From IMG/VR virus record IMGVR_UViG_3300014819_000048, positions 1 through 28,955 of that record: a stretch of DNA of 28,955 bases; one strand, written 5' to 3'. The notes beneath the pieces were generated by a model. That model saw nothing but the letters and a program-made list of their open reading frames with translations. It was not told the origin of the DNA and did no database searches. The position numbers were made by a program, and so were the translations under genes. This DNA comes from a virus. Positions 1 through 28,955 of the stretch are shown piece by piece (position 1 is the stretch's first letter; every line of letters begins with the position of its first letter).

Positions 1-628
1 GAGTTGAAATTGATCCAATCACTCCTGTATCAACAACTGCTACGTCTGCATCTTGGTTATTGTTTATGTCTTCTGTTGTAATAAATATGTTTGTTGGCAA
101 AGTAGACATAGCAGAATAAGTTAACACTGCATTATCGCTAGTAATGTCCAAATAACCTGCTGATGCTTGATATTTGTAAGCAGAACTTAAAACGTTTCTT
201 ATTACAAACGTTGGATAAGTTGGAGCATAAATTGCTCGATACAAAATTTGTCCACTAAGAGGAGCAGACAAACTAGCTGTAAAACCGTATTGGTCTACAT
301 TTAATATAAAAGGGTTTACGTTACTTTCTTGGTTTGCAAAGAAAGCTTGTAACGTAATAATTGGTGTTGAAGTAAATGTTATATTGAACGATTTACTTGC
401 TGTTTCTAAATTGTTGAAGATAAGAAAATCTTCATCATATTCTCCAGTTATTTCCAACTCAAACAAACTTACTGGAACTTGTATTTGATAAAATGGATAT
501 GTTATTTCTGTTGATGTTAAATCAAAATATTCTTTTCCTGTTGGAAACGAAGCAGAAACAATTTGTGTTTGTTGAGATCGGTTAAAAGAATATGTTTTCT
601 TTTTACGATTGGGATTAAATCCAGCCAT
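1..628 (-). CDS. Probable virion structural protein, C-terminus cut by window edge
   Basis: The frame is open from an ATG at 628 to the left edge, giving 209 visible residues and no stop, so the gene is truncated by the window. The protein starts MAGFNPNRKKKTYSFNRSQQ and continues as a Ser/Thr/Asn-rich, beta-strand-like sequence with no membrane segment or recognised motif. It follows the 112-residue gene on the same strand after 41 nt. A virion or tail-associated role is inferred from composition only. No Shine-Dalgarno is visible before the start; the start codon lies inside an imperfect hairpin (621-657). Family unknown; the reading frame itself is convincing because it has no stop over 628 nt of AT-rich DNA. 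Confidence 0.7.
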   Translation of the reverse strand, partial: MAGFNPNRKKKTYSFNRSQQTQIVSASFPTGKEYFDLTSTEITYPFYQIQVPVSLFELEITGEYDEDFLIFNNLETASKSFNITFTSTPIITLQAFFANQESNVNPFILNVDQYGFTASLSAPLSGQILYRAIYAPTYPTFVIRNVLSSAYKYQASAGYLDITSDNAVLTYSAMSTLPTNIFITTEDINNNQDADVAVVDTGVIGSIST

Positions 629-657
629 GTTCTATACAAGTTAAATAGATAGGCTGG
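621..657 (-). promoter_or_regulatory. Imperfect hairpin enclosing a start codon
   Basis: CCAGCC (621-626) pairs with GGCTGG (652-657) and, inside it, TCTAT (631-635) pairs with ATAGA (645-649). The ATG at 628-626 falls at the internal loop of this stem. No Shine-Dalgarno is visible, so initiation may depend on the upstream gene or on this fold. There is no U-tract, so it is not a terminator. Confidence 0.35.
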
Positions 658-669
658 AGGTATAATCAA

Positions 670-1008
670 TCACAAACTAGGAAACACATAACGTTGTAGC
701 AACGGAATCAAATGTGGCCTTTTCGTAGTACAGGTTGAAAGAATCCTCTTTTGCTTTTCTTCCTTTGAAAGCTTGTTCCAACTATCAACATAATTGTTTT
801 GAATAATCAATTCAAACAACTTGTTGTAGTAATCCCAAGCTCTTTGCTCATCTGTCATGTGTTGAACAGGTTGAGAATTTCCAGAATTCATTTCATTATA
901 AACTGCTTCAGCAGCCATGCTACCAAAAAGCAGCTTGCCAAAATTTGTCATCTTATAAGAATCAAATGCAAGTGAAAAAGGATTTGGAATTTCTGGAATC
1001 TTTAGCAT
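670..1008 (-). CDS. Small conserved-looking phage protein, function unknown
   Basis: This 112-residue protein is not recognised. It is Pro-rich at the N-terminus, then mostly helical, with a charged segment (KLSKEEKQKR) and a C-terminal end rich in Pro, Leu and Arg. No signal peptide or membrane segment is seen. The ATG at 1008 has an SD (GAGGT, 6-nt spacing) and lies just downstream of a good extended -10 promoter (1026-1054), so it starts its own transcript after phoH. The gene downstream is the truncated structural-like gene at 1-628, suggesting a small late or structural unit; this is inference. Confidence 0.7.
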   Translation of the reverse strand: MLKIPEIPNPFSLAFDSYKMTNFGKLLFGSMAAEAVYNEMNSGNSQPVQHMTDEQRAWDYYNKLFELIIQNNYVDSWNKLSKEEKQKRILSTCTTKRPHLIPLLQRYVFPSL

Positions 1009-1025
1009 TTTCTTACCTCTACCTT

Positions 1026-1054
1026 ATTATACCATAATGTTACTAAATATTAAA
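1026..1054 (-). promoter_or_regulatory. Promoter for the 112-residue gene
   Basis: On the minus strand: -35 TTTAAT (1054-1049), a 17-nt spacer, and a perfect extended -10 TGG-TATAAT (1034-1026). The predicted start near 1019 leaves a leader of about 10 nt that contains the GAGGT SD of the gene starting at 1008. It belongs to the TTTAnn-N17 promoter family seen elsewhere in this window. Confidence 0.65.
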
Positions 1055-1096
1055 ACAATTTAATCTCTGGTATAAAAGGCTATTTTATATTAGCTG

Positions 1097-2488
1097 CTAA
1101 AGAATCTCAGCAGAAATTGTTGCCAATGCACTACGTTCTCCTTTAAGGAAGGTTACATGGCCGGAAATACTTTGTGATTTAAATCTTTCGATTGCTATTG
1201 AAAGGCCATTGCTTACTGAATCAACATAAGTGCTGTCAATTTGTTCAAGATCACCTGTGAGAACGATTTTAGTGTTTTCACCTACACGGGTAAGAATGGT
1301 TTTTATTTCATGTAAGTTTGTATTTTGAGCTTCATCTACGATGATGTAAGCGTTAGCAATTGAACGACCACGAATAAAGGTCATTGCTTGAACTTCAATA
1401 ATACCTTCATCAAAATAGCTTTGAAGAACTTGCTCATCAAATTTTGGTTGTTCTGCAACAATCTTTTTTTTCTTTGCGCCAGAACTTGATTCTTTTGGTT
1501 GTTCTGAAGCTCCTAAAAGGAAACGTAGGTTGTCTTTGATTGGAGCAAGCCAAGGCTCTAGTTTTTCGTTTAAATCGCCGGGAAGAAATCCTATGTCCTT
1601 GCCAACAGGCATAACTGGACGACAAATAACAAGCGAACGATATTTACGATGATTTAATACTTGTTCAAGTCCAGCATCGATAGCAAGAAGAGTTTTACCG
1701 CAACCGGATTTACCTGCAAGAGTTACAAGCTTAATTGTATCGTCGAACAAAAGATCACGGGCAAATTCTTGTTCTTTGTTACGAGGAGAAATCTTGCTTG
1801 AAATTTTTCCAAGAGGAAGAATTGGTTCTCCTTTTGCAATAAAACGAGCCATAGCAGATTGCTGACCATTTTTTAGAACAACAAACTGGTTTGGGTACAA
1901 ATCTTCTTCAATATCTTTTGGCAAAAAGAATTGCTCTTCATTTGAATAAAATTGTTTAACGATTACGTCTTCACGTTCAATAACTTTTACTCCTGAGTAT
2001 AAAGAGTTTACAGAAGTTGCAACATTGAACTTGCGATAATCTTCACATTTAATTCCCAGAGCCTGAGACTTTAGTCTTAAGATTGTATCACGGGTAACAA
2101 GAACAACATGTTCTTCTGTGTGTTTACTAATATAATTTATGCAGAATTGAGCAATGATGTTGTCACCGCTTTTCTTTTCTTGCATCTCCATAGGGAGATG
2201 ATGTGGTGTATGTTCTGGATATATGTCTTCAATAGACAATATTTTTAATGTTCCGAGGTTTTTTCCAAGTGGGATGCCAGCTTTAAAGTCTTTGTTGATT
2301 TTTGTTAAATCTGCGAGCTTACGCACTACTTCACGGGCATTGCGACCTACTTCATCTTGACGATCTTTGTGTCTATCAAGTTCTTCAAGAACAATTAAAG
2401 GAAGAACAAGATCATGTTCTTCAAAACCAAACAAACTGTTACTGTCAGAAAGCAAAACGTTTGTGTCGAGAATGTATGTTTTTTTCAT
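1097..2488 (-). CDS. phoH: PIN-domain PhoH-type ATPase
   Basis: This 463-residue protein matches the PhoH2 (PIN-PhoH) architecture. Residues 1-150 are a PIN domain (ILDTNVLL at 6-13 with Asp8, acidic residues in VLEELDRH, and LVTRDTILR near 130-138). Residues about 235-463 are the PhoH ATPase with Walker A GKSGCGKT (259-266), Walker B IIVDEAQN (382-389) and the TGDLEQID motif (411-418). Cellular PhoH2 proteins are RNA helicase/ribonucleases; PhoH is common in large phages, where its role is unsettled. A Lys/Ser-rich insert lies at about 330-345. The start at 2488 has AAGGA 6 nt upstream. A strong terminator (2509-2533) separates it from the upstream histone-like gene, so it needs its own promoter or readthrough. 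Confidence 0.95.
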   Translation of the reverse strand: MKKTYILDTNVLLSDSNSLFGFEEHDLVLPLIVLEELDRHKDRQDEVGRNAREVVRKLADLTKINKDFKAGIPLGKNLGTLKILSIEDIYPEHTPHHLPMEMQEKKSGDNIIAQFCINYISKHTEEHVVLVTRDTILRLKSQALGIKCEDYRKFNVATSVNSLYSGVKVIEREDVIVKQFYSNEEQFFLPKDIEEDLYPNQFVVLKNGQQSAMARFIAKGEPILPLGKISSKISPRNKEQEFARDLLFDDTIKLVTLAGKSGCGKTLLAIDAGLEQVLNHRKYRSLVICRPVMPVGKDIGFLPGDLNEKLEPWLAPIKDNLRFLLGASEQPKESSSGAKKKKIVAEQPKFDEQVLQSYFDEGIIEVQAMTFIRGRSIANAYIIVDEAQNTNLHEIKTILTRVGENTKIVLTGDLEQIDSTYVDSVSNGLSIAIERFKSQSISGHVTFLKGERSALATISAEIL

Positions 2489-2508
2489 GTAATATCCTTA
2501 GTTTAAAC

Positions 2509-2533
2509 AAAAAAGGGTAGCATAGCTACCCTT
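2509..2533 (-). terminator. Rho-independent terminator after the histone-like gene
   Basis: A perfect 9-bp inverted repeat, AAGGGTAGC (2513-2521) and GCTACCCTT (2525-2533) with a 3-nt loop, is followed on the minus strand by a run of T. It sits between the stop of the Hc1-like gene (2563) and the start of phoH (2488), and ends leftward transcripts before phoH. Confidence 0.85.
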
Positions 2534-2562
2534 GAACTAAAACAAAATTTTGATTAAAGATT

Positions 2563-2778
2563 TCACTCTGTTTTTTCTTCACTCTTTTCTTTGCGTGTAG
2601 CAAGTGTTGCTTTAATAAGTTCTGCACCAAGAGCACGAAGCTTGCGAACACTTTTACGAACACGAACACCGGCTGCATGATTTCCCTTTGCTGCATTCTT
2701 GTGTACATCTTCTTCAACTTGTTCAACAAGCAATTTAAATTCAGCCCAAACATCTAATGTTAACCTTGAGTCACTCAT
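2563..2778 (-). CDS. Histone H1-like (Hc1-type) nucleoprotein
   Basis: This 71-residue basic, helical protein resembles the N-terminal domain of chlamydial Hc1 and its many small bacterial relatives. The diagnostic block is KGNHAAGVRVRKSVRKLRAL (about 31-50), matching the family pattern GN-x-AA-x-x-RVR followed by basic helix. It ends in a charged tail (KEKSEEKTE). Hc1 proteins bind and compact DNA without clear sequence preference; in a phage this may serve host nucleoid remodelling or packing of phage DNA, which is inference. The ATG at 2778 has AGGAG with 6-nt spacing. A terminator follows. A longer frame on the same strand (2526-2753) is a shadow without a family match. Confidence 0.8.
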   Translation of the reverse strand: MSDSRLTLDVWAEFKLLVEQVEEDVHKNAAKGNHAAGVRVRKSVRKLRALGAELIKATLATRKEKSEEKTE

Positions 2779-2802
2779 TACATTCTCCTAATTGTTTTAG
2801 TA

Positions 2803-2836
2803 ACTATACTGGTTAGAAGAATATATTTTGTATAGT
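2803..2836 (-). repeat. Inverted repeat upstream of the histone-like gene
   Basis: ACTATAC (2803-2809) and GTATAGT (2830-2836) form a 7-bp inverted repeat with a 20-nt spacing, in the leader region of the Hc1-like gene. The near arm reads TATAGT on the minus strand and could be a -10 box, but no convincing -35 lies 17 nt upstream. It could be an operator or chance symmetry in AT-rich DNA. Confidence 0.3.
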
Positions 2837-2842
2837 GTTTTA

Positions 2843-3301
2843 TCAGTGTGATTGCTTCCAAAGATTGAATATCATTGAAGCAAATGCACCTGCGGCTGAC
2901 AAAGCTAGTGCCCAATATATTTTTGCTAAATTTGTACGAAGCTTAACAATGTAATTCAATTCTTCTAGTTGCGGACCAGCAATGGTTTCAATAGCTGATT
3001 TGAACTTTTTCAAGTCTTTGATTTCGTCTTCAACTGTTGGAATTATGTCGCACTTCTTGTTTAAATCTTTGATGTTTGTATCAAGCTTGGTTTCAATAAC
3101 TCTTACCCGAGAAAATAATCCATCCAAAGGATCATAAAGGGCTTCAGAAACTTTATCGAGCTTTTCTGTACTTTTATCTTGTTCGTCTTGAATATGCTCT
3201 ATCATAACATAGAGTTTTTCAAAACCACCATTAAGTGCAGCACTTTGTTCAACCTTTCTAACAAGGATTTCCAGTAATTCTCGTTCAGTATTTGTAGCCA
3301 T
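2843..3301 (-). CDS. Coiled-coil protein with C-terminal membrane anchor
   Basis: This 152-residue protein has a long charged helical region (about 1-120, heptad-like Leu/Ile spacing) and one hydrophobic segment near the C-terminus (YWALALSAAGAFASMIFNLW, about 128-147) followed by a short polar tail. The ending KLRTNLAKIYWALALSAA resembles conserved small membrane proteins of marine myoviruses, from memory only. The likely topology is a tail-anchored protein of the inner membrane. The ATG at 3301 has AAGGAG with 8-nt spacing. It is divergently oriented from the GroEL-like gene at 3349, sharing a 47-nt promoter region. Function unknown; a holin or membrane scaffold role is possible but unsupported. 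Confidence 0.75.
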   Translation of the reverse strand: MATNTERELLEILVRKVEQSAALNGGFEKLYVMIEHIQDEQDKSTEKLDKVSEALYDPLDGLFSRVRVIETKLDTNIKDLNKKCDIIPTVEDEIKDLKKFKSAIETIAGPQLEELNYIVKLRTNLAKIYWALALSAAGAFASMIFNLWKQSH

Positions 3302-3320
3302 TGATTAATCTCCTTATTAT
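3292..3320 (+). promoter_or_regulatory. Candidate divergent promoter region (plus strand)
   Basis: TTGTAG (3292-3297), a 17-nt spacer and TATTAT (3315-3320) lie upstream of the GroEL-like gene, whose SD AAAGGAAA and ATG (3349) follow. On the other strand TATAAT (3321-3316) precedes the SD of the gene at 3301, so the 47-nt gap probably carries two overlapping divergent promoters. Confidence 0.4.
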
Positions 3321-3348
3321 AAGTATATGAATACTCAAAGGAAAATTC

Positions 3349-4740
3349 ATGAATTCAAATTCGTTTTATGAGAAAAATACCATACAAAAACATTTTATTT
3401 CTGCTGTTGAAAAAATTGAGTTTAACATCGATAAAATCAATTTTGCTATATCCAATCAAAACCAAACCTACCTACAGAAAAATTCTTACCAATTAATTTC
3501 ACAACTGCTAACGCCTAATAACTCATGGGAACGTATGCTTTATCAAGAGTTACTTGAAATGTGTTTTAAACTGGAACTAAAATGTCAATACAGTAGCCAT
3601 ATGTTTTTAAAAGCTTTTATAGCTTTGGCAAAAGAATATTCAAAGCAAGACAATCTTAAACATATGCAACTAGTGGAAGATAACCAAATAGAAGGAAGCA
3701 AGTACCTTAAAATTATTTTGGATACATGTTATCCGGCAACCGAAAAAGATATCAATTATTTGGTTGATAATATTTCTACTGACCATCTTGTTTCAGAAAC
3801 AATAAAACAAGCAACAAAATTGTCTGGCATTGAAGGTAATATTGTTGTTGAAGATTATAATGGTTCAAACATTGTTGTTGAACTTCAATTTGGATACAAT
3901 TTTAAAGTCAATCCCTTTAAGGGATTTATTCCTTCTTTCGGATCATGGATACGTTCAAATGCAAAAATATTGTTAGTTGATGGTTTGATTGAAAAAGTAT
4001 CTGAAATGGATAATATCCTAAGAAAAAGCTTTGATACAAAGCTTCCATTGATTATGGTTGCTCAAGGATTTTCTGAAGAAGTTATTGCTACTCTTCATGC
4101 AAACAATACCAGAGGTGGTTTTGATATCATGCCAATCAGATTAGAGCAATCATTAGACACACTTAACATGCTTAATGATATTGCTGCTGTGTCTGGATGT
4201 GATGTTGTTTCTTCTTTGAAAGGTGAAATGATTACATTTGTTGATTATGATTCTTTACCGACTATTGAAAAAGCAACCCTTACAAACGGTGTATTAACGA
4301 TAGAAAACAATAAAACTAGAAATCGAGTGCTTTCACATCTTGCATATCTTAATCAAAGACGTAAAGAACAAGCAGAAAACACAACTGTTTCAGATCTTGC
4401 AGATTTGACAACCAAACGTATTCAAAATTTGTTGGCGCACATTGTTAAAATAAACGTACCTAATGGTATGGCAAGGCAATATAAAGCATCATTAGATAAT
4501 GCTATTAGAGCTTGCAGAACGGCTTACACCTATGGCTATTGTAGTCCTAGCAAAATGAATTTAACTAACTTATCAAGTGAATGGAAAAAAATGCATCAAG
4601 CTATGACAAGTCAGCAAACAGATATTCCAGTGTCTAGCATTGGCTTGTATTTATCTGGATGGTATGCTGCTAGTTTAGCAGCAAGTTATTTTACTGCTGC
4701 TGGTGCTGTTGTATCAGCCGTTGATAATTGTGTTAGCTAG
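3349..4740 (+). CDS. Divergent GroEL-like chaperonin
   Basis: This 463-residue protein aligns by eye with GroEL (548 residues) from the intermediate domain onward. Residues 160-200 match the start of the apical domain (GNIVVEDYNGSN for GVITVEDGT). Residues 206-262 match the apical core (KILLVDGLIEKVSEM, then LPLIMVAQGFSEEVIATL, then ANNTRGGFDI). Residues 272-290 (LNMLNDIAAVSGCDVVSSL) match the GroEL block KAMLQDIATLTGGTVISEE. Residues 380-390 match the second intermediate helix, and 425-458 match the C-terminal equatorial helix. The ATPase signature GDGTTT is absent, the GroEL Asp398 position appears to be Asn384, and about 60 residues of the C-terminal equatorial domain are missing. It is likely a substrate-binding or GroEL-modifying protein rather than an ordinary ATP-driven chaperonin. 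SD AAAGGAAA precedes the ATG. The 3' end overlaps the convergent gene by 27 nt. Confidence 0.75.
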   Translation: MNSNSFYEKNTIQKHFISAVEKIEFNIDKINFAISNQNQTYLQKNSYQLISQLLTPNNSWERMLYQELLEMCFKLELKCQYSSHMFLKAFIALAKEYSKQDNLKHMQLVEDNQIEGSKYLKIILDTCYPATEKDINYLVDNISTDHLVSETIKQATKLSGIEGNIVVEDYNGSNIVVELQFGYNFKVNPFKGFIPSFGSWIRSNAKILLVDGLIEKVSEMDNILRKSFDTKLPLIMVAQGFSEEVIATLHANNTRGGFDIMPIRLEQSLDTLNMLNDIAAVSGCDVVSSLKGEMITFVDYDSLPTIEKATLTNGVLTIENNKTRNRVLSHLAYLNQRRKEQAENTTVSDLADLTTKRIQNLLAHIVKINVPNGMARQYKASLDNAIRACRTAYTYGYCSPSKMNLTNLSSEWKKMHQAMTSQQTDIPVSSIGLYLSGWYAASLAASYFTAAGAVVSAVDNCVS

Positions 4741-5307
4741 ATTTGTATGTACTTTGTTTGAAACATACAAACGGATGGATGGGGTATTCTCACAAAGATA
4801 TTTTAAACTTGAAAGTGGAAGTTTTGAAAGTTCTGTTGCTAGGTTTTTAATAACCGCATTTGAATTACCTTCAAGTAAGGTATAAGCTTGAGCTTTTTTG
4901 ATACAAAATTCTAGTAGTTGAACGGAATCGTTCTTATAAAGACTGTATAGACTTTTATCTTTACCAACTCTGTTAATTAACATTCCAGCGGCTTCATTAA
5001 CACATTTAGTTAATGATTCTGCGATGAAAGCATAGTTTATCATTGCAGCTTTAATTGCAGCAGGTTTAGCTTTACCTTCCAAAAGAACATTAGAAGTTTG
5101 TGAAATAAACATATAAAGAGTTGGAACATTGTTTTTGTAAAGTGCTGCAACTTCTTCTAGTTTTTCAATTTTTTCTGCTGCATTAACAGCTTCGTTGCTT
5201 TCTTTTAAGAAAACATCAAAAGGATATACACCTTTTTCAAGTAAGGCAACTCTGGCTTCCATTAATTTTTTTGCTTGATGCTTTTTATATGCCTTTTTTA
5301 TATCCAT
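4714..5307 (-). CDS. Helical protein of unknown function
   Basis: This 197-residue protein is not recognised. It is predicted almost entirely helical, with a basic N-terminus (MDIKKAYKKHQAKKLMEAR) and Ala/Leu-rich helices without a membrane segment or signal peptide. The start at 5307 has TGGAG with 6-nt spacing. Its last 9 codons overlap the end of the convergent GroEL-like gene, and an inverted repeat (4742-4771) lies in the overlap region. It faces a divergent plus-strand gene at 5397 across a short promoter region. No function is proposed. Confidence 0.7.
   Translation of the reverse strand: MDIKKAYKKHQAKKLMEARVALLEKGVYPFDVFLKESNEAVNAAEKIEKLEEVAALYKNNVPTLYMFISQTSNVLLEGKAKPAAIKAAMINYAFIAESLTKCVNEAAGMLINRVGKDKSLYSLYKNDSVQLLEFCIKKAQAYTLLEGNSNAVIKNLATELSKLPLSSLKYLCENTPSIRLYVSNKVHTNLANTIING
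4742..4771. repeat. Inverted repeat just after the GroEL-like stop
   Basis: TTTGTATGT (4742-4750) and ACATACAAA (4763-4771) form a 9-bp stem with a 12-nt loop, 2 nt after the GroEL-like stop codon and inside the convergent gene. Neither strand has a following T-run, so a classical terminator is not supported; it may still protect the mRNA 3' end. Confidence 0.35.
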
Positions 5308-5355
5308 TTTTTACTCCATAGTTTTCTAATAAGTAGCGTGAAACAAACAAAACCA

Positions 5356-5383
5356 TTGATAATTGTTAAATTTGTGTTATACT
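5356..5383 (+). promoter_or_regulatory. Promoter for the cysteine-cluster gene
   Basis: TTGATA (5356-5361), a 16-nt spacer and TATACT (5378-5383) form a sigma70-like promoter. The predicted start is near 5390, leaving only about 7 nt before the ATG at 5397 and no SD, so the mRNA is nearly leaderless. Confidence 0.6.
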
Positions 5384-5396
5384 GAGTGTGTTAAAA

Positions 5397-6077
5397 ATGA
5401 AAATCATACCCAAAAAATCTTTATCAATCGATGAAATGATGGAATTGGATAAAGACCAAAAGAAGGTTGTTAACCATAACAATGATAAAAAAACTGCTAA
5501 CAGTATTGAAAAAACTGAACCCGTTGCCAATCAAAAATATTATTTGCCTGTTTTGAACATCAATCACACACAAGAATGGCAAACAAAACCTTTATCTGAA
5601 AGAAAGCATTTTACAGATGAAATTGCAATGCAAACTTGTCTTGGAAATTGCTGTGGTGTTGAAGGATTAAAAGGTGCTTGTTGTCATTTAGATCCAATTG
5701 ATCTTGAACATGTACTTGGACCTGTAAGCGAGGAATGTATCAAAGACATTGTTAAATTTTTTAGGAAAAAAGGTTTAAATTATTCTCGTCAAGATATTGT
5801 AATTGATTATGAAGAAGGTAAGATAATCGGAGATACATTGTTTAAAGATGCACCAAACAACCAAATTTTTCATGAACCAAAAGCATATCCTATTTTACGT
5901 TTCCAAGCTCTTGGACCAAGATATTCATGTAAATTCATGAATCCACAAACGTATAAATGTCAGATTTATGAAGTTAGGCCAAAGATGTGTTCAACGTATT
6001 ATTGCAATTATATTACTACAAATTTTCTTGTAAAAACAAAAACAGCCCATCCAAATAGATGGCGCAAACTACGATAG
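5397..6077 (+). CDS. YkgJ-like cysteine-cluster protein
   Basis: This 226-residue protein (from the ATG at 5397; a GTG three codons upstream is less likely because it lies at the predicted transcription start) has the Cys arrangement of the YkgJ / CxxCxxCC family: C81, C85-C86 and C95-C96, then a second cluster in YSCKFMNPQTYKCQIYEVRP followed by KMCSTYYC. These proteins are thought to bind zinc or an Fe-S cluster; their reaction is not established. The first 50 residues are charged and probably disordered. No membrane segment is seen. The next gene follows after 13 nt, so both are probably co-transcribed from the promoter at 5356-5383. Confidence 0.75.
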   Translation: MKIIPKKSLSIDEMMELDKDQKKVVNHNNDKKTANSIEKTEPVANQKYYLPVLNINHTQEWQTKPLSERKHFTDEIAMQTCLGNCCGVEGLKGACCHLDPIDLEHVLGPVSEECIKDIVKFFRKKGLNYSRQDIVIDYEEGKIIGDTLFKDAPNNQIFHEPKAYPILRFQALGPRYSCKFMNPQTYKCQIYEVRPKMCSTYYCNYITTNFLVKTKTAHPNRWRKLR

Positions 6078-6090
6078 AAAGCAAATAATC

Positions 6091-6615
6091 ATGACAAAAT
6101 GGAAAGACGCTGATGGTAAAGTTATAACTAATGAACAATTGTTTTCTTGGATTTCTGAACAAACAGCTAGTTGGAAACAAGGAACAGAACACGAACTAAT
6201 CGTTGGTGTTGATTCACATTTGCATAGTTGCACATACCAATTTATTACTGTTGTTTGCCTTTATCGTAAAGGTAGAGGAGGATTTTATTATTATAGTATT
6301 AACGAGAAAAACAGAAAAGAATTTAAAGGCACATATCCTGTTAGAGTAAAATCTCGTATGTTTCATGAAACTAGTTTAGCTATTGAAACAGCTACAGAAA
6401 TCCAAGAAAAAACTGGAATAGCTCCCGTTATTCATTTGGATGCTTCTCCTCCAAATTCTGGAGAATTAAGTTCTATGTTTTCTGAAGAATTAAAAGGTTA
6501 TGTTGCTGGTTGTGGATTTGAAGCTATATTGAAACCTTGGAGTTTTGTTGCTAGTGGTGTTGCTAACAAACATTCGAAAGTTTCAAATAGAAAAAGAATT
6601 AAACCTAAAAAATAA
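6091..6615 (+). CDS. DUF458 / YkuK-type RNase H-like protein
   Basis: This 174-residue protein matches the YkuK (DUF458) family, which has an RNase H-like fold. Visible landmarks are the first strand IVGVDSHLH (about 37-45) with its Asp, the YRKGRGGFYYYS block, the helix SLAIETATEIQEKTGI, the second acidic strand VIHLDASPPNSGE, and the C-terminal KPWSFVASGVANKHSK, equivalent to the conserved Ala/Asp-His-Lys end of the family. The acidic residues suggest metal-dependent nucleic acid chemistry, but no activity is established for the family as far as I know. The tail is very basic (RKRIKPKK). The SD is weak (AGAAAG about 12 nt upstream), consistent with coupling to the preceding gene. Confidence 0.75.
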   Translation: MTKWKDADGKVITNEQLFSWISEQTASWKQGTEHELIVGVDSHLHSCTYQFITVVCLYRKGRGGFYYYSINEKNRKEFKGTYPVRVKSRMFHETSLAIETATEIQEKTGIAPVIHLDASPPNSGELSSMFSEELKGYVAGCGFEAILKPWSFVASGVANKHSKVSNRKRIKPKK

Positions 6616-6619
6616 TACA

Positions 6620-6648
6620 TTTATCAATGTCAATAAGCACATTATACA
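6620..6648 (+). promoter_or_regulatory. Weak candidate promoter before the 107-residue gene
   Basis: TTTATC (6620-6625), a 17-nt spacer and TATACA (6643-6648) fit the TTTAnn-N17 pattern. The predicted start (about 6655) would fall at the end of the CGGAG SD of the next gene, so this is uncertain. Confidence 0.3.
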
Positions 6649-6660
6649 CACGGAGTTAAT

Positions 6661-6984
6661 ATGTCAGACCAAAAAAGAGTTGAACTAGATACCAAGATCG
6701 AAAAAGAAGTCCACAGACTGATTAAGAATATTTCTGAACAACTGTATGACAAAGTGCAACTTTATGCACGTAAAAACAATGTTCCAGTTGATCCAGAAGT
6801 GTTAACTCATATTCTTAAAACCGTACAAATTGTAATAAGTGAAATTGAGCTAAATAACATAGATCAATTTCACTCAAAAATCAAAACAGTTTTAGATGAT
6901 TATACTGGTGATGAAAACCCTACCGAGATGTTGGGTTCAGTGGAACCAACAAAAAAAGGACGAGTAAAATCAGCTACAGTGTGA
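6661..6984 (+). CDS. Small helical protein, unknown
   Basis: This 107-residue charged protein is not recognised. It is predicted mainly helical (residues 5-75), with a basic C-terminal tail (TKKGRVKSATV). There is no Cys, signal peptide or membrane segment. The ATG at 6661 has CGGAG with 5-nt spacing. It sits between the DUF458 gene and two small genes in a plus-strand run and is probably co-expressed with them. A short inverted repeat (CAGCTA 6971-6976 and TAGCTG 6985-6990) around its stop is followed by GTTTATTAGTTTT and could be a weak terminator. Confidence 0.65.
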   Translation: MSDQKRVELDTKIEKEVHRLIKNISEQLYDKVQLYARKNNVPVDPEVLTHILKTVQIVISEIELNNIDQFHSKIKTVLDDYTGDENPTEMLGSVEPTKKGRVKSATV

Positions 6985-7026
6985 TAGCTGGTTTATTAGT
7001 TTTGGTATTTATATTTCTTGCTCGCC

Positions 7027-7485
7027 ATGCTTGAATGCGTAAAGCATCTAATAACATGCAACTGCATATTAAAACAATATGAAGACACTGACCCACCAGT
7101 GTTTCATAAGTTTGTTGTATTTTCTATAATCAATGAAGACGGAAGCATCAAACCATCATATGCTAAATGCAATAATTGTGGTGGAATACATAAAATTACC
7201 GAAGTTGGTATGTCACAAAAACTTAAACGGGAAACTATTGCAACTCTTCCTGACATAGAAGAAATAAAAAGTAGTTTACCAGAAAAACTAGTTTCTCTTG
7301 TTGAAAAATACAAACTAACATTGCCAACATGGCAAGAAATAAAGTTTGTGTTGGAAAATGAAAAATGGGAACGTCCAATTATTCTTCAAAAAGATCAAGA
7401 AGATGAAGAAGTATTTGGAAAATATCTTGTGTTTTATGGAAAATCATTATGGAAAGTTGATAACTTTTCTTCGGAGGAAATATGA
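7027..7485 (+). CDS. Zinc-ribbon-like conserved hypothetical protein
   Basis: From the ATG at 7027 this is 152 residues; an in-frame TTG at 7018 is possible but has no SD. Features are an N-terminal HLITCNC motif and a CNNCGGIHKITEVG motif at about 58-71, giving two Cys pairs that could bind zinc. The patterns VFHKFVVFSIIN and GKYLVFYGKSLWKVDNFS resemble a conserved hypothetical family found in phages and proteobacteria; its function is unknown to me. The stop overlaps the start of the next gene by 4 nt (ATGA), so translation is coupled. Confidence 0.7.
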   Translation: MLECVKHLITCNCILKQYEDTDPPVFHKFVVFSIINEDGSIKPSYAKCNNCGGIHKITEVGMSQKLKRETIATLPDIEEIKSSLPEKLVSLVEKYKLTLPTWQEIKFVLENEKWERPIILQKDQEDEEVFGKYLVFYGKSLWKVDNFSSEEI

Positions 7486-7799
7486 GTAATTTCGATTCAA
7501 TGCTAACAGATGAAAATGAAGCAAAACAAGATGAAGCTTACGTTGTTCCAAACTATATTGAAACCAAACTTCCAAAAGAAAAACGTTTGGAATGTAGAGG
7601 TATTGTTAAAACCATAAATGAATATGGCATATCTCAACGTATGAAACTTTATCTTATTTATCTTCTAGCATTAGAATTAGAAAACCGTGATTCTATGCTT
7701 AAGATTGCTAAAGTTGTTGGCGAATGTAAAGACAACATTGAAGATAGCAAGTTAATCCTTGAAAACAAGGAACCTGCTAAAAAACTAATTGTTGGTTAA
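7482..7799 (+). CDS. Small helical protein, unknown
   Basis: This 105-residue protein begins with an acidic, probably disordered segment (MSNFDSMLTDENEAKQDEA) followed by a helical core (residues 35-95, YGISQRMKLYLIYLLALELE). It is not recognised. The start has a strong SD (GGAGG, 4-nt spacing) inside the end of the preceding gene and an ATGA overlap. Its stop codon overlaps that of the convergent endolysin gene by 3 nt, with no room for a terminator between them. Confidence 0.7.
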   Translation: MSNFDSMLTDENEAKQDEAYVVPNYIETKLPKEKRLECRGIVKTINEYGISQRMKLYLIYLLALELENRDSMLKIAKVVGECKDNIEDSKLILENKEPAKKLIVG

Positions 7800-8560
7800 A
7801 AATTTGCAGGAAGTGGATTTCCTCTGTCTTGCCATTGTTTAATTAATAAAGCTAATGTTTCAAAGTTTGGCTGACCATCTTTTTTTAGATTGTAGCCGGT
7901 TTGAAAAGCTAAACAAGCTGTATTGCTTTTTGGTCCCCAAATTCCATCTGGTTTTAAACCAAGCAAATGTTGGGCAGCAATAATCTTAGATCTATTAACA
8001 ATGCTTACCCATGACTTAATACTTTTGTCTGGATTAGCTTTGGTTACTGGTCCCTTATATCCAGCTAAACACAACTCCAAAAACCAATTTGAACTTGGTT
8101 TCCAAAACTCTTCACCTGTTTTGTTATAACGTTTATCTTTTAGATTTGGAATAGAAGGAACAAATCTCTCAACCCATTCACGATAAAAGTGAAATGGCTC
8201 CATATATCCACGGTAATAAACAATTGGATCGTCTCCAGAAGCAACGTGTCCTTCATCTTGATACCAAGGAGCACTAACCTTATAACGCTTTTTATATGAG
8301 TCCGCATAATCTTTGTTGATTTTCCAACCACCAAAGTTATAACCGTTCCAAAATTTGCCCCATCCAGTTTCAGACACAGAATTGCCAATAATCCAAAAGA
8401 TTTGTTCGGTGGTTAGTGACGAATTACATTTGTGTAAAGATTTGTAAGAGCAAAGAATAAACACAACACTTTTTGTGTTGTCATCTAGCTTTTTATAAGC
8501 TTCTGGTTGTTGGTTGTTTTTTATTTCTGTGGCTGGATCAAGCCATGATGGTTTTGTCAT
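7796..8560 (-). CDS. Endolysin with C-terminal peptidoglycan-binding domain
   Basis: This 254-residue protein has an N-terminal lysozyme/glucosaminidase-like region with GNSVSETGWGKFWNGYNFGG (59-78), in which Glu64 is the likely catalytic acid and the YNFGGWK turn resembles the YN-FGIK signature of glucosaminidase-type hydrolases. The C-terminal region (about 190-245, AAQHLLGLKPDGIWGPK, then AFQTGYNLK) is a PG_binding_1 domain. There is no signal peptide, so export depends on a holin. The start overlaps the stop of the 81-residue gene (ATGA), so it is translationally coupled at the end of the lysis cluster. The exact bond cleaved cannot be told from sequence. Confidence 0.8.
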   Translation of the reverse strand: MTKPSWLDPATEIKNNQQPEAYKKLDDNTKSVVFILCSYKSLHKCNSSLTTEQIFWIIGNSVSETGWGKFWNGYNFGGWKINKDYADSYKKRYKVSAPWYQDEGHVASGDDPIVYYRGYMEPFHFYREWVERFVPSIPNLKDKRYNKTGEEFWKPSSNWFLELCLAGYKGPVTKANPDKSIKSWVSIVNRSKIIAAQHLLGLKPDGIWGPKSNTACLAFQTGYNLKKDGQPNFETLALLIKQWQDRGNPLPANF

Positions 8561-8802
8561 CTTATCATTTTCTCCACAGCAACAAGACGCTTTTCTGCAC
8601 CATTTTCTTTAATAATAACTACACCTTCAAAAGAGTTATGTGTATTACTTTCACGATATACTCCACCAAGAGTTTGTTTATCTAACTTTGTTTGTATGTT
8701 ACCTTTTGCATCTTTAAAGTGTACAAAGTGACTTATTACTTCTTGATAAAGTCCATCTTTTCTTGGTAAATAATTTTTTTCTAAACTAGCAGATATTTGC
8801 AT
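8557..8802 (-). CDS. Small protein in lysis cluster, unknown
   Basis: This 81-residue protein is mixed alpha/beta with no membrane segment, signal peptide or Cys. The C-terminal half (GGVYRESNTHNSFEGVVIIK) is beta-like. It lies between the amidase and the second endolysin and overlaps the latter by 4 nt. The start codon is at the foot of a perfect 9-bp hairpin (8802-8823) whose 4-nt loop is the core of the SD (GGGA). Function is unknown; a lysis-accessory or structural role is only suggested by position. Confidence 0.65.
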   Translation of the reverse strand: MQISASLEKNYLPRKDGLYQEVISHFVHFKDAKGNIQTKLDKQTLGGVYRESNTHNSFEGVVIIKENGAEKRLVAVEKMIR

Positions 8803-8823
8803 TCTATGAATCCCTTCATAGAA
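8802..8823 (-). promoter_or_regulatory. Hairpin with SD in the loop
   Basis: TTCTATGAA (8802-8810) and TTCATAGAA (8815-8823) form a perfect 9-bp stem with a 4-nt loop. On the minus-strand mRNA the loop reads GGGA, the core of the SD (AAGGGA, 8 nt before the ATG at 8802), and the first base of the start codon is paired. Confidence 0.7.
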
Positions 8824-8857
8824 TACTTTATGTCTTAGTTGAAAAATTGTAAAGATA

Positions 8858-9673
8858 TCACTTGATTAATAAATCAATTGGACGAGACACCCATATACCA
8901 TTTACCTTACCAGAGGCTTTTAACGCTTTAACAGTGGCAGGACCGGGAACACCATCACAATCCTTATCTGCAAATCCTAAAGCCTTCTGGCGAGCCTTCC
9001 AAATGATTTTATCGTCATCGTTGTCAAACGCATATGTTTCATATCCAGCATTTTTAAGAGCTTGTTGAAGATATGGACCGGGATCACCATAACCACGATT
9101 TGTTGTTTGATGATAATGAGCATAAACACCAACAACATCTTTACCACAATTGCTTCCAGCAATACGCTTAATCACCCCTTTGGGTGGACAATTGTTTTTC
9201 ATGTCCCAAGGTATTTGACGCTGAATACCAAGTTTTGCTGTTAAAAAATCAATAAACTCTACGGCTTTAGCAATTTGCTCTTCATACAAATCACCATTGT
9301 CATGTTGAACTAATTCAAATCCACAAGTAAACGGATTAACACTTGATGCTTGCCAAGTATAAAATTTAGTTGGATCGTTTTGAACCAACCATTCACCGTT
9401 TAAATCACAGGTAAAGTCCCATGAAACTTGTCTTGTTGTGTTAACTTGATACTTTGCTTGAGCAATATCAATGCTTGTGTTTGGTCCTAAGCCGGGAAGA
9501 AGCTTGCCAAGCTTACCATGAATAGTGTGACAAACAATTCCACGCAACCATAAGCTTCTTGGATTTTTATTTGTTACTTCTTTTAATCCAAGTGTTTTAG
9601 CTTCTGGGTCTTGCCAAGAAATTGTTTTAACACCGGGGATATCTAACTTTTGTTCGTTGATAATAATTGACAT
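8858..9673 (-). CDS. N-acetylmuramoyl-L-alanine amidase (endolysin)
   Basis: This 271-residue protein fits the Amidase_2 (zinc amidase) family. Candidate zinc ligands and catalytic residues are His49 in IVCHTIHG, Glu120 in CGFELVQ, His186/His188 in VYAHYHQTTN and Asp197 in GYGDPGPY. A divergent peptidoglycan-binding domain follows (about 225-255, ARQKALGFADKDCDGVPGP). No signal peptide is seen. It cleaves the amide bond between muramic acid and L-alanine if the assignment is right. Its SD (TAGGAGG, 7 nt from the ATG) is fully paired in an 11-bp hairpin (9677-9711), which should restrict translation. With the gene at 7796 it gives the phage two cell-wall hydrolases. Confidence 0.85.
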   Translation of the reverse strand: MSIIINEQKLDIPGVKTISWQDPEAKTLGLKEVTNKNPRSLWLRGIVCHTIHGKLGKLLPGLGPNTSIDIAQAKYQVNTTRQVSWDFTCDLNGEWLVQNDPTKFYTWQASSVNPFTCGFELVQHDNGDLYEEQIAKAVEFIDFLTAKLGIQRQIPWDMKNNCPPKGVIKRIAGSNCGKDVVGVYAHYHQTTNRGYGDPGPYLQQALKNAGYETYAFDNDDDKIIWKARQKALGFADKDCDGVPGPATVKALKASGKVNGIWVSRPIDLLIK

Positions 9674-9676
9674 AAG

Positions 9677-9711
9677 GAAACCTCCTATAGCGTTAACTAG
9701 TAGGAGGTTTC
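9677..9711 (-). promoter_or_regulatory. Hairpin sequestering the amidase SD
   Basis: GAAACCTCCTA (9677-9687) is the exact complement of TAGGAGGTTTC (9701-9711), with a 13-nt loop. On the minus-strand mRNA the 3' arm contains the complete SD of the amidase gene (start 9673), so the ribosome site is buried in an 11-bp stem. No U-tract follows, arguing against a terminator. Confidence 0.75.
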
Positions 9712-9734
9712 TATATTAATGATAGTGGTAATTA

Positions 9735-10163
9735 TCAAGTACCAGAGAAGGCTAGAGAGCCGCTTTTGCCAATAACAAGAAAGCTCTTACCGTCTGAAAT
9801 AAGTGAAACAGAACTGCCAATTACGTTTGTAACTGCAAGTTTTGAACCATTATTGGTTCCATCAGTAAAAGCTTTTGTTCCATTTGCTTCTTGTGAGCAA
9901 GTGAGAGCATTAGCATACGCAGTTGTTGAGCGGAATGTAAATACTGAACCGGGGCAGCTTGATGCAAGAGGCATTACATATGTCACGGCTGCGACACCAT
10001 TACCAAAAGTAAATGCACCAGCTTGTGCTGCTGAAATTGTAGCTGCTGTTGTAAGAGCAATCACTGGAGCTTGTAAACCACTGATTGTAACTGTTCCAGT
10101 ACCGGCTGGATCATTTGTTGATACTACACCTAATGTTGCGTCAATTGTTGTTGTAACTGCCAT
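9735..10163 (-). CDS. Beta-rich virion-type surface protein
   Basis: This 142-residue protein is rich in Ala, Thr, Ser, Gly and Val with almost no charge, typical of beta-structured phage surface or fibre-tip proteins. The C-terminal half (PGSVFTFRSTTAYANALTC, then GTKAFTDGTNNGSKLAVTNV, ending SLISDGKSFLVIGKSGSLAF) resembles a repeated small structural protein of marine myoviruses, from memory. No signal peptide. The start has AGGAG with 8-nt spacing. It is placed between the holin-like gene and the amidase, so it is probably expressed late. A 140-residue frame on the opposite strand is a shadow. Confidence 0.65.
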   Translation of the reverse strand: MAVTTTIDATLGVVSTNDPAGTGTVTISGLQAPVIALTTAATISAAQAGAFTFGNGVAAVTYVMPLASSCPGSVFTFRSTTAYANALTCSQEANGTKAFTDGTNNGSKLAVTNVIGSSVSLISDGKSFLVIGKSGSLAFSGT

Positions 10164-10222
10164 TTTAAATTCTCCTACCTTTATTTAGGTTACATTTAAT
10201 TATGACATATCGATTGTTTTTA

Positions 10223-10471
10223 TCATTGAGACTCAGACTTTTCTTCTTCGGTACCTGTTGCTGCTTTGTCTTCGCTCCATCTACGGCCCCAATACAAAGC
10301 AAGAATTGGTGTTAAATAAGCCATAGCTTCAGAACCAGAAAACGCACGAATTTCAATGTTACCAATTTTGGCTACAATAGAAACAGTAAGCCAAAGAGTT
10401 ACAACCACAAATGCAATAACCATCATTGTATATGATGCAGATTTGGTACCTGCTGAATTTTTTAACAACAT
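10223..10471 (-). CDS. Small two-helix membrane protein, holin candidate
   Basis: This 82-residue protein has two hydrophobic segments (about 14-34, YTMMVIAFVVVTLWLTVSIV, and 48-62, AMAYLTPILALYWG) joined by a short loop, then a hydrophilic charged C-terminus (RRWSEDKAATGTEEEKSESQ). Size, topology and position next to spanin-like and endolysin genes fit a class II-type holin. Similar small proteins occur in marine myoviruses, again from memory, often annotated hypothetical. Its SD (AAGGAG) lies in and beside the loop of an 8-bp hairpin (10473-10496) that also contains the stop codon of the upstream gene. Confidence 0.6.
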   Translation of the reverse strand: MLLKNSAGTKSASYTMMVIAFVVVTLWLTVSIVAKIGNIEIRAFSGSEAMAYLTPILALYWGRRWSEDKAATGTEEEKSESQ

Positions 10472-10472
10472 A

Positions 10473-10496
10473 ACTTAGTCTCCTTAACGACTAAGT
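10473..10496 (-). promoter_or_regulatory. Hairpin presenting the holin-candidate SD in its loop
   Basis: ACTTAGTC (10473-10480) and GACTAAGT (10489-10496) form an 8-bp stem around TCCTTAAC. On the minus-strand mRNA the loop reads GTTAAGGA, holding both the stop codon of the upstream lipoprotein gene and most of the AAGGAG SD of the gene starting at 10471. Ribosomes finishing the upstream gene would melt the stem, so this is a candidate translational-coupling switch. Confidence 0.65.
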
Positions 10497-11107
10497 AGGA
10501 TGATCGCAGCAGTTGTTCCAGAAGCAACTACAACACTTCCAACAGTTAAACCAACAATAAACCAAACATTATTTGTTGGTGATCTACGCAGTGTTTCTAT
10601 TGTTGCATTAGCTTCACGTAAAGCTATATCTCTTTGATTTACACGGGCTTGATAAGTTGAACGCAACAAATTAAAATCACTTTGTAGTCTATTAATATCT
10701 GCTATAGCGTTTGCACCCAGCCTTTCCATTTCAGTATATCTATCATTATTTAATGAGCGTAATGCAACATTTATTGATGAATTAATATGAGTTCTTGATT
10801 CTGGATTGATACAAACTCCCGGCCAAGGTCCAACAACATGAACTGCTGGAATTGTTGGTCTTACCCTTGGATCATTTATTTGAGCTTGTGTGTACATTTC
10901 TACCCCAATTGCATTGGTTGGAGCATTTTGAAAAATATTACTTAGTTGTAGTACAGGATCAGAAGACCTTTGAACCCTGTAACGATTTAAATTAATTTGT
11001 GTTAATACAACATCAGGACCATCGCTTGAATGACGTTGATTTGAACCAACTGTTGCATTGCAAGCATTTAAACAAACCAACAAAAGAAAAAAATATATAA
11101 ATCTCAT
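10484..11107 (-). CDS. Lipoprotein with C-terminal membrane segment (u-spanin candidate)
   Basis: This 207-residue protein starts with a lipoprotein signal (MRFIYFFLLLVCLNAC; lipobox LNAC, acylated Cys16). A periplasmic region follows, with a coiled-coil-like helical stretch (about 110-175, ANAIADINRLQSDFNLLR and beyond), and it ends with a hydrophobic segment (about 181-205, WFIVGLTVGSVVVASGTTAA). Lipoprotein plus C-terminal membrane segment is the architecture of unimolecular spanins such as phage T1 gp11, which fuse inner and outer membranes at lysis. It lies between a TM coiled-coil gene and a holin-like gene. Asn at lipobox position -2 is unusual. The alternative is an o-spanin partner of the upstream protein. 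The SD (AGAG) is inside the end of the preceding gene. Confidence 0.65.
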   Translation of the reverse strand: MRFIYFFLLLVCLNACNATVGSNQRHSSDGPDVVLTQINLNRYRVQRSSDPVLQLSNIFQNAPTNAIGVEMYTQAQINDPRVRPTIPAVHVVGPWPGVCINPESRTHINSSINVALRSLNNDRYTEMERLGANAIADINRLQSDFNLLRSTYQARVNQRDIALREANATIETLRRSPTNNVWFIVGLTVGSVVVASGTTAAIILLSR

Positions 11108-11109
11108 GG

Positions 11110-11532
11110 TTATTCTCTAACGATTCTTATACCAAAAGTTTCTGTTAATGAATCGGCCATTGCTCTTGGATTGTTATGAAACCTTAGCATCATTTCTTTT
11201 ATTTCTTTTTCTTTTTGCTGAAGAATAATTTCTGTTTCTTTGTCATGACGATCTTGAATTTCTTTCAACATTTGCTGAAAATCTTCTTCGATTTTACGTC
11301 GCTTAACAATTTCTTCTTCAATTTGTCTTGTTAATTGGTCAATGTTTTGTCTGTTAGCTTCACGGGTTCTTTGTTGTTCATCGATCATACGATTGATAAC
11401 ATCTTGTTTTTGTCTTAGAATAACAACGGCATAAAACAAGATTAACCCAAAAACAATTTCTAGCCAATGTTCTTTAAAAAAAGCTTTTACTTTTTCAAAG
11501 AAAAGTTTTGTTTCTAGTTTTTTCAGTTCCAT
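11110..11532 (-). CDS. Membrane-anchored coiled-coil protein, i-spanin-like
   Basis: This 140-residue protein has one N-terminal membrane segment (about 25-42, EIVFGLILFYAVVIL) preceded by a basic/aromatic stretch, then a long highly charged coiled coil (45-125, with heptads such as QIEEEIVKRRKIEEDFQQML). The N-in, C-periplasm topology and composition fit the Rz (i-spanin) family. It is directly upstream of the lipoprotein gene, with 2 nt between stop and next start. Its start overlaps the end of the preceding gene by 10 nt. Whether it partners the lipoprotein or acts separately is inference. Confidence 0.6.
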   Translation of the reverse strand: MELKKLETKLFFEKVKAFFKEHWLEIVFGLILFYAVVILRQKQDVINRMIDEQQRTREANRQNIDQLTRQIEEEIVKRRKIEEDFQQMLKEIQDRHDKETEIILQQKEKEIKEMMLRFHNNPRAMADSLTETFGIRIVRE

Positions 11533-11858
11533 TTTTTTTCATCTTTGTTGTTTTGATATTCATCGTCTGATGAATATTCTGTAACACCCAAGTTATTCAT
11601 TAACTCATCATGTGAAACGTGTAAAGCTTCAACTCTTGCTGTTAATTCTTCAACTTGTTTATAAGTTTGTAGTTGTTTAGCATATATCAAAGACAAACTT
11701 CGTTCTATAACTTTAAGTCTTTCTAAAAGAACTTTGTTTTCGAATTCTTTTAATCTAGTAACAAGTTCATGCAAATCAATTGAGTCAGGTGAAATAATTT
11801 GTTGTTGAGCAGTTTCTGGAACGTTATCTACTACTTCAACTTTTTTTCTTTTTGGCAT
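11523..11858 (-). CDS. Coiled-coil protein, unknown
   Basis: This 111-residue soluble protein has a basic start (MPKRKKVEVV), a central coiled coil (about 28-85, ELVTRLKEFENKVLLERLKV, then LTARVEALHVSHDELM), and an acidic tail. It has no Cys, membrane segment or known motif. It overlaps the next gene by 10 nt and follows the ribbon-helix-helix-like gene after 3 nt, so it is co-transcribed with the lysis cluster. Function unknown. Confidence 0.65.
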   Translation of the reverse strand: MPKRKKVEVVDNVPETAQQQIISPDSIDLHELVTRLKEFENKVLLERLKVIERSLSLIYAKQLQTYKQVEELTARVEALHVSHDELMNNLGVTEYSSDDEYQNNKDEKKWN

Positions 11859-11861
11859 ATT

Positions 11862-12149
11862 TCACTCCTTGTTTTTTAATGGATTTTTACTTTCTAACGC
11901 AGCATAAATTGCTTTAGGATTAGTAAAAACTAATTGTTTTTTATTGTTGGCATATTTGTTTGTTTTGGCTGACTCAAGAATACTAACAATTCTTGGATCT
12001 TTGTTTTCAAGCATAATCAACACTTGCGTAATCAATTCTTGTAAAGACACTCCTTTTTCAAACAAGATTCTACGCACAGCAATCAATGAAGCTTTTGGTA
12101 AAGCCAACCAAAGATGAATTTGTTTTCGTTCTTCGTGTTCTGTTATCAT
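11862..12149 (-). CDS. Ribbon-helix-helix-like small protein
   Basis: This 95-residue protein has a short strand (RKQIHLWLALP, 8-18) followed by two helices (KASLIAVRRILFEKG, then VSLQELITQVLIMLENKD). This is the order and spacing of ribbon-helix-helix DNA-binding proteins, with a basic C-terminal tail. RHH proteins bind operators as dimers; a regulator of this late cluster is a reasonable inference but no operator is identified. The start overlaps the preceding gene by 4 nt (ATGA). It could instead be a small structural or adaptor protein with similar secondary structure. Confidence 0.5.
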   Translation of the reverse strand: MITEHEERKQIHLWLALPKASLIAVRRILFEKGVSLQELITQVLIMLENKDPRIVSILESAKTNKYANNKKQLVFTNPKAIYAALESKNPLKNKE

Positions 12150-12838
12150 TTACCCCCACCAGAAGGTACTCCTCCACCACTATCGGGTCCAGCATTAGCT
12201 TGTCTTGGTGCTGGTGGATATTCAGCTTGAACTTCAGATTTTGTTTTGGGTGTAAGATCAAAATCACGTTCCAAAATACTCATCATTTCTTTTGCCAATC
12301 GTGGAGAATAATTTTTTGAGATGTAATACATCGCACGATTTAAAATAATAGTTTTTGGATCAATCAATGTTTGATAGTTGTTTACAAGTCTTGCTATACC
12401 TTCTGCAAATCTACGGATATTGATGTTAGGAACGGGAGTAACAGGAGCTTCTGCGCCGGGTTCTGGTGTTTCTCCACCACCACCTCCTCCTCCTCCTCCT
12501 CCTGCGTCTCCTCCTCCTCCTGCTGATTCAGCAGGAGCATCTTGTTCAAACAACATTGAGTATAAGCTGCGTTTACGTTCAGACAATGGAGATAGTTTGC
12601 TTGGAGGAGCTTTTTCTTTTTCTTCATCTTCCAAAGGAACAGCTTCTTTTTCATACTGCATCAAATAACGATCAATTTTCAAATCAACCGATGCTTCTTT
12701 TTCTGATAAAGAATCTGAAAGATCTGGAGTTTCTAGCGTCCGTTCTGCTGGTGCAACATATGGTGGACCCTTAGATTCTTCGTCTTGTTCACGAAGTAAA
12801 CGAAACTCATTTAAACGTTTACGTTTGGAATAAAGCAT
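12146..12838 (-). CDS. Virion-associated protein with Gly-rich linker
   Basis: This 230-residue protein has three parts: an acidic, probably disordered N-terminal region (1-100), a poly-Gly linker (107-122, encoded by a GGA/GGT-rich tract), and a helical domain (about 138-195, INIRRFAEGIARLVNNYQTL) ending in a second Gly/Pro-rich tail. The N-terminus carries LLRE (14-17) and residues 92-98 carry LYSMLFE, the latter almost identical to a motif in the gene at 13716-13958. Similar helical domains occur in virion proteins of large myoviruses, from memory only. The stop overlaps the next start (ATGA), and the start overlaps the SOD-like stop by 1 nt (TGATG). Confidence 0.65.
   Translation of the reverse strand: MLYSKRKRLNEFRLLREQDEESKGPPYVAPAERTLETPDLSDSLSEKEASVDLKIDRYLMQYEKEAVPLEDEEKEKAPPSKLSPLSERKRSLYSMLFEQDAPAESAGGGGDAGGGGGGGGGGETPEPGAEAPVTPVPNINIRRFAEGIARLVNNYQTLIDPKTIILNRAMYYISKNYSPRLAKEMMSILERDFDLTPKTKSEVQAEYPPAPRQANAGPDSGGGVPSGGGK
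12473..12523 (-). repeat. GGA-repeat encoding poly-glycine
   Basis: The plus strand reads as repeated CCT/CCA triplets, which on the coding strand is a run of GGA/GGT codons with one interruption. It encodes the Gly linker of the 230-residue protein. The repeated GGAGG strings mimic SD sequences and could form a two-tetrad G-quadruplex. Length variation by slippage is likely. Confidence 0.7.
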
Positions 12839-13683
12839 CAGCGACCTCCACGAATTTCTACTGGTGGCATTGCTTCTGGCAACCCTACTGATCTTTCTTT
12901 TTGGTTTGAAACAACAGGTTGAATTGCATAAATTTGATGGAGTTTTGCCATTTCTGCTGCAAGCATTCTTGCTTCAACCACACTCCAGTTAATTTCTCTC
13001 ATACTTTTGTTAAGATATTCAAGTTTTTCACCGGGATAATCATAGAACCAAGCATGATGCCATGTGTCAACAATTAAAACTGGAATTCCCATCAATGGAA
13101 TATTGAATACATGTCCTTCAATAAATGTGTTGAGATATTGTTGCTTGAATGGATCAAAGTAGCAAACTGCCCAACCTTCTCTTGCGGACATACCGCAAGC
13201 ACGGAAATCTAACTGCCATTGATCAAAGGTTCCCCAATCTCTTGCAAGTCTCATGAATGGAATGCTATCAGCCCGAATTTCAGAGTTAACATCTCCAGAA
13301 TTTGTAAAGTATAACTCATGAAGCTTTACACCATTGAAATTATGCATTTCATCTTGTTTTAAACGACGAAATTCAGAATCATTGTTGTTGTCAGCGTCTG
13401 CTCTTGGAACAGTGTCAAGTTTTGAAGAAATTTTATTGAAGCTATCAACATAGTTTTTATAAAGCTTTTCGTGATTTTCTTTTGTGGTTGGAGATTGTGT
13501 TTCTCCTTTTTGTGTAAAAGAACGAACAGTTAAAATCAACGCTTCATTGATAAGTTTCTTTGCAGTTTGAACTGTTTGTTTAACAACAGGTTTTTCTAAA
13601 ACTCCACTGTTACCCAATATATTTCCAACTGCTTCTTGAATCACTTTTTGCAAATGTTCTTTATCAAGTTTTTTTGTTGTCAT
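12838..13683 (-). CDS. Superoxide-dismutase-fold protein
   Basis: This 281-residue protein (ATG 13683, SD AAGGTG; a longer frame to 13770 lacks support) has a helical N-terminal extension (1-60) and a region matching Fe/Mn superoxide dismutase. Its landmarks are NHEKLYKNYVDSFN (70-83), FNGVKLHELYF (116-126), GWAVCYF (170-176), IPVLIVDTWHHAWFYDY (200-216) and INWSVVEARM (231-240). Candidate metal ligands are His71, His122, Asp206 and His210, matching the four SOD ligands. The protein is longer than normal SODs (about 200) and sits among virion-type genes, so it may be a virion protein that reuses the fold. Enzyme activity is not shown by sequence alone. It is preceded by the 80-residue gene and overlaps the next gene by 1 nt. 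Confidence 0.75.
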   Translation of the reverse strand: MTTKKLDKEHLQKVIQEAVGNILGNSGVLEKPVVKQTVQTAKKLINEALILTVRSFTQKGETQSPTTKENHEKLYKNYVDSFNKISSKLDTVPRADADNNNDSEFRRLKQDEMHNFNGVKLHELYFTNSGDVNSEIRADSIPFMRLARDWGTFDQWQLDFRACGMSAREGWAVCYFDPFKQQYLNTFIEGHVFNIPLMGIPVLIVDTWHHAWFYDYPGEKLEYLNKSMREINWSVVEARMLAAEMAKLHQIYAIQPVVSNQKERSVGLPEAMPPVEIRGGR

Positions 13684-13715
13684 GTAAATACACCTTTTTT
13701 CAATAAGTAGTAAAC

Positions 13716-13958
13716 CTATGGAGTTATCTTGCTTTCCATATCGTCTTCTTGAGGAAACGTTGAATCCCAATCATCTTCCGGTGAGTTGACGTTTAAATCC
13801 ATTGTGTCAACAATATCTAAAAATCCATTGTCTTCTGCTGCATCTTTTGTTCTGGATATTCTTGGATCGTTACGATTTAAACCGGGATAAAAACTTTGTG
13901 CAGATGGACCAGTTTCAAATAACAATGAATATAATTTCATATTATTAACTAGATTCAT
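13716..13958 (-). CDS. Small protein with capsid-targeting-like N-terminus
   Basis: This 80-residue protein has two possible starts, ATG at 13958 and ATG at 13940. The second gives an N-terminus MKLYSLLFETG, very like T4 capsid-targeting sequences, which are about 10 residues ending in L/I-x-E; I favour it on that ground, although neither start has an ideal SD (AGAAGAG is 1 nt before the first). The remainder is polar and acidic, probably disordered, with no membrane segment. It precedes the SOD-like gene on the same strand. A head-internal role is inference. Confidence 0.55.
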   Translation of the reverse strand: MNLVNNMKLYSLLFETGPSAQSFYPGLNRNDPRISRTKDAAEDNGFLDIVDTMDLNVNSPEDDWDSTFPQEDDMESKITP

Positions 13959-14044
13959 TCTCTTCTATTGGTTATGTTCCACATCAAGGATATACATTTA
14001 CTTTTTGTTTTTTATATGACAAGTTATAAAAACAAGGAGCTAAC

Positions 14045-15139
14045 ATGGCAGCAGATGTTGTTATTGGTTTACAATATGGAGATGAAGGTAAAGGCAAAGT
14101 AGTTGATTATCTTGCCAGAAACTATGATTATGTGGTTAGATTTCATGGAGGTAACAACGCTGGACATACGCTTGTTGTAAATAACAATCGTATTGCTGTT
14201 CATGCTTTACCTTCTGGTATCTTGCATCCACAAGTTTGTAACGTTATCGCAAATGGATGTGTGATTGATTTAGATCAACTTGCAAAAGAAATTAATCAGC
14301 ATGGTGGGCCTTCTGCATTTACTGGTAGATTGTTTGTATCTAACGCAGCACACGTTATTCTTCCATCAGCACGTATTGTAGACCAAGAAACAGGTGGTAA
14401 GATCGGTACAACAGGAAAAGGTATTGGTCCAACCTATGCTGCCAAAATGAACAGAACAGGTTTAAGATTTGAAGATATCTTAAATGGCAGCATGAGTTCA
14501 GTGTATTCTACAGATACAATTGATACTGTAAGACCATTTATTACCAATACTGTTAAACTTCTTCAAATGGCAGAAAAAAGCGGAGCTTCTATCCTTCTTG
14601 AAGGAGCACAAGGATCTTTGCTTGATATTGATCATGGCACATATCCATATGTTACAAGTTCTAATTGTACTGTTGGAGGTGCATTAACAGGAACAGGTCT
14701 TAACCATAAGTCTATCCGTAAAGTTATTGGAGTTATGAAAGCTTATACAACAAGAGTTGGAGAAGGACCGTTTCCAACAGAACAGCCAAATGAAATTGGG
14801 GATAAAATCCGTCAAATTGGTGGTGAGTTTGGCACAACAACAGGAAGAAACCGACGTTGTGGGTGGTTGAATTTAACAGAATTAAGGAACGCTTGTGCTA
14901 TAAATGGTGTTGACTATTTGGTGGTTACAAAGCTAGATGTACTAGATACGTTTGAAGATATTTCTATCGAACCTGCCGGTGTAGTTAAAGGCTGGAATAC
15001 TTCAACAAAAGGTTTGCGAAATAAACACAAACTTCCAACAAATGCCGTAAAATATCTTAACATGGCAACAAAATCACTTAATGCAGAATTAAAATATGTC
15101 TCTACATCCCCAGAAAGAGAGGACATGATTGTGCTATGA
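14045..15139 (+). CDS. purA: Adenylosuccinate synthetase
   Basis: This 364-residue enzyme catalyses GTP-dependent joining of IMP and aspartate to adenylosuccinate. Visible signatures are GLQYGDEGKGK (8-18) with catalytic Asp13, GGNNAGHTL (35-43) with His41, GTTGKGIGPTYAAKMNRTG, EGAQGSLLDIDHGTYPYVTS and TTRVGEGPFPTE, then GTTTGRNRRCGWL and VTKLDVLD. At 364 residues it is shorter than bacterial PurA (about 430) and nearer archaeal forms. Asp13 is kept, unlike the Ser substitution in PurZ of 2-aminoadenine phages, so ordinary PurA chemistry is expected. The SD AAGGAG has 6-nt spacing. Its stop overlaps the next start (ATGA). No clear promoter is seen. Confidence 0.95.
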   Translation: MAADVVIGLQYGDEGKGKVVDYLARNYDYVVRFHGGNNAGHTLVVNNNRIAVHALPSGILHPQVCNVIANGCVIDLDQLAKEINQHGGPSAFTGRLFVSNAAHVILPSARIVDQETGGKIGTTGKGIGPTYAAKMNRTGLRFEDILNGSMSSVYSTDTIDTVRPFITNTVKLLQMAEKSGASILLEGAQGSLLDIDHGTYPYVTSSNCTVGGALTGTGLNHKSIRKVIGVMKAYTTRVGEGPFPTEQPNEIGDKIRQIGGEFGTTTGRNRRCGWLNLTELRNACAINGVDYLVVTKLDVLDTFEDISIEPAGVVKGWNTSTKGLRNKHKLPTNAVKYLNMATKSLNAELKYVSTSPEREDMIVL

Positions 15140-15396
15140 AGATTAAAATTCATAGAAACCAATGGTATAGAATACTTGATTATTATCAAAACATTATAAA
15201 TGAAAAGTTTTTATACCAACCATTGACTCCTGTTACCCAACATTTTATCAAACTTACATTGGATAATGCTGTTAAAAACATGAAGCAGCAAGAATCTAAT
15301 CCTGCATGGCATGTGCCTATTCATCCTAAATTTAATTTACAAACACAATCGGTATCAATTGAAGCTGTTGATCCAGACAGTATAGAATTAATTTAA
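15136..15396 (+). CDS. Small protein coupled to purA, unknown
   Basis: This 86-residue protein is translationally coupled to purA (ATGA overlap). The N-terminal half is helical and aromatic (QWYRILDYYQNIINEKFLYQ) and the C-terminal half is polar. It has no recognised motif, Cys or membrane segment. Coupling suggests co-expression with purA but not a shared function. Immediately after its stop comes the first copy of the AAATAATCTTTA promoter element. Confidence 0.65.
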   Translation: MKIKIHRNQWYRILDYYQNIINEKFLYQPLTPVTQHFIKLTLDNAVKNMKQQESNPAWHVPIHPKFNLQTQSVSIEAVDPDSIELI

Positions 15397-15432
15397 AATA
15401 ATCTTTATTATTTTTCAAAACCATGCTAGAAT
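15396..15432 (+). promoter_or_regulatory. Promoter P1 of the AAATAATCTTTA family
   Basis: AAATAATCTTTA (15396-15407) overlaps -35 TTTATT (15404-15409), followed by a 17-nt spacer and an extended -10 TGC-TAGAAT (15424-15432). The ATG at 15439 begins exactly 6 nt after the -10, so the mRNA is predicted leaderless; no SD is present. Confidence 0.65.
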
Positions 15433-15438
15433 TAAAAC

Positions 15439-16056
15439 ATGGCAACTAGTGAACAATTATATGAAATTCTTAAGCAACACGAAACATATGTGGTTTCAAA
15501 TGGTAAGAAAGGTAAAGTTGCAAACCTAAATGGGGTTTACGTAGAAAATGCTGTTGTTGAAAACATGAATTTGCAAGGTATTTTTTTCAATGACGCAAAA
15601 CTAACGAATGCAAAGTTTATCAATACCAATTTTTCTTATGGTACTTTTTCCTATGCTTATCTTAAAGATGCATCCTTTGTTGGATGTAACCTAGAAAAAA
15701 CAAGATTTGATTTTTCAACTCTTTTTTATGCACAATTTGAAGACACAAATTGTACAAAGACTTCATTTACGGAAGCACAACTAACCGGAGCTAGGTTTAG
15801 TAACTGTACGCTCGATAATGTAAATTTTTATAGTGCAATTCTAAAAGAAACAATTCTTCCAAAAAAAGATCTAAAGCTTGGTAAGCTTTATAAACTTACA
15901 TCTTATCCATCATTCATCTCAATAAAGAAAATTCATCCATTGGTTTGTTTGGTTGGTGTAAACTGGCATACAATTGATATCCTTGATGGAGAGGGTATAC
16001 TTCATAAGAGTCTCCCCAACTGGATCAAATATTCAATGCAAGAAGTAGAAACATGA
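15439..16056 (+). CDS. Pentapeptide-repeat protein with C-terminal GKLY module
   Basis: This 205-residue protein has about 20 pentapeptide repeats (residues 30-145, pattern A/C-x-L/F-x-x, for example NLQGIFFNDAKLTNAKF). They are predicted to fold as a right-handed beta-helix, which in some families mimics DNA. The C-terminal 60 residues start with KLGKLYKLTSYPSF and resemble the two small proteins at 16150 and 20157, suggesting a shared SH3-like module. The start has no SD and lies 6 nt after a -10 box, so it is probably leaderless. DNA mimicry, for example gyrase inhibition, is a possibility only. The stop overlaps the next tiny gene (ATGA). Confidence 0.7.
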   Translation: MATSEQLYEILKQHETYVVSNGKKGKVANLNGVYVENAVVENMNLQGIFFNDAKLTNAKFINTNFSYGTFSYAYLKDASFVGCNLEKTRFDFSTLFYAQFEDTNCTKTSFTEAQLTGARFSNCTLDNVNFYSAILKETILPKKDLKLGKLYKLTSYPSFISIKKIHPLVCLVGVNWHTIDILDGEGILHKSLPNWIKYSMQEVET

Positions 16057-16148
16057 CAAACTTTTCTCACCTTATTTTTATTTTTCTTTTGACTTGCTCA
16101 ATGGCAAGTACAATTGTAGGATCAAAGTCTTTAAAGACTTCTAGATAA
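16053..16148 (+). CDS. Tiny secreted or lipoprotein-like peptide
   Basis: A 31-residue frame begins at an ATGA overlap with the preceding gene and stops 1 nt before the next gene, so it fits exactly in a coupled operon. The sequence begins MTNFSHLIFIFLLTCSMAS: a short polar start, a hydrophobic core and a possible lipobox-like LLTC, then a basic tail. It could be a signal-anchored small membrane peptide. It may also serve only to pass ribosomes to the next gene, since it is the only coding explanation for the gap. Confidence 0.45.
   Translation: MTNFSHLIFIFLLTCSMASTIVGSKSLKTSR
16125..16140. repeat. Perfect 16-nt palindrome before the 98-residue gene
   Basis: AAGTCTTTAAAGACTT is a perfect palindrome 9 nt upstream of the ATG at 16150, inside the end of the tiny gene. 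It could be a dimeric operator or a small hairpin affecting translation of the next gene, which has no clear SD. Confidence 0.4.
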
Positions 16149-16149
16149 A

Positions 16150-16446
16150 ATGAAAATCGGTAAACTATATCAATTAACTGATAAAGCAAAAAAAGAATTC
16201 CAAACAAGAAGCAATAACATTCTTTTTGATTTGGGAATCAACGTTTATGATCCAACAACGAAATCATATGTTTCATATGATATTAACATATTCATTATTC
16301 CATTAGAATTGTCTGACATACTTCTAGATGGAAAAAAGCTAAAAGGCGAACATTCTAGAAGGGTAAATGCTTTACTCCCAGATGGAACAACAGGTTTTAT
16401 ACACACTTCTCTTCTTGAATGGGAAGAAGTAAAAAAAGAAAAATAA
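16150..16446 (+). CDS. Small beta-barrel (GKLY) protein
   Basis: This 98-residue protein begins MKIGKLYQLTDKAKKEF. It continues with beta-strand-like segments (SYVSYDINIFIIPLE, then SDILLDGKKLKGE, then VNALLPDGTTGFIHTSLLEW), consistent with a small SH3/KOW-like barrel. The same opening and spacing occur in the C-terminal module of the pentapeptide protein and in the gene at 20157. No catalytic residues are evident; protein or nucleic-acid binding is plausible. No SD is visible, and initiation is probably by coupling to the tiny upstream gene that ends 1 nt before. Confidence 0.65.
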   Translation: MKIGKLYQLTDKAKKEFQTRSNNILFDLGINVYDPTTKSYVSYDINIFIIPLELSDILLDGKKLKGEHSRRVNALLPDGTTGFIHTSLLEWEEVKKEK

Positions 16447-16477
16447 TCTTTAGATATTGAAAATTATATGATATCCT
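16441..16477 (+). promoter_or_regulatory. Promoter P2 of the AAATAATCTTTA family
   Basis: AAATAATCTTTA (16441-16452), -35 TTTAGA (16449-16454), a 17-nt spacer and extended -10 TGA-TATCCT (16469-16477). The start near 16484 gives a leader containing AAGGAAGGAA, the SD for the ATG at 16502. Confidence 0.65.
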
Positions 16478-16501
16478 TTATTCATAAGGAAGGAATTGAA
16501 G

Positions 16502-16621
16502 ATGTTCAAGATTATTGACATGCTGATTTCAGCGTATGCTTTTTGGATTTGGTTTCAAATCCTCATGATTTTGATTGCTATGGCATCTGTGGTAGGTTTT
16601 GCTCTATGGTTGGGGGCATGA
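16502..16621 (+). CDS. 39-residue single-span membrane protein
   Basis: An ATG at 16502 with a strong SD (AAGGAAGGAA, about 6 nt away) opens a 39-residue frame that is almost wholly hydrophobic (MFKIIDMLISAYAFWIWFQI onward), with one predicted membrane helix and few charges (Lys3, Asp6). It stops at 16621, sharing ATGA with the next gene. Its own promoter, strong SD and clean coupling make it a real small membrane protein. The role is unknown; small phage membrane peptides include lysis inhibitors and superinfection factors. Confidence 0.65.
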   Translation: MFKIIDMLISAYAFWIWFQILMILIAMASVVGFALWLGA

Positions 16622-16839
16622 GTATGATTGTAATTGATCAATCTGTTACAAGAGCAACAAAGCTTTTGTCAATTTACCGTCAAGAAAACGGTGGATCTGG
16701 CAATAACTTCTCTCACGCCAGAGATCTAATTGTTGACTTAATGCATTTTATTACAGAAAACAATTTTGGAGAAGCCAGCGATTTGCTGGAAACTGCCAAC
16801 CAAATTTTCGAAATGGAAAAAGATAAAAATAATCTTTAG
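16618..16839 (+). CDS. Small helical protein, unknown
   Basis: The start is the ATG at 16618, coupled by ATGA to the 39-residue membrane gene; a TTG frame extending to 16543 only overlaps that gene and is rejected. The 73-residue product (MSMIVIDQSVTRATKLLSIY, then helices through FEMEKDKNNL) is soluble and helical, with a Gly/Ser/Asn-rich turn (ENGGSGNNFS). It is not recognised. The end of its coding sequence forms part of the third promoter element copy (16827-16838). Confidence 0.65.
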   Translation: MSMIVIDQSVTRATKLLSIYRQENGGSGNNFSHARDLIVDLMHFITENNFGEASDLLETANQIFEMEKDKNNL

Positions 16840-16863
16840 AAAATAAAACCCAAGCGGTATAGT
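16827..16863 (+). promoter_or_regulatory. Promoter P3 of the AAATAATCTTTA family
   Basis: AAATAATCTTTA (16827-16838) overlaps -35 TTTAGA (16835-16840), followed by a 17-nt spacer and -10 TATAGT (16858-16863). The ATG at 16870 begins exactly 6 nt after the -10 and has no SD, so the transcript is predicted leaderless. The element overlaps the stop codon region of the preceding gene. Confidence 0.7.
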
Positions 16864-16869
16864 AGAAAC

Positions 16870-17133
16870 ATGACAAGGACGATTCGAACCAAAACTGAAA
16901 GTGATTCTGATGTAGAGCTAGGAACTGTTAAGTTCCGAAATGATTATGAGTGTAACGTCTTTGGCGATAAGTTTCACGCTGGAGAAACGGTTAAAGTTGG
17001 CAAGTCAATGCTTACACCGTTTGGTGAGGCTTACTTCAAAGTCATGGGTACAAAGGTTTGGGTTACTTCAAAGGAAGTTACCAATATTAACGTCAAAATG
17101 GGCCAGCGACGAACGTATCGTTCGGTGCTATAA
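16870..17133 (+). CDS. Small beta-rich protein from leaderless promoter
   Basis: This 87-residue basic protein (MTRTIRTKTESDSDVELGTV, then FRNDYECNVFGDKFHAGETV and a C-terminal MGQRRTYRSVL) looks like a small SH3-like barrel with Gly-containing turns and a basic tail. It is not recognised. The first codons follow a -10 box after 6 nt. Codon use and GC are higher than in the surrounding genes, a feature shared with the next gene. Interaction with nucleic acid or a host protein is possible from charge only. Confidence 0.65.
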   Translation: MTRTIRTKTESDSDVELGTVKFRNDYECNVFGDKFHAGETVKVGKSMLTPFGEAYFKVMGTKVWVTSKEVTNINVKMGQRRTYRSVL

Positions 17134-17197
17134 TAATCAACAACTAACCAAAACCGTTTTCAATAACAATAGTTTTCAAAGGATAAAAGGTATAAAC

Positions 17198-17854
17198 ATG
17201 GATAAGCACATTCTTTACACTGTTCTTGAGTCTCTCACTGCTGGTATGTCTGCTACAATTAACTTTCATGAGCCATTTGTTGCTCTTTCTGGTGATTATA
17301 CCATCGTTGCGTCAAAGGTTGGACGAGGACGGGGTGGTTCTCGTGTTATCGAGATTGCACCTGTTAGCAATCCTACCGATAGTTTTGCTGCCCTTGAAAT
17401 TGATGGCAGGGAGAAGGCTCTTGGTACTGGTACGTCAGAATACATCAACACCATTATTGTTGATGGAAAGACTTATGGAATGGAAGATGCACTGGAGACT
17501 CGTCGGACTCCAACCCGTGCGAAGCGTCCAAGCGGTGAGACTGTTGTTGTACCTCGCAGCAAGACGGAGCGTACTCCACGTACTGCTGCCTCTACAGCAC
17601 AATCCGAGCGAGTTGCAAATGTGATGGGAGAGATTCTTACAGAGAATCCAGCTACAAACTTTAAGATCATTGCCAAGGATCGTAATTCTACAATGAATGG
17701 TGAATGGCGAGTTGATAGCTTCAATTATGCCGACAATGCTCTAAGCATGAAACTCATCAGCATTGATGATGCAACTCAGATGTTTGAGTTTGATAGCAAC
17801 ACGCATGGTGCGGATATTCGAGATATCCAAGTTATTGGTATCGAGAATATGTGA
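17198..17854 (+). CDS. Two-domain beta protein with basic linker
   Basis: The ATG at 17198 (SD AAAAGG, 7-nt spacing) gives 218 residues; an upstream extension to 16940 only overlaps the preceding gene in another frame. Residues about 1-95 and 150-218 look like two beta-rich domains (ALSGDYTIVASKVGRGRGGS; NFKIIAKDRNSTMNGEWRV). They are joined by an Arg/Thr/Pro-rich basic linker (about 105-140, RRTPTRAKRPSGE). GC is markedly above neighbours: 35 of 60 bases at 17521-17580 versus 20 of 60 at 18121-18180. It ends the plus-strand unit before a strong terminator. A well-expressed early DNA- or RNA-binding protein is a reasonable guess, not shown. Confidence 0.65.
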   Translation: MDKHILYTVLESLTAGMSATINFHEPFVALSGDYTIVASKVGRGRGGSRVIEIAPVSNPTDSFAALEIDGREKALGTGTSEYINTIIVDGKTYGMEDALETRRTPTRAKRPSGETVVVPRSKTERTPRTAASTAQSERVANVMGEILTENPATNFKIIAKDRNSTMNGEWRVDSFNYADNALSMKLISIDDATQMFEFDSNTHGADIRDIQVIGIENM

Positions 17855-18520
17855 TCAATCCAGCATAGTCTTAAGCAAAGATTTCATCTTAGCTTTCAAG
17901 GCTAGTTGTTCGGGACTAAGCTTAATAGGCTCATGAACTCTAAGCAGTTCATGAGCTTTTTGTGTTTGTACTACTGGTGGACTTGGAGGTGTGAATAAAA
18001 CTTGTTTAACAAATTCACTATCAAAGTTTTTAGCAATTTCATCAACCTTGATTCGTTTTTGTTCAACAATAGGCATGGGGGCAACAGCAGCTATAGCAGC
18101 TTCAATATCATCTTCAATAATTTCTTCTTTATCTGCCTTTATAGGCTCTTCTGATTTTAAATCGTCTTCTTGTTCGTCTTGTTCTTCTTCTGCCTCTGTT
18201 AAGTCATTTAAATCGATTGAGCAGGTAGTAATAACAGGAATAAGAAGTTGTGTTTCTAACACAAGTTCAATTTTAAGAATGTAATTTTTATTTGGGTTAA
18301 AAATGCATAGTTGCTCTGGAAGAACAAAACATAGATTGTTATCTTCTATGGATACTGGTAAAACAATTCCATGTTCTGTTTCATCTTGAATAAATGCTCG
18401 ACAAATATATTCTGGATTTTCTTCTTCTGAAGAATTAAGAAGAGAACAATAAGACTCTTCCAATGGTATAGTTGTTGGAAGGTTAGGTTTTATTACAATA
18501 ATTTGTTCTTGATCAATCAT
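17855..18520 (-). CDS. Acidic protein of unknown function
   Basis: This 221-residue protein has a beta-like N-terminal half (IIVIKPNLPTTIPLEESYCS; GIVLPVSIEDNNLCFVLP). A very acidic linker follows (about 108-145), then a Pro/helical C-terminus (FTPPSPPVVQTQKAHELLRV). No family is recognised. The stop codon abuts the stop of the convergent plus-strand gene with no spacer. Codons near the 3' end also encode the plus-strand terminator (17929-17961). It follows the Q-rich gene by 1 nt and is probably translated from the same late mRNA; a virion role is inference. Confidence 0.65.
   Translation of the reverse strand: MIDQEQIIVIKPNLPTTIPLEESYCSLLNSSEEENPEYICRAFIQDETEHGIVLPVSIEDNNLCFVLPEQLCIFNPNKNYILKIELVLETQLLIPVITTCSIDLNDLTEAEEEQDEQEDDLKSEEPIKADKEEIIEDDIEAAIAAVAPMPIVEQKRIKVDEIAKNFDSEFVKQVLFTPPSPPVVQTQKAHELLRVHEPIKLSPEQLALKAKMKSLLKTMLD
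17929..17961 (+). terminator. Terminator of the 14-17.9 kb plus-strand unit
   Basis: GCTCATGAACT (17929-17939) and AGTTCATGAGC (17946-17956) form a perfect 11-bp stem with a 6-nt loop, followed by TTTTTGTGTTTG on the plus strand. It lies 75 nt past the stop of the 218-residue gene and inside the coding region of the convergent gene. The minus strand lacks a T-run here, so it acts only on rightward transcripts. Confidence 0.85.
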
Positions 18521-18521
18521 A

Positions 18522-19262
18522 TTAACCTTTTAATATACCCCGACCTCCATGTGGATGTTGATATTGTCGGGCATCAGTTATGATGTTTCTACCATTATTA
18601 TATTGACCGGGAACAACAATTGCTTCTTTTGGTACAAGTAATGGACCCAAGGAAGCCATTGGTGGTGCATGAACTTCAACCAATTGAGAAAGTAAATGTG
18701 GATTGCGTTGAATTTCTTGAATATTAACTTGAGTTTGATGTTGAGGGATAACATAAACTTGCATAACATTTTTCATTACAAATGGTTGTGCGGCTAATTG
18801 GTTGTTAACAGCACCAACTTGTCTTGCAAGAATAAATGTGTTACCATAAGCTTGTTGGATAGCCCTAAAAATTGGATATCCTTCTTTTAAAACAACTTGT
18901 TGATATTGAGGTTGTTGCTGTTGAGGTTGTTGACGATTAAAGATCCTAGCTAAATCAGCATCCCCAAGAGAATTGATACCACTTGTTTGCTGTAGCATTT
19001 GTTGCTGACGAGTAATAGCATCCATATCAACATTAACTTCTTTGTTTAATGGTACAGCTTCGTAATGAGGTTGTTGATTACGTTTAGCAATTAATTCACG
19101 AATAAATGGATCGTGAATTTCTGCTTCTTTGGCTGCTTGATCTTTGTAAGTTACACGTTGATCTAATGGATTGTTATTACGTTGGTTGTGACGCTGTTGA
19201 GCACGCATACGCATTTGTGCGTCAAACCAAGCTTGGCTTCCATCATCATGTTTATTTGACAT
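18522..19262 (-). CDS. Gln/Asn-rich probable virion protein
   Basis: This 246-residue protein is unusually rich in Gln and Asn (for example FNRQQPQQQQPQYQQVVLKE at about 108-127), with a basic N-terminus (MRMRAQQRHNQRNNNP) and a beta/Pro-rich C-terminal half ending HPHGGRGILKG. It has no membrane segment or known motif. The ATG at 19262 has GGAG with 7-nt spacing. An extended -10 (TGA-TATAAT, 19300-19292) overlaps the stop of the upstream gene. Its composition fits disordered phage structural or scaffold-like proteins, which is inference. Confidence 0.65.
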   Translation of the reverse strand: MSNKHDDGSQAWFDAQMRMRAQQRHNQRNNNPLDQRVTYKDQAAKEAEIHDPFIRELIAKRNQQPHYEAVPLNKEVNVDMDAITRQQQMLQQTSGINSLGDADLARIFNRQQPQQQQPQYQQVVLKEGYPIFRAIQQAYGNTFILARQVGAVNNQLAAQPFVMKNVMQVYVIPQHQTQVNIQEIQRNPHLLSQLVEVHAPPMASLGPLLVPKEAIVVPGQYNNGRNIITDARQYQHPHGGRGILKG

Positions 19263-19291
19263 TTAAATTCTCCACTTAAAGAGAATAATAG

Positions 19292-19300
19292 ATTATATCA
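19292..19300 (-). promoter_or_regulatory. Extended -10 box before the Q-rich gene
   Basis: TGA-TATAAT on the minus strand overlaps the TGA stop of the 98-residue gene and lies 30 nt before the Q-rich start. No recognisable -35 is present 17 nt upstream. Confidence 0.35.
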
Positions 19301-19594
19301 AACTTTTACAAAACCTCTACGCACAAGAAGACGTTCAAGTAACACTTCATCTGCTGTACCTACATCAAATTGTAGATGTGCATAACTGCTATCGATATCT
19401 TCTTTGATAACCTTTGCATGTGGTAAAGTTGAGCGAAGTTCTTGTTGAACAGAAATAAATTCACGACGAATATCTTCTCGTTTACAAAACCTTGGATATT
19501 GTTTCATAAACATATTTTTCTGACCTTTACCGCTAATAGCAGGTTGTTCGTTACGTTCGTGGAACTCGCTTTGTAATGGAACTGCGTATCTCAT
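19298..19594 (-). CDS. Small basic protein, unknown
   Basis: This 98-residue basic protein (MRYAVPLQSEFHERNEQPAI; CKREDIRREFISVQQELRST) ends with alpha/beta-like sequence (AHLQFDVGTADEVLLERLLV). It is not recognised. The ATG at 19594 has AGGAG with 7-nt spacing, placed directly after an 8-bp hairpin (19607-19625). It lies between the DUF5872-like gene and the Q-rich gene in a leftward run, so it is probably a minor structural component, inferred from context only. Confidence 0.6.
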   Translation of the reverse strand: MRYAVPLQSEFHERNEQPAISGKGQKNMFMKQYPRFCKREDIRREFISVQQELRSTLPHAKVIKEDIDSSYAHLQFDVGTADEVLLERLLVRRGFVKV

Positions 19595-19606
19595 TGTTTA
19601 ACTCCT

Positions 19607-19625
19607 ATCGACTAACCTAGTCGAT
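19607..19625 (-). promoter_or_regulatory. Hairpin abutting an SD
   Basis: ATCGACTA (19607-19614) and TAGTCGAT (19618-19625) form a perfect 8-bp stem with a 3-nt loop. On the minus strand it ends immediately before AGGAG, the SD for the ATG at 19594. No U-tract. It could be an mRNA processing or stability element, or could keep the SD open. Confidence 0.6.
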
Positions 19626-19637
19626 TGATGATTCTCC

Positions 19638-20147
19638 TCACTCATAAAGAGTATCATCTGTATCTTCTTCTAAATAGCTTTCCGACTTAACTTTTGCTTT
19701 TTTTGTGTTTGCTACAAATTGTTTGCGGCCACCTTTTGATTTTCTTTTCTTTTTCTTTGCTGTAGCAGCTCGTTCTTTTTTAGACAGGGAATAAGCCTTA
19801 GAAGCAGGAAGACAACGATCTGGATTGCTGGTATCTTTACTTGAACCGCATTCACCTTTCACTTCTCCAGAAGAGCTTATGCGTTTCCATTTTTCCTTAA
19901 ACCAATCACGTAAGTCTTCCATAATGATTTCTTTAAGAGCTTCATTTAACTCTAAAGATTCATTAGCTTTCTTTTTTTTCTTTCTCCAACCGCCACCTTT
20001 GCTTTTATACCATTTAGAAGCCCACGCATTAGCATAAGCACTGGGGTATTTAGTGAATTTACTTCTGGCAGCAGCTTTTGCTCTTGACCATAATGCTGGA
20101 TTTGTTGGAGCATTCTCGCCTTCAAAAAGAATATCGTCGTCTTCCAT
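19638..20147 (-). CDS. DUF5872-like basic virion-associated protein
   Basis: This 169-residue, strongly basic protein contains two blocks recognised from marine and cyanophage proteins. The first is NPALWSRAKAAARSKFTKYP, then AYANAWASKWYKSKGGGW (about 16-54). The second is a DUF5872-type region, LRDWFKEKWKRISSSGEVKG, then NPDRCLPASKAYSLSKKERA (about 78-130), with Lys-rich tails. The function of these proteins is unsettled; the charge suggests DNA contact in the head. The N-terminus MEDDDILFEGE carries the L-F-E motif shared with four other proteins here. No SD is seen before the ATG. Confidence 0.75.
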   Translation of the reverse strand: MEDDDILFEGENAPTNPALWSRAKAAARSKFTKYPSAYANAWASKWYKSKGGGWRKKKKKANESLELNEALKEIIMEDLRDWFKEKWKRISSSGEVKGECGSSKDTSNPDRCLPASKAYSLSKKERAATAKKKKRKSKGGRKQFVANTKKAKVKSESYLEEDTDDTLYE

Positions 20148-20156
20148 ACAATTTAA

Positions 20157-20441
20157 CTATGGGTTTACTTCTTTAAATTCACAGATTCCATCATCTAAGA
20201 TATAAAGCACTCTATCACCATAGATTATTTTAAAATGAAAAACATCTTCTTCATGGTTCATAAACAACCATTTTCTTTTGGTATGAATTGTTTCTAGATA
20301 AACAACCAAAGAATTATCGTCTATTAAGATTGAAGATTCTTCTTCTTCTCCATAAGGTGTTGTTTCTCCAAAAATAAGAGGAGTAGCAGACTTGCTTTTT
20401 GAATAAGCGATGTAAAGTTTACCGGGAATTAATTTACACAT
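20157..20441 (-). CDS. Small GKLY-type beta-barrel protein
   Basis: This 94-residue protein begins MCKLIPGKLYIAYSKSKSAT and is beta-rich throughout (SILIDDNSLVVYLETIHTKR; FKIIYGDRVLYILDDG). Its opening matches the GKLY modules in the genes at 15439 and 16150. No catalytic residues or membrane segment. It has no SD and its ATG lies about 6 nt downstream of the start predicted from the -10 at 20454-20459, so the leader is very short. It is divergent from the membrane gene at 20485, with overlapping -10 boxes. Confidence 0.65.
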   Translation of the reverse strand: MCKLIPGKLYIAYSKSKSATPLIFGETTPYGEEEESSILIDDNSLVVYLETIHTKRKWLFMNHEEDVFHFKIIYGDRVLYILDDGICEFKEVNP

Positions 20442-20461
20442 ATGCTTTATGTTATTATACT
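20433..20461 (+). promoter_or_regulatory. Promoter for the 119-residue membrane gene
   Basis: TTTACA (20433-20438), a 17-nt spacer and TATACT (20456-20461) form a near-consensus promoter. The start near 20468 precedes the AAAGGAA SD and ATG at 20485. The -35 overlaps the start codon of the divergent gene at 20441. Confidence 0.75.
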
Positions 20462-20482
20462 ACAGAATAAAAGGAATATAAA
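20454..20482 (-). promoter_or_regulatory. Overlapping divergent promoter for the GKLY gene
   Basis: On the minus strand TTTATA (20482-20477), a 17-nt spacer and TATAAT (20459-20454). Its -10 shares bases with the plus-strand -10 TATACT (20456-20461), so the two promoters cannot be occupied at once. Confidence 0.55.
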
Positions 20483-20484
20483 AA

Positions 20485-20844
20485 ATGGAAAGCGATGAAA
20501 AAATAAAACAAGCTCAAGCAACACAAATTGTGTCTAGATTTATTTCTAGTATTTTAATGTTTGCTTCAGCAGGATTGATTATGAAAATAGCATGGAACAT
20601 AGGAGTTGCATCAATTTTTCCATTGATACCAAAGCTCAACTATGTTAATGCTGTTTCAATCTTGGCTTTAATTTATATTGTTTCAAGAACTGTTTCTGCT
20701 GGATTAATGGCAGAAACAAAAAGAACAGCTACACAAGCTTTAGAGTCTCTTGAGTTGCTTAGTGTTAAACTCACAGACTTCTTAAAAGAAAAACGGTGGG
20801 AATATGTGGCCCAGCGTTCACAAGAAGATAAAACAGTTAATTAA
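20485..20844 (+). CDS. Small two-span membrane protein
   Basis: This 119-residue protein has a charged N-terminal helix, two hydrophobic segments (about 22-42, SSILMFASAGLIMKIAWNIG, and 50-75, NYVNAVSILALIYIVSRTVS) and a charged, helical C-terminal region (KLTDFLKEKRWEYVAQRSQE). It has a good promoter and SD (AAAGGAA). It is the only plus-strand gene in a leftward region, so it is separately controlled and perhaps early. The membrane role is unknown; a superinfection or lysis-timing function is possible only by analogy. Confidence 0.7.
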   Translation: MESDEKIKQAQATQIVSRFISSILMFASAGLIMKIAWNIGVASIFPLIPKLNYVNAVSILALIYIVSRTVSAGLMAETKRTATQALESLELLSVKLTDFLKEKRWEYVAQRSQEDKTVN

Positions 20845-21155
20845 CCAATCAAGTAACGGAGACGTAGCAAGTTAGCTACGCTGTTACGTGTTTCTCTAAG
20901 ATACCCAACAAGGCTTAAAACAATACGACGACGTTCTTTTGCTGCGGTGTTATGAAAATAATCTTCACGCAACATTTTTTCACCTTGCTCCGCTAACTTG
21001 TCGGCTGTATCAAAAGTTTCATTTAAAAACTTTTCAACTTGTTTGTTGTATTCTTTTAATTCTGCTGGTGAATCTCCACCAGAAAGAAGAATTTGATCTA
21101 CATCCAAAGCTTCTTTAATTGCAGCTTTGATTTGGTTGCGTGTTTTTAAATTCAT
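20841..21155 (-). CDS. Small helical protein, unknown
   Basis: The start chosen is the ATG at 21155 with SD AAAGGG (6-nt spacing), giving 104 residues; the longer frame to 21203 adds hydrophobic residues without an SD. The protein is helical and charged (MNLKTRNQIKAAIKEALDVD; ELKEYNKQVEKFLNETFDTA; AAKERRRIVLSLVGYLRETR). It is not recognised. Its stop overlaps the convergent membrane gene by 4 nt. It lies in a leftward run with the gene at 21182 and may be a minor virion or assembly protein. Confidence 0.65.
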   Translation of the reverse strand: MNLKTRNQIKAAIKEALDVDQILLSGGDSPAELKEYNKQVEKFLNETFDTADKLAEQGEKMLREDYFHNTAAKERRRIVLSLVGYLRETRNSVANLLRLRYLIG

Positions 21156-21181
21156 ATTAAACCCTTTTGTGATAAGTATAA

Positions 21182-21526
21182 TCAAACTTTCTTTTTCAAC
21201 CAAGCATCTAATGCAGCTTTGTAGTATCTTTTTGCTTTTCCTGATAGTTTTGGATCTTTAATAAGATGGTTAAGTACCATCCCAACACCATATGTGTCAA
21301 GTGAATTAAGTGGATTTTGATCAACAAAATGGTTCATGTAATAGCTCATTTGATTCAAAACATCAGGATCACTTGGTTTTTTCCTTTGATTCATTGAATA
21401 AATAATGAATTGTGCTTGTTTAAGCAAAATAGGATAAAGATCAGATCGTACTTTACGAATGAATTTTTCTGTTTTAGATTTTGTTGAAGTAACTTCATCT
21501 AAAAACAAGATATCTTTTAATTTCAT
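21182..21526 (-). CDS. Helical protein with capsid-targeting-like N-terminus
   Basis: This 114-residue basic helical protein begins MKLKDILFLDEVTSTKS, where residues 9-11 (L-D-E) fit the T4 prohead protease consensus L/I-x-E and the first 11 residues resemble a capsid-targeting sequence. The rest is helical (TEKFIRKVRSDLYPILLKQA; SGKAKRYYKAALDAWLKKKV) and strongly basic, suited to DNA contact. No SD is seen, and the ATG is centred in the palindrome ATTTCATGAAAT. The HNH gene ends 13 nt upstream, so reinitiation is likely. Confidence 0.6.
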   Translation of the reverse strand: MKLKDILFLDEVTSTKSKTEKFIRKVRSDLYPILLKQAQFIIYSMNQRKKPSDPDVLNQMSYYMNHFVDQNPLNSLDTYGVGMVLNHLIKDPKLSGKAKRYYKAALDAWLKKKV

Positions 21527-21539
21527 GAAATATAAATAG

Positions 21540-21863
21540 TTACAGTTTTCTTAACACCAAAGGATTATCTTCTGGTAATATCTTCCAAAACTGACGCTCA
21601 ATTGGTGGTTGTTCTCCCTTACGGAAAAACATAAGCTTACGTCCTGCTGTGCTGCTATAAACCCCTATAATCGTTATATCGCCCCCATGAACAAGATTAT
21701 GACAAATAGCACAAAGGACAGCCAAATTGTTCAGATTGTTCGAACATCTTGGATCTGCCCTTGGAATTATATGATGAATATGTAAAGCGGAAGGATTATT
21801 GTAATTACATACTTCGCAAGAAACCTTTTTAAGAGTTTCTCCTGTGCGCTTCTTACGTTGCAT
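21540..21863 (-). CDS. HNH endonuclease
   Basis: This 107-residue protein has a classic HNH core: Cys16-x2-Cys19, then ALHIHHIIPRADPRC (26-40) with the His pair, SNNLNNLAVLCAICHNLVHG (41-60) with Asn and the final Cys51-x2-Cys54-His55 and His59. The four Cys probably bind a structural zinc; the His residues form the beta-beta-alpha metal nuclease site. Such free-standing HNH genes in phages are homing endonucleases or packaging-related nickases. The start overlaps the HDAC-like gene end by 11 nt. It may be a mobile gene inserted into this operon, though coupling to neighbours is tight. Confidence 0.85.
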   Translation of the reverse strand: MQRKKRTGETLKKVSCEVCNYNNPSALHIHHIIPRADPRCSNNLNNLAVLCAICHNLVHGGDITIIGVYSSTAGRKLMFFRKGEQPPIERQFWKILPEDNPLVLRKL

Positions 21864-22707
21864 CTACATAATGCTCCAAGCAAGAACGTAGAGTGTTTTC
21901 ATGCAAAACAAGAACCTTAGAAATTGGATCTTGATAACCACCTGCAAGGTTCCACACAATTGGCTTGCGATGGCGTGCAGCAAAGTTAAAAACAATATCA
22001 TCACGAAGCTTCATTTGCTCAGTGGTCAGAAAACCACCAAGAGGATCATTGATGTGAGGATCAGCACCAGCTTGGTAAAGCAAAATATCACAATCACGAA
22101 AGTTTGTGTTGAGGTACGCAGGAAGCCTTAGAAGCCAATCGTCGAAGTTATCATCGTTGTGTGCAAATCCACCAAAGGTATAGTGCTCAATAAGCTTGTT
22201 AGCTCCATCAAACTTATCAATAATGTCTTGAGTGCCGTTACCATAATGGGCATCAAAATCAATAATACCGATTCGGCCAACACCTTGCTTCCAAAGCTGG
22301 AATGCTGCAACCATCAATCCATTGAAGGTACAGAATCCACCACAGCTATTATAGCAGCTATGATGAAATCCGCTTGTAGGACTCATTGCTACAGTGTTGT
22401 TTTCTAGGGCATATTCAGACGCACGCAGAAAACTTCCAACAGTATAAGGCAAACTAAGAGCTACAGCCTCCAGTGTATTACCAAATCCATTAATCTTTCT
22501 TAGCGACATGATATCAGAAACAAACTTAGGATCATGAGCAATAGCAATTTCATGCTGACTAACAGGATTCCAATTACCGAAAACCTTGATTCTGTTAGAC
22601 TTGTTGAAAAGCTCAACAACCTTTTCCGGCTTTCCGGCACTAGGAGAAAAAGAAGTGTTGTTACTAACACTTTGCTTTGGTGAATAAAATACTGAGAGCT
22701 TCTTCAT
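21853..22707 (-). CDS. Histone-deacetylase-fold amidohydrolase
   Basis: The ATG at 22707 (SD AGAGG, 7-nt spacing) gives 284 residues; the longer frame to 22815 runs into the upstream gene and is rejected. Conserved blocks of the arginase/deacetylase superfamily are present: SPTSGFHHS (109-117) with the His115-His116 dyad, GGFCTFNGL (123-131), IGIIDFDAHYGNGTQDI (147-163) with zinc ligands Asp152 and His154, YQAGADPHINDPLGG (211-225) with ligand Asp216, and GGY (256-258). Bacterial members deacetylate polyamines or other small amides, so this is more likely a polyamine or acetyl-amide hydrolase than a histone enzyme. It has its own promoter. Confidence 0.85.
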   Translation of the reverse strand: MKKLSVFYSPKQSVSNNTSFSPSAGKPEKVVELFNKSNRIKVFGNWNPVSQHEIAIAHDPKFVSDIMSLRKINGFGNTLEAVALSLPYTVGSFLRASEYALENNTVAMSPTSGFHHSCYNSCGGFCTFNGLMVAAFQLWKQGVGRIGIIDFDAHYGNGTQDIIDKFDGANKLIEHYTFGGFAHNDDNFDDWLLRLPAYLNTNFRDCDILLYQAGADPHINDPLGGFLTTEQMKLRDDIVFNFAARHRKPIVWNLAGGYQDPISKVLVLHENTLRSCLEHYVDAT

Positions 22708-22727
22708 TTGTTTTACCTCTTTGTTAT

Positions 22728-22756
22728 AGGATATCACACGAATAACAAAAAGTAAA
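22728..22756 (-). promoter_or_regulatory. Promoter for the HDAC-fold gene
   Basis: On the minus strand TTTACT (22756-22751), a 17-nt spacer and extended -10 TGA-TATCCT (22736-22728). The extended -10 is identical to that of promoter P2 at 16469-16477. The start near 22721 precedes the AGAGG SD of the gene at 22707. Confidence 0.6.
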
Positions 22757-22771
22757 ACAAATTTATTTGTT
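22756..22771 (-). terminator. Weak terminator-like hairpin after the 332-residue gene
   Basis: AACAAAT (22756-22762) and ATTTGTT (22765-22771) form a 7-bp AT-rich stem followed on the minus strand by TTACTTTTTG. The stem is weak and overlaps the -35 of the next promoter, so it is a low-confidence terminator. Confidence 0.3.
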
Positions 22772-22777
22772 GAATTT

Positions 22778-23776
22778 TTAGCCTCTTGATGGTTGATAAT
22801 GCTGTGCTCCACCAAGAAAACTAGCTATAGTAGCTCCTAAACCTTTTTTGATTTTTGATTGAACGTTTTGAAATACATCTTCTAAAGATGTTAAAGCTTC
22901 AAACCTGTTAGGATCAGCTACAAATTGAATATTTTTTTCAACAATGCTTGGGTTTTTTTCAATTTGTTTTATGAACTGTTCTACATTAAACCCCGGAACT
23001 TTACCAAATTCTCTTTTAACCAAAGAAGCTGCTTGACTTGAGCCGAAAAATCCTTTTTTTGTTGACTTTAGTTTTTCTTGATTTTTTTCACTAAAAACTT
23101 CAAGATAAGCAGTAATAAAAGGAATAATCTTTCCCATTTGTTTAGTGTACTTGTCGATTAAAGCTTCTCTTTCTGTTGTATAATCTGCTGAAATCCCTAA
23201 CCCTGTTCGTTTTGATGGTTCAAAAGTACCAACAATTTTACCTGATGTGGGGTCCATAAGGGAACTTGGTTTTGGTACATATGGCTCTGTTTTATTCTTT
23301 TTAAGAAAGTCAAATAAACCTTCATTCATTTCTTCTTCAAAACCAGAATAATAACCAGCTTTAGGCATAGAAGCTCTAGGGTTATTATATGCACCACCAA
23401 CACTCATTGGCTTTTGAGATGTTTTATAGCTGGATTCTTTTGAGGTGAGCTTATCCATTGCCTCAACTGTGTCATGTAGTTCATCAACTACATTCATTAA
23501 GAAGATACCAATTTCATTAAGGGCATTCTTAGTTTTTAGATTTTTCAACACTCCAATTGTTTCTAACGTACCATGTTCATAAAACTCCAACATTAAAAGA
23601 GAGCTATAAGCTCCAACCAAGCGATTATATTCGCTAATCAGATATCTTGCTTTCTTTTTTGTGGATGGAAGATGTTTGTTTTCTTGAAGAAGAGAAAAAC
23701 TAGATACTTCAAAAAGCAGATGTTTTAGCTCTTGAAGTTTTTCTTTGCGAACTTTACGAATATAACGTTTATTCAT
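22778..23776 (-). CDS. Probable virion/internal protein with L-F-E motif
   Basis: This 332-residue protein has a basic N-terminus with two L-x-E sites (LFE at 21-23; LQE at 30-32), a long helical region (35-115), a Gly/Ser/Pro-rich middle (about 118-205) and a basic helical C-terminus ending GGAQHYQPSRG. No enzyme motif is recognised. The N-terminal sites resemble T4 prohead-protease cleavage sites, so it may be a head-internal protein processed during assembly. The ATG at 23776 lies inside a perfect inverted repeat (23775-23798) that also contains the SD GAGG. Confidence 0.65.
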   Translation of the reverse strand: MNKRYIRKVRKEKLQELKHLLFEVSSFSLLQENKHLPSTKKKARYLISEYNRLVGAYSSLLMLEFYEHGTLETIGVLKNLKTKNALNEIGIFLMNVVDELHDTVEAMDKLTSKESSYKTSQKPMSVGGAYNNPRASMPKAGYYSGFEEEMNEGLFDFLKKNKTEPYVPKPSSLMDPTSGKIVGTFEPSKRTGLGISADYTTEREALIDKYTKQMGKIIPFITAYLEVFSEKNQEKLKSTKKGFFGSSQAASLVKREFGKVPGFNVEQFIKQIEKNPSIVEKNIQFVADPNRFEALTSLEDVFQNVQSKIKKGLGATIASFLGGAQHYQPSRG

Positions 23777-23798
23777 TTATAAACCTCGGTTTATAAAT
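23775..23798 (-). promoter_or_regulatory. Palindrome enclosing SD and start codon
   Basis: ATTTATAAACC (23775-23785) and GGTTTATAAAT (23788-23798) form an 11-bp inverted repeat around TC. On the minus-strand mRNA the loop holds the SD (GAGG) and the ATG starts in the stem, so both would be hidden in the folded form. No U-tract. Confidence 0.7.
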
Positions 23799-23814
23799 AT
23801 AATTTTGTTCTCTT

Positions 23815-24147
23815 TTATTTGTTATATTTAAAATATTTGTATGTACGATGTTTGTACGCAAACATTTCCGCTCCATTTAGATTTGCTTCATTAATGTGTT
23901 TGATTTTTTTACAACAAGAACACATTAACAATTTAGCTTGATATTTCCTAAACTCTTCCACTGTTGTTACGTCAGAAAAATTCCAAGAACTAATCAAGAT
24001 AATCCAATCATGAGATTGGAATAAAGTGCAAAACAACCAAACAAAAAACAAATGAAGTTTATATTTGATGCTGTCAAAAAAAGAAAAATTATTCCAAGTA
24101 TAATCTTGTAGAACAATTTGTTCGTAATCGGTGCTAGGAGTTTCCAT
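23815..24147 (-). CDS. Membrane-associated protein with Cys cluster, unknown
   Basis: This 110-residue protein has a Trp/Phe-rich hydrophobic stretch (about 30-52, LHLFFVWLFCTLFQSHDWII) and a Cys cluster, CSCCKKIKHINEAN (about 76-89), then a basic aromatic end (HRTYKYFKYNK). It is not recognised. Its ATG begins exactly 6 nt after an extended -10 (TGA-TATAAT, 24162-24154) and has no convincing SD, so its mRNA is probably leaderless. It separates the tail tube gene from the 332-residue gene and is the least tail-like gene in this stretch. Confidence 0.6.
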   Translation of the reverse strand: METPSTDYEQIVLQDYTWNNFSFFDSIKYKLHLFFVWLFCTLFQSHDWIILISSWNFSDVTTVEEFRKYQAKLLMCSCCKKIKHINEANLNGAEMFAYKHRTYKYFKYNK

Positions 24148-24153
24148 AGCACC

Positions 24154-24162
24154 ATTATATCA
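24154..24162 (-). promoter_or_regulatory. Extended -10 immediately before a start codon
   Basis: TGA-TATAAT on the minus strand ends exactly 6 nt before the ATG at 24147, predicting transcription from the A of the ATG. A -35-like TTATAA lies 17 nt upstream (24182-24177). Confidence 0.6.
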
Positions 24163-24193
24163 CGAATAAAAATAAATTATAAAGGAATATTAA

Positions 24194-24685
24194 TCAATAT
24201 TGCATTACGCAGTTGTCATAACGAATACTGAGAGATACTTCGGCTATACCAGTTCCTTCTTCATATGAAAGATCACCGAAACCTGCTTTTGTGCAAAAAG
24301 CACCTTTGATATCCCAGAGTTGGATTACTGTACCAACTGGATCAAGCATTTTAAGTTGAATGTCCCGCTTGTAAAAGTCAGGATATCCAGCACGACCTGA
24401 TACAGATTCAAAGCAAAGGCGAACCCATTCCATAACTTGTTGTGCGCCTGATGGAGCAATTGGATCGTGAAGTGTGCAACTGATTTCGCCAAAGGTTGTT
24501 TTACCAGCAACGTAACGTGTGCTGTTAATCCAGTTGATTGTTACTGTTTCAGTTGTGATTTCTGGACGGGCTGCTGTTTTCACCAAGAATGCGTCGATAC
24601 CTTCGATTGCGAACACGAAGGAACGTTTCATCATTGGTGTAAATTTGGCTGGAAGCATTTCTGTTACTGATAAGGTTTGAGCCAT
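24194..24685 (-). CDS. Tail tube protein (T4 gp19-like)
   Basis: This 163-residue protein fits the T4 gp19 tail tube family in size, sequence pattern and position beside the sheath. Its strands include MMKRSFVFAIEGIDAFLVKT, TETVTINWINSTRYVAGKTT and FGEISCTLHDPIAPSG, with the conserved QLWDIKGAFCTKAGFGDLSY near 122-141. Tube subunits stack as hexameric rings around the DNA channel inside the sheath. The ATG at 24685 has AGGAG and the usual late-gene leader. Highly expressed structural genes are expected here, consistent with its position directly after the sheath gene in the leftward late run. Confidence 0.9.
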   Translation of the reverse strand: MAQTLSVTEMLPAKFTPMMKRSFVFAIEGIDAFLVKTAARPEITTETVTINWINSTRYVAGKTTFGEISCTLHDPIAPSGAQQVMEWVRLCFESVSGRAGYPDFYKRDIQLKMLDPVGTVIQLWDIKGAFCTKAGFGDLSYEEGTGIAEVSLSIRYDNCVMQY

Positions 24686-24740
24686 TTTAAAATTCTCCTA
24701 TACGTTGTTTTATAAATATTGTTATTATTGGTTTTATTTA

Positions 24741-27700
24741 TCAGCCACCAACGAAGTTTTCACGGTTGGTAACAACAAAATCAATGGTAAAGAATTCCAA
24801 GCTTGTTGTTGGGATTAGGAAAATCTTACCACGCATTGTTTTGTTATCTAGATCTGCTTGGGTTGTGGTTGTTGTGTCAATTGCGACTCTGTATTGTTCC
24901 ACACCACCAGCAGATTGATAACGTGCAAGTATTGGTTGAACAGCAGCATTAAACGCACTCAAGGTTGTGAATGTTGCTGGTTCAAAAAGGAAGCGTGTAC
25001 CAACTTGACGTACTTCACGACGAATTGCAATAAGCAATCTACGAACGTTAACACGATTAAGCAAACTGTCTTTGTTAAGCAAGGTTTTTTGACCCCAAAC
25101 AACTGGTCCAACTCCTTGTTTGGAAAGCAAGAGGTTCAATCTCGCCACATAAAGGGTGTCTGCGTTGGCTTGATTTAGTGCAACAGCGAAATCTGTTACA
25201 TTTGAAAGAGTACCTCTTGTAAAGCCTGCGGGAGCATTAAATGGTTGACCAACTGTATCATTTTTAGCGTATGCACCAAGAACAGCAACAGATGGTGGCA
25301 TTTTTTCATAAACAGTGCCGTTATCCAAACGAATGTTAACGTCTGGGAAATAAGCAGCAGCAAAGCTGCTGTTTACCCCACGATTAACAAACTGTTGTGC
25401 TGTTTGTGAAACGTTTACAGTTGTATAAGAACCAGTTAGATCGTTTGCATTAGAATCATATTGTTCTGGGTCCATGATATAGAAGCAATCGAAACGATCA
25501 TTTTCTACAGCGTTGATTGCCGTGTCAGTTACGTAACGAACACGAATGCCGGGGATTGTAAGAAGTTGAATGCTTACATCATTAACATCAGAAATAACAT
25601 TGATTGCTTTCAAGTAGCTTTGTACAGTTGGACCGTTTGTTAGACCACGATCTGTGCGAGTAATTTCTTGAGAAACGGCTGCGTTCTTAAGATAACGTGT
25701 ATCTGGATTAAAGATACGAGTGCCATCGAACCCACGTTCAAGATAAAAGCTAAATTTAGCTAGTTTTTGCACTGATGCATTTTCAACAAGATCATCAACT
25801 GAAAGAGCCCTTGTTTTTGTTGCATTGTCAGAAGCAACATTTCCTGTACGCACATAGCTCCAACTTAAAAGTGCTGTTGTGCTTGTATCTGGTACGTTTC
25901 CACTACCTGTTACAATCTTAATCTTTTCTAGAGAGAAAAGGTTGTTGTTAAACAAATCTGAATCAATAATGCCGTTTGCTGTTGTGGTTGCTGAACCATT
26001 ATTATCAAACACTGCTGGTTGAACATATGTTGAACCTTCAAGGTTTGGGAAGTATGAGTTATAACCAAAAATGCTTGGATTAAAGATAGAGCTACCGTTT
26101 GGATCGGACAAACTTGTTATGTTTTGGAATTGAACACCCCAATACAACCCTGTGTCAACACCAGAAGAAGCAGCAATTTTTTTAAGGTTCAAGCGCATCG
26201 GAATAGGTGGTTGTGAAGCATTATAAAGTGGTACTCCTCCACCTGCGCCACCGGCAAGAGCAGAAAAGTATGGGAATGATGGATTTAGAAGATCGCCTTG
26301 TTTGATATTATAAAGAGAGCTTGAACCTTGTGTTACAAGGTGCTGCGGTCCACGGAAACCAAAAGGCACTGCTGATGGATCAAGTTCGCCAGAATCAACA
26401 ATATCAGCAACTTCAACACGAACAAATCTTGAGTTAACTGTATAATCACCAACTGTTGTTACTTTTTGGGAATCTACGTCTGTATCAAAGTTAAAGAAAG
26501 TGTGTATGGTTCCAATCTTACGAGCGATATAATTTGGTGAAGTTGGATCAAGTGAGCAGTTTGTATATGTTTCCAAAGCTCCCTCGTTATCCAAACCATT
26601 AAGTCTACGAATTTCAACACCAAATGTGCCATATGGTTGCGTTGCAGTACCGGGTTGAATATTGATAATAGAAACTCTGATTTGGGTGTTGCTTATTTCA
26701 CCATCAGATAGATGGTGGAAACGGAAAAGATTAACTGGAACCCCACCAAACCCTTGTGAAATTACCCAAGGTGAGAAAGCATGACCGTAACGATCTTGAA
26801 AGTTTTCAAAGTTTGGTGTGATGCTGCTTCCGATATTTGAAGTATGTGTTGCATTTGAACCAGAACTTGGAACAATGAATGCAATGTTTTGTTTGTTACC
26901 ATAAGCAGAACCCGAATTAGAAACAATTATACCCGAACCAGTTGGTACTGCAAGAGCAGAATAAACATCATAACCTGCATACAACAAGTGCCCAGCTTCT
27001 TGTGTTTTAAGGGGATCTGTATTAAAAACGTTTCTGAAATAATCAACTGCTTGTGGATCAAAACTTGCAGTGATTACGTTTGGATAACGTGTATCTGTTC
27101 CCTTGTGACCGTTAAGGATCATAACAAAGTTTTGTTGACCATTTAAAAGATCAACTGAACCTGTGAATCCACCAGAGAATGCTGTTTCAGTGGCTACAAA
27201 GTTTGAAGCTGGTGCATCAGAAGCTTGTGCTGCTGATGACAAACGAAGAACAACCCCAGATGGAGCAAACAAAACACCACGTACAATTGGAACTGATGTT
27301 GTTGAAGTTTGCAAGCTAGCATCAGAGAATATAGATGAGCCTACTGATTCACTCATAAAGCAACCAAGCATATACACAGAGCCAGTTACACCACCAGCAT
27401 TTGCATAAATGTTATTGCCGAGAGCACCACCACTTCCACTTGGTTGTTGAGAACCAACAACATAACCAGCACCAGCAACAATACCATCCCCTTGTCTTGC
27501 ACTGCCACTACCAGCACCAAGAACTCTTACTTGCATGAGTGGTACACCAGTATTACCAAACCATTGTCTTGCAGAAAGATAACCTAGTGGGGTATTTGTG
27601 TTAACATCACCAAATATAGAAATATATTGTGTCAAGCTTGTTGCCATTGTAGGAACAAATGCTGGTCCTTGAACAGTGGGTGAAATTACACAAGCTGGTA

Positions 27701-27776
27701 CTCCTGTGGGAGTTCTTACAACTGGTTGGCTGATATTAAATTCTCTTGCTTGTACGCCGGGGCTCAATAGTGCCAT
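24741..27776 (-). CDS. Tail sheath protein (T4 gp18-like), oversized
   Basis: This 1011-residue protein begins MALLSPGVQAREFNISQPVV, like the N-termini of T4-type sheath proteins, and ends with the conserved sheath C-terminal domain (about 700-1011; landmarks FNAPAGFTRGTLSNV, RVNVRRLLIAIRREVRQVG, TRFLFEPAT and SLEFFTIDFVVTN). T4 gp18 is about 660 residues, so some 350 extra residues are inserted in the middle as Gly/Ser/Asn-rich beta sequence, probably surface-exposed domains. Sheath subunits contract around the tube to drive infection. SD GGAG is 7 nt before the ATG, and TATAAATT (27799-27792), like a T4 late promoter, lies 15 nt upstream of the ATG. The tube gene follows after 55 nt. A paralog lies just upstream. 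Confidence 0.9.
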   Translation of the reverse strand: MALLSPGVQAREFNISQPVVRTPTGVPACVISPTVQGPAFVPTMATSLTQYISIFGDVNTNTPLGYLSARQWFGNTGVPLMQVRVLGAGSGSARQGDGIVAGAGYVVGSQQPSGSGGALGNNIYANAGGVTGSVYMLGCFMSESVGSSIFSDASLQTSTTSVPIVRGVLFAPSGVVLRLSSAAQASDAPASNFVATETAFSGGFTGSVDLLNGQQNFVMILNGHKGTDTRYPNVITASFDPQAVDYFRNVFNTDPLKTQEAGHLLYAGYDVYSALAVPTGSGIIVSNSGSAYGNKQNIAFIVPSSGSNATHTSNIGSSITPNFENFQDRYGHAFSPWVISQGFGGVPVNLFRFHHLSDGEISNTQIRVSIINIQPGTATQPYGTFGVEIRRLNGLDNEGALETYTNCSLDPTSPNYIARKIGTIHTFFNFDTDVDSQKVTTVGDYTVNSRFVRVEVADIVDSGELDPSAVPFGFRGPQHLVTQGSSSLYNIKQGDLLNPSFPYFSALAGGAGGGVPLYNASQPPIPMRLNLKKIAASSGVDTGLYWGVQFQNITSLSDPNGSSIFNPSIFGYNSYFPNLEGSTYVQPAVFDNNGSATTTANGIIDSDLFNNNLFSLEKIKIVTGSGNVPDTSTTALLSWSYVRTGNVASDNATKTRALSVDDLVENASVQKLAKFSFYLERGFDGTRIFNPDTRYLKNAAVSQEITRTDRGLTNGPTVQSYLKAINVISDVNDVSIQLLTIPGIRVRYVTDTAINAVENDRFDCFYIMDPEQYDSNANDLTGSYTTVNVSQTAQQFVNRGVNSSFAAAYFPDVNIRLDNGTVYEKMPPSVAVLGAYAKNDTVGQPFNAPAGFTRGTLSNVTDFAVALNQANADTLYVARLNLLLSKQGVGPVVWGQKTLLNKDSLLNRVNVRRLLIAIRREVRQVGTRFLFEPATFTTLSAFNAAVQPILARYQSAGGVEQYRVAIDTTTTTQADLDNKTMRGKIFLIPTTSLEFFTIDFVVTNRENFVGG

Positions 27777-27791
27777 GTTTTATTCTCCATA

Positions 27792-27799
27792 AATTTATA
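27792..27799 (-). promoter_or_regulatory. Possible T4-late-type -10 before the sheath gene
   Basis: TATAAATT on the minus strand, one base from the T4 late consensus TATAAATA, lies between the terminator (27822-27855) and the sheath start at 27776. Because that terminator isolates the sheath gene, it needs a promoter in this interval, which supports this box. Confidence 0.35.
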
Positions 27800-27821
27800 T
27801 GTTACGGATAAATAGAATAAT

Positions 27822-27855
27822 AAAAAAAAACTGCCGCCTTCCAGCAGCAGTTTTT
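27822..27855 (-). terminator. Terminator between the two sheath genes
   Basis: On the minus strand ACTGCTGC and GCGGCAGT form an 8-bp stem (one G-U pair; 27851-27844 with 27837-27830) extended by A-T pairs, with a 6-nt loop, followed by nine T. It lies 46 nt after the stop of the sheath paralog. On the plus strand the stem has a C-A mismatch, so it favours leftward transcripts. Confidence 0.85.
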
Positions 27856-27900
27856 CTTTTCAATGGTTATAGATTAACCAAACAAAAGACGATTTATGAA

Positions 27901-28955
27901 TTAAATCGTAACTCCGCTTGGTAGAATAACGAAATCCATAACAACATATTCTACTGCTCTTGTTGGTAGTACACGGATTTGTGCGTTCATACGATTGCTA
28001 TTAACGTCTTCAGCAGTATTGTTACGATCATCACAGATAACTGCGAAGCGTTCAATACCTTGTTGGGATTGCACTGTTGCCAGAACCAAACTTGCTTCAG
28101 TGACAAATCGTGTGCGAAGGGTTGGAGTGTTTTGCTCAAACAACAAACGGTTACCGATTGCAACAATCTGACGCTTGATTTCTAACAACATTCTTTTAAC
28201 ATTGATAGATTCCAAAGCGTTTTCTGCTAGTTGTAGTGTGTTTTGTGAGAAGAACACATAGTTGGCACCGGGGAACTTAACAATTGGGTTAATGTTGGCA
28301 TCATACATTGTGTTCCGATCTGTTTGATTAAGTCTAATAGCAGTATTGATAACGAAGTTTAAACTACCACGATCAAACCCTGCTGGTGCAAACCAAGGGA
28401 ATCTAACACGGTCATTATATGACAATGCAGATACAGCAGCGATAGTTGCTGGAACTGTTACTCTGCGGGTGTTAACAGTATCATCCATAATAATATTTGG
28501 GAAGTATGCTGCACCACCATTGTTATCCAATGCACGATTAATGAATGCATTTGATGTTTTGTTGATGGAAACATATCTTCCAGATTCACCATCGAAAATA
28601 CGCACATCATCTTTGTCATATGGTTGAATATCAAGAAGATAAAAACTCAAACCATAAGCTGTATTTTTTTCTAGTGCATAATTTGTAACGAGTGGATCAC
28701 GTTGACCGGGAACAGTAAGAATATTATTATTTGCAAGACTTGGGTTGGTTGCAATATCAAGTGCTGTACGATATGCAATAACGTTTTGGTTAGAAGTACC
28801 AACGCCTGTGTAATTTGTTGCTGTTGGAGCACCGGGGGAAACATAGCTTGCGTTTGCAAGACCGTATACTCCACCCGCACCAACTTCTGTAGATGTTGAT
28901 TGATCAGTAAAACGAGATGCTTGCTTGTCAAAAATATTCACACCATCCCAACCAC
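27901..28955 (-). CDS. Second tail sheath paralog, N-terminus cut by window edge
   Basis: The frame is open to the right edge; GWDG precedes the GTG at 28941, so that GTG is an internal Val, not a start, and the gene continues outside the window. The visible 351 residues share the sheath C-terminal domain with the 1011-residue gene: AAYFPNI for AAYFPDV, WFAPAGFDRGSLNFV for FNAPAGFTRGTLSNV, and ESINVKRMLLEIKRQIVAIG for LNRVNVRRLLIAIRREVRQV, then NRLLFEQNT. They are therefore paralogs, not a split gene. It ends before its own terminator (27822-27855). The two sheath genes may build one mixed tail or alternative tails. Confidence 0.9.
   Translation of the reverse strand, partial: GWDGVNIFDKQASRFTDQSTSTEVGAGGVYGLANASYVSPGAPTATNYTGVGTSNQNVIAYRTALDIATNPSLANNNILTVPGQRDPLVTNYALEKNTAYGLSFYLLDIQPYDKDDVRIFDGESGRYVSINKTSNAFINRALDNNGGAAYFPNIIMDDTVNTRRVTVPATIAAVSALSYNDRVRFPWFAPAGFDRGSLNFVINTAIRLNQTDRNTMYDANINPIVKFPGANYVFFSQNTLQLAENALESINVKRMLLEIKRQIVAIGNRLLFEQNTPTLRTRFVTEASLVLATVQSQQGIERFAVICDDRNNTAEDVNSNRMNAQIRVLPTRAVEYVVMDFVILPSGVTI

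Follow-up and report, generated by a model that had tools for sequence, protein, structure and literature searches.

Chaperonins are defined by ATP-driven folding. Among phage chaperonins, those of EL and AR9 use ATP and that of OBP has been described as ATP-dependent (PMC7185714, PMC9598537), and the EL protein keeps endolysin from aggregating in the absence of ATP as well (PMC9598537). Outside phages, the fold has been put to other uses. BBS6, BBS10 and BBS12 combine a chaperonin fold with an eroded ATP-hydrolysis motif and serve as adaptors for an intact chaperonin (PMC5534436, PMC2846930). For example, BBS6 and BBS12 bridge BBS7 to CCT in animals (PMC5534436); these chaperonin-like BBS proteins, which retain a Gly-Pro ATP-binding dipeptide (PMC2846930), are believed to be without folding activity now (PMC5534436). 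In chlamydiae, an intact GroEL1 is accompanied by the paralogues GroEL2 and GroEL3, whose ATP- and GroES-binding regions have diverged (PMC1892554), and chloroplast chaperonins are hetero-oligomers (PMC5904260).

The locus that we compare with these systems lies in a viral window, the whole stretch of 28,955 nucleotides analysed here, and encodes a 463-aa protein that has kept the chaperonin body and lost its ATP site. The gene and its parts are:

3337-3342, plus strand: ribosome-binding site AAAGGA, read from the sequence
3349-4740, plus strand: ATPase-less chaperonin-like gene, 463 aa, from homology, profiles and predicted fold
3352-3723, plus strand: N-terminal equatorial part, residues 2-125, with TLGP and TKDG loops lost or altered, from alignment
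3586-3603, plus strand: QYSSHM (residues 80-85) replacing the catalytic GDGTTT (GroEL 86-91), from alignment
3724-3888, plus strand: N-terminal intermediate part, residues 126-180, from domain mapping
3889-4443, plus strand: apical domain, residues 181-365, the family's best conserved part, from family identity by domain
4066-4089, plus strand: signature GFSEEVIA, residues 240-247, at GroEL helix I (GroEL 253-260), from family conservation
4444-4530, plus strand: C-terminal intermediate part, residues 366-394, with N384 (4498-4500) at GroEL D398, from alignment
4531-4737, plus strand: shortened C-terminal equatorial part, residues 395-463, with GGG, N479 and D495 absent, from alignment

The open reading frame starts with ATG behind a good ribosome-binding site; promoter and terminator scans around it were uninformative in this AT-rich region. 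A phmmer search of the PDB with the 463-aa protein returned GroEL/Cpn60/Hsp60 chains only (best, 1iok, E 7.6e-13), and the first-pass annotation's proposal of GroEL homology is borne out by profile searches, which match PHROGs phrog_5725 ‘chaperonin groEL’ (9.8e-23), NCBIfam GroEL models (down to 1.7e-19) and, with a family profile, chaperonins at E 3e-29. Against canonical chaperonins the protein scores 55.5 bits, compared with 10.1 bits at most for 300 shuffled sequences and 6.6 for the reversed sequence. Group I homology is accompanied by the equatorial-intermediate-apical-intermediate-equatorial domain order, a colinear alignment with GroEL spans about 350 residues, and the apical and intermediate landmarks align as had been noticed at first reading. 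The TIGR02348 score, 56 bits, lies under the curated threshold of 582, and Pfam PF00118 matches neither this protein nor any of 18 family members (0/18), so Pfam-based annotation would overlook such chaperonins. Weak matches to the Pfam families DUF1204, Peptidase_A4 and Rad26-like, and to Cas1b (E 0.003) and ZorA (E 0.008) in PADLOC, were at chance level and were dropped.

Relatives of the protein are confined, in our searches, to one phage lineage. As a single-sequence query it found no relatives in IMG/VR, and an alignment that included normal GroELs retrieved canonical GroELs only. A family profile was built from orthologues in sister phages (51-62% identity, plus one at 30%), which were reached via the window's 1011-aa tail sheath; it identified 20 further IMG/VR loci with the ATPase-less gene in the same neighbourhood, on contigs of up to 320 kb, and a broader second scan added no members to these 20. 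The 84,980 bacterial and archaeal genomes searched held no member of the family, 50,697 phage records held ordinary GroELs only, and a search for the host of the lineage returned no identity. One candidate motif-less member, L057, was rejected: it is a canonical GroEL interrupted by a single in-frame stop. The gene is under purifying selection: frames are full-length and open in the other 20 loci, except one truncated at a contig end, and NG86 dN/dS is about 0.10-0.17 in most usable pairs (dS 0.27-1.2), and hence the gene is not decaying.

Loss of the ATP site distinguishes this family from described phage chaperonins. None of TLGP, D52, D87 in GDGTTT, D398, GGG (GroEL 414-416), N479 and D495 is intact in the 463-aa protein. 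The first-pass annotation had correctly read GDGTTT as missing, its position being occupied by QYSSHM, and had correctly placed Asn384 at D398, in a gap-free segment whose anchor is G410/G396; its estimate that the C-terminal equatorial part is about 60 residues short agrees with about 62 aligned residues, compared with about 115 in GroEL. When 53 chaperonins are aligned together, all 18 representatives of the family lack G32, P33, D87, D398, N479 and D495 and have lost GGG, whereas D52, D87 and D398 are kept in all 35 other chaperonins, which include the intact partners discussed below and the proteins of phages PBS1, PALS_2, Miami, PDCC-1 and MIZ-Pa99. Because the family profile aligns to GroEL 58-410 without large gaps, the losses of D87 and D398 are in-place substitutions and not misalignment; the alignment of the N-terminal TLGP/TKDG region is less certain than that of the D87 and D398 stretches. 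The position of D52 reads N45 in the window's protein, and a K44-D45 pair, present in several family members and not conserved, may be a remnant of GroEL K51-D52. The 463-aa protein is thus almost certainly not a GroEL-type ATPase, and the earlier suggestion of a reduced, ATP-independent chaperonin is strongly supported, on sequence evidence, for the whole conserved family.

In mean values over the same six phages, the ATPase-less protein is most conserved in its apical domain (identity 0.46, compared with 0.58 in the intact partner GroEL) and much less so in the equatorial-N (0.27 versus 0.65), intermediate-N (0.33 versus 0.67), intermediate-C (0.34 versus 0.88) and equatorial-C parts (0.24 versus 0.55). 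Conservation is therefore inverted, the ATPase-less protein being best kept in its apical domain and the partner around its ATPase. Of 22 family-invariant residues, 13 are apical, including three in the helix I signature GFSEE (F241, E243 and E244). In GroEL, the apical groove that binds GroES and clients is formed by Y199, Y203, F204, L234, L237, L259, V263 and V264. L234 is replaced by D or E in 18/18 family members and F204 by K, N or R in 17/18, V263 is H or K in most, and Y199 is gapped or changed; L237 is kept and L259 is I or V. The hydrophobic groove typical of the GroEL family is thus altered in the ATPase-less protein, whereas the partner GroELs retain a largely GroEL-type groove. 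Because the groove has been rewritten in the best-conserved domain, a specific partner, and not general hydrophobic chains or GroES, is the most likely reason for the retention of the apical domain. The best explanation, judging from the sequences, is that the gene encodes a relative of group I chaperonins that would neither bind nor hydrolyse ATP in the manner of GroEL and would be maintained for its apical domain.

Sister phages also encode an intact Cpn60 of 555-581 aa that keeps TMGPSG/TMGPKG, TKDG and GDGTTT/GDGTST. It accompanies the ATPase-less gene in 4/4 records of at least 200 kb and 6/8 of at least 100 kb, these records all being linear and without completeness estimates; in two 129-kb relatives that have the ATPase-less gene and no partner on the record, the absence is probably due to incomplete records. 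Three fragmentary relatives come from metagenomes (3300011116, 3300016665, 3300016667) in which a different contig bears a partner-clade gene. The window, a 29-kb fragment, has no partner GroEL of its own, so we infer the pairing from relatives. At its right end it shares 99.99% identity with a contig of 3300023179; that contig also contains a partner gene (L170), which plausibly belongs to the window's phage. No GroES was found in nine sister records. The two families each form a single clade (100/100) and branch in the same order across six phages, as is expected from long shared vertical inheritance. Origin of the ATPase-less gene by duplication of the partner inside the lineage is tentatively disfavoured (p-AU 0.007), its long branch calling for caution; grouping with PBS1/PALS2/Mx1 gave p-AU 0.034, in a tree with long branches and without EL, OBP and AR9. 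In two sister phages, the intact partner (L171:702-3461 and L172:657-3443) is split exactly within the catalytic motif, GDG|TTT, by an in-frame intein of about 340 aa, with junctions AGDG|PQPLYAKVLTPTGW on the N-side and THN|TTTATV on the C-side.

We tentatively favour a model in which the non-hydrolysing chaperonin is an adaptor or holdase that works with the phage's own GroEL. Its apical domain would capture one particular protein or assembly intermediate of the phage, the captured client would be presented to the intact phage GroEL, and that enzyme would then perform the ATP-driven work. An adaptor that co-assembles with host GroEL was one suggestion of the first-pass annotation and is partly supported: the phage's own intact GroEL is the likelier partner, co-assembly itself is hypothetical, and the canonical GroES/substrate groove is altered. 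Tail sheath had been named as a client, a proposal whose sole basis is that both genes occur in the same genomes. The window itself has two adjacent tail-sheath-like genes (24741-27776 and 27901-28941), one of 1011 aa and the second near the window end. Several observations count against the adaptor model. The lost hydrophobic groove residues could mean that unfolded chains are not bound at all, the window and two 129-kb relatives have no partner on their records, and where the partner gene does occur, it lies tens of kilobases from the ATPase-less gene and not next to it. More broadly, and with somewhat greater reserve, these giant phages may possess a two-component system in which an intact GroEL is joined by an ATPase-dead subunit whose rewritten apical domain selects clients, following a logic like that of BBS6/BBS12 and CCT.

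The ATPase-less protein might instead enter the phage GroEL ring as a subunit, making the ring asymmetric, with a special apical face and some positions that do not hydrolyse ATP. Structure prediction bears on this idea. A single-chain AF2 model of the 463-aa protein from the 18-sequence alignment (pLDDT 83.7) retains the apical and intermediate domains, as the first-pass annotation had anticipated, and the distant member L151 is predicted to have the same fold (pLDDT 82.8); in Foldseek searches, full-length group I chaperonins match both models (E 2e-22 and 1e-26, respectively). GroEL ring contacts use N- and C-terminal edge strands, and such strands are present in both models (residues 4-8 or 4-9 and 452-456 or 461-466), which makes mixed or homo-ring formation possible. 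A short stem-loop hairpin in the L151 model and the precedent of hetero-oligomeric chloroplast chaperonins (PMC5904260) point the same way. By contrast, conservation is lowest (24-27%) in the equatorial domain, the site of ring contacts, which has lost about 50 residues from its C-terminal part, and the shortened stem-loop has low model confidence (pLDDT about 46-63); a mixed ring seems unlikely. Both models are nearer to GroES-bound subunits with elevated apical domains (best TM about 0.67-0.73) than to apo GroEL (about 0.5); this comparison, made on these two models, is only a hint of an open, GroES-bound-like conformation.

A further alternative is an independent, ATP-independent holdase or assembly scaffold, acting alone or as a homo-oligomer with no need of another chaperonin. 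The ATP-free activity of the EL chaperonin against endolysin aggregation (PMC9598537) offers a precedent, and the conserved neighbourhood of the ATPase-less gene does not include the partner gene. Such a stand-alone role would nevertheless leave co-retention with an intact partner unexplained, and the classical hydrophobic groove that would serve general holding has been altered; we consider it improbable.

Linkage to the genes that do surround the ATPase-less gene raises another alternative. The relevant neighbours in the window are:

1097-2488, minus strand: PhoH2 (PIN plus PhoH ATPase), a neighbour in 20/20 loci
2843-3301, minus strand: 152-aa coiled-coil protein with a likely C-terminal membrane helix, divergently transcribed, a neighbour in 20/20 loci
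4714-5307, minus strand: 197-aa protein, adjoining the ATPase-less gene in 9 loci, the window's own subclade
5388-6077, plus strand: 229-aa cysteine-rich protein (CxxCxxCC-type domain in relatives), in 18/20 loci

The core order of PhoH2 (minus), the 152-aa protein (minus) and the ATPase-less gene (plus) is kept in all 20 loci, followed downstream in most by the 229-aa protein, an RNase H-like protein and small genes. A CxxCxxCC zinc/iron-chelating domain is matched by 9/12 members of the 229-aa protein's family, which has no relative in the 50,697 phage records. The chaperonin fold could have been recruited to a non-chaperone job, such as that of a virion or host-takeover protein acting with the membrane protein or PhoH2. 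The invariant linkage to those two genes, the fast divergence of the equatorial part and the belief that BBS proteins have lost folding activity (PMC5534436) would all fit, but the apical domain is still GroEL-like and colinearity with GroEL extends over about 350 residues, and we consider this possibility less probable still. Finally, a decaying pseudogene or metagenome-assembly artefact, which missing motifs alone could suggest, is extremely improbable given full-length frames in 20 other loci (one contig-end truncation excepted), dN/dS of about 0.10-0.17, conserved synteny and 18 diverse members.

Other features of these genomes deserve mention. PhoH2 of three relatives (L142:6488-9115, L136:6488-9115 and L137:4026-6674) contains an in-frame insert with no stop (876-883 codons open), as would fit an intein. 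In L138 (15791-17713), the window's endolysin-like gene of 271 aa (8858-9673) has an orthologue in two pieces with stops between them, possibly through an intron or a duplicated fragment. The window also encodes a 364-aa adenylosuccinate synthetase (14045-15139), shorter than the usual PurA and scoring 437 bits for PurA versus 145 for PurZ, and a 205-aa pentapeptide-repeat protein (15439-16056).

A group I chaperonin family that lacks the entire ATP site and is nonetheless under purifying selection, in phages with an intact GroEL as well, would indicate that a chaperonin body can be retained for binding alone; the family offers a compact, testable model of how client-specific adaptors of chaperonins might work beyond eukaryotes. 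Within the scope of open-licence papers, where we found no ATPase-less phage chaperonin, the family is new with respect to described ATP-using phage chaperonins. It resembles group I GroEL/Cpn60 in its three-domain order, colinearity over GroEL 58-410 and predicted fold, and differs from them in having no ATP-site residues, a half-size C-terminal equatorial part, an altered groove and no PF00118 match. Like the chaperonins of EL, OBP and AR9, it is divergent, GroEL-like, carried by large phages and without a known phage GroES. The use of ATP by those three proteins, which the first-pass annotation had stated, agrees with the literature (PMC7185714, PMC9598537). Among the chaperonins aligned here, those of MIZ-Pa99, a phage of about the genome size of EL, of PBS1, which is AR9-related, and of PALS_2 represent relatives of that group. 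These three keep D52, D87 and D398, in contrast to the ATPase-less protein, and in the tree the ATPase-less family forms its own clade (100/100). The chlamydial GroEL3 model (NF038369) gives a weak match over residues 4-396, 46.7 bits against a cut-off of 600, and chlamydial GroEL2 and GroEL3 are cellular genes, whereas the phage family is absent from the cellular genomes searched. Group II (CCT) ancestry is not supported, the best PDB and Foldseek matches being to group I, and the BBS proteins, which belong to the eukaryotic group II lineage, are analogues in logic and not close relatives. Nevertheless, BBS6 and BBS12 acting with CCT provide the nearest precedent, in logic, for the proposed cooperation between an ATPase-less chaperonin and an intact phage GroEL.

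Follow-up and report, generated by a model that had tools for sequence, protein, structure and literature searches.

We propose that a hairpin lying over the ribosome-binding site of the amidase gene, a putative endolysin gene, acts as a translation lock resembling the leader of T4 gene e and relieved by a promoter within the hairpin itself; judged from sequence, we give this reading a probability of roughly two in three. Transcripts arriving from upstream would carry both arms of the hairpin, and the amidase would not be made from them because its Shine-Dalgarno sequence (SD) would be base-paired. Late in infection, host RNA polymerase together with a phage sigma factor would start at a CTANTTAT-type promoter in the hairpin, and the short transcripts so produced, with their 5' ends near the SD arm and without the 5' arm, would be translated. 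That the SD is hidden in a hairpin like that of T4 gene e, with amidase synthesis delayed as a result, was the original prediction, and this idea gains support from arms that covary and from a candidate promoter inside the hairpin, an element that the T4 mechanism needs.

The amidase protein has an N-acetylmuramoyl-L-alanine amidase domain and a C-terminal PG-binding-like region (see Table 1 for the positions of genes and leader elements). Searched alone, the protein gave no Amidase_2 match, and its assignment to the Amidase_2-type family comes from a profile built from 11 relatives, which matches XlyA amidase structures (E 2e-6), and from the relative L191, which matches Pfam Amidase_2 (E 8e-16); the match to PG_binding_1, at 202-251, is weak. 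In L163 (G005), the C-terminal region of the amidase recurs as a partial second copy at 4957-5220, with 64% identity to residues 184-270. Near the amidase gene in the window (the whole stretch of 28,955 nt that was analysed), positions 11110-11532 encode a protein of 140 aa that weakly matches an Rz-like spanin (phrog_739, E 0.01) and is perhaps part of a lysis cassette. A small membrane protein gene at 10223-10471 in the window, a possible holin, is preceded at 10473-10496 by another hairpin, ACTTAGTC-GTTAAGGA-GACTAAGT, with its SD partly in the loop. No relatives were found among bacterial genome contigs.

Table 1. Positions of the amidase gene, its leader elements and related features; positions are those of the window unless a contig is named
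Feature	Position	Strand	Basis or comment
Amidase gene, 271 aa, putative endolysin	8858..9673	-	Profile matches
T-rich SD-ATG spacer TTTCCTT, resembling the tail of a terminator	9674..9680	-	T content
3' arm TAGGAGGTTTC, containing the SD	9687-9677	-	SD = 9687-9681
Apical part of hairpin	9688..9699	-	RNAfold; pairs 9699-9696/9691-9688, loop UAAC, C9700 bulged
Candidate late-promoter box CTAGTTAA	9693..9700	-	One mismatch to CTANTTA[TC]
5' (anti-SD) arm GAAACCTCCTA	9711-9701	-	Pairs perfectly with the 9687-9677 arm
Upstream gene, 142 aa, unknown	9735..10163	-	Its transcript would run into the hairpin
GIY-YIG/NUMOD3 gene with SD hairpin	L153:17051-18004 (G001 38004-)
GIY-YIG/NUMOD3 gene with SD hairpin	L163:13446-14720 (G005 13446)
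GIY-YIG/NUMOD3 gene with SD hairpin	G007 6016-

The minus strand before the amidase ATG (9673) reads GAAACCTCCTA-CTAGTTAACGCTA-TAGGAGGTTTC-CTTATG. The stem of 11 perfect pairs and its 13-nt loop are thus present at 9677-9711 as had been described, except that the arms had been swapped: 9701-9711, where the SD had been placed, is the upstream anti-SD arm, and the SD itself ends 7 nt before the ATG (9673-9671). The 11 perfect pairs stand, whereas the stem as a whole is longer than had been stated, with four more pairs on top past the bulged C9700. RNAfold gave a minimum free energy of -25.7 kcal/mol for 101 nt (z = -5.5), and none of 200 shuffled sequences folded as low. The relatives L003-L005 have an uninterrupted stem of 14-16 bp closed by a UUAU loop. 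Folding of the minus-strand leader agreed with the expected occlusion, in that the SD and/or AUG of a long transcript are predicted to be paired in a stable helix, as in a hairpin of the T4 gene e type, with an unpaired probability of about 0 for the SD. Opening the region from SD to AUG is calculated to cost 20.6 kcal/mol as against a mean of 6.6 kcal/mol for 28 other genes, which makes the amidase start the most occluded in the window. In nine contigs its occlusion ranks 1, 3, 1, 1, 2, 2, 1, 2 and 1, and in a tenth, G005, where the hairpin has decayed, it ranks 4; these ranks are approximate, the starts having been picked by a simple ORF caller and an SD match. The amidase leader also has the lowest mean folding energy among 42 ortholog sets made from window genes and up to nine related contigs. 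Ribosomes that reach the end of the upstream gene might open the hairpin, but we think this unlikely because the stop codon of that gene ends 23 nt before the 5' arm.

The original prediction had made its fate depend on covariation of the two arms in related phages, and the arms do covary. In an alignment of nine leaders (the window, L002-L006, L008, L135 and L136), 85% of the cells pair and 9 of the 16 pairs have changed on both sides, and the covariation score was 0.358 as compared with 0.156 for shuffled alignments, none of 500 shuffles scoring as high. This alignment was built by hand from the hairpins, with N-padded loops, because MAFFT misaligned the distant ones, and it therefore leans towards structure; a control in which the partner was slid by 1-3 columns partly answers this, as the score then collapsed (0.07 at one column). 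The changes extend into the SD itself, L135 having CCTCTTGCT/AGCAAGAGG where others have CCTCCTGCT/AGCAGGAGG. Beyond this set, L189, L190 and L192, with 46-51% protein identity, have SD-in-stem hairpins of unrelated sequence, and in L188 the stem of the hairpin takes in just part of the SD. No SD hairpin was seen in the amidase leaders of L187 and L191, and it has been lost from G005 (L006). In L007 (L137; G006) an 11-bp hairpin abuts the start codon and pairs the A of AUG; neither an SD nor the motif described below was recognised in this leader. Scanning viral contigs with a DNA pattern of the hairpin proved too loose, since most of what it returned was unrelated sequence.

The loop region of the hairpin resembles a motif, CTANTTAT, that is about 20-fold enriched before the genes of these phages, both tail sheaths included. 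The density of the pattern CTA[TG]TTA[TC] is 1.11 per kb in sense upstream regions (amidase leaders included), 0.30 in antisense regions and 0.05 in whole contigs. In exact-word counts over six contigs, which exclude the amidase leaders, CTATTTAT was found 18 times upstream of genes as against about 1.5 expected, and CTAGTTAT and CTACTTAT were likewise enriched; these counts rest on crude gene calls and test a motif that had already been noticed. In G009, held out in the sense that it was fetched after the motif had been found, the top enriched 7-mers were CTAGTTA (5 versus 0.21) and TATTTAC (5 versus 0.34, one of the copies coming from the amidase leader itself). The motif stands before the sheath gene in the window, G004, G001, G002, G008 and G006, with variation at position 4; the boxes of the last two, whose sheath genes were named from length and order, are CTAGTTAT and CTACTTAT. 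Other genes that it precedes include one for an HNH endonuclease and the one at 4714-5307 with its orthologs (three boxes of the form CTACTTAT, one CTATTTAT); most of the copies before genes are without a hairpin. G001, G004, G006 and G009 encode a sigma-70 family factor; a beta-prime subunit was sought in these phages and none was found. The T4 late box, TATAAATA, is not enriched upstream (4 sense, 12 antisense), and a literature search on the CTATTTAT box as a phage promoter returned nothing relevant. Exact-word counts replaced a 20-wide EM motif search, which drifted to a T-rich signal and to AAATACCTTTAGATATTC and separated sense from antisense poorly. The latter sequence is a second enriched motif, about 26 nt before several genes in the upstream regions of G004, G001 and G003, and is perhaps an early or middle promoter.

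In three close relatives (L003-L005), which share ancestry and are thus not independent, the loop region is CTAGTTAT, 18 nt upstream of the ATG. The corresponding box is CTATTTAC in L136, ATAGTTAT in L006 and L008, and CTATCTAT in L135; the window and L002 share CTAGTTAA, a variant that is also found before the tail tube gene of G004 (210762). The boxes of the window and others are one-mismatch variants of the motif, and a match with one mismatch is easily come by. Another gene, this one hairpin-less, has a 17-nt spacing and an SD that starts about 6 nt past the box (G004 234952, G001 40259, G003 18475). The motif does not seem to be merely a by-product of pairing, since G005 has kept ATAGTTAT after losing the hairpin. 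If the start lies 6-8 nt past the box, as with -10-type elements, transcription from the candidate promoter would begin at about 9687-9685, without the 5' arm. Removal of this arm lowers the predicted opening cost from 18-20 to about 3 kcal/mol.

It had also been stated that the hairpin is without a U-tract, which proved only partly correct: a U-rich, terminator-like tail is formed by the spacer UUUCCUU together with the lower A-U pairs. Because the spacer is unusually T-rich, the AT-rich copies of the hairpin also resemble an intrinsic terminator. The hairpin might accordingly be an intrinsic terminator that separates the amidase gene from the upstream gene, with the SD in the stem only because stem, tail and ribosome-binding site occupy the same stretch, and with any occlusion a side effect. 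The A-tract, GC-rich stem and T-rich tail do match the terminators of these phages (AAAGGC...GCCTTT), including those before the sheath and PhoH genes, L135 being a textbook example with GCCTCTTGCT/AGCAAGAGGC-TTTTTT. T accounts for a fraction of 0.70 of the 7 nt before the ATG in the amidase leaders; in 207 leaders of other genes the fraction is 0.30, and not one of these has 6 T among the 7. A GC-rich stem followed by a T-tract is, however, seen clearly in L135 and roughly in L002, L004 and L005; it is weak in the window (TTTCCTT), and the T-tract is weak or absent in L008 (TATTTC), L007, L188-L190 and L192. Pairing persists where the T-run does not. Nor does a terminator require an SD in its stem. 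Since the tail is missing in L008 and the distant relatives, and the C residues in the tail of L003 are matched by G in the opposite arm, the more constant feature appears to be the pairing with the SD, and we regard a terminator with incidental occlusion as unlikely. Termination may instead accompany the proposed lock, since in AT-rich members some of the incoming transcripts may also end at the hairpin with its T-rich spacer. Terminator-like hairpins lie in the window at 27826-27855 and 2513-2533, before the sheath and PhoH genes, the former directly followed by a CTATTTAT box.

Conservation of the loop in close relatives (CTAGTTAT/ATAGTTAT) would also be expected if the hairpin were the binding site of a regulator and were thereby stabilised or opened, whether by a ligand or by a repressor protein of the phage, and T4 gene 43 does have an operator hairpin (PMC3014915). 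We find this improbable, as the same loop sequence is enriched as a DNA motif before many genes, mostly without a hairpin. That motif is likewise left unexplained by a hairpin serving RNA processing or stability, through an RNase III-type cut or protection of the 5' end. Such a long perfect stem could conceivably be cut, and cleavage removing the 5' arm would free the SD, but the stem is merely 11-16 bp and this explanation appears quite improbable to us. As for a chance inverted repeat, the window holds three bare 11-bp repeats with loops of up to 20 nt, and shuffled windows average 0.55 (maximum 2 in 20 shuffles), so an 11-bp inverted repeat is by itself weak evidence and not rare. It is the placement on the SD, the high rank among gene starts and the covariation that set this hairpin beyond chance, which we consider a highly improbable explanation.

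The translation lock proposed here has a well-studied counterpart in T4 gene e, where long early transcripts fold a helix over the ribosome-binding site that lowers lysozyme synthesis about 100-fold, and where late transcripts are free of the 5' arm owing to the position of the late promoter (PMC3014915). Both systems concern a lysis enzyme, here a putative one, and have the SD in the stem of long transcripts, in our case by predicted folding. In contrast to T4, the enzyme here is an amidase with no family match linking it to T4 lysozyme, the box is CTANTTAT and not TATAAATA and lies in the loop, and the T-rich tail is terminator-like. Because TATAAATA is not enriched and a different box is, the leader would work like that of gene e rather than use the T4 late promoter. 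The leaders of T4 I-TevI and segB and of Aeh1 mobE similarly combine a hairpin sequestering the ribosome-binding site with a nearby late promoter (PMC2988022), a candidate one in the present case, although those are not lysis genes. The intrinsic terminators of the same phages share the A-tract, GC stem and T-rich tail with the hairpin, whose stem differs in having an SD and a promoter-like box and whose tail is not kept throughout the relatives. A literature search on endolysin ribosome-binding-site hairpins outside T4-type phages gave nothing relevant. GIY-YIG/NUMOD3 homing endonuclease genes located beside PhoH have their SD in a 9-12-bp hairpin, CCTCTCTA...TAGAGAGG, and both classes of gene that are locked in T4 thus recur in this phage family. 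In comparison with the window gene for PhoH (1097-2488), the best match in G004 (235790-236584) and in G003 (17637-16840) ends at residue 265 of 463, perhaps because an intron or homing gene interrupts it.

More tentatively, and on balance doubtfully, the hairpin may combine three functions, terminating incoming transcription, hiding the ribosome-binding site of read-through transcripts and carrying in its loop a late promoter whose transcripts would escape both; such a device would have arisen separately from the T4 gene e leader, with an unrelated lysis enzyme and the promoter of another sigma factor. If the proposed lock is real, the T4 way of silencing a lysis gene until late would be a general solution, reached here with a different lysis enzyme and late promoter. 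A promoter box inside an SD hairpin would then be a sequence signature for a lysis timing switch in uncultured phages, and the box would serve as a candidate consensus for late promoters in this phage family, of which the collections searched contain no close cultured members.
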